DNA from: Candidatus Saccharimonadales bacterium
GTDB taxonomy: Bacteria; Patescibacteriota; Saccharimonadia; Saccharimonadales; UBA4665
Direction: 5' to 3'
Assembly: GCA_036388415.1 (NCBI GenBank)
Contig: DASVRW010000002.1
Coordinates: 417,396-481,395, forward strand
Length of the DNA stretch: 64,000 nucleotides
Position 1 is the stretch's first letter. Each line of letters starts with the position of its first letter. Position numbers and translations under genes: made by a program. The notes beneath the pieces are model-generated. The model worked only from the letters and a program-made list of their open reading frames with translations, had not been told where the DNA came from and searched no databases. This document shows positions 1-64,000 of this stretch, piece by piece.

Positions 1-55
1 GAGCGGCCAGGTCGGTCGGACCGGCTAAAATCTCATCTATTGACTCTTTGTACAT
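1..55 (-). CDS. Partial CDS, N-terminus only, runs off left edge
   Basis: On the minus strand an ATG at 53-55 opens a frame (MYKESIDEILAGPTDLAA...) that stays open to the window edge. TACAAT lies six bases before the ATG, the same leaderless-promoter arrangement seen for many genes here. Only 18 codons are visible, so no function can be assigned. The promoter placement is the main support. Confidence 0.45.
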   Translation of the reverse strand, partial: MYKESIDEILAGPTDLAA

Positions 56-97
56 GCTGCTATTGTAAAGTACCGAATATAGGCTTAGAGACGGACG

Positions 98-1132
98 TTA
101 CGCTGCAATCTTATTACTGTCTTCAGTTTTATTCAGCCGTTTTGAAGCCACCAGCGATGCACCGATGATGGCAACTGTCACGATACCAGTAATAGCTTCT
201 GGCAAATGGTAGACGAGGCTGATAAGCATGGCGAGCGACAGGAACAATACTGCGTAGTGAGCGCCGTGTTCGAGATAGGCGTAGGCATCAAGTGTATTGC
301 GGCGCACCATGTACACCGTAAACGACCGCACCCAGAATGCACCGACCCCGAGACCAACAGCAATCAGTACGACATCCGTCGTGATAGCAAATGCTCCGAT
401 CACGCCGTCGAACGAGAAGCTGGCATCGAGCAGTTCCAGATACAAAAATGAGGTAAAGGCGGCCCAGCCAACCAGATGCGTCGCATCGGGCGTTTTAGCT
501 TTGACGGCCTTCTGTGCGGCCTTCAAAATCAGCTGCATCGCAACATACACGATGACGCCGAGCGCACCGGCTTTGAGCGTTTCAGAAACATGGTCGTTCA
601 TCGGTAAGGCTGCGAAAATGCCGAGCAGTGCGAATGCCACGATTGGCGGCAGCCACCAGTGGCCCAACCGCTGCAAATGATTTTCGAATGGTAGCCAGTG
701 GACATGCCGCTCTTTGTCAAAAAAGAAATATAAGGCCAGCATCAGCAGGAACGATCCACCGAAAGCCGCAATTGACGGATAGGCGTCCTCGATATAATGC
801 GCGTAGGCTTCGGAGTCGTTGAGAGCAACGCGGATCACCTCACCGATAGACAGCCCGGCAGTGATGGCGACCAGCAGAATAGGAAAGACTAGGCGCATGC
901 CAACGACTGCGATCAGGATACCGACAGTCAGGAACAGGGTTTGCCAAAACTTGGAGAGCTTGGCGAGGACTTTGGCATTGATAACCGCATTATCAAAGCT
1001 AAATGCAACTTCGATGACCAGCAAAACCAGCGTAACGCCAGCAGCCGCCCAGCCCTTGCCGAGCAACATAGCGATGATAGCAATGATTGTTATTGAACCC
1101 GAAAACCAGAAGTGTCGTACTAAATGTTTCAC
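98..1132 (-). CDS. DUF475 / TerC-like integral membrane protein
   Basis: This is a 344-residue polytopic membrane protein. It has about nine hydrophobic segments and two acidic intramembrane repeats, VAFSFDNAV near the N-terminus and DASFSFDGVIGAF in the second half. That duplicated (S)FD motif marks the DUF475 family, which is related to TerC and often linked to metal-ion handling or tellurite resistance; the transported ion is not known. I chose the GTG at 1132 (VKHLVRHF...) because TATAGT lies seven bases before it. The longer ATG frame from 1177 would overlap the divergent glucosidase gene and its promoter. The family call is firm; the function is not established. Confidence 0.8.
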   Translation of the reverse strand: MKHLVRHFWFSGSITIIAIIAMLLGKGWAAAGVTLVLLVIEVAFSFDNAVINAKVLAKLSKFWQTLFLTVGILIAVVGMRLVFPILLVAITAGLSIGEVIRVALNDSEAYAHYIEDAYPSIAAFGGSFLLMLALYFFFDKERHVHWLPFENHLQRLGHWWLPPIVAFALLGIFAALPMNDHVSETLKAGALGVIVYVAMQLILKAAQKAVKAKTPDATHLVGWAAFTSFLYLELLDASFSFDGVIGAFAITTDVVLIAVGLGVGAFWVRSFTVYMVRRNTLDAYAYLEHGAHYAVLFLSLAMLISLVYHLPEAITGIVTVAIIGASLVASKRLNKTEDSNKIAA

Positions 1133-1152
1133 CGTATATACTATACAGCATG
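1128..1152. promoter_or_regulatory. Overlapping divergent leaderless promoters
   Basis: The two start codons face apart only 17 bases from each other (GTG at 1132 on minus, ATG at 1150 on plus). The AT-rich stretch between them holds both -10 boxes: TATACT seven bases before the plus ATG, and TATAGT seven bases before the minus GTG. The boxes overlap physically, so simultaneous polymerase binding in both directions looks impossible. Confidence 0.6.
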
Positions 1153-2478
1153 AAGACAAAGCCGCTAGCAGAAACAATCTACGCCGAGAAATTAATCAGT
1201 GACAACATAAAACAATTTCCAGAAAATTTCATGTGGGGCGCCAGCACTGCCAGCCACCAGGTTGAAGGTGGTAATCATAATCAGTGGAGCGTCTGGGAGA
1301 AGCAGAACGCCAAACGGTTAGCTTCTGACGCAGTTCATGACCTACGGTTGCTGCCAAATTATGATGCACTACGAGTTCAACTGCAAGATCCCAACAATTA
1401 CCTCTCTGGCGCTGGTGTCGAACACTACTCCCGCTATGAAGCGGATTTTGACCTCCTTGGACAGCTCAATATGAACGCTTTTCGGTTCAGTATCGAATGG
1501 TCGCGGCTTGAGCCGACTGAGGGCCTTTGGAACGAAGCCGAAGTAGAGCATTACCGGCGTTATATCACCGCCTTAAAATCTCGTAATATTGAGCCGGTTT
1601 TAACGCTGTGGCACTGGACACTACCCGTGTGGTTTGCCGACAAAGGCGGCTTCGAACGATCAGACAATATACATTATTTTGAGCGCTACGTCCGTAAAGT
1701 AGCTGAAGAATTTGGCGCTGAACTGCGCTATGTCGTCACACTCAATGAACCAAATGTTTACACCTCGTTCGGCTATGGCACAGGTACCTGGCCACCAGCT
1801 CGGAAGCGGCCATTGCTGGCGGTGCGGGTTTACCGCAATCTGATTAAGTCGCATATCGCCGCCTACGATATACTCAAGCTTACGAACCCGGAACTGCAAA
1901 TTGGACCAGCGGCGCAATTGTCCGACAGCAGGCCAGTACAGCCACGCAACCCACTTAACCGGATAGTCATTGCATTGCAGATGCGTATCTGGAATTGGTG
2001 GTTCCTAAATGCCGTTCGAAACAAGCTCGATTTTATCGGCGTTAATTATTACTTTACCGAGTACCGCGATTGGATGGGTAGGATCAAAAATCCACCAGGA
2101 CCACGCAGTGATCTGGGCTGGTACATGGAACCGTCCGGCATACAAGATCTGCTGCAGTCCGTCTGGCGTAGATATCACAAACCGCTGCTGATCATAGAAA
2201 ATGGTTTGGCTGATGCCGACGACAAACAGCGCCAGTGGTGGCTCGAACAGACGTTGTCCGCTCTCAATAAGGCAATGCTAGGCGGCGTACCAGTCATTGG
2301 GTACTTGCATTGGAGCCTGCTTGATAACTTCGAATGGGCGTATGGCTGGTGGCCGAAATTTGGATTGATTGCAGTGGATCGCCATACCATGAAGCGCACT
2401 ATCCGTCCGAGTGCTCATTGGCTGGCGAAACGTATACAAAGCGAGCGGTCTTCCGCGGCCGCGCTCAAAATAGACTAG
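1150..2478 (+). CDS. Glycoside hydrolase family 1 (beta-glucosidase-like)
   Basis: This 442-residue protein is a normal-length GH1 retaining beta-glycosidase that hydrolyses terminal beta-linked glucose or related sugars in the cytoplasm. The N-terminus has the family signature FMWGASTASHQVEG with NQWSVWE. The acid/base Glu is in TLNEPN (about residue 200) and the nucleophile Glu in IIENG (about residue 350), and the C-terminus has HWSLLDNFEWAYGW. No signal peptide is seen. The ATG is preceded by TATACT at seven bases without an SD. It is divergent from the DUF475 gene. Substrate range within GH1 cannot be read from sequence. Confidence 0.9.
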   Translation: MKTKPLAETIYAEKLISDNIKQFPENFMWGASTASHQVEGGNHNQWSVWEKQNAKRLASDAVHDLRLLPNYDALRVQLQDPNNYLSGAGVEHYSRYEADFDLLGQLNMNAFRFSIEWSRLEPTEGLWNEAEVEHYRRYITALKSRNIEPVLTLWHWTLPVWFADKGGFERSDNIHYFERYVRKVAEEFGAELRYVVTLNEPNVYTSFGYGTGTWPPARKRPLLAVRVYRNLIKSHIAAYDILKLTNPELQIGPAAQLSDSRPVQPRNPLNRIVIALQMRIWNWWFLNAVRNKLDFIGVNYYFTEYRDWMGRIKNPPGPRSDLGWYMEPSGIQDLLQSVWRRYHKPLLIIENGLADADDKQRQWWLEQTLSALNKAMLGGVPVIGYLHWSLLDNFEWAYGWWPKFGLIAVDRHTMKRTIRPSAHWLAKRIQSERSSAAALKID

Positions 2479-2497
2479 CTAAGCTATACTTATACCT

Positions 2498-3697
2498 ATG
2501 TCACTGCCCGAACAACGACCGCTCGCCGAAAGAATGCGCCCCAGTACGCTTGATAGCGTCGTCGGACAGGATCATCTGGTTGGCGCTGGCAAAATAATCA
2601 GGCAGATCATTGAGCAGAAACAGCCGACCAGCCTGATACTGTGGGGTCCGCCCGGCAGCGGTAAAACGACTTTGGCCCGGATTATCGCCCAAGAAACTGG
2701 TGTTGAGTTCATCGAACTGAGTGCCGTTACTTCTGGCAAAGCTGACGTACTGAAAGTCGTTGAACGAGCGCAGCAAAATCAGCGCCTCGGTATGCGCACT
2801 ATCTTGTTTGTCGATGAAATTCACCGTTTCAACAAGGCACAGCAAGATGCCTTTTTGCCCCATGTTGAAGACGGCACCATTATACTGATCGGTGCCACTA
2901 CCGAGAATCCTAGCTTTGAGGTCATTACTCCACTGCTCAGCCGCAGCCGGGTGCTGGTACTCGAACCGCATAGCCACGCAGATATCGTAGCCATACTGCA
3001 GCGAACTGCCGAACAGGAAAAGCTTGATACGACACGCTTGCCCGTCAGCAGCATCGAACTACTCGCCGAAATATCCGGCGGCGATGCTCGGGTAGCTCTG
3101 GGCAACCTTGAGCTGGGATTACAACTCACACAGGGCCCGCTCACCGAAGAAGTCATCAAAACCGCCGCCCAGAAGCGCGTCCCCGGATACGATAAAAACG
3201 GCGAGAATCATTACAACATCATCAGTGCTTTCATCAAAAGTATGCGCGGCTCCGATGCCAATGCTGCGCTCTACTACCTAGCTCGCATGCTGCAAGCCGG
3301 CGAAGACCCAAAATTTGTGGCCCGCCGGATGGTCATATTCGCATCAGAGGATATTGGTTTGGCAGCGCCAGCCGCCCTCAATCTCGCCATATCGACTTTT
3401 CTAGCTGTCGAACGCATCGGCATGCCGGAATGCGGCTACAATCTGTATCACTGCGCCAGCGTGCTGGCTAAAACTGCTAAATCGCGCGAAGTCGCCGATG
3501 CGATGTACGCCGCCCAGGCCGCGGCGCGTAACCATCCGGATTTACCTGTGCCACTACATCTGCGCAATGCGCCAACCAAACTTATGAAAGATTTAGGATA
3601 CAGCAAAGGTACGAAGTGGGAAGCTGGCTTTCAGCATCCCAAGGGATTTTTGCCAGATGAGATTGCTGACGCTGATTTTTTCAGTCAGTGCGACTAA
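2498..3697 (+). CDS. rarA: Replication-associated recombination AAA ATPase RarA/MgsA
   Basis: This is a 399-residue AAA+ protein of the RarA/MgsA/WRNIP1 family, which acts at stalled replication forks. It opens with the family start (LPEQRPLAERMRPSTLDSVVGQ), followed by Walker A GPPGSGKTT near residue 50, Walker B FVDEIHRFNKAQQDAFLP, sensor 1 GATTENPSFE, and the C-terminal tetramerisation domain (KSMRGSDANAALYYLARM, EDIGLA). Length and motif order are normal. TATACT sits seven bases before the ATG, again without an SD. It starts 20 bases after the GH1 stop and has its own promoter. Confidence 0.95.
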   Translation: MSLPEQRPLAERMRPSTLDSVVGQDHLVGAGKIIRQIIEQKQPTSLILWGPPGSGKTTLARIIAQETGVEFIELSAVTSGKADVLKVVERAQQNQRLGMRTILFVDEIHRFNKAQQDAFLPHVEDGTIILIGATTENPSFEVITPLLSRSRVLVLEPHSHADIVAILQRTAEQEKLDTTRLPVSSIELLAEISGGDARVALGNLELGLQLTQGPLTEEVIKTAAQKRVPGYDKNGENHYNIISAFIKSMRGSDANAALYYLARMLQAGEDPKFVARRMVIFASEDIGLAAPAALNLAISTFLAVERIGMPECGYNLYHCASVLAKTAKSREVADAMYAAQAAARNHPDLPVPLHLRNAPTKLMKDLGYSKGTKWEAGFQHPKGFLPDEIADADFFSQCD

Positions 3698-3815
3698 ATG
3701 TGTCTTCGCAAGCCTACTTTTGGCGCGCCTGACGCCCCTGCTTTTACTAGCACGTACGTTGACCGATGTTAATGCACGGCACGCAACAGTTATAGTCAAG
3801 CGGCGTATTTGATTT

Positions 3816-4226
3816 CTATCGAGTCGTGCAGGTTCTGACTTCTGGTGCAGTTAGAGCGCGAGTAGCTTTGAACTTGTAGGTTACTTTGTAGTGTCCGGCG
3901 AGTGCTGGACCTTGAGTGCTATAAGTGGTGTAACGCCATGTGGCATCTGGTCCCCACAACGACTGTACGTATTTTGAAGTAGCAGTGACAGACGCTGAAC
4001 TAACATACCATTGACCGCCACGCTTGGTCTGGTATTCATGGTATGTTGTTGTGCCTCGTAATTTACCACCTAAAAGCGTACAGGATTGCACGCGGTCCCG
4101 CTTAGCTACAACCGCAGCCGACGCCGAAAAAGTACTGACCATGGTAACCGCAAGTAAAACTACGGCAAACATGGCAACTTTTATTACCAAGCCACGTGAT
4201 ATGGAACGACCAATTGATAAATTCAT
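3816..4226 (-). CDS. Small secreted protein, unknown function
   Basis: This is a 136-residue protein with a clear Sec signal peptide: basic MNLSIGRSISRGLVIK, a hydrophobic core, then SASAA as a likely cleavage site. The mature part is basic, with two Cys (SCTLLGG and EVRTCTTR) that could form a disulfide linking its ends. The ATG at 4226 is chosen because GGAGG lies eight bases upstream. I do not recognise a family. It belongs to the minority of genes here that use a strong SD, as other exported products do. Confidence 0.75.
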   Translation of the reverse strand: MNLSIGRSISRGLVIKVAMFAVVLLAVTMVSTFSASAAVVAKRDRVQSCTLLGGKLRGTTTYHEYQTKRGGQWYVSSASVTATSKYVQSLWGPDATWRYTTYSTQGPALAGHYKVTYKFKATRALTAPEVRTCTTR

Positions 4227-4316
4227 AATTGCACCTCCGCGCATAGTTTATTACATAAGGATTCGATTCGAATTATATACTATATGTATAGTAAGTGCAA
4301 TAATCTGACGTAACAA

Positions 4317-5606
4317 CTATAATCGAGCTGACGAACACAAACTATCCGCTAGTGACCCCGTGAACGTACGCTGCACGGGCTTATTGTGACCAGCGTTCCA
4401 CATAGCCGTTCCGAGCGGGCTCAAATTCAGGCCCGGACCGCCACCACCGTAAAACGCTGAGCCATCGTTCTTCAAACTATAATTATCGCCGTGCGTACCT
4501 GACCACTGAATGAGTCCAAAGCCATATTTGGGCCCCAATGCAAACATGGCGTCAGCAGCCTGTTTGTTCATCATATACGTACTATCAGTTGGTGCAACAT
4601 CATATCTGTAGCCGAACTCGCCGACGATCAAAGACAATTTCAGCAGTTTCATTTGGTCAAACAGTTTTGTATAGGTTGTCAAATTATTATTCCAGCCGTA
4701 GGCATGGAGGCCGAACATCTGGTTGCACTTGCCGGCAGCAAGTTTTGGTCCCATCGACGGATCGTATATATGCAGGGCGCCGTTGGCTGCGGCGTCGTTG
4801 CCAGAATTCATAATGTCAGCAACGGCAATATTCTCGGCACCCCGGGTACGGACTAGATTATAGAAGTGATTATTAAGTGTTATGAAAGCTGCATTGTCAT
4901 TGCCGAACGGCTCATTAAAGAAATTGAACCAGACATATGGGTTAGATTTGTAGCGGTCAGCGGTATCACGCCAATATTCTTCCATCTGCTGACGATACGT
5001 CTTGCCGACGTCACTTTGATTGCCGGCATTAATGCCAGCACTACCCGGCTGAAGGATGACGGTATTCTGCTGTTCGGGCGTTGACCAGATCTGAGCATAT
5101 GGATCATGACATTCCAGCATAACGACAATTTTTCTTGCCGTGTATTCACGGACGACGTCATCGACCTGCTTGAGAAGCGCGGCGTAGCCATCCCGGTAGC
5201 GGGTGTTGTAGGTAACCCGATTAGTACACGCGTAATTAATTCTTACGATATTCCAGCCCCAGGCGGCGGCTTCGGCCGCGTGGCCGGTCGCAACCCCCTT
5301 CCAGTCAAAGGCGTTGCGGATGCCGAGATTGGAGCCGACCGGATACATAATCTTGCCGTCAGGATCGACAATATCAGATCCGACGATATAGAAATTTTTG
5401 ACGGCGCCGAATTTGAGCGCTTTGGTGCCACTGGCAGTTGTGTCAGATACAATTGAACTATTGCCTGTCAGCGTTCCAGTTTCGGGCTGTGTCGATACAA
5501 ACGGCGTAGCAGCTTGGCTAAAACGGTTGAGATACACGCCAATAGATACGACACTCGCTACGACGGCAATCGCTAATAATCCCGATATAATCCTACGTTT
5601 ATTCAT
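4317..5606 (-). CDS. Secreted glycoside hydrolase family 5 (cellulase-like)
   Basis: This 429-residue exported glycanase starts MNKRRIISGLLAIAVVAS, an N-terminal signal or anchor ending near SQAATPF. A short Thr/Ser-rich linker leads into a GH5 (beta/alpha)8 barrel beginning at FYIVGSDIVDPDG. The acid/base Glu is in WFNFFNEPFG, the nucleophile Glu in LIVGEFGYR, and the expected His residues occur in LECHDP and GLHAYGW. It probably cleaves beta-glucan or mannan outside the cell; the exact substrate is not readable. TATATG lies seven bases before the ATG. A helper CBM is absent apart from the linker. Together with the GH1 enzyme it could form a two-step glucan-use pair, which is inference. Confidence 0.85.
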   Translation of the reverse strand: MNKRRIISGLLAIAVVASVVSIGVYLNRFSQAATPFVSTQPETGTLTGNSSIVSDTTASGTKALKFGAVKNFYIVGSDIVDPDGKIMYPVGSNLGIRNAFDWKGVATGHAAEAAAWGWNIVRINYACTNRVTYNTRYRDGYAALLKQVDDVVREYTARKIVVMLECHDPYAQIWSTPEQQNTVILQPGSAGINAGNQSDVGKTYRQQMEEYWRDTADRYKSNPYVWFNFFNEPFGNDNAAFITLNNHFYNLVRTRGAENIAVADIMNSGNDAAANGALHIYDPSMGPKLAAGKCNQMFGLHAYGWNNNLTTYTKLFDQMKLLKLSLIVGEFGYRYDVAPTDSTYMMNKQAADAMFALGPKYGFGLIQWSGTHGDNYSLKNDGSAFYGGGGPGLNLSPLGTAMWNAGHNKPVQRTFTGSLADSLCSSARL

Positions 5607-5674
5607 GACTATACATATAATTTACCACACCAGGGCGATACGTTTATGTTTACTTTGTAACAGCTTGTAGAAAA

Positions 5675-6820
5675 TTATGCAGTTGTTGGAGAAACGACTT
5701 CTTCCCATGGCAGCCCCGCTTTGCCAAAGTGCCCATAAGCAGACGTCTGACTATAGATCGGCCGCGCCAGCTGTAATTTGTCGATAATACCCGACACTGA
5801 TGTATCTATCAGCGCATCTTTGAATGAGTACAGCTCGGCTTCGCTGACCGTCGCTGTACCAAATGTTTCGATAGTTTGCATCAACGGTGCCGGCTGACCA
5901 ATGACGTACGCTAGGCCAACCTCGCATTTGGTCGCCAGTCCGGCTGCAACAATATTTTTGGCAATATAGCGGGCAGCGTAGGCGCCCGAGCGGTCGACCT
6001 TGCTCGGATCCTTGCCACTGAAAGCGCCACCGCCAACGCGGGCATAGCCACCGTAGGTATCGACGACGATCTTGCGTCCGGTCAGCCCGGCGTCTGACTC
6101 CGGACCGGGTATGTGCCACAGCCCTGTTCCATTGATAATGATGTCGGCATCGTCCGGCAGCTCGAAACCATAGGCTTCAATAACTGGCTTAATTACCGTC
6201 TGTAATAGTTGCTCACGGACTTCCACGGCGGTCGTGTCTTCATGATGCGCGACGGCAGCAACGACTTTGGCGATGCCAACAGGCTTGCCACCCTCATATC
6301 GCACCGTCACCTGTGCTTTGCCGTCAGGGCGCAGCCAGGCCAGTTCGCTGGACTCTCGAGCTGCATCAATCCGGCGGGTCAGGCTGTGCGCCAGGGCAAT
6401 TGGCAGTGGCATAAGCTCCGCCGTCTCGTTACATGCAAAGCCAAACATCATGCCCTGATCACCGGCACCGATCGCATCAGCCTGATCAACGCCTTGTGCA
6501 ATTTCTGGAGATTGCTGATGTACAAAGTTGCTAAATGTCGATCCGGTCGCCGAGAATCCCCACGCCTCATCGGTATAGCCCTGCTCGCGAATCGTGTCAC
6601 GTACGATGTGCTCGTAGTCGAGATTAGCTTTGGTTTTTATTTCGCCGAATAGACTGATCTGATTAGCTCCAGCCACCGTTTCGATACCAGTACGGCTGTT
6701 CGGGTCCTGCTTGAGCGCAGCATCCAGGATCGCATCGCTGATTGCATCACATATCTTGTCCGGATGTCCTGCGCAGACAGACTCGCTCGTGAATAGCGTA
6801 GTACTAGGAGAATTTGACAT
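5675..6820 (-). CDS. metK: S-adenosylmethionine synthetase
   Basis: This 381-residue enzyme makes SAM from methionine and ATP. The family signatures are all present: SESVCAGHPDKICDAISDAILDA-like N-terminus, the GAGDQGMMFGFA loop, GGGAFSGKDPSKVDRSGAY, and the C-terminal DALIDTS. Length is standard. The coding start is the ATG at 6818-6820, with AGAAAGG acting as SD; that SD is buried in the 3' arm of a terminator hairpin directly upstream. Expression is therefore probably controlled by the adjacent SAM-type riboswitch. Confidence 0.97.
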   Translation of the reverse strand: MSNSPSTTLFTSESVCAGHPDKICDAISDAILDAALKQDPNSRTGIETVAGANQISLFGEIKTKANLDYEHIVRDTIREQGYTDEAWGFSATGSTFSNFVHQQSPEIAQGVDQADAIGAGDQGMMFGFACNETAELMPLPIALAHSLTRRIDAARESSELAWLRPDGKAQVTVRYEGGKPVGIAKVVAAVAHHEDTTAVEVREQLLQTVIKPVIEAYGFELPDDADIIINGTGLWHIPGPESDAGLTGRKIVVDTYGGYARVGGGAFSGKDPSKVDRSGAYAARYIAKNIVAAGLATKCEVGLAYVIGQPAPLMQTIETFGTATVSEAELYSFKDALIDTSVSGIIDKLQLARPIYSQTSAYGHFGKAGLPWEEVVSPTTA

Positions 6821-6857
6821 AAAAATATCCTTTCTGGCGTGTAGCGAGAAAGGATAT
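6821..6857 (-). terminator. metK: Intrinsic terminator in the metK leader that also hides the SD
   Basis: Read on the minus strand, ATATCCTTTCT (6847-6857) pairs perfectly over 11 bp with AGAAAGGATAT (6825-6835), with an 11-base loop and a run of U ending one base before the metK ATG. The 3' arm contains the only SD-like sequence. Folding would therefore both terminate transcription and block ribosome binding. It is the natural expression platform of the riboswitch. Confidence 0.8.
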
Positions 6858-6861
6858 AAGG

Positions 6862-6965
6862 TGAAAATATCTTTCCCGCAGCCGGGGCTAGACGAAGCAC
6901 CTTGTCTACTCGAAAGTAGATAGGTTGCTGGCGGGTCAACGAGCTAGATCTCTCTCCGCACTCTG
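6862..6965 (-). promoter_or_regulatory. SAM-type riboswitch (SAM-I/SAM-IV clan) upstream of metK
   Basis: The minus-strand leader of metK shows the conserved SAM-clan core in order: GACCCGCCAGCAACC, a hairpin CTACTTTCGAGTAG, then AAGGTGCTTC, followed by GCCCCGGCTGCGGGAAAGAT. The GCAACC / AAGGTGC pair is the recognisable binding-core signature. The extra 3' GCCCCGGC segment, which could pseudoknot, resembles SAM-IV or SAM-I/IV variants more than classical SAM-I. Position before metK supports the call. A likely promoter (TATAAATATACA) lies at about 6966-6975. Subclass is uncertain. Confidence 0.75.
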
Positions 6966-7087
6966 TATATTTATAATTGTTAAGCTCTCCTAGCGTAGCA
7001 CAGCATATTGCGTCCCGCAAACCCCTTGCGCATTTCACATTCACTACAGAGTTGGCGTATAGTCTAGCCAAAATCAACAAATTTCGA

Positions 7088-7093
7088 TATAAT
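7088..7093 (+). promoter_or_regulatory. -10 box of tRNA-Gln
   Basis: A perfect TATAAT lies 31 bases before the mature tRNA 5' end, giving a short 5' leader for RNase P to remove. No convincing -35 is seen. Confidence 0.5.
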
Positions 7094-7124
7094 CACCGAG
7101 GTTGAGCAGTCGCTCACACAATCA

Positions 7125-7198
7125 TGGGGATTGGCCAAGTGGTAAGGCAGCGGATTCTGGTTCCGCGATCGGGGGTTCGAATCCCTCATCCCCAGCCA
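7125..7198 (+). tRNA. tRNA-Gln (anticodon CUG)
   Basis: This is a complete cloverleaf of 74 nt with encoded CCA. The acceptor TGGGGAT pairs with ATCCCCA, the D arm is GCCAAGTGGTAAGGC, the anticodon stem is GCGGA/TCCGC around loop TTCTGGT (anticodon CTG), and the T arm is GGGGGTTCGAATCCCTC-like. U1-A72 is as expected for glutamine tRNAs. Its 3' 18 bases recur imperfectly downstream, as for a gene used as an integration target. Confidence 0.95.
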
Positions 7199-7238
7199 TA
7201 GAAAAAAGACTAAGCCAACGGTTTAGTCTTTTTTCTAT
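7198..7238 (+). terminator. Strong bidirectional terminator after tRNA-Gln
   Basis: ATAGAAAAAAGACTAA pairs perfectly with TTAGTCTTTTTTCTAT around the loop GCCAACGG. The A-run on one side and U-run on the other make it work in both directions. Confidence 0.85.
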
Positions 7239-7286
7239 CTCATGAGTTGGACTTGAACCCACGATCAGCGAATGCAATGAGCAAGA
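7239..7286 (-). repeat. Degraded tRNA 3'-half remnant (inverted)
   Basis: The reverse complement of about 7244-7266 reads like a tRNA T-arm (GTGGGTTCAAGTCCAAC) followed by a short acceptor-like CATGAG. One T-stem pair is mismatched and no 5' half is present, so it is not a functional tRNA. It may be the scar of an earlier insertion at this site. Confidence 0.35.
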
Positions 7287-7370
7287 TCGGGGGTTCGGTC
7301 GGCCAGCTCGCCCGCAGAAATATATTTCGAGGACGAGTGCAGCCGTGCGACTATCCCTCATCCCCAGCCA
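7286..7370 (+). repeat. Split second copy of the tRNA-Gln 3' end (possible att site)
   Basis: ATCGGGGGTTCG of the tRNA T-arm recurs at about 7287-7298. ATCCCTCATCCCCAGCCA, identical to the tRNA 3' terminus (7181-7198), recurs at 7353-7370. About 54 unrelated bases interrupt the T-loop. The first array gene begins right after. A diverged relative of the same 85-base block lies at 13672-13756, at the other end of the gene array. Confidence 0.6.
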
Positions 7371-7396
7371 ATCATTGACTATACATATAAGTTGTG

Positions 7397-7402
7397 ATAT
7401 AA
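7397..7402 (+). promoter_or_regulatory. -10 box of the first array gene
   Basis: TATAAT ends about six bases before the ATG at 7410 and no SD is present, so the transcript should start at or near the initiation codon. Confidence 0.5.
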
Positions 7403-7409
7403 TGTATTA

Positions 7410-7814
7410 ATGATATCTAATTATTCGGAAACAGGCGCAGTACTTTATTCATTTAGCGATGATAAACTTGATAAAGTCCACGAATTAATAGATTGTGACG
7501 ACGCACTACAATTGTCATTGACTCCTGGTGAGGCTATAACTTACCGTGTTGATACCGTTACAAGCCTAGCATTAGGAGAACTGTTCAAATCTACCGATGA
7601 AACCTTTGATGCTACCGTTAAATATGTAGGCGCTAGAGCCGTCAAGAGTACCATGCAACGAGTGTTTGCAATACAAAAATCAGGGCAAACTGATACAATT
7701 GAGGCCGCTCTAGGTATAGTTCACATGGAAGGTTTGGTAGAAGGTTCAGATTCAGATTTTCCGCCTCAACTGACTCCTGTATTTGAAGTGCTTGTTCCCA
7801 AAAAATCAGAATAG
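7410..7814 (+). CDS. Array gene 1: unknown cytoplasmic protein
   Basis: This is a 134-residue acidic protein with no signal peptide or membrane segment and no motif I recognise. The middle (TYRVDTVTSLALGELFKSTDETFDATVKYVG) looks alternately beta and helical. TATAAT lies six bases before its ATG. Its TAG stop overlaps the first base of repeat copy 1 (7814), so gene and repeat form one compact unit. Confidence 0.7.
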   Translation: MISNYSETGAVLYSFSDDKLDKVHELIDCDDALQLSLTPGEAITYRVDTVTSLALGELFKSTDETFDATVKYVGARAVKSTMQRVFAIQKSGQTDTIEAALGIVHMEGLVEGSDSDFPPQLTPVFEVLVPKKSE

Positions 7815-7860
7815 TTGCGAAGTACGTCTACTAAGGGCAGTCATAAAGCTTATACTTATT
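7814..7860 (+). repeat. Array repeat copy 1
   Basis: Begins GTTGCGAAGTACGTC, then TACTAAGGGCAGTC, then the short inverted-repeat tail AAGCTTATACTT. It directly abuts the stop of array gene 1. Compared with copy 2 it differs mainly at TAC/AAC and CTAAGG/CGATGG. Confidence 0.85.
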
Positions 7861-7914
7861 ATCCTTCTACGGATTTATATTGATATATTATACTTTTGTT
7901 GTTTAAATTCTTTT

Positions 7915-8319
7915 ATGAACGAACAGGCATTTTATCGAGTAAGTGTTAAAGGTGTTGCATTTGATGCTGAGGGCCGGCTCCTCTTGGCACGTGAAGATAA
8001 TGATATATGGGAGATGCTAGGTGGCGGACTAGACCACGGCGAAGATCCAAGAGCTTGTCTTGTCCGGGAAATCCAGGAAGAAACTGGGATAAAAGTCTTG
8101 AATGTTTCTGAAAACCCAATAGGATTTGTAACAGTGCCTAAAGCAAATGGTAGTCATCAAATTGCGAATGTCATATATGAAGTAATACTTGATAATTTGG
8201 ATTTCGTGCCATCCGATGAGTGCCAAGAATTAAGATATTTTAGCCTAGATGAAGCAGCTAAGATTAATGCGTTTCCTAACGTGACAAAATTCCTTGGTAT
8301 TTTAGCTTCTCGACAGTAG
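7915..8319 (+). CDS. Array gene 2: Nudix hydrolase
   Basis: This 134-residue Nudix enzyme hydrolyses a nucleoside diphosphate linked to another group, using Mg2+. The full Nudix box is present: GGLDHGEDPRACLVREIQEE followed by TGI, with all Glu ligands. The N-terminal strand (VSVKGVAFDAEGRLLLARE) and the C-terminal YFSLDEA are normal for small Nudix proteins. The ATG at 7915 is chosen over the longer frame from 7783, which would run through the repeat and the previous gene. The closest -10 is TATACT near 7889. Substrate unknown. Confidence 0.85.
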   Translation: MNEQAFYRVSVKGVAFDAEGRLLLAREDNDIWEMLGGGLDHGEDPRACLVREIQEETGIKVLNVSENPIGFVTVPKANGSHQIANVIYEVILDNLDFVPSDECQELRYFSLDEAAKINAFPNVTKFLGILASRQ

Positions 8320-8323
8320 TAAA

Positions 8324-8367
8324 GTTGCGAAGTACGTCAACGATGGGCAGCCAAGTTAAGCAGTATG
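8324..8367 (+). repeat. Array repeat copy 2
   Basis: Five bases after the Nudix stop: GTTGCGAAGTACGTC, AACGATGGGCAGCC, then AAGTTAAGCAGTATG. This copy best fits the consensus. GTTGCG...CGTCAAC can fold into a 6-bp stem with one bulged T and an AAGTA loop. Confidence 0.9.
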
Positions 8368-8392
8368 AAAGACTTCTACGGAAGTCTTTTTT
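8368..8392 (+). terminator. Intrinsic terminator after the Nudix unit
   Basis: AAAGACTTC and GAAGTCTTT form a 9-bp stem with a stable TACG tetraloop, followed by a T-run. It sits just after repeat copy 2, so the repeat is transcribed with the preceding gene and insulated from the next one. Confidence 0.85.
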
Positions 8393-8407
8393 GTTACTAT
8401 AATATAT

Positions 8408-9028
8408 ATGAGATATCCTGAACTATCCGCAGAGCTCGTACGACTACTTGAAATGGATCAAGGCGAATGGAAAAAGTTTGCTCGTGCAGAGTATGTACAA
8501 AAAATGCCCGAATCAGAGCTTAAACAGTTACGCGTGAAGCTACGAATGAGCTTAGAGACTAGAGCGAAACGTGCTTTAGCCATCCTTAATGAAATAATAG
8601 ATCCTTCGATAAGCAACATTGGTGCCGAAGCAGCTAAATCGCTATCCATACTTGCAACTCATCATTCCCGTGCAAGTACTCATAAAGTCTTATCAGCTTT
8701 CGAAGTTTTGTATGATGAGTCTCCTAACGATACATATAAAGAATCCATACCTGCCATGACTGACTGGCTCGCGATACTTGAACATCGTCCACAAACATTC
8801 GGCACCATATGGCTGTTTGATGACAAGCAATTTCCTTTTTTGCCGACTGTCAGAGATTTCAAAAATATTAATGAACGACGTGTATCATACGGCATCGAAC
8901 CTTTAAGATGGCCGAAGTCACTTGTTATTCCCGAAGAAGAACAACCCTGGCTGAAAAAACCTATTACTTCAGCTGTCATGCGTGAACCGACTTCTGATGA
9001 AATTTCTACACTTATTGACTATCTTTAG
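8408..9028 (+). CDS. Array gene 3: DUF6624-like protein
   Basis: This 206-residue soluble protein is helical in its N-terminal half. The C-terminal stretch (RPQTFGTIWLFDDKQFPFLPTVRDFKNINERRVSYGIEPL) matches the pattern of DUF6624 proteins: a GT-x-W strand, a proline-flanked middle, and NERR..YGI-EPL. The function of that family is unknown. TATAAT is four bases from the ATG, so it should be leaderless. It lies between the terminator of unit 2 and a decayed repeat at 9063. Confidence 0.6.
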   Translation: MRYPELSAELVRLLEMDQGEWKKFARAEYVQKMPESELKQLRVKLRMSLETRAKRALAILNEIIDPSISNIGAEAAKSLSILATHHSRASTHKVLSAFEVLYDESPNDTYKESIPAMTDWLAILEHRPQTFGTIWLFDDKQFPFLPTVRDFKNINERRVSYGIEPLRWPKSLVIPEEEQPWLKKPITSAVMREPTSDEISTLIDYL

Positions 9029-9062
9029 CTCAATGATGGCCTGCTCTGTCTCACCAGAATAG

Positions 9063-9105
9063 TTCTAACCTTGTAACAGATGTCCAGCCATACAGCTTAT
9101 GCTTA
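9063..9105 (+). repeat. Array repeat, decayed copy
   Basis: Only the second half is well kept: GTAACAGATGTCCAGCCA followed by the tail CAGCTTATGCTTA. The GTTGCG half is largely lost. It nevertheless lies exactly where a repeat is expected, between array genes 3 and 4. The rest of the 188-base gap is AT-rich and holds promoter-like TATAATAAA and the SD of the next gene. Confidence 0.55.
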
Positions 9106-9216
9106 TAAAAGTCATTGTTTGTGACACTTTATTCCTTCTTGTATTACAATATGTTTATAGCTGTTAAGTGATAATTTGACGTATAATAAAAGTATTATAT
9201 TTATATAAGGATACAA

Positions 9217-9927
9217 TTGTTCGTTCGCGCTGCTTCCTTCAATGTTCTAGCCGATGCTTACACGGGCTACGGTGATTATTCTCATGTAGATCCCGCTCTG
9301 CTACTTCCTGGTGCACGAACTAAAGCAATAATCCGTTTAATAGACGAACTACGGGTAGATGTTATCGGTCTACAAGAAGCCGAAGAACCTCTAAAAGTTG
9401 CTGTCGAAGAATCAGATGACTGGCAAACCTTTTGGTCACCCAAAGAGCGTGGCAAAGCTGATGGATGCTTGACGCTCGTACGACAAGGCCTCGATGTAAA
9501 CCGATTTGATGCCTATGCATATAGTGACGGCTCGGGTCATATTGTCCAGTCTGTACAAATAGGTGAAGTAGTATTCGCTAACACACACATCAAATGGGCT
9601 CCGGCGGATTCGCCTGACCATTTTGGAGTAGGCCAAGCGAAAGAACTATTATCACAGTTCGATCCAGATCAACGAGCGGTAATATTTGCCGATTGTAATG
9701 ATAGACCAAAAGGACCAGTCAGAAAGTTAGTAGAAGATGCTGGATTTATGAATGTTTATGACGAGCCCACTGCCCTAGTCAATGGTGAGCTGGTCGCTTT
9801 AGATTTGCTAGCAGTACGCGGGGTTACTGCGCGGAATGTAACAAAACAATATGATTTGATTACAATACCTAATTGTTTCTGTCCATCTGATCATATACCT
9901 GTAGTTGCGGAACTCGAGATGTATTAA
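9217..9927 (+). CDS. Array gene 4: endonuclease/exonuclease/phosphatase-family protein
   Basis: This 236-residue protein has the EEP fold motifs in order: ASFNVLADAY (Asn), DVIGLQEAEE (metal-binding Glu), FANTHIKWAP, IFADCNDRPKG (Asp/Asn pair), and C-terminal PSDHIPVVAEL (Asp-His). Such enzymes cut phosphodiesters in nucleic acids, phosphoinositides or small nucleotides; the substrate is unknown. The start is a TTG at 9217 with AAGG six bases upstream. No ATG is placed suitably. It is one of few array genes with an SD. Confidence 0.8.
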   Translation: MFVRAASFNVLADAYTGYGDYSHVDPALLLPGARTKAIIRLIDELRVDVIGLQEAEEPLKVAVEESDDWQTFWSPKERGKADGCLTLVRQGLDVNRFDAYAYSDGSGHIVQSVQIGEVVFANTHIKWAPADSPDHFGVGQAKELLSQFDPDQRAVIFADCNDRPKGPVRKLVEDAGFMNVYDEPTALVNGELVALDLLAVRGVTARNVTKQYDLITIPNCFCPSDHIPVVAELEMY

Positions 9928-9934
9928 GCTGAAA

Positions 9935-9981
9935 GTTGCGTAGTACGTCTACGATGGGCAGCCACGAAGCTTATGCTTATT
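9935..9981 (+). repeat. Array repeat copy 3
   Basis: GTTGCGTAGTACGTC, TACGATGGGCAGCC, then AAGCTTATGCTTATT. The tail contains the perfect small inverted repeat AAGC-TTAT-GCTT. It starts eight bases after the EEP gene stop. Confidence 0.9.
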
Positions 9982-10050
9982 CTAATCACTAAACGTAGCT
10001 CTTTTTGTTTTACTCTTGTTTATATATTTATAAATTCTAGAATAAGCCGT

Positions 10051-10458
10051 ATGAAACAAAGCGTGACTCAAGAATTAGATTATGGATGCGGCGTAGCTTG
10101 CTTTGCTTACGCATGCAATATGACTTTCAAACAAGCACAAAAGTTTTTAGGCGTAACCTATAGCGTAAAGCATGGTTGGCGCCCTAGTGATCTGGTCAGT
10201 CAGCTTAATCGCTATGGGTTCAAATATAAGAATCATTATGTACGCAAAAAACTTGATGCCGTTTGCCCGATTGGTACCATCGTGCTTATTGAGAGGTCAC
10301 CTTCTTATCCAGTCGGTCATTATTTGATCTTGGGTAAAGCAGGTTGGATGGACCCCTGGATCAATCTACCTATATCAAATAATTTGTCGCTTGCCGAATC
10401 AGGTTTCAGGGCTAAATTACCAGGTAAAGCAATGTACGCACTTACACCAGAATCGTAG
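10051..10458 (+). CDS. Array gene 5: C39-like cysteine peptidase
   Basis: This 135-residue protein has the compact papain-like C39 arrangement: Gln and Cys in QELDYGCGVACFAYACN, His in VGHYLIL, and Asp in WMDPW. C39 peptidases usually process double-glycine leader peptides, but this one stands alone with no ABC transporter, and a toxin or immunity role is equally possible. The ATG at 10051 is chosen because the longer frame runs back into repeat copy 3. TATAAA lies 16 bases upstream. Confidence 0.7.
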   Translation: MKQSVTQELDYGCGVACFAYACNMTFKQAQKFLGVTYSVKHGWRPSDLVSQLNRYGFKYKNHYVRKKLDAVCPIGTIVLIERSPSYPVGHYLILGKAGWMDPWINLPISNNLSLAESGFRAKLPGKAMYALTPES

Positions 10459-10465
10459 TCGTAAA

Positions 10466-10509
10466 GTTGCGAAGTACGTCAACGATGGGCATCCAAGCAT
10501 ATGTATTAT
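10466..10509 (+). repeat. Array repeat copy 4
   Basis: GTTGCGAAGTACGTC, AACGATGGGCATCC, then AAGCATATGTATTAT. Here the tail is AT-rich. It lies eight bases after the peptidase stop. Confidence 0.88.
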
Positions 10510-10527
10510 AATTAATGGCTTGACGCA

Positions 10528-10914
10528 CTACATCATGAAATCTGATTCACTAGGCGGCCTGCGAGGTGCTGTATATCCAGGGTCACGCATACCGAGGCAA
10601 GCACGACTGCCCTGTTCAAAATTTGAGCATACCTTCGGACGGCGCTCATCCTCGTAAATAGAACAAATCGCAGCAGAGCCTACTTGTTTCAAAAAGGAGC
10701 AATCCTGCCATAGATAGTAATAGTGTTCTGGCTCAGCGTCATTAACGCTTGAGGAACTTAGATCGGTTCGAGTCAAGTCAACACCGCTTGCTTCGAAAAA
10801 TGCAGCCTCCGTATGAGTTAGTTTCATTGTAGTCCCGCGCCTGCAACAAGCGCCCGTACAACTACTGCATAGACTTTCTGCTGGAATAAGAGGTAGCTTT
10901 TTTCTTTCGGGCAT
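10528..10914 (-). CDS. Array gene 6: YkgJ-like cysteine-cluster protein, reversed
   Basis: This 128-residue protein has the cysteine pattern of the YkgJ / CxxCxxCC family: CSSCTGACCRRG near the N-terminus, DCSFL, then CSIYEDERRPKVC and a last Cys near the end. Such proteins bind zinc or an iron-sulfur cluster; the role is not known. It is the only gene of the first array block on the minus strand, and it lies wholly between repeat copies 4 and 5. A -10 TATAAT lies about 11 bases before its ATG, facing repeat copy 5. Confidence 0.75.
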   Translation of the reverse strand: MPERKKLPLIPAESLCSSCTGACCRRGTTMKLTHTEAAFFEASGVDLTRTDLSSSSVNDAEPEHYYYLWQDCSFLKQVGSAAICSIYEDERRPKVCSNFEQGSRACLGMRDPGYTAPRRPPSESDFMM

Positions 10915-10979
10915 TAGTAAACAATATTATAAAATATACTTTTGTACAATATTTTGCTTAACAGCATATCGACAGAAAA

Positions 10980-11020
10980 GATCGAAGTATGTCAACGATG
11001 GGCAGCCGTATAAGCAGCAT
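10980..11020 (+). repeat. Array repeat copy 5
   Basis: GATCGAAGTATGTC, AACGATGGGCAGCC, then GTATAAGCAGCAT. The first six bases have diverged from GTTGCG, but the central block is intact. It keeps the same orientation as the others although the gene beside it is reversed. Confidence 0.85.
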
Positions 11021-11065
11021 AATTGTTAGCTTGATATATTGAGCTTTTTATGTATAAATAATCGG

Positions 11066-11668
11066 ATGACTCATTCATTCGAAGATTATGAACAACAAGG
11101 ACCGTACATCGAAGTTACGTCTCACATCGCTGATCTAGCAAATCTTGGTAAACCTAGAGAATTTGCTATGCGTAGCGCTCGATTCAAGTCGCAAACCGAC
11201 CATAGAATATCATGGATCTTGCTTAAGGCTGTCGATGCGACTCGTCCACTGCGTACAGCGATAATTAGATTTGAGGACGATACGGATTTCTCAATAAGTT
11301 TAGTGAATGGCAACGTCGAAAGTATTACGCATACAGATCCGGCTCAGGCAAAAGGTATGGATTTAGACAGAGTTATCCCTTTTAGTGGCGGCAAACGGAG
11401 AATTGATTATGTATCTGATAGGCATAAAAATGAATTTACACACGAAAATTTAGCCGACTCAGCCGTCCCCGCCCTTGTATCGGATGAATCAGCCGTCAAA
11501 ATGATTGATGCTTTCATAGGCAAGGTGTTTTCAGAAGAAGATCGGTTTGCAAGCTCTTGGGCAAAAGAGCTTGATCCTTCAGACATAGAAATGGATACTG
11601 TGGTAGATATTCTGATGTCCCTTCGTCCAGAAGACAGGGTTGATGTATATCCCCATGATTTGAGTTAA
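11066..11668 (+). CDS. Array gene 7: unknown soluble protein
   Basis: This is a 200-residue acidic protein without signal peptide or membrane segments. The N-terminal half looks beta-rich (ISWILLKAVDATRPLRTAIIRF). The C-terminal half is helical and very acidic. No family is recognised. The ATG at 11066 is preferred to an upstream TTG because TATAAA lies seven bases before it. It occupies the unit between repeat copies 5 and 6. Confidence 0.65.
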   Translation: MTHSFEDYEQQGPYIEVTSHIADLANLGKPREFAMRSARFKSQTDHRISWILLKAVDATRPLRTAIIRFEDDTDFSISLVNGNVESITHTDPAQAKGMDLDRVIPFSGGKRRIDYVSDRHKNEFTHENLADSAVPALVSDESAVKMIDAFIGKVFSEEDRFASSWAKELDPSDIEMDTVVDILMSLRPEDRVDVYPHDLS

Positions 11669-11699
11669 ATACTAAGCACCTCCTTATAACAATTTAAAA

Positions 11700-11735
11700 G
11701 TCACGATGTACGTTAACTAGGGGCAGACTACATTC
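11700..11735 (+). repeat. Array repeat copy 6
   Basis: GTCACGATGTACGTT, AACTAGGGGCAGAC. Relative to the consensus, G4 changed to A and its predicted partner C15 to T. This keeps the pair in the proposed stem and is one of two compensatory changes seen among the copies. Confidence 0.8.
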
Positions 11736-11781
11736 TTTTATTCATGGTCTTCAGTCGTAGTGTTTTTGTTATTATGACATT

Positions 11782-12822
11782 ATGTATATTCAGCCACTAA
11801 TAGTAGCAGCCTCATCCGTTTTATTAATTGAGACCTTTTTTCTTGTTATCAGATACCGCGACAGTCTCAACAATAATCCCCGGCCTAATTTCATTGATTA
11901 CGTACCACTGTATCAGCCTATTACGTACATGAGCGTAAGAGAATTTTTAAGTGGCGGTGATAGGCGATGGGCAATATATTTTCTATACCGGTACACACCG
12001 CATCTTGTCGTTCTCTTATTGCTCGCGGGAGTTTTACAAGAATACTTCTCCATAAGTAATGTCCTCCCCTACCTAGCATTAACTACGACGATATCGGTCG
12101 TCAGTAGAAATGTATCAGGTTGGTACAGGTCAAAGTTCATTTCTGAAAAATTACTCCATACCTTCAACTCAATCATGCTATATCTGATAACTGCTGCCGT
12201 ATGGGTAATCTCGGAAGCAGCTAGTCTCGCATTTCTTGCGCCAAGTGTGTCGGGGGTGTTGGATAATCTATGGTCGTCAATATTAGCTGCGAGTGCTGTC
12301 TTGCTTTACGCTCGTTTAACTAATCCTAATAGTAGATTGGCCGACAAACAAGCGGAAGACACTGCTCGCGACAACCATGTATTAAAAGCATATAATCACA
12401 TTAAAGCTCAACATGAAAGCATCATAAATGATAGCTGTTCAAAGTACTCATGCTCACGGCCAGTTCTATACGCTGTACTGATATATGAGAATATGAATAG
12501 ACCGCCTTTGTTTAGAAAATTTGAAAATATAATTGTAAAACTAGGCAAAACGCCGCTTACTGTGGGTATTGCGCAAGTAAAATCAGATAAGCCATTGTCA
12601 GATGCGGAAAGCATCGAAAAAGCAGCGCGCATATTGTCAGGAAGCGCATCGACAGATATTGATTTTGGCAGTGGATACATTGACATGCAGCACTTAGAGG
12701 GGCTGTTGGAGAATTACAATACAAGCGCCTTGTATGCGGAATCCATAGCCGAAATAATGTCCGTGCTCCGAAGATACACAAATGCATACTCTTTCAAGAA
12801 TAATGGTCCGATAGGATACTAA
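11782..12822 (+). CDS. Array gene 8a: membrane protein with lysozyme-like C-terminal domain
   Basis: This 346-residue protein has an N-terminal anchor (IVAASSVLLIETFFLVI), then further hydrophobic helices around residues 70-180. A soluble C-terminal domain follows. There, VLIYENMNRPPLFRKFE with TVGIAQVKSDKPLSDAESI resembles the catalytic Glu and GIxQV signature of lytic-transglycosylase or lysozyme folds, which suggests peptidoglycan cleavage. This is a motif reading, not a family match. TATTAT is six bases before the ATG. It is followed 38 bases later by a VanY-like gene, making a plausible cell-wall pair. Confidence 0.55.
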   Translation: MYIQPLIVAASSVLLIETFFLVIRYRDSLNNNPRPNFIDYVPLYQPITYMSVREFLSGGDRRWAIYFLYRYTPHLVVLLLLAGVLQEYFSISNVLPYLALTTTISVVSRNVSGWYRSKFISEKLLHTFNSIMLYLITAAVWVISEAASLAFLAPSVSGVLDNLWSSILAASAVLLYARLTNPNSRLADKQAEDTARDNHVLKAYNHIKAQHESIINDSCSKYSCSRPVLYAVLIYENMNRPPLFRKFENIIVKLGKTPLTVGIAQVKSDKPLSDAESIEKAARILSGSASTDIDFGSGYIDMQHLEGLLENYNTSALYAESIAEIMSVLRRYTNAYSFKNNGPIGY

Positions 12823-12860
12823 GACCCTGACGTATTATTTGAGTTTGCTACAATTACTAA

Positions 12861-13577
12861 GTGGTTAAAACCTTAGCAATTGCCAATACGTTATTCAATG
12901 ATGAAGATAAAGAACTAGTAGATTCACTTTTACGAAAAATCGCTGTCGCAAGGACTCGAAATGATCGTATGTCGGTAGTCTCGCGGCGAGAGATAACAAG
13001 TATACTCAACTCCGCAGAGATATCTCAGATAGAGAAAGTTTATTCCCTTGATCCTTTTCAATTCGGCTTCAAAGGACCTAAACAAGAGATAGAGCCCGTA
13101 CCAGGAAAACTTGTCCGTATCCCACCGATGCCATATCATTCAAAAGGCATAGGACTGTTAACAGCCCCACAATATATACCAGATCACACTTATACAGTGT
13201 ACATGCGGATGGCGAAAGCTATATATGAACAGCTCGGCAGGACGTTGTTGATCGAATCCTGTTACCGCTCCAATGATTTTCAAGCTATTACATTTTTGAG
13301 AATACTAAAAATAAACAATTTTAACATACAGCAAACCATACAACGTGCTGCAATTCCAGGATATTCTGAACATACCACTCCTAGCCGCTTAGCATTAGAT
13401 TTACAGAATGTAGACGGCTTTCCTACAGATGAAACTCCTCAAGATTTCCAGGATACCCTCGAATACAAGTGGCTGGGTGAAAATGCTGAATTGTTCGATT
13501 TTTATATGTCTTATCCTAAGGATAATCCATATGGGCTCATGTTTGAGCCTTGGCATTGGCGTCGTATCCCCAGTTAA
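12861..13577 (+). CDS. Array gene 8b: VanY-like D-alanyl-D-alanine carboxypeptidase
   Basis: This 238-residue protein carries the M15/VanY zinc-peptidase signature: ESCYRSNDFQ, GYSEHTTPSRLALDL (His and Asp ligands), and the terminal EPWHWRR (Glu and His). VanY enzymes remove the terminal D-Ala of peptidoglycan stem peptides. The SxHxxxxxxxDL spacing is right, but the usual Gly in the motif is replaced. No signal peptide or membrane helix is evident, which is odd for a cell-wall enzyme unless the membrane protein upstream recruits it. The start is GTG at 12861 with TACAAT six bases upstream. Confidence 0.8.
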   Translation: MVKTLAIANTLFNDEDKELVDSLLRKIAVARTRNDRMSVVSRREITSILNSAEISQIEKVYSLDPFQFGFKGPKQEIEPVPGKLVRIPPMPYHSKGIGLLTAPQYIPDHTYTVYMRMAKAIYEQLGRTLLIESCYRSNDFQAITFLRILKINNFNIQQTIQRAAIPGYSEHTTPSRLALDLQNVDGFPTDETPQDFQDTLEYKWLGENAELFDFYMSYPKDNPYGLMFEPWHWRRIPS

Positions 13578-13594
13578 TTGCGTTAGGCTCGAAA

Positions 13595-13632
13595 GTTGCG
13601 AGGTACGTCTACTAAGGGCAGCCGGTAAAAAT
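13595..13632 (+). repeat. Array repeat copy 7
   Basis: GTTGCGAGGTACGTC, TACTAAGGGCAGCC. The usual AAGC tail is replaced by the arm of a terminator. It is the last copy of the first block, 17 bases after the VanY-like stop. Confidence 0.88.
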
Positions 13633-13658
13633 CGCCGACAAGACCGGTGTTTTTTACT
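13624..13658 (+). terminator. Terminator closing the first array block
   Basis: GTAAAAATCGCC pairs, with a wobble, with GGTGTTTTTTAC across GACAAGACC. The T-rich 3' arm gives the U-tract. Confidence 0.6.
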
Positions 13659-13671
13659 GCTCTGCGGACTA

Positions 13672-13756
13672 ACGAACGAGGTCGACCATCTACATCCTGT
13701 CTGAGCGAAGCGTGGCGCAGACATCGACGTGCACTATCCGTCATCTCCAGCTACCA
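13672..13756 (+). repeat. Diverged tRNA-Gln-end repeat at the right flank of the array
   Basis: GGTCGACCATCT and CGTGCACTATCCGTCATCTCCAGCT (in two parts about 45 bases apart) parallel GGTCGGCCAGCT and CGTGCGACTATCCCTCATCCCCAGC of the left-flank block at 7286-7370. Over the last 18 bases, 15 match the tRNA-Gln 3' end. The copy is damaged, so it fits an old attachment-site remnant rather than a working one. Confidence 0.45.
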
Positions 13757-13790
13757 AAGAGATCTACTCCTGGAGCGACTAGATCATTTA

Positions 13791-13807
13791 TTGTACACTG
13801 TGTACAA
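13791..13807. promoter_or_regulatory. Perfect palindrome over the queA promoter (putative operator)
   Basis: TTGTACACTGTGTACAA is an 8-1-8 perfect inverted repeat ending one base before the queA ATG. It contains both possible -10 boxes (TACACT, TACAAT). A dimeric repressor bound here would block a leaderless queA-tgt transcript. The regulator is not identifiable. Confidence 0.55.
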
Positions 13808-13808
13808 T

Positions 13809-16710
<2,902 letters not shown>

Positions 16711-16890
16711 TGGTGACAAATAGTATATTACACTAGTTTATGGCTATTGAGTAATGAATGCCGGTAATCTCGAACATTGTGTGTGTATTCTAGAACTGAT
16801 GTACCGCCCACAACGTAAGGTTACTAAGTGCATCTGGACATAACTGCTCAAATATTTATACGCAGCCGAATTAACAACTGATTATCGACA
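16711..16890. other. Non-coding gap before the second array block
   Basis: About 180 bases with no open frame or clear structure, carrying only the minus-strand promoter of the transporter at the left. It ends at array repeat copy 8. Confidence 0.5.
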
Positions 16891-16936
16891 GTTGCAAAGT
16901 ATGTTAACGACGGGCAGCCAAGCATAAGCAGTATTT
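16891..16936 (+). repeat. Array repeat copy 8 (first of the second block)
   Basis: GTTGCAAAGTATGTT, AACGACGGGCAGCC, then AAGCATAAGCAGTAT. Relative to copy 2, G6 became A and its partner C12 became T, preserving the stem. The tail loop reads ATAA where other copies read TTAT. Confidence 0.85.
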
Positions 16937-16967
16937 AGTCCCGAATGATTTTTGATATAGTTGTAAT

Positions 16968-17126
16968 ATGAAGAAAGAAAGTAAATCATACATTGCAGTC
17001 GGATACCTTTTTATGATAGCCAGTGTAGTGGCAATAACGTTAGATGAAACCTCAATGTTTGCAACTTGGCTTCCAATTGGCGCCGCTTTTTTGGCTATAG
17101 GCTACAACGAAAAACGTAGTAAATAA
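16968..17126 (+). CDS. Array small membrane protein (52 aa)
   Basis: ATG at 16968 opens MKKESKSYIAVGYLFMIASV... ending YNEKRSK. It has a basic N-terminus, two hydrophobic helices (about residues 8-24 and 31-46) and a basic C-terminus, i.e. a helical hairpin. A TATAG/TAAT-rich element lies immediately before the ATG with no SD. The arrangement between two array repeats supports it being real. Function unknown. Confidence 0.55.
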   Translation: MKKESKSYIAVGYLFMIASVVAITLDETSMFATWLPIGAAFLAIGYNEKRSK

Positions 17127-17210
17127 TAGCAACCTATAGATACTAATCAGTTCTCGATATATGCCCCTGCAGGAACAGTAAACACAATTAAGAGACAGTT
17201 AATATTAGCT

Positions 17211-17245
17211 ACGAGGTGCGCTGACGATGATTAGTCGTGTATGCC
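17211..17245 (+). repeat. Array repeat, decayed copy in the second block
   Basis: ACGAGGTGCGCTGACGAT followed by GATTAGTC matches the repeat core at roughly 16 of 25 positions. Nearly all differences are transitions, as expected for an old copy. It lies between the 52-aa and 59-aa genes. Confidence 0.45.
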
Positions 17246-17281
17246 ATCATTGATATTACGAATCTAGCGTATACTTCGTAT

Positions 17282-17461
17282 ATGAACAACAATAAGCGAA
17301 ATATGATAATCTGGCTATCGACGGCAACTACGTTTTTAGGTGCAGCAAGCGCCTATAAATCCATCGTGACTCCTGAGTTTAGATTAGCCAACAATATAGC
17401 CATCGCTGTTTTAATAGTAATCATATTAGTTATGGTATACCAATTATCTAAGTTAAGGTAA
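17282..17461 (+). CDS. Array small membrane protein (59 aa)
   Basis: MNNNKRNMIIWLSTATTFLG... has two hydrophobic segments (about 8-25 and 37-54) with a short loop TPEFRLANN and ends QLSKLR. It has the same hairpin form as its 52-aa neighbour, without clear sequence similarity. TATACT lies six bases before the ATG. The longer frame from 17237 crosses this promoter and the decayed repeat, so I reject that start. Function unknown. Confidence 0.55.
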   Translation: MNNNKRNMIIWLSTATTFLGAASAYKSIVTPEFRLANNIAIAVLIVIILVMVYQLSKLR

Positions 17462-17512
17462 GCTGAAATTTGACCCTAACCCCTACCCCGGTCAATACTT
17501 TAGTCTCTGCAG

Positions 17513-17944
17513 CTAAACAGTTGCAGAAGGAGCAGATAACGGGGTGACGTCGCATTCGTAATCAAATTCAGTCCGTGCTTCATTACGCTTAATCATTTCG
17601 CAATCAAATGAACCATTCCGCACATTTGGTGGGATATTCGAAAAATAGATTTCTAAAGCTTGATCACCTTTGTTTAGTTCATCAATAATACTCATCTCAG
17701 CGTTACTATCTGTAACGGGCGTGTCGAATTTTTCCGATGCATATAAATGCCCCTTGTTTGTAGTGGGATTGTAGGTAAACTCTCTAACTGAGTATTCTCT
17801 GGCTACAACGTATATACTGTCATTGGACTCGGTGGAACTACATCCTGACAGGGTGACTCCTACCACAACAAACGCAGCGAGTTTTCTGGTAATAGTGTGC
17901 GTACTCCCTAGCTCAGGAGCGGTATGTGGTGGCGTATTCATCAA
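17513..17944 (-). CDS. Array lipoprotein, reversed
   Basis: This 143-residue protein has a signal peptide and lipobox (FVVVGVTLSGC, then SSTESNDS), so it should be lipid-anchored outside the membrane. The mature part contains a Cys pair (SFDCEMIKR, FDYECDV). No family is recognised. It runs against its neighbours, with its 5' end at repeat copy 9. A TATAG-type -10 lies just upstream of the ATG pair. Confidence 0.7.
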   Translation of the reverse strand: MMNTPPHTAPELGSTHTITRKLAAFVVVGVTLSGCSSTESNDSIYVVAREYSVREFTYNPTTNKGHLYASEKFDTPVTDSNAEMSIIDELNKGDQALEIYFSNIPPNVRNGSFDCEMIKRNEARTEFDYECDVTPLSAPSATV

Positions 17945-17970
17945 ACTACCCTATATGATTTAGTAAATTT

Positions 17971-18006
17971 AGTCAATGATGGGCGAGCCGCACAACTCGT
18001 GCTTAC
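17971..18006 (+). repeat. Array repeat copy 9
   Basis: AGTCAATGATGGGCGAGCC, then a GTGCTTAC tail. The first half is eroded to TTTAGTCAATGATGGGC but the core CAATGATGGGC-AGCC order is kept, with one inserted G. Confidence 0.6.
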
Positions 18007-18065
18007 TAAACCTTTGTCTTTAGATATTTTTATTATTTACTGCCGTTATAAACGGCTACGCCGAG

Positions 18066-18266
18066 TCATTCGGACCTTCCGCGTTGCCGCTTGACTTCCA
18101 CGATCTTGCCATGAATGCGATGCGGACAATATGTCTCGAACTGGCAGCCCGCTTCTTGATTGATATAGTGCATGATGACCATTTTGGCTGGGATAGCACC
18201 CTTTATACAAGCCGGGCAGATCACAACTTTGCACGCGCTAAGGCGCAGTATGATATCTACTCCCAA
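18066..18266 (-). CDS. Possible small zinc-ribbon protein (66 aa)
   Basis: This frame encodes CPAC near residue 17 and a later C-x5-C (CQFETYCPHRIHG), a pattern that could bind zinc. It would start at TTG 18266 with TACAAT upstream. The plus-strand frame over the same bases (18084-18284) has no such motif. Support is limited to the Cys spacing and promoter, so it may be spurious. Confidence 0.35.
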   Translation of the reverse strand: MGVDIILRLSACKVVICPACIKGAIPAKMVIMHYINQEAGCQFETYCPHRIHGKIVEVKRQRGRSE

Positions 18267-18334
18267 GCCAGCTCTGCATTGTAACGGCTAGTGAATAAAT
18301 CAAGCCCGCAAATGCCGTTTGCTAAAATAACAGG

Positions 18335-18832
18335 ATGGACACAAAGCTAATTCTACTCAGAGGCCCATCCGGTGCCGGCAAAAGCACCATAGCCCGTTTG
18401 CTACAAAAAGACAGTCCTAGAAGCATCTTACTTATAGAGCAGGACTATTACAGAAATACAGTTCTCGGTGGAAAACCGGATGAGAAAAGCTTAGTTCCAG
18501 AAATGGTATATGAAAATGCCCTGACAATTCTTAGCGCTGGCTATGACGTAATCATCGAGGGAATATTCCGTAAACAAAAATATCTGCCTATGTTCGAACA
18601 GTTAATGGATAACCATGCCGGTGAAAATTACATGTTTTATTTCGATATAAGCTTCGAGGAAACCGTCAGGCGTCACAGTACGCGCTCCAAGGCCACACAA
18701 TTTGGCAGGGATGAAATGCAGGATTGGTATGATCTGGCAGAACCGCTAAGTACGAAAAATGAATATATCATCAAGGAAGCAAGCTCACTCACAGAATCAA
18801 CAAAATTTATCAAAAAAATAGCACTCATATAA
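18335..18832 (+). CDS. Array gene: P-loop kinase (AAA_33 / zeta-like)
   Basis: This 165-residue nucleoside-kinase-like P-loop protein has Walker A GPSGAGKST at residues 10-18, then LIEQDYYRN, a DVIIEGIF Walker-B-like strand, and the lid region ETVRRHSTRSK with FGRDEMQDWY. Zeta toxins, chloramphenicol phosphotransferases and small-molecule kinases share this layout; the substrate cannot be chosen here. No antitoxin gene is adjacent. TAAAAT lies six bases before the ATG. Confidence 0.75.
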   Translation: MDTKLILLRGPSGAGKSTIARLLQKDSPRSILLIEQDYYRNTVLGGKPDEKSLVPEMVYENALTILSAGYDVIIEGIFRKQKYLPMFEQLMDNHAGENYMFYFDISFEETVRRHSTRSKATQFGRDEMQDWYDLAEPLSTKNEYIIKEASSLTESTKFIKKIALI

Positions 18833-18938
18833 ATTCATACTAGGACAGTTTACACCGGTTGAGTCATGAAGTGTGACGCCATTTGTTGGCCGAGTATGAA
18901 CACTTACGTCTATGCAATCTTGGTTTATAATAAACAAG

Positions 18939-19367
18939 ATGTCACTCTACAATCATGCGCTTTATCAGGTAGCAACTAAGGCCTTAATATACAAAGGCGA
19001 AAAGATATTAGTGCTTATTACGCCTGATGGCTATGTGGACTTTCCTGGAGGCCGCGTAGACGAATCCGAGCGCGATATACCGTGGACCGAAGCACTAAAG
19101 CGTGAAATAGCGGAGGAGTTAGGCGAAAACATCGTTATAGATATAGGAGACACTGTTTTCGTATCGAAGCGGCAGTACAAAATAGACACATTGCAGCACA
19201 TAGCGGCCATATTTTTTAGATGCACTTATGTGAGCGGCGAAGTGACGCTTTCTGAAGAACACAGTGATCATGTATGGCTTACCGCCAAAGAATTAATTGA
19301 TTCAAAACGAAAGTTTTTATCTGAGGATGAACGAAAGCAGCTTTCTACTTTATTTAGCACAATTTAA
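18939..19367 (+). CDS. Array gene: Nudix hydrolase
   Basis: This 142-residue enzyme carries a Nudix box split as GGRVDESERDIPWTEALKRE and IAEELGENI, slightly longer than the canonical spacing between the first Gly and REUxEE. It begins MSLYNHALYQVATKALIYKG. TATAAT lies seven bases before this ATG, so the upstream ATG at 18912 is rejected. It ends just before repeat copy 10. Substrate unknown. Confidence 0.75.
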   Translation: MSLYNHALYQVATKALIYKGEKILVLITPDGYVDFPGGRVDESERDIPWTEALKREIAEELGENIVIDIGDTVFVSKRQYKIDTLQHIAAIFFRCTYVSGEVTLSEEHSDHVWLTAKELIDSKRKFLSEDERKQLSTLFSTI

Positions 19368-19375
19368 ATAATATA

Positions 19376-19417
19376 GGTGCGAAGTACGTTGAGTGATTAA
19401 CAGCCAGGAAGCTTATG
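19376..19417 (+). repeat. Array repeat copy 10
   Basis: GGTGCGAAGTACGTT, GAGTGATTAACAGCC, then AAGCTTATG. The first 15 bases are close to consensus and the central part has diverged. It is the last recognisable copy of the second block. Confidence 0.7.
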
Positions 19418-19460
19418 TCACTAGCTTTCGTATTCTATAGATAGGATTATAATCAGTGTC

Positions 19461-19901
19461 ATGACAGATGAAGAATCTACACGCAAACAAGCCTTAGCTG
19501 ATAACGTTACCCATTTCGCTACTGGTATAGCAGTATTCCGGGATTCTACACTATTAGTCGTACGCCGAGCCGTAGAAGATGATTTTCTTGGAGGAGAATG
19601 GGAGCTGCCTGGCGGCGGCGTAGACGCAGGAGAAACGATAGAACAAGGTGCAATTAGGGAATTGTTGGAAGAAACGAGTTTAGCGGTCGACAAAATTATT
19701 GAAACTTTTGAAAGCTTTGATTATGCAACGCCTAAAAAGCCTAAAGTCCGGCAGATAAATTATAAAGTCACAGTAAAATCAGGTGATATAAAACTAGAAC
19801 CGACCGAACATGACGCCTATCGCTGGGTAGTTGCCGCAGATATTCCAGGTCTCAAAACAAATGCAGTCATGCAAGAATGCTTGTATAACGCGTTTAAATA
19901 A
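19461..19901 (+). CDS. Nudix hydrolase
   Basis: This 146-residue enzyme has a textbook Nudix box (GGGVDAGETIEQGAIRELLEE, TSL) preceded by GGEWELPGG, so it resembles the MutT/ADP-ribose branch. TATAAT lies seven bases before the ATG without an SD. It follows repeat copy 10 and is the third small Nudix gene in 12 kb; the three share little outside the box, arguing against tandem duplication. Confidence 0.85.
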   Translation: MTDEESTRKQALADNVTHFATGIAVFRDSTLLVVRRAVEDDFLGGEWELPGGGVDAGETIEQGAIRELLEETSLAVDKIIETFESFDYATPKKPKVRQINYKVTVKSGDIKLEPTEHDAYRWVVAADIPGLKTNAVMQECLYNAFK

Positions 19902-19927
19902 GCATACTATGCTATAATCTAAACATT

Positions 19928-20560
19928 ATGCCAATACGAGATAGGATTAGACAAGTTAAGCATTTACAAAATAAATACTTTATATGCGTGTTAGAAAACC
20001 CGAAAGACATAGTAAATATTGCGGCTGCCATGCGAAACATTTCGGCATTTGGCGTTGAGAAGCTATACGTAATTGGCGATAACAATATCGTTAAGGATTT
20101 CGAAACGTCAAGAAGTCACAAAGGACTTACGAACACGAGCGTTGGAGCAAATAAATGGGTATACGTAAAGCAATTTGACACCGCTGCGGATTGTATAGCA
20201 CACCTACGCGAAGATCGGTATACCATTGCCGTAACCTCCTCCCATCTCAAGAGCAAGGACAACGTATACCTATACGATGAAACATTCACTCAAAAGCGGC
20301 TAGCCGTATGGTTTGGCAATGAATCAAAGGGCATTTCGGATGAAGTAGCCGGTGAGGCAGACATGTGTATTCAAGTACCGATGGGCGGCATAGTCGAGAG
20401 CCTGAATCTCGGAACAAGTACCGGTATCATCCTAAGCTACATAAGTTATCAGCGCCTGAAATATATCTACGAAAACGATAAAGCAACTTTCAAGCCAAAG
20501 AGTATAGCTGCATCAAAAATGCAATCATGGCATGAGTTCATCAAGCCACATCGAGACTGA
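19928..20560 (+). CDS. SpoU/TrmH-family RNA 2'-O-methyltransferase
   Basis: This 210-residue SPOUT enzyme uses SAM to methylate a ribose in tRNA or rRNA. Motif 1 is NPKDIVNIAAAMRNISAFGV, motif 2 AVWFGNESKGIS, and motif 3 VPMGGIVESLNLGTSTGIIL, which forms the SAM-binding knot. There is no N-terminal L30-like extension, so TrmH is closer than RlmB. TATAAT lies nine bases before the ATG. The exact target nucleotide is unknown. Confidence 0.85.
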   Translation: MPIRDRIRQVKHLQNKYFICVLENPKDIVNIAAAMRNISAFGVEKLYVIGDNNIVKDFETSRSHKGLTNTSVGANKWVYVKQFDTAADCIAHLREDRYTIAVTSSHLKSKDNVYLYDETFTQKRLAVWFGNESKGISDEVAGEADMCIQVPMGGIVESLNLGTSTGIILSYISYQRLKYIYENDKATFKPKSIAASKMQSWHEFIKPHRD

Positions 20561-20648
20561 TAACATAGCGTAGAAATAAAGTCAGGCAGGCTGCAGCTCG
20601 GTCGACCGTTCTTTTCGTTCATAGTAAATAATGCTAATGTTTATATAG

Positions 20649-21218
20649 ATGACAATCAAAAATAAACATAAAAGCTGGAAATTGCTACTCTTAGCTAGCT
20701 ATGCGCATAACCTGGGTTGGGGTATATATGCACCGCTCTATGCGCTGTACGTTTTGGAGATTGGCGGTACGAATTTTGATGTCAGTTTATTATGGAGCAT
20801 GTACGCACTCATCGCAGGTTTGCTGATGATAGTATTTGGGCGACTGGAAAACCGCAAGGATTACAATCCGATCAATATGCTCGTCGTTGGATACGGCCTA
20901 TTTATCATTGTTGCCGTCGGTTTCTTATTTGTAAAAAACGTTCACCATTATTATATATTGCAGTGCATACTGGCTTTGGCTATGGGCATCATGACGCCGG
21001 CCACAAAGGCTACCTATAGTCGGGCGCAGGTCAAAGGCAAAGAGGCCGGCGGCTGGGGTATGTTTGACGGTGGGAACTACATACTGATGGCTATCGCAGC
21101 CTTCTCGGGAGGACTGCTGTTCAAGGCCGGCGGCTTTCAAGCAATATTCATAGCTATGATCTGCATCCAGACGGGTGCAATGTTGCTGGCACTCAACAAC
21201 AAGCGTTTATACGCGTAA
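20649..21218 (+). CDS. Half-size MFS-type transporter (six helices)
   Basis: This 189-residue protein covers only an N-terminal MFS half. It starts in WKLLLLASYAHNLGWGIYAPLYALYVLEIGG, has a loop with GRLENRKDYNP in place of the usual motif A, and ends after about six helices with NNKRLYA. No second half follows. It could work as a homodimer or be a truncated gene; the clean ends favour a real short form. The transported solute is unknown. Confidence 0.65.
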   Translation: MTIKNKHKSWKLLLLASYAHNLGWGIYAPLYALYVLEIGGTNFDVSLLWSMYALIAGLLMIVFGRLENRKDYNPINMLVVGYGLFIIVAVGFLFVKNVHHYYILQCILALAMGIMTPATKATYSRAQVKGKEAGGWGMFDGGNYILMAIAAFSGGLLFKAGGFQAIFIAMICIQTGAMLLALNNKRLYA

Positions 21219-21273
21219 TATAACCGCTGGAAATCCGTTGTATGTCAGTGGCTGATATCGAGATCTAGAGCAG

Positions 21274-22053
21274 TTACTTCAGCCGGATGCTCAGCCCGAG
21301 CCCGCCGAACTGCTGGCAGACAAAAACGGGCTGCGTATCGGTACTCAGGCGTTTATGATAGCGGTAGTTTAACTGGTCATATTTAACTATCTGTTTCGCA
21401 TCGTCAATTTTATTAGTGATGAGCCAGTTAGCAAAAGATCCGCGGGCGATCTTGGCGTGCACTGTTACAAATACCGGCAGACTCGTCTTGTCGTTGACTG
21501 TGAGGAATTTTGGGGTTAGCATCCGTGAACGCTGCAGTCTCTTTTCGACAACTTTGAAATACTCTTTCGAAGTGAGGTTTAGATATACGTCGCTGGTGTC
21601 TAACGTCTGCGCAATCTCATTTTCCCAAAACTTATCTAGTATCATTCCATTATCCAGTTTAAACTTGTATCCCATTTCAAGCCGGTATGGTTTGATCTGG
21701 TCGTAAGGCCTCAGCAGGCCATACAATCCGGAAACAATGACAAGATGTTTTTGTGCGAATTGCGCATCGGCTTTGTTCCATGTCGCAGCAGACAAACCAC
21801 TATAGATATCGCCCCTAAAGGTTAACGCGGCAGCCGACGCGGCAGTTTCATCCATCCAATTGTCTATGTGCGCTTTGACTGTATCTGCGATTTTGCCGCT
21901 CACTCCCATCAGCGTCATCAACTGCGTTTTATTCATACGGCGCAATTGTTGATTCAGATAAGTAGCCTGCTCAATATACTGCGGTGAAGTCAGCGCATGC
22001 ACCGTGGACGATGCAAGCTTCATAGATTTGGAACTATGCAATAGTATCTTCAT
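21274..22053 (-). CDS. yaaA: YaaA-family peroxide-stress protein (DUF328)
   Basis: This 259-residue protein has the YaaA/DUF328 pattern: ILLHSSKSMK at the start (for the usual ISPAKTL), FRGDIYSGLSAATW, LVIVSGLYGLLRPYDQIKPYRLEMG, and YLNLTSKEYFKVV. In E. coli YaaA protects against hydrogen peroxide by limiting free iron and binds DNA. That fits an oxygen-respiring cell. TATACT lies 11 bases before the ATG. Confidence 0.85.
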   Translation of the reverse strand: MKILLHSSKSMKLASSTVHALTSPQYIEQATYLNQQLRRMNKTQLMTLMGVSGKIADTVKAHIDNWMDETAASAAALTFRGDIYSGLSAATWNKADAQFAQKHLVIVSGLYGLLRPYDQIKPYRLEMGYKFKLDNGMILDKFWENEIAQTLDTSDVYLNLTSKEYFKVVEKRLQRSRMLTPKFLTVNDKTSLPVFVTVHAKIARGSFANWLITNKIDDAKQIVKYDQLNYRYHKRLSTDTQPVFVCQQFGGLGLSIRLK

Positions 22054-22224
22054 GATTGTCTATAAGTATAGTGTACGTCCACATGTAAGCACTCTCTGCT
22101 GTATTCGTGACTAGCATATTGCGGCATGTAGAAGCTGCTTAGCAAGATCGGATAACTTAGTTAAAAGTCTTTACTATTGATATACTCAGTAATAGAAACC
22201 ATAAATCTTACCGGAGACATATAC

Positions 22225-23139
22225 ATGTGGATCGTCGCAGTCATAGTAATTATTATATTTATTTTATTATTTGACGGCCTTTTTATCGTACGGCAGCAAA
22301 CATCGGCAATCGTCGAGCGCTTCGGACGATTCAAGCGAATCGCACCTGCTGGACTCAACATCAAGATACCGCTCATCGACCGCATCTCTGGCCGTTTGAC
22401 ACTGCGCATCCGACAGCTTGATGTGCGCATCGAAACCAAAACCAAAGATAATGTATTCGTGTTCGTTGTTGTCAGCGTGCAGTACTATGTTCTCCCTGGC
22501 AAGGTCGTTGACGCATTTTACAAATTGCAGGATCCGCAGGGACAGATCACTTCATTCGTGTTTGATACTGTCCGTGCCCGTGTGCCGTCTATCGTACTTG
22601 ATGATTTATTTGAGAAGAAAGATGACATTGCGCAGGCTGTAAAAACCGAGCTGGACGCAGTTATGGACGCCTTCGGATATGGCATCATCAAAGCACTGGT
22701 GACAGATATTGAGCCGGATGCTAAGGTCAAGGCCAGCATGAATGAGATCAATGCGGCGCAGCGCCTGCGTGAAGCTGCTATTCAGCAGGCCGAAGCCGAT
22801 AAGATTCGTGTCGTCAAGGCCGCCGAAGGTGAAGCCGAAAGCAAAGCCCTCCAAGGTCAAGGTATCGCCAATCAGCGAAGAGCGATTATCGATGGGCTGA
22901 AAGAATCGGTTGAGAACTTCAGCAAAGGCGTTAACGGACCCAAAGCCGAGGATGTCATGAATTTAGTGCTCATGACACAATACTTTGACACCTTGAAGGA
23001 AATCGGACTGTCCAGCAAAAGCAACACGATACTCATACCTCATTCTCCCGGCGGCATGGGCGATATCAGCGACCAGATGCGTAACGCCATTATTACCGCC
23101 AACCAGGTCACAAAAGATTCGAAAACAGGCATTCAGTAA
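22225..23139 (+). CDS. SPFH/band-7 (stomatin-like) membrane protein
   Basis: This 304-residue protein has an N-terminal membrane helix (MWIVAVIVIIIFILLFDGLF), the band-7 domain beginning VRQQTSAIVERFGRFKRIAPAGLNIKIP, and a long charged helix NAAQRLREAAIQQAEADKIR, typical of oligomeric membrane-scaffold stomatins. No NfeD partner is adjacent. The ATG at 22225 is chosen for its GGAG eight bases upstream and because the helix then starts directly. The frame from 22177 adds a less likely leader. Confidence 0.85.
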   Translation: MWIVAVIVIIIFILLFDGLFIVRQQTSAIVERFGRFKRIAPAGLNIKIPLIDRISGRLTLRIRQLDVRIETKTKDNVFVFVVVSVQYYVLPGKVVDAFYKLQDPQGQITSFVFDTVRARVPSIVLDDLFEKKDDIAQAVKTELDAVMDAFGYGIIKALVTDIEPDAKVKASMNEINAAQRLREAAIQQAEADKIRVVKAAEGEAESKALQGQGIANQRRAIIDGLKESVENFSKGVNGPKAEDVMNLVLMTQYFDTLKEIGLSSKSNTILIPHSPGGMGDISDQMRNAIITANQVTKDSKTGIQ

Positions 23140-23205
23140 ATACTTCGGTAACGCGCAAGCTGAAGCGCACTGCGCGCTCATGGCTATGGTATGATTTGAC
23201 TAAGC

Positions 23206-23820
23206 ATGACCTACATAGACCTCACCCATACCTTATCTACTGATACACCCATCTTTCCTGGTGACCCCAAGCTGCATATTGAACCGGCTGCAACTTTTGA
23301 CCTACAGGGCAATTCGGGCCATAGCCTGTCCTTAGGTACACACACTGGAACACATATTGATGCTCCGGCTCACATGATACCGGGCGGCAAAACGCTCGAT
23401 GACTTCGATGTAGCCAGCTTCATTGGCCGCGGCGTATACATAGCCGTGTCTGGCGCTACTATATCACTCGACCTGGTGCAAGCCGCCGACATACACCACG
23501 GTGACATCGTTATGATTGATACCGGCATGGTGTCGAAATACGGACAGACTGCATACTACGAATCTTACCCGGTATTGACCACTGAAGCGGCCGCTTACCT
23601 TGCCCAGAAGGGCATAAAAATGGCTGGCATCGATGCTTGTAGTTTTGATAACGACCCTAGCTTCCCTATCCACAAAATATTACTTGGCGCTAATATCCTG
23701 CTTGTAGAGAACGTCGCTAATCTACACGTGCTAGCTGACACATCTTTCACGGTTTCTGCATTACCGATACGCCTCAATCTCGATGGAGCACCCGCCAGAG
23801 TCATAGCGGAGGTACAATGA
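23206..23820 (+). CDS. Cyclase / kynurenine formamidase-like hydrolase
   Basis: This 204-residue member of the PF04199 cyclase family has the metal motif HTGTHIDAPAHM and starts with YIDLTHTLSTDTPIFPGDP. The family hydrolyses formamides or acts as polyketide cyclases; kynurenine pathway partners are not seen here. Its stop overlaps the ATG of the next gene, so the two form a pair. Confidence 0.8.
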   Translation: MTYIDLTHTLSTDTPIFPGDPKLHIEPAATFDLQGNSGHSLSLGTHTGTHIDAPAHMIPGGKTLDDFDVASFIGRGVYIAVSGATISLDLVQAADIHHGDIVMIDTGMVSKYGQTAYYESYPVLTTEAAAYLAQKGIKMAGIDACSFDNDPSFPIHKILLGANILLVENVANLHVLADTSFTVSALPIRLNLDGAPARVIAEVQ

Positions 23821-24491
23821 TGGCGAAGAAAGTATTAATTACTGGTAGTGGCGGCGTGCTTGGCAGCGTACTCCGCAAGGGGCTACCCCACGACACAACC
23901 GACTTTGACTTGCCGCACTCCAACGTCGGAGATTTTGACCATCTTATGGAGAGGGCACGCGGTCATGATACCATCATCCACCTGGCTTGGAACAAGACTC
24001 ACGACGACTGGTTGGCCGAGAATCTTAATACCGAAAATATTCAAAATTGCTTTAACGTCTATGAAGCTGGCCATCAAGCGGGCGTCAATCGAATCATCAT
24101 TGCCAGTTCAGTACACGCCGATGATTTTGTGGGAAGCCACATCTCGAGACCGCTGGATCCCTATGCCCTTCCGACACCCGACAGTCCATACGGCGCAAGC
24201 AAATGCATGATGGAAGCACTTGGCAGATACTATGCGCACGCCAAAGGCCTAGAAGTGATATGCATACGTTTCGGCGGTGTCAACAGAGATGACACTCCGC
24301 CAGCTTCCCCGCAGTCCGAGCGTCAGGTATGGCTGAGTCACGCCGACTGCGTTTCACTTGTTGCAACTTGCCTAAATGCAGAGGCGGTGCCGGCAAATTT
24401 CTCCATAGTGTACGGGATTTCAAATAATGTGAACCTGCTCCATAATCTATCGAACCCATTTGGTTGGGTGCCCAAAGACGGCGCTCGTTAG
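23820..24491 (+). CDS. NAD-dependent epimerase/dehydratase (extended SDR)
   Basis: This protein of about 223 residues has the Rossmann start KVLITGSGGVLGSVLRKGL and the catalytic YGASK with an upstream Ser (IIASSVHA). It resembles uronate-dehydrogenase-type SDRs that oxidise or epimerise sugar derivatives. GGAGG lies before two adjacent ATGs; the second (23820) has the better 8-base spacing, while the first overlaps the upstream stop. It is translationally coupled to the cyclase. Substrate unknown. Confidence 0.8.
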   Translation: MAKKVLITGSGGVLGSVLRKGLPHDTTDFDLPHSNVGDFDHLMERARGHDTIIHLAWNKTHDDWLAENLNTENIQNCFNVYEAGHQAGVNRIIIASSVHADDFVGSHISRPLDPYALPTPDSPYGASKCMMEALGRYYAHAKGLEVICIRFGGVNRDDTPPASPQSERQVWLSHADCVSLVATCLNAEAVPANFSIVYGISNNVNLLHNLSNPFGWVPKDGAR

Positions 24492-24514
24492 CAACAGACT
24501 GCGGACAGTACAAA

Positions 24515-24769
24515 CTAATTTTGTACAATATTTTTGTTATGTTGCTGCTGCATGTCTGCATAGGATCGGGCAACCAGTATTTCTAAAACATTTATGTCGA
24601 CGTCAGCCAGCTTATGAATATATAAACAGCTTTTACTAATTTTATGCTTGCCTAGTTTACTTACTATGTCGGCATAGTCGTCAAAGCCGGACAGTATGTA
24701 CAAAGTCAGATTTTGCTTGCGCGGCGAAAAGCCGGCGAGCATCCAGTCACCTTCTTGACGGCTGCGCAA
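24515..24769 (-). pseudogene. DUF1801 gene remnant, 5' part missing
   Basis: The translated frame EGDWMLAGFSPRKQNLTLYI..., then KLGKHKISKSCLYIHKL and DVDINVLEILV, is the C-terminal half of a DUF1801 domain, whose usual length is near 140 residues. Upstream of RSRQEGDW the frame meets a stop within a few codons and no N-terminal half exists. The ATPase gene starts divergently 60 bases away, so the 5' part may have been lost when it arrived. Confidence 0.7.
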
Positions 24770-24829
24770 TCGAGGCTGTTACGTAACAGGCGTATCCTGA
24801 AATCGTACGAATTTGCTATTATTAGCATA

Positions 24830-26686
24830 ATGATTAGTTCAATACAAATTTCCGGTTTCAAAAATTTTCGAGGCAAATCTGTGAAGCTGACTGATTTGAA
24901 CCGTATCAATCTATTAGTTGGCATAAACGGCTCTGGCAAAAGCAGCATACTCGAACTGATGATGGGCGTATCGAAATTGAGCCAACTGAATAACACCGGC
25001 AGACAGGATATATACGTCGGCAAGCACTCCGAGCGGCTGCATTCACTGTTCGAGCCGGAAACTGAGATTAAGTTCACCTACACTGACAGCCGGGAGTCTT
25101 ACCGCCTGAAGATTATTACCCAATCCGGCGATAAATGGCAACTTGAGAAAGCCGGCCAGCCATTTGGAGGTAGCGACGTCATAGCCATGATGAACGTCGG
25201 CTCGTCACCGTTTCATAACCTTGTGGGTACTCAAGAAGGGGCACGGAACGACAAACCATTCAGTGACATAACAATCTTTGACCGTGATGCGCATGTTCGC
25301 TTTACCGACATTGAAAAGGCTAATGCTATCCTGCAAAAAATAAACGCAGCGCAGCGCCATTTTCGAGAGCGAAGTCTCTCGAGCGGTTCGTTCACGTTCG
25401 AGAATGAAAATGAAATCAGACCTGAGTTTGTAGCTGGCGGCACACGCTACATTGCTGGACTGATAGCAGCGATACGGCAACTCAGCAATGCCAGCCCGGT
25501 GCTATTGGTCGATGATCTCGGCGACGAGCTATTCCCTGCTGTCCGCAAAATATTATTGCCAGAAATCATTGATCTCATCGAGTCGTCAGAAAGTACGCAG
25601 TTCGCACAGATGTTTGCCACCACGCACAATATCGAAATCGTCAAAACCGCCCTGCATCACCCAGAGTACTGCAGCGTCTACATGTTTGACTACGATGGAA
25701 CGCTCCTCGAAATAGAAGGCGCACAGCAAAGGAAGGTAGAAAGTTCTGCCGGCATCCGCTCGCAGGAAGTCGTACCAGCCATTGCAAGCATGCTCGGACT
25801 AACAGATGTCGACCTCGGATTCCCGGAACTCGTAATACTCGTTGAGGAAGAAACTAAAAAAACATTTTTGGACGCACTCTTCAAAAATCCGCATTTCAAG
25901 CGTCAGTTTAAAACCTTTGATGTGTTGGTTCCGTTTCAATCCGGCGATGGTAACACCTCAAAAGCCGTTCACAACCTGCTCGATTTGAGTAAATATTTCT
26001 TCTACTCCGAAATTTGGTCCGATAGATACGCTATATTTGTCGATTACAATACTGCAGACTACAGTATTCAGGGACTCGCCAAAACCGACAGTACCAGACA
26101 AAAGGCGCTCGCCGTAGCTCAAGCAAAACTTGGACACGGCAAACGCTTCCTGCTAACCAAACGTGACGGTGAATATATGCCAACATTTGAAGAAACCTAC
26201 CCAACGCGACTCTGGGAAGCATACAGAAAGCTGCATGCAATTCCAGAAACCAGCCCTGCATTGTGGCTTGGCGCGCTAGATGACCATGCGGAACGTGGCA
26301 AGGCAAAAAATGGTTTGGCGCTGTACGTTGCCGAAAATATCAACAGTCCCGAACTAGATACACACTATCCCGAACTAAAGTACCTGCTAACGATGCCAAT
26401 TGAAACTACTGAGTACGTAGAACCGATCATCCTTGCAGACGTTGAGGATTCTGATCCGATCGATCAAATGCTCGAAGATGCCCTACGCGCCGTAACCGAC
26501 AGTCAAAAGGCTTCAACCAGCATGCTTCAGCGAAAACTGCGCATCGGCTACGGACGAGCTGCCAGAATAATCGAACAACTTGAAACCTTGCAGATAATAG
26601 CACCTGCCGACGGTGCACGTCCCCGCAAAGTCTTGGTTGCGTCATTCGACGAGGCGCTCGCGATAGTGCGAACTAATTTCCTGTAA
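24830..26686 (+). CDS. OLD-like AAA ATPase with FtsK-gamma DNA-binding domain
   Basis: This 618-residue protein has an ABC/OLD-type ATPase: IQISGFKNFRG, Walker A GINGSGKSS at about 31-39, a degenerate signature AGGTRYIAGL, Walker B LLVDDLGDELFP with Asp in the catalytic Glu position, and a TTHNIE switch. A TOPRIM-like region (about 333-470) follows with LVILVEEETKKTF, IFVDYNTAD and KRDGEYMP. The last ~55 residues (from about 549: DSQKASTSMLQRKLRIGYGR, AARIIEQLE, GIxPADG-type end) match the FtsK gamma winged helix. OLD relatives are nucleases in phage defence; the gamma module suggests reading of a defined DNA motif. TATTAT is seven bases before the ATG. Confidence 0.7.
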   Translation: MISSIQISGFKNFRGKSVKLTDLNRINLLVGINGSGKSSILELMMGVSKLSQLNNTGRQDIYVGKHSERLHSLFEPETEIKFTYTDSRESYRLKIITQSGDKWQLEKAGQPFGGSDVIAMMNVGSSPFHNLVGTQEGARNDKPFSDITIFDRDAHVRFTDIEKANAILQKINAAQRHFRERSLSSGSFTFENENEIRPEFVAGGTRYIAGLIAAIRQLSNASPVLLVDDLGDELFPAVRKILLPEIIDLIESSESTQFAQMFATTHNIEIVKTALHHPEYCSVYMFDYDGTLLEIEGAQQRKVESSAGIRSQEVVPAIASMLGLTDVDLGFPELVILVEEETKKTFLDALFKNPHFKRQFKTFDVLVPFQSGDGNTSKAVHNLLDLSKYFFYSEIWSDRYAIFVDYNTADYSIQGLAKTDSTRQKALAVAQAKLGHGKRFLLTKRDGEYMPTFEETYPTRLWEAYRKLHAIPETSPALWLGALDDHAERGKAKNGLALYVAENINSPELDTHYPELKYLLTMPIETTEYVEPIILADVEDSDPIDQMLEDALRAVTDSQKASTSMLQRKLRIGYGRAARIIEQLETLQIIAPADGARPRKVLVASFDEALAIVRTNFL

Positions 26687-26763
26687 ACCGCAGTTGGCTT
26701 GGGTCGGTATCACAAACGATACATTAACTTCTGATCGCACAATCATTCCCAGTGTTGCAATCT

Positions 26764-27192
26764 TCAGCCTGCGTCATACCCCTCGGGCGGTGCGATGTAT
26801 TTTGGATGCTTTTTCCGCAAATACGCCATTAATTGCTCATACACAAGCGCTGTATACGGCGGGACACCGGCGGCCAGAGCAGCTATGAACCTTACAGGAC
26901 CCCACCCCATACTGCGAGCAGTGATGAGCACGCCGACAAAATATAGCAGAAACAGCACGCCGTGCAGCCTGCCGGCAATGCCGATAGCAATTTCAAATCC
27001 TGGCAAGTCGAACTTGCGGTAGATGATTGCCGCGATCAACATTGTCCAGCCGGCAGTTTCGCCAAACGCAAACACTTTGTATATCGCCCAAGCATCTTTG
27101 TCTACAAACCAATGCGTCTTATCGTACACGTAGCCTATGCCATGAATGAACGGACTGAGTACCTTATCATGCAGTAATGATGGTACATTCAT
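26764..27192 (-). CDS. DUF3817 integral membrane protein
   Basis: This 142-residue protein has three or four membrane helices and the DUF3817 pattern: KVFAFGETAGWTMLIAAIIYR, GRLHGVLFLLYFVGVLI, and a C-terminal VPPYTALVYE. The family often follows transporters but its role is unknown. The ATG at 27192 is chosen because TATACT lies six bases upstream; the frame from 27219 starts inside the promoter. Confidence 0.8.
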   Translation of the reverse strand: MNVPSLLHDKVLSPFIHGIGYVYDKTHWFVDKDAWAIYKVFAFGETAGWTMLIAAIIYRKFDLPGFEIAIGIAGRLHGVLFLLYFVGVLITARSMGWGPVRFIAALAAGVPPYTALVYEQLMAYLRKKHPKYIAPPEGYDAG

Positions 27193-27547
27193 ATGAACAG
27201 TATACAAATTACACGTCACAAGCGGAATTCTGACAGTATCAATGTTTGCAAATGTATAGCGAATCGATGTAAATGATACCCCATTATCTGCTCAAACTGA
27301 GTTTTGTCTGAGAGGCTCCGTATAAATTATCAGCTAAACCTAATTATCTATTTTGAATTGGATATGTTTTAGTATGTTTCCTAACTTCGAGCGCGTGACA
27401 TAATAGTGTCTTGCTACAATTACTTCACAAAATAAAGCAGTTAGTTATATTACTAACTGCAGTTCATTTACTCTGTAAAGTATTTTTTAGCGTCAAGTAC
27501 GCTGCGTAGCAAGCAACAGCTACTACAAATGTAATTAGGAGGTCTAT
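27193..27547. other. 355-base intergenic region with a long leader
   Basis: No gene is seen. The left part holds the minus-strand promoter of the DUF3817 gene. On the right, TACAAT at about 27413-27418 should start a leader of roughly 120 bases for the secreted protein at 27548. The leader begins close to a stable hairpin and ends in a strong SD. Confidence 0.55.
27437..27460 (+). promoter_or_regulatory. Perfect 9-bp hairpin near the 5' end of the mRNA leader
   Basis: GCAGTTAGT pairs with ACTAACTGC around TATATT, about 10-15 bases after the predicted start of transcription. A 5'-end stem of this kind commonly protects transcripts from decay. It has no U-tract, so it is not a terminator. Confidence 0.55.
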
Positions 27548-28315
27548 ATGCAAAAGCAATTAGCATTACCAAATATCAAAACAAGTTTAGTCGCAGCTGC
27601 TATCACAGTATCCGCTATGGCAATGATGAGTGGTAACGCATCGGCTACCAGCATGCCGACGTCAGAACACCACGGAAACTCCCATGTAGCCATGGCCAGT
27701 CATGAGGACAAGAAAACTCATGAAAATAAGATGAAACACGAAAATAAGGATCACGGCAACAAGCATCAGCAAAGCCAGGCAGCGATTGACCTGCGTGTCG
27801 GCCTGAACAATTTACTGGCTGAGCACGTCACAACCAACCTAACGGTGAACCGCAGTATTGCCGGTGGTGCGTCTTCGGCACAAATTGAAGCTGGTATGCA
27901 GGCCCAATTAGCGAACTCTGACGCGCTCTCTGCAGCTGTTGGTAGCGTATACGGCGCCGAGGCACAAGCACAGTTCTCAGAAATGTTCCGTGAGCACATT
28001 GTAGAATCAAATGCATACGCCCAAGCTGTCGCTGCCGGCGATGAATCTGCTAAAGCAGCAGCTAACGCAGAACTCCAAGAGTACTTGCACGAACTTTCAA
28101 CATTCTTTAGTACAGCAATTCCCGGCCTTCCCCAAGAAGACGTCTATAGCTTGCTAAACCAGCACGAAGAACTCATTAATGCGTCAACAGAAGCCTTCAA
28201 GGCCGGTGATTATCACCAGTCATACAAGCTCGAACACGATGCATTAGTGCAAGTTGCTACGATTGCCGACGCACTTGCCGATGGTATCGTCCGTACGCAA
28301 CCAGACTTGTTCTAG
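27548..28315 (+). CDS. Secreted His-rich helical protein, unknown function
   Basis: This 255-residue protein has a Sec signal (LVAAAITVSAMAMMSGNASAT). A 40-residue segment rich in His and Lys (EHHGNSHVAM...KMKHENKDHGNKHQ) follows, then an all-helical region starting DLRVGLNNLLAEHVTTNL that contains two similar blocks. The His cluster could bind metal. AGGAGG lies before the ATG, and the long structured leader and terminator suggest a well-expressed, stand-alone gene. No family is firmly recognised. Confidence 0.7.
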   Translation: MQKQLALPNIKTSLVAAAITVSAMAMMSGNASATSMPTSEHHGNSHVAMASHEDKKTHENKMKHENKDHGNKHQQSQAAIDLRVGLNNLLAEHVTTNLTVNRSIAGGASSAQIEAGMQAQLANSDALSAAVGSVYGAEAQAQFSEMFREHIVESNAYAQAVAAGDESAKAAANAELQEYLHELSTFFSTAIPGLPQEDVYSLLNQHEELINASTEAFKAGDYHQSYKLEHDALVQVATIADALADGIVRTQPDLF

Positions 28316-28334
28316 TACTATCGTACGTAACTCT

Positions 28335-28366
28335 AAGAAGCCCGGATTTCCGGGCTTCTTTCTTTT
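28335..28366 (+). terminator. Intrinsic terminator of the His-rich protein gene
   Basis: AAGAAGCCCGG pairs perfectly with CCGGGCTTCTT around ATTT, followed by TTCTTTTT. It lies 20 bases after the stop codon. Confidence 0.9.
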
Positions 28367-28474
28367 TGCCTTCGTTAGATTGAAGCGGCGACGCTCCCGC
28401 ATGACAGTCCAAGGATGCTATGTAGTCATCAACTCTGGCAATTTCCAAACCCGTTTTCCACTTAATACAAATGC

Positions 28475-29035
28475 TCATGCGATACTATCATGCGACCGCA
28501 TAAGCTCAAGTATCTTGACAGTCGTGTTCCAATTACGGATTGTCATGGACCGGTAAGCTGAAGTACCGATAATTTTGCCGAGGCGGCTTTTGGTACGCAG
28601 CTCACTCACGCGCTGGGAATATATGACGCCGTTACCGGGCCATACATGGTCGACGCCTTCACGTGGATCGAATACGGACATAGCCTGCCCGGCATCTATG
28701 TTAATCAGGAACACGACATCACTGTGATAGACATCTGGTTGTTCGCCAAATCCGGCGGGTTTATTATCTACAATATGCTGGAATTGAGCCCTATCTAGTA
28801 CAAGCACTTTGATGAGTGAGCTATCGAGCTTGAAATTATTCGATATCATCGTTTCTACAGCCGGGCCGAGTTGCTGAGCGTCCATATCTGAGCGAACGAC
28901 GACATTACCGCTTTGAATGTATGTGATCACGTCGCTGCAGCCAAGCTGTACGAGACAAATCCTCAGATCTGCCATAGGTATTTTGTTTTTGCCACCGACG
29001 TTAATGCCGCGCAGCAACAATGCATAAGTTTTCAT
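28475..29035 (-). CDS. DUF1697 family protein
   Basis: This 186-residue protein opens with the DUF1697 signature YALLLRGINVGGKNKIPMADL, continues LGCSDVITYIQSGNVVV, and ends in SLxK-like YRSMTIRNWNT. The family is widespread, uniformly about this size, and of unknown function. TATGCT lies 11 bases before the ATG. The gene stands alone. Confidence 0.85.
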   Translation of the reverse strand: MKTYALLLRGINVGGKNKIPMADLRICLVQLGCSDVITYIQSGNVVVRSDMDAQQLGPAVETMISNNFKLDSSLIKVLVLDRAQFQHIVDNKPAGFGEQPDVYHSDVVFLINIDAGQAMSVFDPREGVDHVWPGNGVIYSQRVSELRTKSRLGKIIGTSAYRSMTIRNWNTTVKILELMRSHDSIA

Positions 29036-29212
29036 GTATACACTCTAGCATACATGCCTCAGGGCATTCATTGTACGAGACTATGCAAACCACCGTCATG
29101 CACGTTATAGAGCTGGGAACTATGCAGACCGCTATAGCCATAGCCATAGCCGCAATAATACTAAGGCGTTGCAGAATTTGTTTTTTTATCTGTTCTTGCT
29201 TATGCTTAGCAT

Positions 29213-29755
29213 ATGAGCAAATCTGCAAAAAACCTCAAAGCCTCTACAGCACCGCGTCATAAATCTTTATACATAGTGCTCGCATTAGCTTTCGTCGTGT
29301 CACTGCTGATCGTAGTTTGGACCCAGCATACGGTCTCACAAAAGCAAGTTTTCAAGGATACATACGTTACACAAAGTAGGCTCGCCTACGTAGACGGCAC
29401 GGACGCAGCCGCTCATGTCGCCAGCTTCTATAAACAGTACATCGATCCGCGAACGCCAGCCGCGAATAAATTAAAATTTATTGATGCCTACGGCAACAAA
29501 AACCTGCTGTTTTATAGTCAATATTATCTCCATGGTTTCGATCCTATTACTTGCAGCCAGGATGCGCCGACTGACGTATCGACTTCTCTCGCCTCTACCG
29601 GGCCGGTTGCAACGGTGAACGTCATTCCACTCAGCCCAGATGCAGACGGCACGACCGAGACAATCACTGCGCGAGTTGTGCTTGACGAAGAAGGACTGAG
29701 CATCGACTCTATCACCTGCCCTGGAAACAAAGCGAACTTACCGCCAAATTCTTAA
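29213..29755 (+). CDS. Membrane-anchored protein with extracytoplasmic domain, unknown
   Basis: This 180-residue protein has a single N-terminal helix (SLYIVLALAFVVSLLIVVW) after a basic stretch. About 135 residues outside follow, containing two Cys (ITCSQD, SITCPGN) likely to form a disulfide. TATGCT is six bases before the ATG. No family is recognised; the fold could be NTF2-like, judged only from the helix-then-strand layout. Confidence 0.65.
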   Translation: MSKSAKNLKASTAPRHKSLYIVLALAFVVSLLIVVWTQHTVSQKQVFKDTYVTQSRLAYVDGTDAAAHVASFYKQYIDPRTPAANKLKFIDAYGNKNLLFYSQYYLHGFDPITCSQDAPTDVSTSLASTGPVATVNVIPLSPDADGTTETITARVVLDEEGLSIDSITCPGNKANLPPNS

Positions 29756-29856
29756 ATTTCGGTACGATGTCGGTATGGATGACAGATCTACATACTCATA
29801 GCTGTAAGTGGAAATTCTTGCGGCATGAGCATGTGTCAGCTGGTATACTATGACGT

Positions 29857-30003
29857 ATGGAAATATTTGAATTCTTCATAACTATCGTTAACAGCATTGT
29901 CGGTGTCCTAAATGGCTTGCTTAGCTTCGTCGAGCGCATATTCACGCCAGTCATTGATCTAGTGCAGCGTTGGAATAATCTTTTTGGACGCGTGGCTCAG
30001 TAA
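29857..30003 (+). CDS. Small amphipathic protein (48 aa)
   Basis: MEIFEFFITIVNSIVGVLNG... continues SFVERIFTPVIDLVQRW and ends FGRVAQ. It has a hydrophobic first half and an amphipathic second half, suggesting membrane association. TATACT lies seven bases before the ATG, a perfect leaderless arrangement, and the frame closes cleanly in TAA. Function unknown; the promoter is the best evidence that it is a gene. Confidence 0.5.
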   Translation: MEIFEFFITIVNSIVGVLNGLLSFVERIFTPVIDLVQRWNNLFGRVAQ

Positions 30004-30058
30004 GGTCCTGCGACAATAAACCGTAAGCCTCCAGTGTATTATCGAAAACAGAGAGCTA

Positions 30059-30367
30059 TCATACGCGAGGTTGTTTACTTAGCACAGCCTTACGAACCCA
30101 CGGGCTCATTGGCTTGTCGGTACGATGTATACAGCCAACCCAGCAACAAGGCCGTCGTTTGCCCTCTGCAAGTTGCGAACAAACACGCGCCACGTGTTCA
30201 GTCCGGGTACTGCTTTGCTTCACGGATATTGTCCAGCAAATCCACTCGTTACGAGCCAGCGGCGTGATATTTTCCCATGCACTTAATGCTTCCGGATGAC
30301 TCAGTAACGCCTCTTTCAAGTCAGCCGGTAATTCGTGTGCTGTGCCGCTGCTAATTGTGTGCTTCAT
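30059..30367 (-). CDS. YdeI/OmdA-like (bacteriocin-protection) protein
   Basis: This 102-residue protein consists of the OmdA/YdeI domain: ELPADLKEALLSHPEALSAWENITPLARNEWICWI-like N-terminus, then EHVARVCSQLAEGKRRPCCWVGC. Relatives are linked to bacteriocin protection in outer-membrane bacteria, but their biochemical role is unclear. The ATG at 30367 has TATAAA six bases upstream; the longer frame overlaps the neighbouring gene. Confidence 0.75.
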   Translation of the reverse strand: MKHTISSGTAHELPADLKEALLSHPEALSAWENITPLARNEWICWTISVKQSSTRTEHVARVCSQLAEGKRRPCCWVGCIHRTDKPMSPWVRKAVLSKQPRV

Positions 30368-30417
30368 TCTGATTTTATAATACTCCATGCATGAGATATC
30401 ATCCACGTCCAACAAGC

Positions 30418-32049
30418 TTATAACGCATGTGATTTTTGTAGTCCACATAGAAATAGTATCGACCGCCCGATATCATATAACCGCGTCATCGACTGTTGTG
30501 CCGCCTGTAGCGACTGCTGCAGTTTCTGCAGAAATTCACGAGTACCGATTTCAAGGGGCGCCTCTACTGCTTTGTTCATTGCGGTGTTTGTCAGCAGACT
30601 ATCCAAATAGTGGATATGTGTCAATGTACGACATGACTCAAGCAACTGCGGTGTGTATTCGATATCCAGTTCGACAAATAGCTCAACAAATAATGCTTCA
30701 ATCTTTTGCTTGGCAGTTTGCTCATCAGCTTCTGCAGGCACGGCAACCACGTCCATAATATCGTTAGTGCTATCCCTATTGCTATCTTTATTGCCGGTTA
30801 TGTTGGCCGGTGTCGTAATGATTTCCTGAAGGATTCGATGAATTGCCTGTGCTTTGGGAGATTTTGGACGATCAAGCGTGTCAATAATCAATGTTATTGT
30901 CGTCTGAATTTCTGCGATGGTTGCAGGTAATTTCGGGGCGCGCCGTGCTGCCAAATCATACAATTCAGGCTGTGGCAGAGTAAGACCGTCTACCGTTATC
31001 TTATGTTTCTGTAGCGCTTCACCTACGCCGGTGGCATTGTCATCATTGTCGTTGTACGCTGCCCCTTCGGCATTATCTCGAAGCTCAGTCATTTGGCCGA
31101 TCGATTCAATCGTGCCCATGCAATATTCCGCAAACTCATCATATGATTCATTTGGCTGTAATAATACCGACACAGGCACTTGTGCTGCTGGATATAGCGG
31201 CTCAGGAGCATACCCTGAGCTGCTATGGTTTTCGAATCTGATTGCCGGTGTTTGGGCTGGGGCATTTGTATGCGCGTCAGAAGCACGACTATCGCTAGGT
31301 GATCCTGGCACATCGGACGGGCGCAGTATGGTCACAATTAACGGCTGCGTCGCCGGTTTCTGGACACTGCTTCGAATTTCCATCGTTCCGTCTAGTATCC
31401 ACGAGGGTCCATCCGGAGTAGCCTCAACATACAAATCCTGTTTGTTGGTACTTGCTGGTTCTTGCACTGGCCGACGTACAACGCCGAGATCAGATTTGAA
31501 TAGTTCGTCAACTTCGCTTACAACAATTGTATCTACATGAGCCTGCCGTATCAAAGATGCCGGCTCGATTGGTTTCATGCTACTGATGCGCGGAATCTGC
31601 TCACGCACGTTTTCCTGCTCAGATGATTTAGTTGCTTCGGGACGTGCCGGGTATAAGGCTGTCTCTAATTGCGGCACTATTAGCTCTCCCAGTGGGATGG
31701 CCGGAGTTGTTGCAGGCTCCTTTGCGACGCGACTAAGTCTGGATTTACTAACCGCATGAGTGGTATTGTCCTCTTCTTTTTTCGTGATTTTCACTGGATT
31801 GGGAGCAGTTGCCTTTTTTATTGATAGACGCTCAGTGACCACTTTCTCTGCTGATCCCGTTCGGGAAGCTATTAATTCTTTTCCCAGGGCTTCAAGCTCC
31901 AATAGCAGTCCCGCCTGCTTTATCGACATGCCGCCAAGCACCGGACACATGCCTCGAGCTACGTCGACAGATTGCGCTTCATATATTTGTCCGCCAGCAT
32001 GTTCATAGCTGTAAACTGGCGTTTGCTCAGCCTGCTGGTTTACTTCCAT
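30418..32049 (-). CDS. Large low-complexity protein, unknown
   Basis: This 543-residue protein has no signal or membrane segment. Residues of about 80-330 are rich in Pro, Thr, Ser and Glu and look disordered. Structured helical parts appear near the N-terminus (SIKQAGLLLELEALGKEL) and in the C-terminal 200 residues (AEIQTTITLIIDTLDRPK, EALFVELFVELDI). This suggests a linker or scaffold protein. It starts 17 bases after the stop of a 100-residue gene, so they probably form an operon. No family recognised. Confidence 0.6.
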   Translation of the reverse strand: MEVNQQAEQTPVYSYEHAGGQIYEAQSVDVARGMCPVLGGMSIKQAGLLLELEALGKELIASRTGSAEKVVTERLSIKKATAPNPVKITKKEEDNTTHAVSKSRLSRVAKEPATTPAIPLGELIVPQLETALYPARPEATKSSEQENVREQIPRISSMKPIEPASLIRQAHVDTIVVSEVDELFKSDLGVVRRPVQEPASTNKQDLYVEATPDGPSWILDGTMEIRSSVQKPATQPLIVTILRPSDVPGSPSDSRASDAHTNAPAQTPAIRFENHSSSGYAPEPLYPAAQVPVSVLLQPNESYDEFAEYCMGTIESIGQMTELRDNAEGAAYNDNDDNATGVGEALQKHKITVDGLTLPQPELYDLAARRAPKLPATIAEIQTTITLIIDTLDRPKSPKAQAIHRILQEIITTPANITGNKDSNRDSTNDIMDVVAVPAEADEQTAKQKIEALFVELFVELDIEYTPQLLESCRTLTHIHYLDSLLTNTAMNKAVEAPLEIGTREFLQKLQQSLQAAQQSMTRLYDIGRSILFLCGLQKSHAL

Positions 32050-32066
32050 GTATACATCCAGCCGTA

Positions 32067-32369
32067 CTACTCTGCTTGAGCCGCATTAGCAAAATAACTT
32101 TGAAATGCCTTGCGCGCGGCTTCTATAAAATCGTTGTAACGGGGATGGCTCGGATTAATCGATTCAAGAGCCGCGAAAATAGGCCCAGCATGATCACCGC
32201 ACAATTTATCAAAATCCCGAGCGAGTACAGGTACACCATCAATGTAATGACCAGTCGGCCGGTCCATCATGTCTCCATATCCAATCAGCTCCAGCCAGCG
32301 CTCGCCGTCTGGCTTTTGCTCATACTCTGGCGATTGTGGCGGTGTCTCAGCGTTCGTCATATTAAACAT
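32067..32369 (-). CDS. Small unknown protein upstream of the low-complexity gene
   Basis: This 100-residue acidic soluble protein (GERWLELIGYGDMMDRPTGH...) has no recognised family. A second ATG (MTNAET) three codons in is an alternative start. Its stop lies 17 bases before the 543-residue gene, so co-transcription is likely. Confidence 0.6.
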   Translation of the reverse strand: MFNMTNAETPPQSPEYEQKPDGERWLELIGYGDMMDRPTGHYIDGVPVLARDFDKLCGDHAGPIFAALESINPSHPRYNDFIEAARKAFQSYFANAAQAE

Positions 32370-32471
32370 CCCATTTATGGTTATAGTATGTCATACTTCA
32401 GCATGTAAACATACAGATGACGTCCATTTAAATCCGGCCAAATTCATTTGCATACTCTCGGAACTGACATC

Positions 32472-32813
32472 ATGAGACCAATATTGTTCACTCTAACTTT
32501 CGTACTTGAACTCGTAGCATTTTTCGGTTTTGCGGCCTTTGGCTACACGTTCAATATTTCTGATAGTGCTCAAATTATGAGTTTTGCTGCTTTGTTGACT
32601 GTACTTGTCATTTTTTGGGCTCGCTACATGTCGCCGCGAGCCCCATGTCCAATAAGCCCACAATACGCATACGCCGCACGAGCACTTATATACGGGGCTG
32701 CTGGGTATACGCTTTACGTCCTGTTACACAGCAATGCCGCGGCTATATTTATCTGCGTATGGCTCGCTGACGAAATCTTGCTGCGGAAATATAAAATTCA
32801 TGCAGGTCGCTAA
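32472..32813 (+). CDS. DUF2568 / YrdB-like membrane protein
   Basis: This 113-residue protein has four helices and the YrdB pattern: LTFVLELVAFFGFAAFGY, ILxA-like AALLTVLVIFWARYMSPRAP, and ICVWLADEIL. The ATG at 32472 is chosen because it starts directly in the first helix. Function unknown. Confidence 0.75.
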   Translation: MRPILFTLTFVLELVAFFGFAAFGYTFNISDSAQIMSFAALLTVLVIFWARYMSPRAPCPISPQYAYAARALIYGAAGYTLYVLLHSNAAAIFICVWLADEILLRKYKIHAGR

Positions 32814-32917
32814 ATACTGGTCTGTGGCATTTTCTAATACTATACGATATGTATTAGCTTTGATTTTTGGTAAAAGTTTACGTACGAACTGACTGCTTTT
32901 TGTTATTATACAAAACC

Positions 32918-33607
32918 ATGGTTTATCAAAATGAATGCATACCAGTCATAGTTCGTAGCGTGCAACCAGAAACCCCTGGACATATCAGCGTGTATTTTGA
33001 ACGGCCGCGCCTGTTCAGTTATGCGCCTGGGGACTGGATTGAACTTGCCCTACCCACCCATCAACTCGCTGGCGGAAAGGTGTATTCGTTGTCCTCGTCA
33101 CCACATGAGCCGGAACTGCGCATTACCTTCAAAGCAGGTCTCAGTCCATTCAAAAAAGCACTGGCAGCGCTTCGTCCTGGCGATGAGCTGCGCATCATAC
33201 GGCATGGCAATGATTCCGGATTTAGCCTGAAAGAGCATCAGCCGAGCGTACTGATCGCTGGAGGCGTGGGCATTGCACCATTTCGGAGTATGCTGAGCAA
33301 TATGGTGTATACGGCCAGCAGAGATACGGTTCGGCTGATATATCTGAATACGTTCGAGGATTTCCTGTACCATGCAGAATTCGCAGACTGGCAATCTGCA
33401 CTGCCCGGCCTATCCATACATCTTATTGCGACAAAAAATCTCAAACGAAAAGATAGAGAAAAAACAGTTGGTGATTTGTTGCTCGGCAGCGAACCGCAGC
33501 ATTATATCGCCGGCCCGACAGCTATGGTCTCGAACACCCTCACGCTACTCAAGCGGCATGGCATATTTATGAAAAGCATCAAGATTGATGACTTTGGCCT
33601 GTACTAA
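32918..33607 (+). CDS. Ferredoxin-reductase-type FAD/NAD(P) oxidoreductase
   Basis: This 229-residue FNR-fold enzyme has an FAD-binding beta-barrel with KVYSLSSSPHEPELRITFK, an NAD(P) domain starting VLIAGGVGIAPFRSML, and the terminal aromatic (DDFGLY) that stacks on FAD. It lacks a fused 2Fe-2S domain, so its redox partner is a separate protein. TATACA lies five bases before the ATG at 32918. It is convergent with, and overlaps by four bases, the response regulator gene. Confidence 0.85.
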   Translation: MVYQNECIPVIVRSVQPETPGHISVYFERPRLFSYAPGDWIELALPTHQLAGGKVYSLSSSPHEPELRITFKAGLSPFKKALAALRPGDELRIIRHGNDSGFSLKEHQPSVLIAGGVGIAPFRSMLSNMVYTASRDTVRLIYLNTFEDFLYHAEFADWQSALPGLSIHLIATKNLKRKDREKTVGDLLLGSEPQHYIAGPTAMVSNTLTLLKRHGIFMKSIKIDDFGLY

Positions 33608-33993
33608 GGATGGTTCAAAATTGAGTCGACCAGCCGGTCTAAGTCATCATTTTGCAGGTTGGCTTTGACAACATAGCCTTCAATACCTTGTTCGCGCAGT
33701 CCGGCTGGGGCATCTGCTTCATTGAGATTGGAAATAATTAAAACTTTGATGTCTTTGCCCCATTCGCTGGCCCGCATTCGTTCCAGAATCTGGTCACCGG
33801 CTACTTTCGGCACCATCAGGTCAAGCAGTACAAGTTGCGGCTTGACCTGCTCGATCAATCGTAAAGCTTGCTCACCGTCAGTCGCGATAGAGCAGGTATA
33901 CCCCAGTATCTCCATCCGCGTCTTATATATTTCTGCCAATGCCACGTTGTCTTCAACGATAACTAAGCGCGGACTCATATTGAATATACTCAT
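33604..33993 (-). CDS. CheY-like single-domain response regulator
   Basis: This 129-residue receiver domain has acidic residues in VIVEDN, the phospho-acceptor Asp in LVLLDLMVPKVAGD, Ser/Thr switch in LIISNLN, and Lys in GYVVKANL. No output domain is attached and no kinase is adjacent. The kinase at 48131 is a possible partner. TACAAT lies ten bases before the ATG. Confidence 0.85.
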   Translation of the reverse strand: MSIFNMSPRLVIVEDNVALAEIYKTRMEILGYTCSIATDGEQALRLIEQVKPQLVLLDLMVPKVAGDQILERMRASEWGKDIKVLIISNLNEADAPAGLREQGIEGYVVKANLQNDDLDRLVDSILNHP

Positions 33994-34020
33994 AATGCTT
34001 AGAATTGTAGAGCACGACTA

Positions 34021-34232
34021 ACCATTTACCAAGCCTGACTCTCAAACCCCTACCAAATCGTGGCAACCTACGGGGCGTCTCCAAAATTAATTATCTTATA
34101 ATAAAAATTTAAGGGGCGGATAGGTTGACGAGGCTTATGGATGGATTTTGAAAGTCAGACTTATAAATACTTATTAGTCAAAAATTGTGAGCAGCCATAG
34201 CCATAATTCTGAACTAGACTACAATAAGTACC
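34021..34232. other. 212-base gap before the helicase
   Basis: No coding potential is seen. The region contains an AT-rich segment with TTATAATAA near 34095 and, at its right end, TACAAT seven bases before the helicase ATG. Confidence 0.45.
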
Positions 34233-36545
34233 ATGGACCCAGCATCATTTGATTCAATATATGAATTGCCAATTTATAATCGCCGGGCTGAAATAGTTGA
34301 TTCTGTCAATCGCAATCAGGTTACGATCATCACCGCTGAAACAGGCGCCGGCAAAAGCACGCAGGTACCGCAGTATCTGGCCGAACATGGTTACCGCAAG
34401 GTTATCGTTACCCAACCACGCATCCTGGCAGCCCGCAATCTGAGCGGACGCGTGCGACAAGAATATTCATGGCGCCGCGGCAGTGACAGCACATCGCTGG
34501 TCGGCTACCGTACAGCCCACGAACAAGACGACAGCCCGGACAATGTCATTTTGTATTGCACCGATGGTTTGCAACTTGTCCGCGAGCTAACTGGCAGCGG
34601 CATCAATGAGCGGCAGGTGCTCATTCTGGACGAAATCCATGAATGGAATGAAAATATGGAAGTCCTGATAGCCTGGGCCAAGAAACGTTGTCAGGAAGAG
34701 CCGAGTTTCAAGCTCGTGCTGATGAGTGCGACAATTGAGGCCAACAGCCTAGCTGAATATTTTGGCGCGCCACCACCGATTGCCGTCGAAGGGCGCAGCT
34801 ATCCTGTGGAGCGCCGCTACTCGCCGGATATATTAGCAGTCATTGATGAACAGCTCCAGCGGCCGGCTGCTAATATTCTGGTGTTTCTGCCGGGTAAAGC
34901 CGAGATTGAACAGACTACCGAAGCCATCCAGGACGCGGCGGCCAGCAAGCCTATTATTCCCCTGCATAGCCAGCTGGAAGCCGAAGCCCAGCAAAAAGCT
35001 TTTGCACATTATCCAAGCGGCAAAATCGTACTCTCCACCAACATCGCCCAGACCAGCATTACCATCGATGACATTGATACCGTGATTGATTCCGGACTTG
35101 AACGCCGGGCTGAGGTCCGCAGCGGCGTAGAAGGCTTATTTATATCCGAGATATCTCAAGCTGACTGCCTGCAACGGGCGGGCCGAGCGGGCCGAACAAA
35201 AGCCGGTGTATATATCTTATCCCAATACGACCGGCTGCCCTGCTCCCGGCTCGAAGACCGGCCAGCTTATGGTGTACCGGAGATTATGCGCAAGCATATA
35301 GACCGCTTGGTGCTGCGTCTCGCAAATGTCGGTATTGATATCGAAGCCCTTGAGTTTTTCCATGCACCCAGCAGAAACACCATCAAACAAGCGAAGCGCA
35401 CCTTGGCAGCGCTCGGAGCGACTGAAAACGGCATAGTTACGGCAACCGGCCATAAAATGGAGCGTTTTCCTGTCGAGTCCAGTTACGGACGGATGCTTGT
35501 CGAAGCCGAAAACTATACAGCCGCAGTTCAGACCAAGCTTGCGGCCATTATATCAATCCAAGAAGTTGGCGGCATCGTTAAGGGCGGACCACGTTACAGT
35601 GGCTGGCAACGCTACAACCACCAAAGCCGGTCTGATTTGCTGGCCCAATACAATGTACTGCTGGCATTACCAGATATAGATGAAACTGATTATGAAGATT
35701 TAGGCATTATTGCCAAAAACATTGATAAAGCCCGTGAGGTGAATGAACGGTTATGCCGTGACCTTGGCATGGAATATGGCGAACCGACAGCGATTATGCC
35801 CGAGGAAATCGAGCCGCTGCTAAAATGCATCGTAGCCGGACTACTCCATCAAATATGGGCGTTAGACCAAAACGGTGAAGCAGTACACTTGGCCAATCAA
35901 AAACACCGCGAATTATCGAGTACGACGGTTGTCAGACACGCCGGGCTTTTTGCCGGCACACCATTTGACCTCGAAATTGCTACTGGCGCCGGACTAGAAG
36001 TCATGCACCTGGTAAATGACATTACGACAGTCGATCCAGCCTGGCTCCATGAGCTCGCGCCCGGCTTATTCAAATTCCAGCCGGGCAAAGTATATTACGA
36101 TAGTTATCTCGGTACTTTAGCAGCGCGAATGCAGCTAAAGTTTCGCGGCCGCTCAGTCGAAGTCGGCGGTACGCCAATACTGGAGCGTAGCCGTGAAAAC
36201 AAGCGGCTGTTCGTGTCACTTTATGCCGGCTGGATCAATCAACAACTGGAAAAAGAACGGATGACTATACGCGGTACGCATCATCAGCGCGTTCATGCCG
36301 TGCCGCTGAAGCGGATTGAGGAAAAGATTCGAGCCATTGCTCCGGGTGCGATCTCAGTCGCAGAATTACCAAAAAAAGACCGTATCCAGCTCGCTCAGCT
36401 CGCGAGACTGGAGACGTGGCTCGGTAAAAATTTTATGCAGCACGCACACATAGCTTCACCTGGCCAGGGAGCACGTCACCACGAAAACCGCTCGCATGGC
36501 TGGCGATCACGACCCAAAAAAGATCGCTGGCGCAACCGGGACTAA
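34233..36545 (+). CDS. DEAH-box RNA helicase (HrpA/HrpB-like)
   Basis: This 770-residue superfamily-2 helicase has motif I AETGAGKSTQVPQYL, Ia VTQPRILAARNLS, II DEIH, III MSATIEA, V STNIAQTSITIDDID, VI QRAGRAGRT, a winged helix plus helicase-associated region, and a basic His/Arg-rich tail (QGARHHENRSHGWRSRPKKD) likely to bind RNA. It is shorter than HrpA and lacks a Zn-binding or OB extension. TACAAT is seven bases upstream of the ATG. A role in RNA remodelling is expected; the specific target is unknown. Confidence 0.9.
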   Translation: MDPASFDSIYELPIYNRRAEIVDSVNRNQVTIITAETGAGKSTQVPQYLAEHGYRKVIVTQPRILAARNLSGRVRQEYSWRRGSDSTSLVGYRTAHEQDDSPDNVILYCTDGLQLVRELTGSGINERQVLILDEIHEWNENMEVLIAWAKKRCQEEPSFKLVLMSATIEANSLAEYFGAPPPIAVEGRSYPVERRYSPDILAVIDEQLQRPAANILVFLPGKAEIEQTTEAIQDAAASKPIIPLHSQLEAEAQQKAFAHYPSGKIVLSTNIAQTSITIDDIDTVIDSGLERRAEVRSGVEGLFISEISQADCLQRAGRAGRTKAGVYILSQYDRLPCSRLEDRPAYGVPEIMRKHIDRLVLRLANVGIDIEALEFFHAPSRNTIKQAKRTLAALGATENGIVTATGHKMERFPVESSYGRMLVEAENYTAAVQTKLAAIISIQEVGGIVKGGPRYSGWQRYNHQSRSDLLAQYNVLLALPDIDETDYEDLGIIAKNIDKAREVNERLCRDLGMEYGEPTAIMPEEIEPLLKCIVAGLLHQIWALDQNGEAVHLANQKHRELSSTTVVRHAGLFAGTPFDLEIATGAGLEVMHLVNDITTVDPAWLHELAPGLFKFQPGKVYYDSYLGTLAARMQLKFRGRSVEVGGTPILERSRENKRLFVSLYAGWINQQLEKERMTIRGTHHQRVHAVPLKRIEEKIRAIAPGAISVAELPKKDRIQLAQLARLETWLGKNFMQHAHIASPGQGARHHENRSHGWRSRPKKDRWRNRD

Positions 36546-36593
36546 CTGACATCCCGAGCGGTTGTGCTAATAAGAGTCTGATATGATACGTTT

Positions 36594-38354
36594 ATGAAGA
36601 AATATCAATTTTTACTCGGCTTACTCTGCGCAGGCCTCATGTTCATGACAAGCAGCATCCCGGCATTTGCTGCAGTCAATGATTTTTATATTCAAAATTA
36701 TAAAATTGATTATTATCTGGATCGTGATAACGCTGGCCGGTCGACGCTCAAAACAGTTGAAGCCATTGCCGCTGTATTTCCTACAACCGATCAAAACCAC
36801 GGCATCGAACGGGCAATACCCAATACCTATGACGGTCATCCGATTAATCTAGCGATAACATCTGTCACCGACGAGACAAACACCACCCGTGAATATTCGA
36901 CCCGCAGTTCAAACAATAATACCGTCCTTCGCATCGGTTCGGCGTCAAGCTATGTCCATGGGATGCAAACCTACAAAATCACCTATACGCAGCGTGATGT
37001 CACCAAATATTTCAAAGATATTAACGACGATGAATTCTACTGGGACACGAACGGCACGCAGTGGGCCGTCCCTATTAACGCTCTGCAGGTCCGGCTACAT
37101 ATCGCCGACGCACTAAAGGACAAACTAACGGCGCGGCAAGAATGCTACGCTGGACAGGCCGGCTCCTCGAGTTCTTGTCAGATTACTACTGAAGGCGATG
37201 GGTTTGTTGCCAGCGCAAACGGACTGCAGGCCAATGAAAACATGACACTGGCTATCGGATTTCAGCCAAAAACTTTCACGAGTTACAAGATGTCGTCGCG
37301 CGATTTTCTATTTAGTGTTGTTGTCCCGGCACTGCAGTTACTAACGCTTGGGCTTGCCGTTCTGGCCATAATCTGGATCATCGTCCGCTATCAACGCAGG
37401 TCCGAAAGGACCGCGGAAATCGGCACCATCATTCCCGAGTATCTGCCTCCGGCTGATACCAGCGTGACCGCCTCAGGCCGGATTATCGGAAAATCCAGCT
37501 TCAGCGCGCAACTTATTGATTTTGCCGTGCGGCATTATATAAAGATATACCAGACGAGAGAAAAATCACTACTGCGGGCTGCAAATTATGAGATTGAGAT
37601 CATTCGAGATATAACCGATCTTAAGCCGGAAGAGCAAGAGATTTTGCGCGACTTGTATGGTGACCCATATGTCGGGGCACGTTTGGATATGGCGACTCTT
37701 AAAAATAACCGAACCGTATCGCGGAAGTTAGTCGACAACCAAGGTAAGCTCATGAAAGACATCACGGGTCAGTACGGACTGCGAGCTCGAAACAGCGTTG
37801 AATCAGCTTGGTTTAAACGCCTGGGCATCATCTTGCTGTTACTTGCAATAGTGACACTGTCACCGTGGCTGCTGATAGCGTCTATCATCGCCTTTGTCTG
37901 CAGGACAACGCTCAAGCCACTGACCGATCAGGGTCTGCAACTCGCAAGATACTTAAAGGGTCTTGAAATGTATATAAAAACCGCAGAAACAGATCGCCTG
38001 CGGATGCTGCAAAGTCCGAATGGTGCCGAAAAACTCGGCGCGCCAATCGATACGAACGATGCGCGGCAGCTTATAAAATTATATGAACGAGTACTGCCCT
38101 ATGCCATTTCGTTTGGCCAGGAAAAGGAATGGAACAACCGGCTCGGTCATTACTATGAAACGCTCAATGAATCACCAATTTGGTATGCCGGACACAACAA
38201 TGCTGCTTTCAACGCAGTTGCGCTCAGTTCGGCGATGAGCAGTTTCAATACTGCTGCCTCGTACAGCGATCCTTCCAGCTCTTCATCGGGTGGCAGTAGT
38301 GGCGGTGGCTCATCTGGCGGTGGCGGTGGTGGCGGTGGAGGTGGCGGCTGGTAA
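36594..38354 (+). CDS. DUF2207 membrane protein with poly-Gly tail
   Basis: This 586-residue protein has a signal peptide (LLGLLCAGLMFMTSSIPAFA), an extracytoplasmic DUF2207 beta-domain (residues about 30-225), a membrane helix (VVPALQLLTLGLAVLAIIWIIV), a cytoplasmic part, two more helices near 410-440, and a C-terminus of repeated GGGSSGG ending in eleven Gly and Trp. This layout, including the glycine tail, is standard for the family, whose function is unknown. TATGAT lies six bases before the ATG. Confidence 0.85.
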   Translation: MKKYQFLLGLLCAGLMFMTSSIPAFAAVNDFYIQNYKIDYYLDRDNAGRSTLKTVEAIAAVFPTTDQNHGIERAIPNTYDGHPINLAITSVTDETNTTREYSTRSSNNNTVLRIGSASSYVHGMQTYKITYTQRDVTKYFKDINDDEFYWDTNGTQWAVPINALQVRLHIADALKDKLTARQECYAGQAGSSSSCQITTEGDGFVASANGLQANENMTLAIGFQPKTFTSYKMSSRDFLFSVVVPALQLLTLGLAVLAIIWIIVRYQRRSERTAEIGTIIPEYLPPADTSVTASGRIIGKSSFSAQLIDFAVRHYIKIYQTREKSLLRAANYEIEIIRDITDLKPEEQEILRDLYGDPYVGARLDMATLKNNRTVSRKLVDNQGKLMKDITGQYGLRARNSVESAWFKRLGIILLLLAIVTLSPWLLIASIIAFVCRTTLKPLTDQGLQLARYLKGLEMYIKTAETDRLRMLQSPNGAEKLGAPIDTNDARQLIKLYERVLPYAISFGQEKEWNNRLGHYYETLNESPIWYAGHNNAAFNAVALSSAMSSFNTAASYSDPSSSSSGGSSGGGSSGGGGGGGGGGGW

Positions 38355-38430
38355 GACAAATTGTACCGTGCATACGCGGCTTCTTCTGTAAAATACGCTA
38401 GAAAACTATACAGTTTACAAGAATATTGGA

Positions 38431-38835
38431 TTAGTCGAGCTGAAATTCGTCGTCTACATGATTATCTGAAGGATTATCTAAAGGTCGGGCGACGGCAACC
38501 GCTAGCAATGAGGACGCGATAGAAAGATCACGGAGACCAGTTTGCCAGCCTTCTTTTTCGGCGCACAGCGGCAATACTCCGAGCCACCATAGCGCAGCCA
38601 GGCCGGCAATCGGTTTTGACGGCTTGCGAAGCAGCAGCAAGCCAAGTGTTATATTGATGGTACCGTGTACCCTGAGGCTGGTTTCGGGCGATACGGGTAG
38701 GGCTTCGGCAAGCACGTCCGGGATGTAATCCGTCCATTTTTGAGGCCGCAGCAGCTGGCTTGCGCCAAAGGCGAACATTGTCAGTCCGACGCTGGCAGTA
38801 ATTATTTTGTGTGATCGGCGCAGTGGAATAGGCAT
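38431..38835 (-). CDS. DoxX-like small membrane protein
   Basis: This 134-residue four-helix protein has RVHGTINITLGLLLL in the middle, an arrangement resembling DoxX/DUF-type membrane proteins. The match is loose. TATAAT lies eight bases before the ATG. Function unknown. Confidence 0.55.
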   Translation of the reverse strand: MPIPLRRSHKIITASVGLTMFAFGASQLLRPQKWTDYIPDVLAEALPVSPETSLRVHGTINITLGLLLLRKPSKPIAGLAALWWLGVLPLCAEKEGWQTGLRDLSIASSLLAVAVARPLDNPSDNHVDDEFQLD

Positions 38836-38935
38836 AGTGCCGTATTATATCTACTATTGCCACGTACTGGCAGTGTATTTTCTTACATCAGCTGGTTTAT
38901 AGCAGCCTCTGTCGCCGAAGACACTATGTCTGACA

Positions 38936-39517
38936 CTAGCGATTAAATCCGGTGGGGTAGTCAGCGAACCGTAATTTTTGCCAATCCCGGCTTCGTTTGC
39001 CAGGACGATATATTGATGATAATCGCTTTGCGACAACGCCTTCCATGCCGAGTTCCTGGGTCGCCTGTATTACCTCGTCTCGTTCCGCAAACATTGGCGA
39101 TATCTGTATGTGTGTTTGCGGCTTAACGGCTGCATCGAGCAGCTGTCGCCGATCTCGAAGTGGCGCGTCGATAATTGGTTTGCCGTCAAACTCTAGTATA
39201 TCGAAGATAATACAGGCTGCTTGGGGGCGTCTTTTGCGAAGCTCAGTAAAGTTCGGTGCACCCGACGCGTCAAACGCAATAATTTCGCCGTCAATGACAG
39301 CCGTATGTCCATCGAATGCATCAGGAAGCTGCCCGGCAATATCGGGGAATTTGTCCGTAAAATTATTGCCATGTCTGGACATAAGTACGACGCGTTCGAC
39401 GGCAACACTGGCAAGGACTCGAAAGCCGTCATATTTTGCCTCATACGCCCAGTCGGGGCAGCTCGGCAGCACATCAGCTTTTGTGAGTAACATGGGTGTG
39501 TAGTGTCGTTCTGTCAT
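38936..39517 (-). CDS. Minimal ATP-dependent DNA ligase (adenylation domain only)
   Basis: This 193-residue protein has the nucleotidyltransferase motifs of ATP-dependent, LigD-type ligases: I EAKYDGFR (active Lys), III IIFDILEFDG, IV EGVVAKR and V DWQKLRF. It stops right after motif V (YPTGFNR), so the OB-fold and motif VI are missing. No continuation of an OB domain is found in other frames downstream. It may act with a separate partner or be a truncated gene. TATACT is seven bases before the ATG. Confidence 0.75.
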   Translation of the reverse strand: MTERHYTPMLLTKADVLPSCPDWAYEAKYDGFRVLASVAVERVVLMSRHGNNFTDKFPDIAGQLPDAFDGHTAVIDGEIIAFDASGAPNFTELRKRRPQAACIIFDILEFDGKPIIDAPLRDRRQLLDAAVKPQTHIQISPMFAERDEVIQATQELGMEGVVAKRLSSIYRPGKRSRDWQKLRFADYPTGFNR

Positions 39518-39639
39518 ACATACCAGTATAATCCTGCTGGCAATACTTTTGACATAACTAAAATGATACTACCCACATGCAATAACGCCGCAACAGGTTC
39601 ATCAAAGGGTTTCGCTTATGGTATGCTTAGCGTATACAT

Positions 39640-40569
39640 ATGCGTAAACATTCTCGTATTATTATGGCGTGTGTGGCTGTCATTGGAGCCGTGGTCGCGG
39701 CAATCGCATTACTGAGCCAGCTTAGTTTTGCGGTGCTTGATCCAGCCGGTCAAATCGCCAGTCAGCAGCGAAATCTTATAATTTTCTCCTGTCTGTTAAT
39801 GCTTTTGATTGTGATACCGGTGTTTGGCCTGACCTTTTATATTTCCTGGAAATACCGCGCCGGCAATACGAAAGCCAGGTACGAGCCGGACTGGGATCAT
39901 AATTCGCGGCTTGAGACATTATGGTGGGGCTTTCCCTGTGCAATTATTCTGGTGTTGGCAGTCGTCACTTGGAATAGCAGTCACAGCCTGGATCCGTATA
40001 AGCCTATTCAATCTGACAAAAAGCCCATGACCATCCAAGTTGTTGCCTTACAGTGGAAATGGCTGTTCATATATCCGGCCCAGCGAATCGCCAGTGTCAA
40101 CCATGTGCAATTCCCGGCTGGTACGCCGATTAAATTTGAAATAACCTCTGATGCGCCGATGAATTCTTTTTGGATTCCCCGGCTCGGTGGTCAGATATAC
40201 GCCATGCCAGGCATGACCACGCAGCTGCATTTAATGGCCGACAAACCGGGTACCTATCAGGGATCTTCGGCAAATCTGAGTGGTGCCGGCTTTGCCGCTA
40301 TGCGCTTTACTGCCACATCCAGCACGAGTGAGGATTTTGACATGTGGGTACGAACCGCCAAAATATCTCAGTACAGCAATCTCAGCCAAAACGAGTACGC
40401 AAAACTAGCCGAGCCGGCAGTCATGCCCGAACCTCGGCAATATGCCACCTATGAACGTGACCTCTATGATACAGTTGTTATGAAGTATATGGCGCATCAC
40501 GGCGTCAAACCTGCTGCCCACGGAGCTGCGACTTCTGGCAATAATATGGAATCAATGCACCATGAATAA
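39640..40569 (+). CDS. cyoA: Cytochrome bo3 quinol oxidase subunit II
   Basis: This 309-residue subunit has an N-terminal signal/anchor, a second helix (FSCLLMLLIVIPVFGLTFYI), and a cupredoxin domain with ALQWKWLFIYP, DAPMNSFWIPRLGGQIYAMPGM and TYQGSSANLSGAGF. The CuA ligands of cytochrome c oxidases are absent, which identifies a quinol oxidase. It is the first gene of cyoABCDE. The C-terminal ~35 residues are His/Met-rich (HHGVKPAAHG, NNMESMHHE), unlike E. coli CyoA, and could bind copper. Confidence 0.95.
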   Translation: MRKHSRIIMACVAVIGAVVAAIALLSQLSFAVLDPAGQIASQQRNLIIFSCLLMLLIVIPVFGLTFYISWKYRAGNTKARYEPDWDHNSRLETLWWGFPCAIILVLAVVTWNSSHSLDPYKPIQSDKKPMTIQVVALQWKWLFIYPAQRIASVNHVQFPAGTPIKFEITSDAPMNSFWIPRLGGQIYAMPGMTTQLHLMADKPGTYQGSSANLSGAGFAAMRFTATSSTSEDFDMWVRTAKISQYSNLSQNEYAKLAEPAVMPEPRQYATYERDLYDTVVMKYMAHHGVKPAAHGAATSGNNMESMHHE

Positions 40570-40593
40570 ACATCCAATCGAGGGCGCTCAACT

Positions 40594-42573
40594 ATGCTAG
40601 GCAGGCTCAATCTTGATGCATTTATGCACGACCCGGTCACCTTAGGCGGGATTATCGGTGGAGCGATCGGCTGTATCGGTCTTGTTGCTCTTATTACCTA
40701 CCTCAAGCGCTGGCGCTGGCTCTACAAAGAATGGCTGACTTCACTCGATCCGAAGAAAATCGGCATCATGTACATGTTGGTTGCTGCTTTGATGTTACTA
40801 CGCGGTGTTGCCGACGCCGTTATGATGCGTATCCAGCAGGCCATATCCGTTGGCGACGCCCAGGGTATCGTAACGAGTGACACCTACCAGCAGGTGTTCT
40901 CGGCGCATGGTACGATTATGATTTTCTTTGTTGCCATGGGATTTATGTTCGGCCTGATCAACCTGATTGTACCGCTACAGATTGGCGCCCGTGACGTTGC
41001 CTTTCCCTTCCTCAATTCTGTCAGCTTCTGGCTATTTGTCGCCGGTATGGTGCTTATCAATCTGTCTCTCGTAGTCGGCGAATTTGCCGCTGCCGGATGG
41101 CTGGCATATCCGCCGCTGTCAGGACTCAAGTACAGTCCAGGCGTCGGCGTCGATTATTGGATTTGGAGTTTGCAGATTGCGGGTATAGGTACCTTACTGT
41201 CGGGCATAAATTTCTTTGTAACAATCCTGAAAATGCGGGCACCCGGCATGACACTTATGAAAATGCCGATTTTCGTTTGGAGCGTACTCGGATCGATGTC
41301 ACTGGTTATGTTTGCTTTCCCTATACTGACGGCGACTCTTGCGATGTTATCACTCGACCGGTTAATGGGTATGCATTTCTTCACGTCTGACTACGGCGGT
41401 GATCCGATGATGTATATAAACCTCATTTGGGCTTGGGGCCACCCCGAGGTATACATATTGATATTGCCGGCGTTTGGGATATTTTCCGAAGTAGTAGCAA
41501 CATTTTCCGGCAAACGTTTATTCGGATACAAGTCCATGGTATGGGCAATCGGGGCTATTACCTTCCTGTCTTTCGTCGTCTGGCTGCATCATTTCTTCAC
41601 AATGGGTGCTGGTCCGGACGTCAATGCATTCTTTGGCATAATGACGATGATTATTGCCATTCCGACAGGCGTAAAAGTATTTAACTGGCTGTTCACGATG
41701 TACCGTGGCCGGGTCAGGTTCACGACTCCGATGCTGTGGTTTCTCGGCTTTGTTACAACATTCACGATCGGCGGGATGACAGGAGTCCTTATGTCAGTAC
41801 CAGCCATCGACTTTCAGCTGCACAACAGCCTATTTCTGGTTGCCCACTTCCACAACATGATTATCGGCGGCGTGCTGTTTGGCTATTTCGCGGGTATCAC
41901 GTACTGGTTTCCCAAGGTAGTCGGATTCCGGCTCAACGAACGTATTGGCACCTACGCTTTCTGGTGCTGGCTCATCGGCTTCCTGCTCGCCTTCCTGCCG
42001 CTCTATGCACTGGGCATCATGGGCGCGACGCGGCGACTGGATCACTATGACCCTTCCATGGGATGGCAAGGCTTGTTTATCGTTGCCGCCGTCGGTGTCG
42101 GTGTCATATGTATCGGTATCGCCATGCAGGTGCTCCAACTTGTCGTGAGCGTCGTGCAATGGCGCAGCCGCCAAGACCTGACTGGCGATCCGTGGAATGG
42201 CCGCACACTCGAGTGGTCGATCGCCTCACCAGCCCCGGCATATAACTTTGCGGTTATACCGGCAGTTACAGACCGTGATGCCTTCTGGGTTAGCAAACAA
42301 GCGAATGACCAACCAGCTCAGCTAAGCGCGTCTGATTACACGGACATCGAACTGCCGCGTAACAGCGGCATGGGATTGGCGATTGCCGGCTTCGCCGGAC
42401 TAGTCGGCTTCGGACTGATTTGGCATATCTGGTGGCTGGCAATTGTGGCGTTTATTGGTATCGTTGCCGCGATCATCATTCGTTCGATGGACGAAAACAC
42501 TGAGTACGTGATTCCAGCAGCGGAAGTACTGCGCATCGAAACGGCGCGCCGGCAAAGGATGACGGAATCATGA
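40594..42573 (+). CDS. cyoB: Cytochrome bo3 quinol oxidase subunit I
   Basis: This 659-residue catalytic subunit reduces O2 to water and pumps protons. The low-spin heme His is in [10 protein letters not shown], the CuB His-Tyr pair in [15 protein letters not shown], two CuB His in WLHHFFTMG, and the heme o3 and b His in [11 protein letters not shown]. Fifteen or so helices are present as in E. coli CyoB. It overlaps cyoC by four bases (ATGA). The E of the HPEVYI helix and the tyrosine indicate the proton-pumping A-type. Confidence 0.97.
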
Positions 42574-43181
42574 ATAAGCCGATTCGCAGCGTATCTGCCC
42601 GTCACGCCATCGTAGACGTAGACCAGTTTACCGACAAAACGACATTTGGATTTTGGGTCTATCTCATGACCGACTGCGTCCTGTTCGCGACGCTATTTGC
42701 GACCTACGCCGTGCTGCACAATAATACCAACGGCGGCCCATCTGGAGCTGAGCTGTTCAGCCTGCCGTTTGTCTTGGTCGAAACACTGCTCCTCCTCACC
42801 AGTAGCTTTACCTGTGGTCTAGCTATGCTGGCCGCCCGGCGAGCCGACAGACGACAGGTATTAGTCTGGTACGGAGTCACCTTCCTACTTGGGCTGGCCT
42901 TTGTCGGCATGGAGCTCAGCGAATTCAGCCACTTAATAGCGGAAGGCCAAAGCTGGCAGCAAAGTGGCTTTCTGTCGGCCTTTTTCACGCTCGTTGGTAC
43001 CCATGGGTTGCACATTTTAGCAGGCTTAACCTGGATGTTGGTACTTATGATACACGTAGCTAGACAGGGACTCGGCGGAAATACCTTCAAGCGCCTCACG
43101 CTGCTTAGCCTGTTTTGGCACTTGCTTGATATTGTCTGGATATTCATTTTTAGTATCGTATATTTGATCGGAGCGGCTTGA
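42570..43181 (+). CDS. cyoC: Cytochrome bo3 quinol oxidase subunit III
   Basis: This 203-residue subunit has five helices with the family blocks [32 protein letters not shown] and [11 protein letters not shown]. It is translationally coupled to cyoB and leaves one base before cyoD. Confidence 0.95.
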
Positions 43182-43182
43182 T

Positions 43183-43602
43183 ATGGCGAACTCAATTTCT
43201 GATAAATCGCACTCTCATCAGCCTGCAATCAAAGCGACGCCACCGCACACAGGGCATGCCACGCTGCGTTCCTATGTTATTGGCTACGTCCTGTCGCTAG
43301 TACTAACGATTGAAGCGTTTTTGCTCGTTACGAATCACACATTTTCGTCAAGCGTGATCATAACGACGGTTATAGTGCTTGCAATAATTCAGCTCTTCGT
43401 ACAACTATTCTTTTTCCTCCATCTCGACCGAGCAGCGAAAGCGCCGTGGAATATAAGTTTGTTTCTATTCATGGTGCTGGTAGTGCTGATCATTGTGCTC
43501 GGCTCACTATGGATAATGGGACACCTGCACTATAATATGACATCGCCAGCTGAGCTCGACCAGCGCCTGCTGAAAGAGGAAGGCATTACCAAAGGACCCT
43601 GA
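43183..43602 (+). CDS. cyoD: Cytochrome bo3 quinol oxidase subunit IV
   Basis: This 139-residue subunit has three helices, including SLVLTIEAFLLVTNH and QLFVQLFFFLHLDRA, matching CyoD. The N-terminal ~25 residues are His-rich (KSHSHQPAIKATPPHTGHA). It stops at TGA 43600-43602, two bases before the probable cyoE start, with CCC preceding the TGA. Confidence 0.92.
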   Translation: MANSISDKSHSHQPAIKATPPHTGHATLRSYVIGYVLSLVLTIEAFLLVTNHTFSSSVIITTVIVLAIIQLFVQLFFFLHLDRAAKAPWNISLFLFMVLVVLIIVLGSLWIMGHLHYNMTSPAELDQRLLKEEGITKGP

Positions 43603-43603
43603 C

Positions 43604-44473
43604 ATTACAACGTTTCAACACTATTATGCCCTGACTAAGCCTGGTATTATCCGTGGCAATCTGATTACGGCTACGGCCGGATTTTTCTTAGCTTCCGGGG
43701 GTACTATACAGCTCGGACTCTATATAGCCATATTGAGCGGCCTGGCGCTAACGATCGCCTCGGCATGCATTTGCAATAATTACCTCGACAGGCGCATTGA
43801 TCAAAACATGGAACGAACCGCATCTCGCGGGCTGGCAAGCGGTGCTATACCGATTCAAAACGCTTTGCTCCTGGCGGCCGTACTTGGTACCGTCGGACTC
43901 TGCATGCTCATCTGGTACGTCAATCTGCTGGTGGCGGCGTTAGGCATTTTCGCGTTCATCGCCTACGTTATTGTGTACGGCGCCGCAAAGCGGCGCAGCG
44001 TTCACGGTACCGTGATTGGCAGCATATCCGGCGCACTTCCACCCGTGGCAGGCTACTGTGCTGTCAGCGGCCATATCGACCTCGCCGCAGTATTACTATT
44101 TTTGATAGTAACTGCCTGGCAGATGCCGCATTTTTATGCCATCGCCCTATATCGAATGAGCGACTATAAAGCAGCCAGCATACCAGTTTTGCCGCTTGTA
44201 AAAGGCACGCGTACCACCCAATTGCACATACTGTACTACATTGGGTTATACATCGTCGCAGTAGCCGGGTTATATCTATTTGGCTACGCAAGTCTTGTTT
44301 ACCTGCTCATTAATGTCGGGCTTGGTCTGGCGTGGCTGATGATTGGAATTCGCGGGTTACAAATCCGCAGTTCAGCACAGATTGTGGCCTGGGGTCGTCA
44401 AACATTTGGTTTTTCACTGCTTGTCATAACCGGATTTTGTGGCAGCTTGATTCTTGATGCCTACATTCGTTAA
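43604..44473 (+). CDS. cyoE: Heme O synthase (protoheme farnesyltransferase), non-AUG start
   Basis: This enzyme attaches a farnesyl group to heme b to form heme O for the bo3 oxidase. Motifs are NNYLDRRIDQNMERT (NxxxDxxxD) and DYKAASIPVLPLVKG, with about eight helices. Conserved N-terminal sequence (YYALTKPGIIRGNLITATAGFFLA) extends upstream of the first TTG (43733), so the true start is earlier. No ATG, GTG or TTG exists before it in frame. An ATT at 43604 with AAAGGA seven bases upstream gives 289 residues, the normal length. A +1 frameshift from cyoD at CCC-TGA is the alternative. Confidence 0.85.
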   Translation: MTTFQHYYALTKPGIIRGNLITATAGFFLASGGTIQLGLYIAILSGLALTIASACICNNYLDRRIDQNMERTASRGLASGAIPIQNALLLAAVLGTVGLCMLIWYVNLLVAALGIFAFIAYVIVYGAAKRRSVHGTVIGSISGALPPVAGYCAVSGHIDLAAVLLFLIVTAWQMPHFYAIALYRMSDYKAASIPVLPLVKGTRTTQLHILYYIGLYIVAVAGLYLFGYASLVYLLINVGLGLAWLMIGIRGLQIRSSAQIVAWGRQTFGFSLLVITGFCGSLILDAYIR

Positions 44474-44551
44474 TCCCTAAATGCGCCATAGTGATTCGTG
44501 AGAACGAGCAAATCACAACAAAGACATCGTCCAATGCCGTGCTAGCAGCGG

Positions 44552-45433
44552 TTATTTATAGCGAAGTAATTGTCGTACTGTCTGCAGACTTTCCCTGTAC
44601 ATGGCAGCTATAATCTGCAATGGTTCCGAGCGGTTTGCATGCTTTTTGAGCCAAGCGGTTACCCTGCGGTAGCGCAGCTCAAGCCAGGTATCAAACCGGG
44701 CAGCCCGTGGACGCAACCATAGCCAGGTCTGCGTGGCTTGTCGCCCACCGCGCACACGAATCCAGCTATAGGTCGCTATCGTCCACATTGCCGTTGCTCG
44801 GCCCATCCGGGGCAGTAGCCCCACGCCTGAGGTAGCGAGCCGCGCACCCATAGCAGTGAGCGTCCGCGCAGTAAACGTAAGCCTATGGATGATGCGAAGA
44901 AATGTGTCGGACCCGGTATCAAACACGCGCCGCAGTCGCTGAGTCCAAGCATACTCAACCGCCCAAGTAGATTGGCGTGCGAACTTGTTGGAGACTGTCC
45001 GAAACCAGGACATCTTGTTATTTACAGCCAGATGTTCGTTTGTAGTACTTGGCTGGCTCAGCTGTACGGCTGGTGTAGCGGTTGGCTGGTCGGCAGGTTG
45101 GTCAGCTATATGAGTGCCGCTCACATGTACAGCTGGCGTAGTCAGCCCGAGCTGACGCATCGCTCTTTTGACGGCTATAATGCGCTTGAGCCAAAAAGCT
45201 GCGATCAGTACAGCCACGCAGGCACAGCCAGCCATGGCTCCAATAATCATTGTATCCGGCGATAAGACGCGGTCAGAGCCTGGTACGACGCCACCAAAAC
45301 AAAAGTCTACAATGGCTTCTAGAACCATTGGGCTCGCGAGTACATATATGCCAGCAAAACAGACAAGCGCATAAACCAGGTATTTTACCTTGATCATATT
45401 CCGCATGCGCCGAAGACTGAGTAGTACGTCCAT
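44552..45433 (-). CDS. Membrane-anchored basic protein, unknown
   Basis: This protein of about 293 residues has two N-terminal helices (VKYLVYALVCFAGIYVL and MIIGAMAGCACVAVLIAAFW). A Pro/Thr linker follows, then a strongly basic, Trp- and Arg-rich C-terminal half (TWLWLRPRAARFDTWLELRYRR). The basic half could lie on the membrane or bind nucleic acid. TATAAA lies seven bases before the ATG at 45433. No family is recognised. Confidence 0.6.
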   Translation of the reverse strand: MDVLLSLRRMRNMIKVKYLVYALVCFAGIYVLASPMVLEAIVDFCFGGVVPGSDRVLSPDTMIIGAMAGCACVAVLIAAFWLKRIIAVKRAMRQLGLTTPAVHVSGTHIADQPADQPTATPAVQLSQPSTTNEHLAVNNKMSWFRTVSNKFARQSTWAVEYAWTQRLRRVFDTGSDTFLRIIHRLTFTARTLTAMGARLATSGVGLLPRMGRATAMWTIATYSWIRVRGGRQATQTWLWLRPRAARFDTWLELRYRRVTAWLKKHANRSEPLQIIAAMYRESLQTVRQLLRYK

Positions 45434-45585
45434 GTCCACCTTTATAAACTATATGTCTGTATTATAACATATTTTAATTTATTTATCTAGAGGTAAATAT
45501 GGAGGTAGATCATGTAGGATGCGTTTGACGCCTCGCTGTTGCCCGAACAGTATATTTATAGGCTTACAACTGTGTGAGCCGCCGC

Positions 45586-47265
45586 CTACTGACGTCCCGC
45601 CAAACTCGACAAATGCTGCTCGCGGTATTTGTCGAAAGCCGCCTTATCGCTACCATTGCGCTGAATAAAGCCGCTTGCCTGCTCGCTACCGATATAATGT
45701 GGCAACAACACGTAGGAAGCGCCCTTGTCGTATAGCAGCAACGCTTCCTCCATCGTGCTGGCATGACAAACAAATATCGTGTCTTTACCCCGGCCCATAA
45801 TGTGACTGATGATCAATAAGTTTGATTGCATATCAGCGATCGTACTGACAACAAGTTCAGAATTGTGCAGGCTGATTTCATTGAGAAGTTCAAGGTCAGT
45901 CACATCACCATACAAATGGCTCGCATGCTGCCGCTCCAAGTGTTCTATTACTTCAGGATCATAGTCAATGACAATGTAGCGTTTTTTCATTTGCCGGAAT
46001 GTCCGCAAAAATTCATAACCGCCCTTTCGGTATCCAAGCAAAACTAAGGGATATGTCTTCAATGAGCGTATTTCCCGTTTTGTCTGGCCGCGTTCAAAAA
46101 TTGATAACGGTTTTTGCCATAATTTGTACAGCACATCGTCATATTTCATGAGGTATGTCGAACAGACAATCGTTATGATAGCAGTCAGCGTTACGATGGT
46201 TGCGATTTCTGGACTGGTTACTTGCCGGCTGACTGCCAGCGCTACCAAAACTATCGAGAACTCACTGATCTGCGACAGGTGCACCGCTGTCTTAAAACCT
46301 GTTTGCTTAGTATACCCAAGAAGTCCGAGCGTCGATATAATCGTCAGCGGCTTGACTATCATAACCACAGCCGACAGGACGATTGCCGGTAGGATTGCTG
46401 AGCTCAGGTTGTCAATATTGAGATTTTGGCCAAGCTCGACAAAGAACAGCACCAGGAAAAAATCACGGAGCGGCTTGAGACGAACACTTATCTCCTGAGC
46501 ATAGGGCATGTGCGCCAAGCACACGCCCGCAAACAGCGCGCCGACTTCCATAGAAAATCCATACCAATAAAAGACACTTGCGACACCAAACGCCCAGGCC
46601 AGCGCAAATATATACAGCAGTTCCTGGCTCTTCGCAAACAAATGCACGGTGCGCGGCAAGAGATAGCCACCGCATACGATCAGCGCCGCGGCCAGCACCG
46701 CACCTTTGGCCAGTAAAGTGACAAGTGTTGATGTCTCAGCGCTGCCGGCACCACTACCCTGCGACGATACAAACAATAACGCCAGCGTCGCAGCAATATC
46801 TTCAACAAGCAAAATACCGATAGCAATCTGGCCATACAGTCTAGATTGCTCCTTCTTGTCACTGAGTGAGGTAATAACGATAATCGTACTGCTGAACAAC
46901 AGCGCTACCGACAGGACAATCGTATCTGCCTGGCCGAATCCCAATAACTTCGATACAAGAAACGTGACACTTCCAACGCCCGCGATGATTGCAACGCACG
47001 CGAATAACACCGGCTTGCCAGTCGCCCGAATAATACCTGCATTCAAGCCAAGACCAATAACGAATAGCAACAAGGCGATGCCAATTTGGCTGAACGACGA
47101 AAACGCCTCATGATCGTGTATCAGATTGAGCAGCGAGGGGCCAGCTAAAAATCCCGTCAAAATATAGGCGATGACGAGCGGCTGGCGGAAATATTTGAAG
47201 GTGAGCGACAACAGTGCGGCTAGCGCGAGTACGAAGCTGAGTTGTATGAAAACAGTATGATCCAT
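45586..47265 (-). CDS. CPA2-type cation/proton antiporter with RCK domain (Kef-like)
   Basis: This 559-residue protein has twelve to thirteen helices with the CPA2 blocks RQPLVIAYILTGFLAGP, SQIGIALLLFVIGLGLN and GILLVEDIAA. A TrkA-N/RCK domain follows from about residue 405 (VLLGYRKGGYEFLRTF, YIVIDYDPEVIEHL, HLYGDVTD). The usual GxGxxG nucleotide loop reads GYRKGG, so NAD binding may be altered. It likely exchanges K+ or Na+ for H+. There is no regulatory TrkA-C domain. Confidence 0.88.
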   Translation of the reverse strand: MDHTVFIQLSFVLALAALLSLTFKYFRQPLVIAYILTGFLAGPSLLNLIHDHEAFSSFSQIGIALLLFVIGLGLNAGIIRATGKPVLFACVAIIAGVGSVTFLVSKLLGFGQADTIVLSVALLFSSTIIVITSLSDKKEQSRLYGQIAIGILLVEDIAATLALLFVSSQGSGAGSAETSTLVTLLAKGAVLAAALIVCGGYLLPRTVHLFAKSQELLYIFALAWAFGVASVFYWYGFSMEVGALFAGVCLAHMPYAQEISVRLKPLRDFFLVLFFVELGQNLNIDNLSSAILPAIVLSAVVMIVKPLTIISTLGLLGYTKQTGFKTAVHLSQISEFSIVLVALAVSRQVTSPEIATIVTLTAIITIVCSTYLMKYDDVLYKLWQKPLSIFERGQTKREIRSLKTYPLVLLGYRKGGYEFLRTFRQMKKRYIVIDYDPEVIEHLERQHASHLYGDVTDLELLNEISLHNSELVVSTIADMQSNLLIISHIMGRGKDTIFVCHASTMEEALLLYDKGASYVLLPHYIGSEQASGFIQRNGSDKAAFDKYREQHLSSLAGRQ

Positions 47266-47332
47266 GATTTCAAGTACTTACCATAAGTAGTATGACAGAA
47301 TTGCCGTATTGAAACAAAGAATTACCATACAA

Positions 47333-47360
47333 AATAGCCCCGGAATTCCGGGGCTATTCA
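47333..47360 (-). terminator. Intrinsic terminator of the KGG-like gene
   Basis: AATAGCCCCGG pairs with CCGGGGCTATT around AATT-type centre as a nearly loopless GC palindrome. On the minus strand it ends in TTTT, 18 bases after the stop at 47378. Confidence 0.85.
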
Positions 47361-47377
47361 GGACATCATGTCAATAT

Positions 47378-47536
47378 TTATTCACTTGTTTTGCGGCTAT
47401 CACTGCCCTTGGCGCCACGCTTTTCATGAAATGCCTTGCCGCCCATTTGTGCGACTCGGATACGCGTTTCCTTGCTTGCGCTCTTCAGTCCTCGTTTATC
47501 ATCACTACTATTATCACGATTAGTTGCTCCAGCCAT
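47378..47536 (-). CDS. Small KGG-like stress protein (52 aa)
   Basis: MAGATNRDNSSDDKRGLKSA continues SKETRIRVAQMGGKAFHEKRGAKG and ends SDSRKTSE. The GGKAFHEKRG segment resembles the KGG repeat of YciG-like stress proteins, present here once with a weaker second copy. It is hydrophilic and probably disordered. The ATG at 47536 is chosen for AAGGAG seven bases upstream; a strong terminator closes the gene. Confidence 0.7.
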   Translation of the reverse strand: MAGATNRDNSSDDKRGLKSASKETRIRVAQMGGKAFHEKRGAKGSDSRKTSE

Positions 47537-47716
47537 ACTCATACTCCTTGTTACGTTAGCATAGCCAGTGTAGCCCAAGCGATACCAGCAGACAGTATGA
47601 ATTTTCATAAACAATAGCGGAAAGTATATAATGCGACAAGCTGAGTGATAATTCATACTGCTAAGTATCGCTGGCAGGCGCACAATAAAAACATACTAAC
47701 CGATGGAGACAGGCAC

Positions 47717-48130
47717 GTGGCAAAAATATTTATTGTTGAAGACGACCAGGATTTGAATGCAGCTTACCGCATGATCCTGACAAAAGAAAAATACGATGTA
47801 CAAACCGCTTTCAATGGTGAAGAAGCACTCAAGAAAGTTAACGATTTTGATCCAGATCTCATACTGCTCGACCTACTTATGCCGGTAAAATCTGGTGTTG
47901 AGTTTTTGCAGGAATACGACGTCGTTAATAAGCACAAAAAAGTAAAAGTACTGATATTTACCAATCTGGAACACGCGTCTGAGATTCATGAAGCGTTCCG
48001 GCTCGGTGCCGATCAGTGCATCATCAAAGCCTGGACCGCTCCACAGGGACTGGTAAAGATCGTGTCCGACGTGCTCGGACCTGACAGCACATCAAAGTCC
48101 AAAACTGCACCTGCCAAAACTGCCTCTTGA
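47717..48130 (+). CDS. CheY-like response regulator with Lys/Ala tail
   Basis: This 137-residue receiver has IFIVEDDQDLN, phospho-Asp in LILLDLLMPVKSGVEF, a switch Thr in LIFTNLE and Lys in CIIKAW. A basic tail SKSKTAPAKTAS follows. The GTG at 47717 is chosen because GGAG lies eight bases upstream and VAKIFIVED is the usual receiver start. It is convergent with the histidine kinase (stops adjacent). Confidence 0.85.
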   Translation: MAKIFIVEDDQDLNAAYRMILTKEKYDVQTAFNGEEALKKVNDFDPDLILLDLLMPVKSGVEFLQEYDVVNKHKKVKVLIFTNLEHASEIHEAFRLGADQCIIKAWTAPQGLVKIVSDVLGPDSTSKSKTAPAKTAS

Positions 48131-49495
48131 TTATTTATTGCCCAGTGGCGCCTGGACGATAAACTTTGAACCCCGGCCTTTTTGAGATACGACTTTTACT
48201 GTGCCTCCGTGCAGAACCATGATTTGTTTGACCCAGTATAATCCCAGTCCACTTCCCTCGGTATTCGCAGAAAACTCGTTGGCCAAGCGAGTAAATTTAG
48301 TAAATAGCTTCGGCATCTCGCGCCTTTCGATTCCTAAGCCGTGATCGTGCACGATGACTTTAAAGGTATTGTCAGCCGGGTTCGCCCGAATGCGGACACT
48401 GATGCGGGTTTTATCGTGTGAATATTTCATGGCATTATCAACCAGTTTTTGTATGACACTCTTAAAATACGTCCGGTCGACAGCCGCCATCAGCTCGTCT
48501 GGCGCCTGCAGCGTCAAGGTTTGTTCCCGTTCACTGCTATGTTGATCGTAGTCCTTCAGTACCTGCTTCACGATGGCGACAATATTGACACGTTGCTTTC
48601 GGATATGAATTCGCTTAAGGTCGAGCTTAGCGACATCAAGCAAATCGTTCATGATCCGGATTTCTGATTCATTGTTTTTATAGGCAATATTCAGGGCATC
48701 GCGCTGTTTGCTACTGATGTCGCCAAGATAACCGTCAAGCAGCAGCCCAATATATTGCTTAACATTAGTGGCCGGCGTACGCAATTGATGCGACGCCAAG
48801 GATAAGAATTCATTTTTCGTACCCTCAAGCGTTCGTTCGCGGCGTATGGCATATTGAAAGTAGCGCACGATAACGACACAGAGCCCAAGCACGAGTACCG
48901 TTACCGCTCCGGCAACCCATAGTGCCCGCTGTAAATAGTCTTCAGATTGCTGTTGCTGTGGCCGGATCGAATTCAAACTCCGGGATGAAATCGCGCTGAC
49001 TTGGGCGCGAATAGCATCCATAATCCGCCTACCTTCCCCACTCGCCATGGCCGCACGGGCGGCGTCTTCACCAGAACGTTGGCGCGTCTCGACCGTTTGC
49101 TGCAATATAGCCAGTCTTTCATTTGACAGCGATTGTAGCGTTTTCAGCTGACTCGCTGAAATATTGTGCGTTTGCTCCGAATGCGGCTGCATAGACGCAA
49201 AGCTACGCGGTATAGCACGGAGAGCAGTAGTATAAGTATCAAGATACGCATCGTCGCCGGTAATGACATAACCGCGGGCACTCGACTCAGCATCTTCCAA
49301 ATCTATAAAAAAGTCTTGCAGAATTAACGCCGATCCAACGTCCTGACCACTTTTACGAATCAGCGAATCAAGATTCAGCAGTGCGTAACTAAGAAAAAGT
49401 ATAGATGCAAGTGTCGCTAGAACAAGTAGGCTGAGGATCGCGAGCAGGCCTTTATTGACAAATTTTAGCGCTGGCAATAAATGTATTTTGTACAT
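48131..49495 (-). CDS. CHASE3-type sensor histidine kinase
   Basis: This 454-residue kinase has a first helix (LLAILSLLVLATLASILFLSYALL) and an extracytoplasmic CHASE3-like helical domain containing DLEDAESSARGYVITGDDAYL. A second helix (VTVLVLGLCVVIVRYF) leads to HisKA with the phospho-His in SLASHQLRTPATN, and HATPase with N box DNAMKYS, G1 DHGLGI and G2 GSGLGLYWVKQ. The ligand is unknown. It lies between two single-domain regulators, one convergent and one divergent, so both are likely partners. The ATG at 49495 has TATAAA close upstream. Confidence 0.9.
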   Translation of the reverse strand: MYKIHLLPALKFVNKGLLAILSLLVLATLASILFLSYALLNLDSLIRKSGQDVGSALILQDFFIDLEDAESSARGYVITGDDAYLDTYTTALRAIPRSFASMQPHSEQTHNISASQLKTLQSLSNERLAILQQTVETRQRSGEDAARAAMASGEGRRIMDAIRAQVSAISSRSLNSIRPQQQQSEDYLQRALWVAGAVTVLVLGLCVVIVRYFQYAIRRERTLEGTKNEFLSLASHQLRTPATNVKQYIGLLLDGYLGDISSKQRDALNIAYKNNESEIRIMNDLLDVAKLDLKRIHIRKQRVNIVAIVKQVLKDYDQHSSEREQTLTLQAPDELMAAVDRTYFKSVIQKLVDNAMKYSHDKTRISVRIRANPADNTFKVIVHDHGLGIERREMPKLFTKFTRLANEFSANTEGSGLGLYWVKQIMVLHGGTVKVVSQKGRGSKFIVQAPLGNK

Positions 49496-49570
49496 GACCT
49501 TTATACGTTTACTATACACCTTGCGGACCAGAAGTTTACATATCCGTGTCCATGGCATACAATATTTGAT

Positions 49571-49939
49571 ATGGTAAAAGTACTTATCGTCGAAGACAAC
49601 GAAACACTCAACGAGGCTTACAAGCTCATCCTGGAAAAGGATGGCCATGATGTCACGACTGCATTCAACGGCGAAGAAGGTCTAGAAAAACTCAACGACC
49701 TGACTCCCGACCTCATATTACTCGATATGCTCATGCCCAAAATGGACGGCCTTGAATTTCTTCGCAATTTTAAATTAGATAAGTATCCAAAGACGACAAT
49801 CATCATCCTCAGTAATCTCAATGAAGATGAACAAGTCGAAGAAGCCCGTAAGCTGGGTGCTCACCGCTACATCTTGAAGGCAAATACATCGCCCCGCGAG
49901 CTAGCGGCCCGCGTCAATCACATTGCCCGCCATCTGTAG
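49571..49939 (+). CDS. CheY-like response regulator
   Basis: This 122-residue receiver has VLIVEDNETLN, phospho-Asp in LILLDMLMPKMDGLEF, switch Ser in IILSNLN and Lys in YILKANT. It is divergent from the kinase gene with starts 75 bases apart. TACAAT lies seven bases before the ATG. It closely resembles the regulator on the other side of the kinase, suggesting duplication. Confidence 0.88.
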   Translation: MVKVLIVEDNETLNEAYKLILEKDGHDVTTAFNGEEGLEKLNDLTPDLILLDMLMPKMDGLEFLRNFKLDKYPKTTIIILSNLNEDEQVEEARKLGAHRYILKANTSPRELAARVNHIARHL

Positions 49940-49983
49940 TAATAGCTTACAGTCTACATAATAGATGTACTCTGTACACACAA

Positions 49984-50012
49984 AAAAGCCCGATCAATGA
50001 TCGGGCTTTTCG
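49984..50012. terminator. Bidirectional terminator between regulator and GlsB-like genes
   Basis: AAAAGCCCGATC pairs with GATCGGGCTTTT around a short AAT-type loop. A-runs and T-runs on both sides serve the convergent genes. Confidence 0.88.
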
Positions 50013-50033
50013 TTAGGGAATGGTTATCGTCTA

Positions 50034-50300
50034 TTAGACGGTACGGTGAGAACCGCGGCGAACCATATTGTAGATGAACAGCAGTACAACTGCACCCATC
50101 AATGCAACCAAGAAGCTACGAATATCAAATCCGTTAACGCCGGTTGTGCCAAGAGCGTTCATGATGAATCCACCAAGGAATGCACCAAGTACACCAACGA
50201 CGATGTTGCCTATGATGCCTTGTTCAGCGTTGCGGCCCATAATAATTGAAGCGACCCAACCTGCTAATGCACCGAGTACGATAAATGCTAATAATCCCAT
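50034..50300 (-). CDS. GlsB/YeaQ/YmgE-family small membrane protein
   Basis: This 88-residue protein has three helices with the family pattern LLAFIVLGALAGWVASIIMG, GIIGNIVVGVLGAFLGGFI and FDIRSFLVALMGAVVLLFIY. Members are called transglycosylase-associated or general stress proteins; the biochemical role is unknown. AGGAGG precedes the ATG. Confidence 0.9.
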   Translation of the reverse strand: MGLLAFIVLGALAGWVASIIMGRNAEQGIIGNIVVGVLGAFLGGFIMNALGTTGVNGFDIRSFLVALMGAVVLLFIYNMVRRGSHRTV

Positions 50301-50339
50301 ATTGTCCTCCTTATAGTTCAGACGTGGTTTGTTAATTGA

Positions 50340-50570
50340 TTATATTGGCAGCATTCTGCCTAAGGTACAGATATTCTCATCATCGCGTTGACCCGGACGG
50401 TTCTGTTGGTGCAGCTTCCGGTCGGCGCCATGACTCAAATCGACGTCATCAGTAAAAGTGCGGGCTAACTTCGAATCCAGTGTGCTTGCATAAAAACTGC
50501 CCAGCCTGGACTTAAGTTGCTGCCTTTGCAGACATACAAACGCTTTAGTTTCATATGTATTAACTATCAC
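50340..50570 (-). CDS. Small unknown protein with strong SD (76 aa)
   Basis: A GTG at 50570 has AAAGGAGGG six to seven bases upstream, one of the best SD sequences in the window, followed by VIVNTYETKAFVCLQRQQ and ending ICTLGRMLPI. It is basic and soluble, with no family recognised. An imperfect inverted repeat (CCTCAGTTGAGC with GCTCAGTGAGG) lies in its leader at about 50602-50640. The SD decides the start. Confidence 0.5.
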   Translation of the reverse strand: MIVNTYETKAFVCLQRQQLKSRLGSFYASTLDSKLARTFTDDVDLSHGADRKLHQQNRPGQRDDENICTLGRMLPI

Positions 50571-50723
50571 GTTGCACCCTCCTTTCACGATTGTCGTTGC
50601 CTCCCTCACTGAGCTACTATATGATTGCTCAACTGAGGCTACGTCTATAGTACGAGACAACAAACATCTTCACAGCGAAATAATTCGCATTCGTTTAAGG
50701 AGTTTAATCAATATAAATGTCAA

Positions 50724-51458
50724 TTAGATTTTTAAATCGATACGTACAAAGCCTTCGGCATACTGCACGCCGATCGTCGCTCCGGCTTCCTGTGCCATAG
50801 TCGTCATCATGACTGCTGATGATTCAAGCCCAGGCCATTGGCTGGCGTGCGCCTGGAGCGCTGCCTGTTTACGCGCGAACTGCTGACTCATATCAACATA
50901 AAAATTTTGTTTTTCGGCGTTGACTAGTAACAGTGTCGACACATGATGCGGTTCAAGACCTTCGTGTAGTAATTCGGTGAAACTTGGACGGTTGCATGCC
51001 AAAGGATACACAGAGTCAATCGCTGCCTGTCCGGCAGCCCGATGATCAGTATGATTAACAAGACCTAATTTTGCATCGTACAGCACCGTCGGATCGATTG
51101 TCAGCACAACATCAGGTGTAACTTGCCGAATATAACGCACAATATCACGTTTTACATCCATGGTAGCTTCGAGCTTGCCATCTTCATAATCACAGAAGAA
51201 TACGTCCTTTGCACCAACTATATCGCCGGCAGCCCGCTGCTCACTACGCCGGGTTTCACCGAGCGACATCATAGCTTCTATGTCTGCACCGCCGCGGCAG
51301 CCGCTCGTTAGAATCAGATAATACACCTCAGTGCCTTCGTCTGCCCAGCGTGCCAAGCTTCCCGCCATGCAAAAGTCGAGATCATCTGGATGGGCCACAA
51401 CAGCCAAAACACTCTGTGGATTTAACGCTGGGAAGCTTTGTGTAGTCGAGTCGGCCAT
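50724..51458 (-). CDS. PIG-L / LmbE-family deacetylase
   Basis: This 244-residue zinc deacetylase of N-acetylglucosamine-type substrates has the AHPDD metal motif near residue 21 and the third ligand in VNHTDHRAAG. Members act on GlcNAc-PI, GlcNAc-inositol, bacillithiol precursors or small acetyl-sugars; the substrate here is unknown. The ATG at 51458 is chosen for AGGA eight bases upstream. Its start overlaps the end of the S26 peptidase gene by 37 bases. Confidence 0.85.
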   Translation of the reverse strand: MADSTTQSFPALNPQSVLAVVAHPDDLDFCMAGSLARWADEGTEVYYLILTSGCRGGADIEAMMSLGETRRSEQRAAGDIVGAKDVFFCDYEDGKLEATMDVKRDIVRYIRQVTPDVVLTIDPTVLYDAKLGLVNHTDHRAAGQAAIDSVYPLACNRPSFTELLHEGLEPHHVSTLLLVNAEKQNFYVDMSQQFARKQAALQAHASQWPGLESSAVMMTTMAQEAGATIGVQYAEGFVRIDLKI

Positions 51459-51766
51459 AATACTTTTCCTGCTATCAATTGTACGCCGACCCAACCAAAC
51501 TGCCTACTATCGGTGCTCTGGCCCGGATTATCGCCTTCGACATACACTTCATAGTTTCTGACGCGAGATATACGTTTGATGATATCCCGATTATTCCGGT
51601 GCAAAATTACAATGTCGCCGATCTTATAACTGCGGCTTGGACGATTCAGTGCGACGACAATTTGACCAGGCTTAAGCGTCGGAGTCATGCTATCTCCACT
51701 GACGCGCCGCACAATCAGCCAGTTACTACGCCTTCTTGGTGGCCCAGAAAATATCGGCAATCTCAT
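51422..51766 (-). CDS. sodX: S26-type signal peptidase, probable NiSOD maturation protease
   Basis: This 114-residue S26 peptidase has the catalytic Ser in VSGDSMTPTLKPGQ and Lys in RDIIKRISRV, followed by YVEGDNPGQSTDSRQFG. It lacks a membrane anchor, as small NiSOD-associated peptidases often do. It overlaps the end of sodN by 41 bases. That tight overlap, and the need to cut the NiSOD propeptide so that His1 is free, support the role. The link is inferred from context. Confidence 0.8.
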   Translation of the reverse strand: MRLPIFSGPPRRRSNWLIVRRVSGDSMTPTLKPGQIVVALNRPSRSYKIGDIVILHRNNRDIIKRISRVRNYEVYVEGDNPGQSTDSRQFGWVGVQLIAGKVLWPTRLHKASQR

Positions 51767-52112
51767 CTATCATCGCGATCAGTTTTTCGGCTTCTGCCGG
51801 CTCAAGGTGGTGCTTGCACTCGCCAGCCTGCTTAGTTGCTTTCCAAAATTTGTCATGCAAATCCGGATATTGCTCCAGGTGCTCCGGCTTGAAATAATCA
51901 GTCCATAGTACCCACAGGTGATGCTTGGCGAGTTCAGCCCGCTCTTCTTTAATAAGAACCGCTCGCATTTTGCCGTGCTCATCGAGACTTTCGTACTTGT
52001 TCATAATATTTAGCACGCTCTGCGCTTCGATGCGGGCCTGCGCTGGGTCGTACACGCCGCACGGCAAATCGCAGTGAGCGTAAACGGGCTTGATCGACGG
52101 TAGTAGTTTCAT
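51726..52112 (-). CDS. sodN: Nickel-containing superoxide dismutase
   Basis: This 128-residue precursor disproportionates superoxide with a Ni centre. The nickel hook HCDLPCGVYDP is intact; the mature protein would start at His13 after removal of MKLLPSIKPVYA, leaving His1, Cys2 and Cys6 as ligands. The rest is the expected four-helix bundle. GGAGG precedes the ATG by eight bases. Downstream overlapping sodX supports function. It matches an aerobic bo3-using cell. Confidence 0.96.
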   Translation of the reverse strand: MKLLPSIKPVYAHCDLPCGVYDPAQARIEAQSVLNIMNKYESLDEHGKMRAVLIKEERAELAKHHLWVLWTDYFKPEHLEQYPDLHDKFWKATKQAGECKHHLEPAEAEKLIAMIDEIADIFWATKKA

Positions 52113-52145
52113 ATATGTATCCTCCGGTTATACTACCAGTATAGC

Positions 52146-52799
52146 CTAAGAGGAAAGTTTACTGTTGCCGTTTCGCCATTTCAATATCTCAGCGTGATGG
52201 CCACCGAGCAGCACTTCTGGCACCTTTTCGCCGCGAAATTCGGCTGGCCGGGTGTACTGAGGGAATTCGACGCTGGTGTCGTCGTCCTGGAATGATTCAA
52301 TTTCAGTACTGGTTTCGCCGCCTAATACACCAGGTAACAGCCGCACAACCGAGTCGACAATAACCATCGCCGGCAGTTCGCCGCCAGTTAGGACATAATT
52401 GCCGATGCAGTATTGCTGATCGACCCACTTAGTAACACGTTCATCGTAGCCTTCGTAGCGTGGGCAGATAACGATTAAGCCGCCGCCGTCCGCTGCCAAG
52501 CGCTTAGCGTCAGATTGCTTGTAGATTTCACCGCGCGGCGTAGGTAACAGCACCCGGGCTGTCGGATCCTGTAATTTGGCAAATTCAATTGCTGCCACCA
52601 GCGGCTCCGGCTTGAGCAGCATGCCATCACCGCCGCCATACGGCGTATCATCGACCTGCTTTCGCGGACCAGCGCCGTAGTCGCGGAGATTGATAAGCTC
52701 ATACTGCACTATGCCACGGTCGCTAGCCTTCCAGAGCATGCTGGTACCGAGCACCGCCGTGAACATCTCCGGAAACAGGGTTATAACTTGTATTTTCAT
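52146..52799 (-). CDS. trmD: tRNA (guanine37-N1)-methyltransferase
   Basis: This 217-residue SPOUT enzyme methylates G37 of tRNAs with CNG/UNG-type anticodons to prevent frameshifting. Motifs are TLFPEMFTAVLGTSML, DDTPYGGGDGMLLKPEP, CPRYEGYDERV and NYVLTGGELPAMVIVDSV. Length is slightly short of the usual 240-250 because of a trimmed C-terminus. rimM is absent from this neighbourhood. Confidence 0.96.
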   Translation of the reverse strand: MKIQVITLFPEMFTAVLGTSMLWKASDRGIVQYELINLRDYGAGPRKQVDDTPYGGGDGMLLKPEPLVAAIEFAKLQDPTARVLLPTPRGEIYKQSDAKRLAADGGGLIVICPRYEGYDERVTKWVDQQYCIGNYVLTGGELPAMVIVDSVVRLLPGVLGGETSTEIESFQDDDTSVEFPQYTRPAEFRGEKVPEVLLGGHHAEILKWRNGNSKLSS

Positions 52800-52874
52800 A
52801 CTTTTATGATACTATAAATATCGTGTTTTCTGCAAATAAAGCAGCTATTGAAAGTGTCGTAAGCAACCTAAATA

Positions 52875-53366
52875 CTAAACATCTAAATCGTCGTAAGCTT
52901 CAAGTTCTTTGCGAGTTTTGGCGATAACGTCACTTTCCGTGGTGTCGTAAGCCGACTTACGAGTATCGACTTCGTCGAGATCATCGTCCTGCGGTTTGGT
53001 AACGGTTGAACTTGATGGCGCGTAGGATGATTCTGACCGATCTTGAGCTGTATTGTCGCGTAAGTCGTCACGCCTATCATTGCTACTGTCATCGTCTGAG
53101 CCCGAATGGCCGCCGACGCCGTTATCGACGATTTTCAAATTGTAGCGGGCATCATTCTTTGTACCAAGTGCTCGCAGCAGTGTCCGGATACTCTGAGCCG
53201 TAGCTCCACGTTTTCCGATAACACGGCCAAGATCTTCAGGATCTACCGTGAGTTCCAGCAAAACGCCTTTTTCATCAATACGCCGATCGACGATAACAGC
53301 GTCAGGATTACTTACGAGTGATTTTACGACAAACTCGACAAATTGCTGGTCAATACTACTATTCAT
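52875..53366 (-). CDS. khpA: KhpA-like KH RNA-binding protein with acidic tail
   Basis: The first ~75 of 163 residues form the KhpA KH domain (FVVKSLVSNPDAV, VDPEDLGRVIGKRGATAQSIRTLL, RYNLKIV). The remaining ~85 residues are Asp/Ser-rich and probably disordered, whereas typical KhpA stops after the domain. It lies between rpsP and trmD, as expected. Its own TATAAT (about 53408-53413) and AGAGGGAG SD allow separate expression. Confidence 0.88.
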   Translation of the reverse strand: MNSSIDQQFVEFVVKSLVSNPDAVIVDRRIDEKGVLLELTVDPEDLGRVIGKRGATAQSIRTLLRALGTKNDARYNLKIVDNGVGGHSGSDDDSSNDRRDDLRDNTAQDRSESSYAPSSSTVTKPQDDDLDEVDTRKSAYDTTESDVIAKTRKELEAYDDLDV

Positions 53367-53560
53367 AGCCGGACTCCCTCTTTCGGATTAGGTGGTGGTG
53401 TGCTGAATATTATAGCAAAATAACGGTATTGTCATTGTACGGCACTTCATAGACGGTAGTACATAGTGTCTGGTATACTCTGACGCTGCATTTACAGCAG
53501 ACTATTTATCGGTCATTTGCGCGTCTTGTAAAAAGACGGGGCAATAACTAACGATAGTTA

Positions 53561-53959
53561 TTAGGATTCAGTTGTGCCGGTAACGGCTTCAGGTGCGTCT
53601 GCTGGCGCATCGTCAGTAGGAGCGTCGGCCGGTTCAGCTTCAGCAGCTGGCTGGTTTTTGCGAAGTTTATCAGGGTGACGAGTCGTGCGGCTCTTGGCAT
53701 CCGATAGCTTAACCCATGATGGAAGCTCGACACCTTCTTTTTGCAGCAACAGTGCAGCACGGCCAGATGGCTGGGCGCCGTTTTTGAGATATAAGCTAGC
53801 CTTCTCGACGTTCAACTGAGCAGTTTTGCTGTGCGGATCGAAGCTACCGAGCTGCGCGACAACTTTGCCGCTCGTTGGAGTGAGGCGTGATTCTTGAACC
53901 ACAATACGGAACATGGCGTGTCCCTTACGACCGGTACGTTGCATTCGAATTGATAGCAT
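53561..53959 (-). CDS. rpsP: 30S ribosomal protein S16
   Basis: This 132-residue S16 has MLSIRMQRTGRKGHAMFRIVV and GKVVAQLGSFDPHSK, then a 40-residue Ala/Glu/Asp/Pro-rich tail (AAEAEPADAPTDDAPADA) beyond the normal end. The tail is like the acidic extensions of KhpA nearby. It is transcribed from a near-consensus promoter at 54030-54058. Confidence 0.95.
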   Translation of the reverse strand: MLSIRMQRTGRKGHAMFRIVVQESRLTPTSGKVVAQLGSFDPHSKTAQLNVEKASLYLKNGAQPSGRAALLLQKEGVELPSWVKLSDAKSRTTRHPDKLRKNQPAAEAEPADAPTDDAPADAPEAVTGTTES

Positions 53960-54029
53960 AACTGACTAACTTCTCACTTTCTTATATTCTCAGTACGAGA
54001 TTTAACACATTGATAAGGTATTCCACACT

Positions 54030-54058
54030 ATTTTACAGATATGGACCTCCTTTGTCAA
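54030..54058 (-). promoter_or_regulatory. Near-consensus sigma70 promoter of rpsP
   Basis: TTGACA (54053-54058), a 17-base spacer and TAAAAT (54030-54035) on the minus strand, about 65 bases before the rpsP start. It is one of few promoters here with a full -35 box. The spacer contains AAGGAGG with no gene after it. Confidence 0.75.
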
Positions 54059-54065
54059 TCAATGG

Positions 54066-54779
54066 TCAAACTATAGTCGGAAGCTTACCCGCATAATACT
54101 CCAGCGCAGCTTCGGCAGCCTTCTGCTGCCCGTTTTGTTTGCTCGGCCCACTGCCGCTGCCGCGCAGGTTATTATTTACAAATACGCCGACTGTAAATAC
54201 CTTGTCATGATCCGGGCCGACTTCTTCAAGCACTTTGTATACAGGCGTAAAGCCTTCTTTACTTTGGACAACTTCCTGCAAATGCGACTTTGGATCCATC
54301 CATGAGCCGCTATCAAGAATTTGCTTGAACGTGCTGAGGATGGTTTCTGTGATAAATTTTTTGGCAGCATCATACCCCTGGTCCAGATACAACGCACCAG
54401 TAACTGCTTCGTAGCTATTGGCTAAGATCTGTTCGCGGGCGCGGTCACTGCCGCGCTTTTCTCCGCGGCTGAGGCGAAGTAGCGGCTCAAAGCCGGCTTT
54501 GAGTGCCGCCGCACCGATACTCTCAGTCCGAACCAGGGCGCTGCGCCAGTTAGTAAGTACGCCTTCGGGGTCATTAAAATTGCCGTAGAGGTACTCGGTG
54601 ACGACCAGCTCGAGCACTGCGTCACCCAAGAACTCAAGCCGTTCATTGTGTACGCTAACGGTTTTTTTATGTTCATTGACGTATGAGCGGTGCGTAAAAG
54701 CCGTGATGAGCAGTTCGATGTCGTTGAAGGTGACGCCAAGTACTTTGGTTGAAAATTCGGTATAGGGTGTGTAATCCAT
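54066..54779 (-). CDS. rnc: Ribonuclease III
   Basis: This 237-residue enzyme cleaves double-stranded RNA, including rRNA precursors. The signature ERLEFLGDAVLELVVTEYL is intact, as is the second acidic site in YEAVTGALYLDQGY. The C-terminal dsRNA-binding domain runs from DPKSHLQEVVQ to KQNGQQKAAEAALEYY. It follows the Nudix gene by 22 bases in an rpmF-nusB-nudix-rnc run. Confidence 0.96.
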   Translation of the reverse strand: MDYTPYTEFSTKVLGVTFNDIELLITAFTHRSYVNEHKKTVSVHNERLEFLGDAVLELVVTEYLYGNFNDPEGVLTNWRSALVRTESIGAAALKAGFEPLLRLSRGEKRGSDRAREQILANSYEAVTGALYLDQGYDAAKKFITETILSTFKQILDSGSWMDPKSHLQEVVQSKEGFTPVYKVLEEVGPDHDKVFTVGVFVNNNLRGSGSGPSKQNGQQKAAEAALEYYAGKLPTIV

Positions 54780-54801
54780 GGTGGTATTTCTATTGTTAAT
54801 C

Positions 54802-55374
54802 TTATAATTTGGCGTCGCGGATCTTTTTCATTCCGAGTAGCATTAATTTGCCAATATCATCGTAAGCGATCTTATCGACTGCCTCGTGAGATGGGAACCA
54901 TTTGATGTCAGTTAGCCAGTCCTCACCCTGTAGCTGATTGGTGTCGGCCAGGCCTTTGACCAGGTAAATATGCATGGTCATGAGTACCAGCGTGTGTGTG
55001 CGGCGGTAGCGAAAGTTAACCTTGCCAAGCCAATTGTAGACTTTCATTTCCTGCAGTCCCGTCTCCTCGCGGATTTCCCGCTCAGCTGTTTGCTTGGGCT
55101 CTTCGCCTTCTTCGACGTGGCCTTTGGGTATCGTCCAGCGGTTTTTAGCGTCTTGAATCAATAAAATTTCGACTTGGTTGGTGCGGTCGTTATGCCGAAA
55201 CACAATCCCGCCAGATGTCGTCTCACGGACAACCTCGTCAATCGATGGCCGGCGCTTAGCGACAAAATCGCGAATACCCTGTATCGGGCCCGGACGCTTG
55301 CCGAAAAGACCGCGGTCCCTGCCAGAATCCTTGGCGGCGCTGTTATCGGCATTCGGCTTTGGCTCGTCAGCCAT
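54802..55374 (-). CDS. Nudix hydrolase with basic N-terminal extension
   Basis: This 190-residue Nudix protein has GHVEEGEEPKQTAEREIREE and TGL after RWTIPK. That WxxPKGH-like start is typical of diadenosine polyphosphate hydrolases. The first ~40 residues (NADNSAAKDSGRDRGLFGKR) are hydrophilic and extra. It lies one base after nusB's stop, so they are coupled. Substrate is inferred only. Confidence 0.85.
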   Translation of the reverse strand: MADEPKPNADNSAAKDSGRDRGLFGKRPGPIQGIRDFVAKRRPSIDEVVRETTSGGIVFRHNDRTNQVEILLIQDAKNRWTIPKGHVEEGEEPKQTAEREIREETGLQEMKVYNWLGKVNFRYRRTHTLVLMTMHIYLVKGLADTNQLQGEDWLTDIKWFPSHEAVDKIAYDDIGKLMLLGMKKIRDAKL

Positions 55375-55375
55375 G

Positions 55376-56011
55376 CTAGGTTACCTTCGCCTTATCAGTT
55401 GTTTTGTCAGTTTTGGCCGTTTTAACAGCAGTATCGGCTTTGCCTGCTTTGCCGATTCCAGCGGTTTTGGCAGTATTTGTTGCCTTGGCTACTTTGGCAG
55501 CCGCAGTACCCGTACCGGTAGTCGTGTCGACAGCAGCGACACCGGCATTATCTCCGTCTGTGTCATTTCCCGTGCTGTGCGCTGGACCGCTGCGTTGGCG
55601 AAGGACAGTGCCAAGCACACCGTTGACGAACTTGCTCGAATTTTCTCCGCCAAAGGCTTTGGCAAGTTCTACGGCTTCATTGATAACAACCTTTGGCGGC
55701 ACGTCCTGAGTATGGAGGAGCTCGTACAAGCCGATCCGGAGTACGATGCGGTCCATGCGCGCAATCTGATCGATCGGCCACTCCGGTGCAATCGGCTGCA
55801 ATGTCGCATCAAGCGTCGCAGCGTGCTTGATAACGCCGTTAACTAGATCTGTAATAAAGTCGACGTCATCGACCATCTCAGCATAGCGCGATATATTACG
55901 CTCGAGCACTTCCCCCAGATCAAATTCCGCATCGGCGGCGTCACGCCGAAATTCTTCCTCGTACAAGGTTTGAAGGGCGATAATACGACCGAGGTGACGA
56001 TTTGATGCCAT
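55376..56011 (-). CDS. nusB: Transcription antitermination factor NusB with low-complexity tail
   Basis: This 211-residue protein has a normal NusB core (HLGRIIALQTLYEEEF..., RMDRIVLRIGLYELLHTQDVPPKVVINEAVELAKAFGG, KFVNGVLGTVL) ending near residue 145. About 65 residues of Ala/Thr/Lys/Gly repeats follow (KVAKATNTAKTAGIGKAGKA). NusB assists rRNA antitermination with NusE. The basic tail is absent from standard NusB. The gene follows rpmF and precedes the Nudix gene. Confidence 0.93.
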   Translation of the reverse strand: MASNRHLGRIIALQTLYEEEFRRDAADAEFDLGEVLERNISRYAEMVDDVDFITDLVNGVIKHAATLDATLQPIAPEWPIDQIARMDRIVLRIGLYELLHTQDVPPKVVINEAVELAKAFGGENSSKFVNGVLGTVLRQRSGPAHSTGNDTDGDNAGVAAVDTTTGTGTAAAKVAKATNTAKTAGIGKAGKADTAVKTAKTDKTTDKAKVT

Positions 56012-56124
56012 ATTGTTAAGGCTCCGTACAGATTATTGTTTACAAAATGCCAGTGACTACGAGTGTGTACCTCTTAGTATAGCCGACACGGGCCGATTAT
56101 GCCCATGCTTTTATAAACATACCG

Positions 56125-56289
56125 TTATACTTTGGCGACTGGCTTACCGAGGTTTTTGCTTGATTCACGGCGGGTCGTGTAAGCTTTGATAGGTGATTTT
56201 GCGTTAACTGCTCGTGCCAGCTTTAGCAGTAAGTGGCTACGGCGTGCGCCGGTAGCTCGTGGACTAGTTCGTTTCTTTGGTTTTCCCAT
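56125..56289 (-). CDS. rpmF: 50S ribosomal protein L32 (54 aa)
   Basis: MGKPKKRTSPRATGARRSHL continues LLKLARAVNAKSPIKAYTTR and ends LGKPVAKV. The opening (KPKKRTS...RRSH) is the bL32 start, usually VPKKRTS. The zinc-binding Cys residues found in some L32 are absent. It is followed by nusB. It is shorter than the minimum used for long-frame searches, so easily missed. Confidence 0.85.
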   Translation of the reverse strand: MGKPKKRTSPRATGARRSHLLLKLARAVNAKSPIKAYTTRRESSKNLGKPVAKV

Positions 56290-56451
56290 ACAAATAATCT
56301 CCTGACTGCATTAGGTGCAATCTATTAATACTAAGCGTTGCCATTAATAATAGCTCATTAACTCCTTGTTTACAAGGCTCAATGTTGCATATTCGCATGT
56401 AAAGTTGTTTTGTTGTTTACTTTTTATGTCTTTTGTGGTATATTAGTAGCC

Positions 56452-56928
56452 ATGGAACGATCTCGTTCGATAAATACTCCACACAACCGCGCTACAACGC
56501 GCAGAACGCTCAGTGCGCTTACACTTGCAGCCACTAGTCTGGCATTCGCCACTGGCTGCGGTGGTTCGGATGCGGCTGATAAATTCATGCAGCAGAGCCA
56601 CCCCGTTGAGATATCACGAGGCGAAATACCTGCAGGAACAAATATCCGACATACGCCTCGTGCGTATGACCGCAACGATAATGGTGCTTCAAATCTGTGT
56701 ACAACACTTGATGAATCGATCAAATTTTTACCTATGAAAAATGCGCTTCAGAATCCGGGTGATTTCAATGGGCCCTTTATCGGATTTAACGGCGATAGTT
56801 TATCGCCTTGGCTGGCCAACAAATGCGCCGATCCGAACGGTATTGTATGGGTGGCTAAAAGTCAATTACACGAGGCACGGGTCACGCCCCTACCTTATGA
56901 TCGAGTACCTGGCTCAGAAAATAGCTAA
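56452..56928 (+). CDS. Secreted or lipid-anchored protein, unknown
   Basis: This 158-residue protein has a basic start (MERSRSINTPHNRATTRR) and a hydrophobic stretch ending LAFATGCGG. The Cys could be lipidated, although the -3 residue is Ala rather than the preferred Leu. The mature part has two Cys and no recognised family. TATATT lies seven bases before the ATG at 56452. Its stop overlaps the end of leuS by four bases. Confidence 0.65.
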   Translation: MERSRSINTPHNRATTRRTLSALTLAATSLAFATGCGGSDAADKFMQQSHPVEISRGEIPAGTNIRHTPRAYDRNDNGASNLCTTLDESIKFLPMKNALQNPGDFNGPFIGFNGDSLSPWLANKCADPNGIVWVAKSQLHEARVTPLPYDRVPGSENS

Positions 56929-59357
56929 ACAACGAAATTAACCAGTTTTCCTGGCACGTAAATCGTCTTTCTGATCATTTGCCCGGCTATGTAAGCTACG
57001 ACTTTGCTGTCTGACTGGGCCATACTGACGATGTCATCTTGGCTGGCATCCGACGAAACGCTGATTTCGGCGCGGAGTTTGCCATTGATTTGCACGACAA
57101 TCGTCATGCTGTCTTGCCTCAGATATTGCTCGTCATATACCGGCCAGCTGCTGGTGTGCACAGATACGTCGTGGCCGAGTTGCTGCCATAGTTCTTCAGT
57201 GATGTGCGGCGCGAGCGGCGCCAGTAGCTGTACGAGCGATTCCAAAGTCGGCTTCCAGTCCGAGGACGTATAGCTGTGCGCTGCCTTGATACGGAACAGC
57301 TCGTTCACCAGCTCCATGAGTGCGGCGATGCCGGTATTAAAGCTAAGCGTATCGATATCCTGGCTGACCTTTTTGATAGCCTTGTGCGTTGCACGCTGTA
57401 AGTCGGCAGATTCCGGGCCGTTGTGGTCTGAGGTTTCGTTATATTCCTGGACCAGCGTCCAGACGCGCTGCAGGAAGCGGAAAGCACCGCCCATGCCTTC
57501 GACACTCCAGGCGGCTGACTGGTTCCAAGGCCCGATAAAGAGCTCCATGATCCGCACCGAATCAGCGCCGTACCCCTGATCAATCAAGACACTCGGCTCA
57601 ATGGTATTGCCCTTGGATTTACTCATTTTCTGGCCGTCCGGCGCCAGGATCATACCATGGTTACGCAGCGTATTGAATGGTTCATTAAAATCAATCAACC
57701 CTTCGTCATGCATGACTTTGGTCCAAAAGCGGGCGTACAGCAGGTGCATAACGGCGTGTTCGGCGCCGCCAATATAATCATCGACGGGCAGCCAAGACTT
57801 GGCCTTGTCGGTGTCGAATGGCCGTTCGTTGTTGTGCGGATCGGCAAAACGCAGGAAATACCAGCTGCTACAGGCGAAGCCGTCCATGGTATCCGTCTCG
57901 CGTTCGGCCGGACCGCCGCAAGTCGGACAGGTAGTACTCACGAATTCTGGAACGTTGGCCAGCGGGCTGCGACCGTCACCGGATGGTTCAAAACTCTGTA
58001 TTTCTGGCAGAATGACCGGCAGTTGGTCGTCGGGCACGGCAACTGCGCCGTCTGTCGGGCAATGTATGATCGGAATCGGCGCGCCCCAGTAGCGCTGACG
58101 GCTGATTAGCCAATCACGGATTTTATAATTCGTGCGCTCCGTAGCTACACCAGCGCGGCTGAGATCGGCTACGATGTTTTCGCGGGCTTCGGTACTCGGC
58201 TTGTCGTCATATATACCGGAATTGATCATAACGCCTTCGTCATGCGAACAGGCATCGTCGGCCGCGTCATTCTGTACGACCCGTACAATCGGCAGCTTGA
58301 ATGTCGTCGCGAAAGCATGGTCGCGCTCGTCGTGAGCCGGCACTGCCATAATGGCGCCGGTGCCATAACCGCTCAGTACGTAGTCGGCAATCCAGATCGG
58401 AATTTCTTTTTTGGTTGCCGGATTGACAGCATAGGCGCCAGTAAAGACGCCGGTTTTTTCACGGTTGGTTTCCTGCCGCTCAATATCACTCTTAGCAAGT
58501 GTGGCAGCGCGGTAGTCCTGCACTGCCTGGCGCTGAGCGTCAGATGTGATTGATGCAACAAGCGGGTGCTCTGGGGCAAGCACGATGAAGGTGGCACCGT
58601 ATAGTGTGTCCGGACGCGTTGTGAATACCGTTACTGCTTCGTCCGCATCGACTAGTTTGAACGTTACCTCAGCGCCCGTACTCCGCCCAATCCAATTGCG
58701 CTGCATCGATTTGATGGAATCACTCCAGTTAAGATCTTCGAGGTCGTCAGCCAGGCGGTCGGCATAGTCAGTTATCTTGAAAAACCATTGTTTGAGCAAT
58801 TTCTTTTCGACTTGGTTGCCGCAGCGCCAGCACAGGCCGGCCTCTACCTGCTCATTGGCGAGTACCGTCTTATCATGCGGGCACCACCACTGTAAACTCT
58901 CCTGCTGATAAGCCAGCCCGCGGCGGAACAGCATCAGGAAAAACCACTGCGTCCAGCGGTAATATGCGGGATCGGTGCTATCAATCTCGCGGGACCAATC
59001 GTAGCTGAAACCCATTTGCATCAGTTGCTGTTTGAATTTACTGGTATTGTCGTCTATTGCCTGCCGTGGACTGATCCCGGTCTTAATGGCGTAATTCTCA
59101 GCCGGAAGCCCAAAGCCGTCCCAGCCCATTGGATGCAGTACGTTGTAGCCAGCCATGCGGTTGTAGCGAGCTAAGACATCACCGATTGTATAATTACGAA
59201 CATGGCCGACATGCATAGCAGCACCGCTGGGATATGGGAAATACTCTAAGATATACTTTTTGGGCTTATTGGCATCCTCAGAGACGGCATAAACTTTGTC
59301 AGCTTCCCACTTTGCCTGCCAACGCGGCTCAATATCTTTTGGATTGTAACGCTGCAT
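56925..59357 (-). CDS. leuS: Leucyl-tRNA synthetase
   Basis: This 810-residue class I synthetase has HIGH-equivalent HVGH in YPSGAAMHVGHVRNYTIGDV, a CP1 editing domain (TTRPDTLYGATFIVLAPEH), the zinc-like CPTCGG knuckle, and KMSKSKGN. Length and domain order are standard for bacterial LeuRS. AAGGA lies eight bases before the ATG. Confidence 0.97.
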   Translation of the reverse strand: MQRYNPKDIEPRWQAKWEADKVYAVSEDANKPKKYILEYFPYPSGAAMHVGHVRNYTIGDVLARYNRMAGYNVLHPMGWDGFGLPAENYAIKTGISPRQAIDDNTSKFKQQLMQMGFSYDWSREIDSTDPAYYRWTQWFFLMLFRRGLAYQQESLQWWCPHDKTVLANEQVEAGLCWRCGNQVEKKLLKQWFFKITDYADRLADDLEDLNWSDSIKSMQRNWIGRSTGAEVTFKLVDADEAVTVFTTRPDTLYGATFIVLAPEHPLVASITSDAQRQAVQDYRAATLAKSDIERQETNREKTGVFTGAYAVNPATKKEIPIWIADYVLSGYGTGAIMAVPAHDERDHAFATTFKLPIVRVVQNDAADDACSHDEGVMINSGIYDDKPSTEARENIVADLSRAGVATERTNYKIRDWLISRQRYWGAPIPIIHCPTDGAVAVPDDQLPVILPEIQSFEPSGDGRSPLANVPEFVSTTCPTCGGPAERETDTMDGFACSSWYFLRFADPHNNERPFDTDKAKSWLPVDDYIGGAEHAVMHLLYARFWTKVMHDEGLIDFNEPFNTLRNHGMILAPDGQKMSKSKGNTIEPSVLIDQGYGADSVRIMELFIGPWNQSAAWSVEGMGGAFRFLQRVWTLVQEYNETSDHNGPESADLQRATHKAIKKVSQDIDTLSFNTGIAALMELVNELFRIKAAHSYTSSDWKPTLESLVQLLAPLAPHITEELWQQLGHDVSVHTSSWPVYDEQYLRQDSMTIVVQINGKLRAEISVSSDASQDDIVSMAQSDSKVVAYIAGQMIRKTIYVPGKLVNFVV

Positions 59358-59458
59358 GAGATCGGTCCTTACTTACACTGAGAAATAGTATTCCTTAAAA
59401 TTATAACCTACCCAAACAATTAATCCCCAAGCAGATGAAATCCCATATCATTGAACAA

Positions 59459-59986
59459 CTATTTGAGATCGGGGTGCTCAAATGCATGTTCATCTGCACC
59501 TAAACGCCGAAATTCATAGTCATTGTACGGCCGCGCCCGCAGCAGTTGTCGTGTCGATCCCAGGAATAATTCCACTTGTTTATCATCGGCTGGAATACCA
59601 ATATCGAGCGGAGGGTTATTATTGACAGTCTGTACAATACTTACTGTCAATTCATGGTTATCAGGCTTAAAATCCCATGTATATGTAGGATTTCCAAGAT
59701 CTGAAAGATTTGGATAATGTTGCTCCGCCTGATACTTTTGAGGTTCACTGCCTGCTATTTCTACCAATCCGAGAAACTTATTGTGCTCAGTCCAACCGGC
59801 ATAGCCATCTTCATCTGGTATAAATGCACGTACCCGGTTATTTCCTTCGGCTGACTGCGTAACAGGAATTTGACCCTCGCCAGCGAATATCCGCCGAATA
59901 TTCTCAGCGGCTGTTTCAAGTCGTTCATGCCGATCTTTGGCCAGCGTATATTCACGTTCAAGTCTTCCGAGATCCTCTTTTGCCAT
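59459..59986 (-). CDS. Unknown protein with N-terminal coiled coil
   Basis: This 175-residue protein has an N-terminal heptad-like helix (EDLGRLEREYTLAKDRHERLETAAENIRRIF, given here in outline) followed by a beta-rich soluble domain. The ATG at 59986 is chosen because AGAAAGGA lies five bases upstream. No family is recognised; the coiled coil slightly resembles GreA-like factors, but the rest does not. Confidence 0.65.
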   Translation of the reverse strand: MAKEDLGRLEREYTLAKDRHERLETAAENIRRIFAGEGQIPVTQSAEGNNRVRAFIPDEDGYAGWTEHNKFLGLVEIAGSEPQKYQAEQHYPNLSDLGNPTYTWDFKPDNHELTVSIVQTVNNNPPLDIGIPADDKQVELFLGSTRQLLRARPYNDYEFRRLGADEHAFEHPDLK

Positions 59987-60102
59987 GACTATCCTTTCTA
60001 CGGTGTCTCGCACTTATCTGTTACATAGACAGCATACCAGAACGCCTGTCTTCAAATAAAGCAATGTTATGATTTAACTCCGACTACTGACATGCACCGA
60101 GT

Positions 60103-61803
60103 TCACGACAATACTGGTGGTGGCGTCGTCGATTCGACTTCGGTGACGTGCGGTACCGGTCCGAACTGCTTTGCCTTAACCCGCATCCAGTACGCTGATT
60201 GCCGCACCAGTTTTTTGGCATCTGCCGGATCTGCGAGGAGAAGTTTGAGCGATTCTTCGGCGAAGACGCGATTTTGGGAGCCTTCGGCCAGTACAACGGC
60301 ACCGTGCTGGACATGCTCCCGGATATACAAGCCAGCTTCGTACGGACTGCTAAAAGTTTTGACATGGCATCCATGAGCTCGGGCCGCGGGAGCCAAGTAC
60401 TTTGCAGCATTGTCGCCAATAGTGACAACGAGGTCGAGCTTGCTAGCGTCGCAGTATTTGCCGACTTCGACATGCGCGGCTTCGCTATAATCTCCAAGCT
60501 CATTCATTGTACCGAGCACCGCGATGCGTTGCGGCGCTGGCGTCGCATAGAGTACGTCGAGTCCTGCCGTCACGGCGACCGGACTGGCATTGTAGGTATC
60601 GTCAATAATCGTACTGCCGCGGATACCACGGAGAATTTGCATCCGGCCGGCGAACGGTTTGACTTCAGCTAGGCCACGGGCAATCTCATCTCCCGGCAGT
60701 CCGGCAAGCTGCGCTGCCGCTGCCGCTGCCAGCACGATTTTGACACCCTGTGCGCCAAGTATGGCGACCTGCGGTTCGAGCGTTACTCCGGATTGAAGCC
60801 GTAGTGTTACCTTGCCGCCACGCAGGCCGTCCGGATTGTAATTGCTGGCTTGATAATCACAGGTCTGCTCGGTTCCATAAGTTTGCATGTTTTTGTCAGA
60901 TACGTATTGCAGCGGTGTGTCGTCGGCATTGATAAGCACCGTTTTGGAGTAATCGCATACGGTCAACTCTTCTGCAGCCACGGCATCCAGCGTCCCAAAA
61001 TATTCCATATGTTCAGGGGTAATTGCAGTCACAATCGTAATATCAGGCTTCAGGTACGCAAAGTGCTTCATATCACCCGGATGGTCTGTGCCCAGTTCGA
61101 CCACCGCGACGTCGTAATAATGCGGCCGTTTGATGGCGCGTTCATTGGCCATAAATATCTTTATCCATGCGACCAGATTGAATAGATTCGGCAATTTTTG
61201 GCCGAACAGTACCAGCGGTACTGTCACCCGATCGTTGTAATTGCCAGTTTGATATATCACCCGGCGTGACGGCTCCAGTGTATGAGCTATCGCCAGCTTG
61301 GTTGACGTCTTACCGATACTGCCAGCAACGGCGATCATCGTAAACTGATGCTTGGCGCGCAGTTGGACAACTTGCTTTTCGAGAATCTTACAAACAATTG
61401 CCCGGCCGGTCGTTTTAGGATGCAGAACAGACCACAGCAGTTTGTAAGCAGCGTAGAACAGAGCCAGAGCGTGCGCCCAGACAATTGGCGACGAGACAAC
61501 CAATGCCAGCCCAAACCACGTCGCTTCTGGCATATCACGCTGCAGTGCATAGACAAGCAGTGCCAGGCCGAGCATCGTTTGCAGCAGACTGCCGAGCATC
61601 ACAAACATAACCAGCGCACGGTTTCGACTTGTCGGCGTCGGACGCTTGCCTGTCAGTGTCGAAAAGTCCTGTGTTGACCAAAACCGTGCTAAATACAAGT
61701 GGATGCTGTATCTTGTAGATTCAAGCAGCCAAACGAGGCTACTCAGATAACCAGGTGCATACAGCGCACTGGCGGACCGGACAAATTGATTAAATTGCTT
61801 CAT
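60103..61803 (-). CDS. murF: MurF-like ligase with N-terminal membrane region
   Basis: This 566-residue Mur ligase has P-loop AGSIGKTSTKLAIAHTL, the ATP/UDP site NYNDRVTVPLVLFG, VVELGTDHPGDMKH, TAITPEHMEYFG and DDTYNASPVAVTAGL, the last being typical of MurF, which adds D-Ala-D-Ala to UDP-MurNAc-tripeptide. About 150 residues precede the P-loop and contain three membrane helices, unlike standard soluble MurF. Anchoring may place the step next to MraY. TATAAT lies 12 bases before the ATG. Confidence 0.85.
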   Translation of the reverse strand: MKQFNQFVRSASALYAPGYLSSLVWLLESTRYSIHLYLARFWSTQDFSTLTGKRPTPTSRNRALVMFVMLGSLLQTMLGLALLVYALQRDMPEATWFGLALVVSSPIVWAHALALFYAAYKLLWSVLHPKTTGRAIVCKILEKQVVQLRAKHQFTMIAVAGSIGKTSTKLAIAHTLEPSRRVIYQTGNYNDRVTVPLVLFGQKLPNLFNLVAWIKIFMANERAIKRPHYYDVAVVELGTDHPGDMKHFAYLKPDITIVTAITPEHMEYFGTLDAVAAEELTVCDYSKTVLINADDTPLQYVSDKNMQTYGTEQTCDYQASNYNPDGLRGGKVTLRLQSGVTLEPQVAILGAQGVKIVLAAAAAAQLAGLPGDEIARGLAEVKPFAGRMQILRGIRGSTIIDDTYNASPVAVTAGLDVLYATPAPQRIAVLGTMNELGDYSEAAHVEVGKYCDASKLDLVVTIGDNAAKYLAPAARAHGCHVKTFSSPYEAGLYIREHVQHGAVVLAEGSQNRVFAEESLKLLLADPADAKKLVRQSAYWMRVKAKQFGPVPHVTEVESTTPPPVLS

Positions 61804-62075
61804 ACGTTACCAATCATTATATCGAAAGTGCTTACGAATACTATGCCGCAATCGCACAAAACAAAATTGTACCTTACGAAAAATCATAGCATGTCAGTAT
61901 TCTTCAGTAATTTATATTATTAAAAACACGTAGCGTATTGATTTTTAGAATGTCAACGTCGCGGTTAGTGGTGATTCAACCAAACAACCCCTAGAAATTC
62001 AGTCAGATGGGTATACGAAGCCTTGCATTCCACTCGGAAAAGAAGATAATAAATTTAAATTAAGGAGAAATTATT
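61804..62075. other. 272-base gap, AT-rich
   Basis: No open frame or stable hairpin is evident. It contains the murF promoter at the left, and at the right the SD AAGGAG of the gene at 62076. Confidence 0.45.
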
Positions 62076-62348
62076 GTGGCAGAATATATTGAAGGTGAAA
62101 GCGAAGATTGCTGGATGAACCAGACGTTATTGAATGGAAAGCGGGGTGAATATGATCGTCTTTCCAAAAAGCGAGGTGAAGCTATAGCTCGAAGACATAT
62201 AGCTACTAATCCTTTTTCCAGTATCATTGCGGCTGTCTCTGTGCCAATCTATGAAAGGCGCATCGCACAAGTCGTGGATGACATAAAAACTATCTTGACC
62301 AACCTCAACCTCTTTCGTACGAAAATTAAGCTACTTCGAACCGATTAA
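62076..62348 (+). CDS. Small basic helical protein, unknown
   Basis: This 90-residue protein is largely helical and basic (SKKRGEAIARRHIATNPF, RIAQVVDDIKTILTNLNLF). No family is recognised. The start is GTG at 62076 with AAGGAG eight bases upstream, a well-placed site that supports a real gene. Confidence 0.55.
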   Translation: MAEYIEGESEDCWMNQTLLNGKRGEYDRLSKKRGEAIARRHIATNPFSSIIAAVSVPIYERRIAQVVDDIKTILTNLNLFRTKIKLLRTD

Positions 62349-62500
62349 TTCCTATCAATGATAATCCAAAGTTTGAAATATACATATAAAACATGGCTAG
62401 ACAGTCTATGATTGCTGGTCGTACAGCTACCGAGAGTTAAATCGTCCTGTCCAATGTTACTATTTCGACGTTCCTAGTTCAAAAACTATAATGCATATCT

Positions 62501-62797
62501 CTAACATATACGCGTTGTTATCGCTTTGTCGAGCGCAGACCGTTCTGAGCGCGCGATCGCTGCCATTCTTTCTACGAACTCCGCATGAATCTCGTCGAAG
62601 CGGAGTCGTCCGTCGTGTTCTTCTAGGTAGTTGAATGGCATTTCTAGAGCTATAACTCCTATTTGTGGGGCATACCGATCGAAGACAGTTTCAGGATGAT
62701 TTTGATCGCCCAGCTCATTAATTTTTCGAGATACGACCTGCCTGAAAGCCTGCTGCGGCATTAGTTCTGCTGCTTGAGTACTTTGCTCATGGGACAT
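62501..62797 (-). CDS. Small unknown protein (98 aa)
   Basis: This acidic soluble protein (LRFDEIHAEFVERMAAIARS) has no recognised family. AAGGAG lies five bases before the ATG at 62797. It may pair with the next gene, which shares its orientation and lies 123 bases upstream. Confidence 0.55.
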   Translation of the reverse strand: MSHEQSTQAAELMPQQAFRQVVSRKINELGDQNHPETVFDRYAPQIGVIALEMPFNYLEEHDGRLRFDEIHAEFVERMAAIARSERSALDKAITTRIC

Positions 62798-62920
62798 ACA
62801 AACTCCTTCGTTTGACCTCAGTATACATCGACTTGCGACACACGCATATTAATACAATAGAATGGGTTGTAAGAGTTACTTTATGAAAAATGAATTAACG
62901 AATATGAAGACCGCTCATTA

Positions 62921-63964
62921 TCAGGGACGAAGTTGCCGTCGATCCCGGCGAGGCGCAGGTGCACCCATCCAAACGCTTGTCGGATTCTCATCAAAAAACT
63001 TATCAACTGCTAATTCGCCTGCAATTGCAGCTGCCTCTTTCACGTAAAAGCGCTTTTCGCCGAAATGCGAAAGTGATGCCAAAAATTCGTATCCTTGTTG
63101 TACAGTTTCACGAGATGCCCCTAAGTCATCAAGCCCATATACAGCTGTTTTGACGGTTTCTTTGTCAGCGCCTTTCGCCCTGCCTAAGTCCGTGTACAAT
63201 CGTACGACTGATCCTAAGCTATCAACTATACGATCTTTAAGTTCATCTACTTCTGCTCTATGTCTGACGGGATTGTCCCTATTGGTAACGTCAATGGAAT
63301 GCTGTCTTAATAACTCAGTCGCTGTTTTATAAGCTTCGATCGCCTCCGTAGCATTGACTTGTTCTTCATACGATACGCCGAGTTCGAGCGCACCGACACC
63401 CGCAGAAAACAATTCTCCTCTCGTATCAAATGTAGTGACCGCATCAGTAAAAGCTTTAATTTCACGCCCCTTGATTTCTTCGCGACCGACAGAGGCAATC
63501 TCTTCCAGATCAGTTATCAGCTCGTATGGCGTGCCGAATGCTTGCTGCATTGCATCACTCTGAACTTTGTCGCGCCTACGGTCAACTTGTATTGCTCGAT
63601 CTATTCTATTTTGTCCTGTTGGTATTGGCTCTGCATCAGAAAATTCCATTCCCATTGCCCGTATGACGACATTTTGATCAAATATAAAACTTCTGCCCCG
63701 TGAAGGAATTTCCACCGCCAGCCGGCTGCATACTATCGCTCCTGCTGGGTCAGCCGCGGCAATAGAACTCCGGGCATGTTCGATATGCGTATCTCTAAAC
63801 TCTTTTCTTCCAGCGGCATATTCTTGAACCCATTGGACTGCATCTCTCGTACTATGCCCAACATCAATCTGTACATGAGCCCCTCTACCTGAGTCGTCAG
63901 TCCAGCTTGTCATTTTCGGTGCTAATTCGTACGTCGGAAAGTCCGGAAAAGATTCTGATGCCAT
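62921..63964 (-). CDS. Unknown soluble protein (347 aa)
   Basis: The N-terminal part looks globular (ESFPDFPTYELAPKM). The middle is helical with acidic residues, and the C-terminal third (RHRAEVDELKDRIVDSLGSV) suggests TPR-like helices. The tail is basic (APAPRRDRRQLRP). AGGAG lies five bases before the ATG at 63964, which decides that start over the one at 63985. No family is recognised. Confidence 0.6.
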   Translation of the reverse strand: MASESFPDFPTYELAPKMTSWTDDSGRGAHVQIDVGHSTRDAVQWVQEYAAGRKEFRDTHIEHARSSIAAADPAGAIVCSRLAVEIPSRGRSFIFDQNVVIRAMGMEFSDAEPIPTGQNRIDRAIQVDRRRDKVQSDAMQQAFGTPYELITDLEEIASVGREEIKGREIKAFTDAVTTFDTRGELFSAGVGALELGVSYEEQVNATEAIEAYKTATELLRQHSIDVTNRDNPVRHRAEVDELKDRIVDSLGSVVRLYTDLGRAKGADKETVKTAVYGLDDLGASRETVQQGYEFLASLSHFGEKRFYVKEAAAIAGELAVDKFFDENPTSVWMGAPAPRRDRRQLRP

Positions 63965-64000
63965 ACGATCTCCTAAATTAATCACCTCATACTATATAAA

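What the first reader, a model, noticed from the sequence alone, without database searches (positions are those of the whole stretch)
43591..43735. cyoE has no ordinary start codon: ATT initiation or +1 frameshift from cyoD
Conserved CyoE sequence extends back to about 43610, but no in-frame ATG, GTG or TTG exists upstream of 43733. An ATT at 43604 with AAAGGA seven bases before it gives normal length. Alternatively the sequence AAA GGA CCC TGA C at the end of cyoD resembles a +1 slip site (CCC-U next to a UGA-C stop), which would fuse CyoD to CyoE.
Basis: partly seen in the sequence, partly recalled or inferred. Interest (0 to 1): 0.6.

Follow-up and report, generated by a model that had tools for sequence, protein, structure and literature searches.

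The report
Heme-enzyme gene with ATT start codon
In this Saccharibacteria genome the gene for a heme-making enzyme most likely starts at ATT, a weak start codon that bacteria rarely use, and several distant relatives do the same with ATT, ATC or ATA; it looks like an unusually weak start signal rather than a frameshift or a sequencing error.

Summary
cyoE (heme o synthase, last gene of a cyoABCDE operon in a Saccharimonadia genome) has no in-frame ATG, GTG or TTG between the upstream stop (43571-43573) and TTG 43733, although conserved CyoE sequence begins near 43610. ATT 43604, one base after the cyoD stop and 7 nt after AAAGGA, sits at the commonest start position of cyoE in relatives. Of 167 cyoE junctions, 10 lack any ordinary start. 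In 9 of these ATT, ATC or ATA occupies that same codon (2 of 71 when the codon is internal), behind a Shine-Dalgarno-like motif; they fall in several lineages. cyoD in the same loci never lacks a start (0 of 120). Among about 506 conserved genes compared in the window's genome, only cyoE clearly lacks one; infC, outside that comparison, starts at ATA there and at ATT/ATC/ATA across the family. The +1 frameshift is not supported: in 7 of 9 cases cyoE lies in the other frame, and the sister species lacks the slip site. Best explanation: weak AUU initiation, probably coupled to cyoD termination and sensitive to IF3. New member of a known kind; initiation itself is untested.

The parts
43183..43602 (+). 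cyoD, ubiquinol oxidase subunit IV; ATG start, TGA stop at 43600-43602; its last codons carry the Shine-Dalgarno-like motif for cyoE
   Evidence: TIGR02847 103.5 bits over cut-off 81.45; sequence
43591..43596 (+). AAAGGA, Shine-Dalgarno-like motif 7 nt before the ATT
   Evidence: sequence; computed duplex with a standard anti-SD -4.6 kcal/mol, stronger than 72% of canonical cyoE starts; 104 of 419 conserved genes in this genome have a 5-6 nt SD-like motif 3-12 nt upstream against 9 of 419 random sites
43597..43603 (+).
43604..43606 (+). ATT, proposed start codon of cyoE, one base after the cyoD stop
   Evidence: same alignment column (codon -11 from the K of the KPG motif) as the commonest start position in 167 junctions
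43604..44473 (+). cyoE, heme o synthase (protoheme IX farnesyltransferase), 289 codons from ATT, stop TAA 44471-44473
   Evidence: NF003348 315 bits and TIGR01473 264 bits, both over their cut-offs
43571..43573 (+). last in-frame stop (TGA) upstream of cyoE
43733..43735 (+). first in-frame ordinary start codon (TTG), 43 codons into the reading frame counted from ATT, inside conserved CyoE
39640..43181 (+). cyoA (39640-40569), cyoB (40594-42573), cyoC (42570-43181), all with ATG starts; cyoB-cyoC is an ATGA overlap and cyoC-cyoD is TGA T ATG, the same one-base gap as TGA C ATT at cyoD-cyoE

Best explanation
cyoE is translated as an ordinary separate protein that starts at the AUU codon 43604. 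Ribosomes finish cyoD at the UGA one base upstream, and AAAGGA in the 3' end of cyoD positions a 30S subunit (or the terminating ribosome) on AUU, where initiator tRNA pairs with a third-position mismatch. The start is weak, so CyoE, an enzyme needed in small amounts, is made below the oxidase subunits CyoA-D. Shown: no ordinary start, AUU and an SD-like motif in the right place, and the same arrangement with AUU, AUC or AUA in relatives. Inferred: that initiation happens there, that it is weak and coupled to cyoD, and that IF3 limits it as it does infC in other bacteria.
For: No ATG/GTG/TTG in frame. AUU lies at codon -11 from KPG, the commonest position of canonical starts in relatives. Ten of 167 junctions lack an ordinary start; in 9 of them AUU/AUC/AUA is at -11, against 2 of 71 junctions where -11 is internal (Fisher p about 2e-9, not corrected for relatedness). 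The sister species has AUC, also 7 nt after AAGGA. All 9 have an SD-like motif stronger than 72-96% of canonical cyoE starts. The state changes at least 7 times on the CyoE tree, so it is not one inherited error. Controls: cyoD lacks a canonical start in 0 of 120 loci, and no other conserved gene of this genome was found that clearly does. infC here begins with ATA, and 27 of 30 relatives' infC genes have ATA/ATC/ATT at the same codon, so this class of start is used in the lineage; IF3 is encoded. Published precedent: S. aureus AUU/AUA starts of cvfC1, ccpN and citZ give about 10% of AUG (PMC13009471).
Against: No protein, ribosome-profiling or read-level data. The unusual start is not conserved across the class: most relatives use ATG, GTG or TTG, so a regulatory role is unproven. 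The SD-like motif is moderate, whereas the published S. aureus cases have extended ones. One related locus (L111) has GTA rather than AUH at the position, and one (L162) has no clear SD. No 16S 3' end was found in the fetched sequence to confirm the anti-SD.
Confidence: 0.88

Rival explanations
1. Programmed +1 frameshift: ribosomes slip from CCC to CCU at the UGA and continue into cyoE, giving a CyoD-CyoE fusion.
For: The sequence AAA GGA CCC TGA C is present and cyoE is in the +1 frame. No conserved gene in the survey ends in CCC (0 of 506, about 3 expected from codon usage).
Against: The sister species L002 ends cyoD with CTG TAG, 19 nt before its ATC. In 7 of 9 relatives with the same missing start cyoE is in the -1 frame, so a +1 slip cannot reach it. 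A C-terminal proline is shared by related CyoD tails and coded CCA, CCG or CCC, which explains the CCC without slippage. prfB in this genome is one open frame, so it gives no +1 frameshift precedent here. SD and CCC are adjacent, without the 3-nt gap known from E. coli prfB (general knowledge).
Confidence: 0.04
2. Sequencing or assembly error: the true codon is ATG, or an indel hides an in-frame start.
For: The genome is an assembly whose reads could not be examined.
Against: Nine loci from different assemblies show the same absence, always with AUH at the same codon, in several lineages. The reading frame is otherwise intact.
Confidence: 0.04
3. Another near-cognate codon is used, such as ACG 43610 or CTG 43631, or the gene starts at TTG 43733 and makes a shortened protein.
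For: These codons exist in frame.
Against: CTG and TTG have no SD-like motif in place and would cut off conserved sequence, TTG removing the KPG region that all relatives keep. AUH at -11 recurs across relatives without an ordinary start, whereas no single alternative does.
Confidence: 0.03

Closest known systems
infC (IF3) with AUU/AUC/AUA start, the classic IF3-discriminated gene
   Same: AUH start after an SD-like motif, no ordinary start in frame; present in the same genome (ATA) and family
   Different: In infC the unusual start is nearly universal in the family and known in E. coli to serve autoregulation; in cyoE it is occasional
pcnB of E. coli, AUU start that limits expression (Binns and Masters 2002, as cited in PMC13009471)
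   Same: AUU as a weak start that keeps an enzyme low
   Different: pcnB was tested by experiment; the cyoE start is inferred and follows directly on an upstream stop codon
S. aureus cvfC1 (AUU), ccpN and citZ (AUA) (PMC13009471)
   Same: AUH starts selected by SD; reporters give about 10% of AUG
   Different: Extended SD motifs; start-site ribosome peaks seen for cvfC1 and ccpN
Streptomyces sigR, GTC start repressed by IF3 (PMC5472188)
   Same: Non-canonical start that sets the ratio of products of one operon
   Different: GTC codon; the IF3 effect was shown by mutation
Touching stop-start gene pairs (ATGA, TGATG) with termination-reinitiation (PMC6728339)
   Same: cyoD stop and cyoE start nearly touch (TGA C ATT) or overlap (ATAA, ATAG, TAATT in relatives)
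   Different: The start codon at the junction is AUH instead of AUG

Membership tests
Genes with IF3-discriminated AUU/AUC/AUA starts (infC/pcnB kind) | No ATG, GTG or TTG in frame that could give the conserved protein | tested here: met
Genes with IF3-discriminated AUU/AUC/AUA starts (infC/pcnB kind) | AUH codon at the expected start position behind a correctly spaced SD | tested here: met
   ATT 43604, AAAGGA 7 nt upstream; same codon column as canonical starts in relatives
Genes with IF3-discriminated AUU/AUC/AUA starts (infC/pcnB kind) | Unusual start kept in relatives | tested here: inconclusive
   kept as AUC in the sister species and as AUH in several other lineages, but most relatives have ATG/GTG/TTG
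Genes with IF3-discriminated AUU/AUC/AUA starts (infC/pcnB kind) | IF3 encoded by the organism | tested here: met
   TIGR00168 match at G000:C2:1085750-1086238, 181 bits, cut-off 60
Genes with IF3-discriminated AUU/AUC/AUA starts (infC/pcnB kind) | Initiation at the codon shown, with output rising when IF3 discrimination is weakened | not testable with these tools
   needs reporters, ribosome profiling or proteomics
Programmed +1 frameshift (prfB kind) | Slippery codon next to a stop, downstream gene in the +1 frame | tested here: met
   CCC TGA C at 43597-43603, cyoE in +1
Programmed +1 frameshift (prfB kind) | Slip site and frame relation conserved in relatives with the same gene layout | tested here: not met
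   sister species has CTG TAG; 7 of 9 AUH cases are in the -1 frame
Translationally coupled stop-start gene pairs | Stop of the upstream gene within a few nt of the downstream start | tested here: met
   TGA 43600-43602, ATT 43604
Translationally coupled stop-start gene pairs | Downstream translation depends on upstream translation | not testable with these tools
   needs reporters with an early stop in cyoD

The most novel reading that the evidence does not exclude
cyoE in Saccharibacteria is a recurrent target of IF3-limited initiation besides infC, so that heme o supply, and with it terminal oxidase assembly, follows the cell's initiation-factor balance; AUA overlapping the upstream stop (AUAA, AUAG) would be a distinct form of weak coupled start.
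Probability: 0.15. Interest if true: 0.6.

Novelty: new member of a known kind. Interest (0 to 1): 0.4.

Why it matters
Few bacterial genes besides infC have documented AUU/AUC/AUA starts, and gene callers that look only for ATG, GTG and TTG would lose or truncate them. A repeated switch to AUH starts in one gene, across several Saccharibacteria lineages, offers a natural set for asking whether such starts are tolerated drift in a low-demand enzyme or selected for low output. It also shows that comparing junctions across relatives can separate weak initiation from frameshifting or sequence error without reads.

Tried and rejected
Frameshift fusion: rejected on frame and slip-site comparison. 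Genome-wide relaxation of start codons: rejected; the other flagged genes had short gaps or, where I read them through, an ordinary start just downstream of a spurious upstream alignment. The first unfiltered survey was swamped by antisense shadow frames and was replaced. RNA structure at the junction: nothing unusual (z 0.26). A search for a published non-canonical cyoE start found none in the open-access library. The 16S 3' end was not found in the fetched sequence. tRNA genes were listed but not used further.

Full report
The window lies in a Saccharimonadia (Patescibacteria) genome, G000:C2:417396-481395 (related loci are titled Candidatus Saccharibacteria). At 39640-44473 there is a complete cyoABCDE operon; all five products match their NCBIfam models above cut-off (CyoA 313.9/266, CyoB 1062/1020, CyoC 265/224, CyoD 103.5/81, CyoE 315/285 bits). 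Such operons in soil Saccharibacteria are published and thought to be laterally acquired (PMC8407418).

Observation. cyoD ends with TGA at 43600-43602. In the cyoE frame the last upstream stop is TGA 43571-43573 and the first ordinary start is TTG 43733, 43 codons after the ATT and inside conserved sequence. ATT 43604 stands one base after the cyoD stop and 7 nt after AAAGGA. The cyoC-cyoD junction has the same geometry with an ordinary start (TGA T ATG at 43179-43185), and cyoB-cyoC is an ATGA overlap.

Relatives. I collected cyoE with its upstream region from the family, order and class and aligned frames on the KPG motif. Of 171 distinct junctions (167 after removing four unsuitable ones) 10 have no ATG, GTG or TTG in frame before KPG: the window (ATT), its sister species L002 (ATC), L026, L047, L057 and L132 (ATA), L094, L098 and L103 (ATT), and L162 (unclear). 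In the first nine, AUH is at codon -11, which is also the commonest position of canonical starts (41 of 139 chosen starts). When codon -11 is internal it is AUH in 2 of 71; Fisher p is about 2e-9, which ignores relatedness. On a CyoE tree built without the N-terminal columns the state changes at least 7 times, and neighbours of AUH loci often have TTG, GTG or ATG at or near the same codon; within one genus (g8) L093 and L104 have TTG and L107 has ATG where L094, L098 and L103 have ATT. So the unusual start has arisen, or been lost, repeatedly.

Stop-start layout. In L026 and L047 the cyoD stop overlaps as ATAA, in L057 and L132 as ATAG, in L094, L098 and L103 as TAATT; in L002 the ATC is 19 nt past the stop with its own AAGGA. 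cyoE is therefore in the -1 frame relative to cyoD in 7 of 9 AUH cases and +1 in 2. A +1 slip cannot explain the group. The proline before the stop (CCC in the window, CCA or CCG in others) is part of a shared CyoD tail. prfB in this genome is a single open frame.

Controls. cyoD in the same loci, tested in a similarly lax way, has an ordinary start available in 120 of 120. Comparing all stop-to-stop frames of G000 with 0.8 Mb of G004 (same genus), about 506 conserved genes were tested. 24 were flagged, most by short gaps that I take to be alignment run-on; the flagged frames with larger gaps that I read through had an ordinary start downstream, except cyoE. I did not inspect every flag by hand. 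infC lies outside the compared part of G004; its G000 copy starts with ATA after GAGGAGA, and 27 of 30 relatives show ATA, ATC or ATT at the same codon (in three of them an ordinary codon is also nearby; the remaining three were misanchored by my script). IF3 is encoded. SD-like motifs are used in this genome: 104 of 419 genes against 9 of 419 random sites.

Interpretation. The best-supported reading is AUU initiation, SD-guided and probably coupled to cyoD termination. Reporter work in S. aureus found AUU/AUA starts at about 10% of AUG (PMC13009471); Streptomyces sigR uses a GTC start repressed by IF3 to set stoichiometry (PMC5472188); reinitiation at touching stop-start pairs is widespread (PMC6728339). 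By analogy CyoE would be made below the oxidase subunits. That last step, and any role of IF3, is inference. Because most relatives keep ordinary starts, tolerated drift in a low-demand enzyme is at least as likely as selected regulation.

Limits. No reads, proteomics or ribosome profiling were available; the statistics treat related loci as independent; several genomes are fragmented assemblies; the literature search covered open-access papers only.

Noticed in passing
G000:C2 about 1085750-1086260, minus strand (outside the window): infC begins with ATA after GAGGAGA and has no ordinary start; across the family infC has ATC, ATA or ATT at the same codon, so IF3 autoregulation by a weak start may hold in Saccharibacteria.
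   Followed up: partly
L111 (G121:C93 near 247370): cyoE has GTA overlapping the cyoD stop (GTAG) where relatives have ATA, and the only ordinary start is an ATG 60 codons upstream inside cyoD; start unclear.
   Followed up: partly
L162 (G325:C80): cyoE without an ordinary start, without a clear SD and without cyoD directly upstream; ATT codons at -12 and -10.
   Followed up: no
L004, L058, L164: Apparent intermediate states: ATAG or GTAG at codon -11 plus TTG two codons on, or ATAATG, suggesting that the start site slides by a codon or two.
   Followed up: no
L034 (JAJFUY010000227.1): A contig titled Chlamydiales bacterium carries a cyoE that nests among the Saccharibacteria copies in the tree (48% identity to the window); misbinning or lateral transfer.
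   Followed up: no
43570-43599 and relatives: Several CyoD proteins share a C-terminal tail like IIKDEGIxP whose Asp-Glu-Gly codons double as the SD of cyoE.
   Followed up: partly
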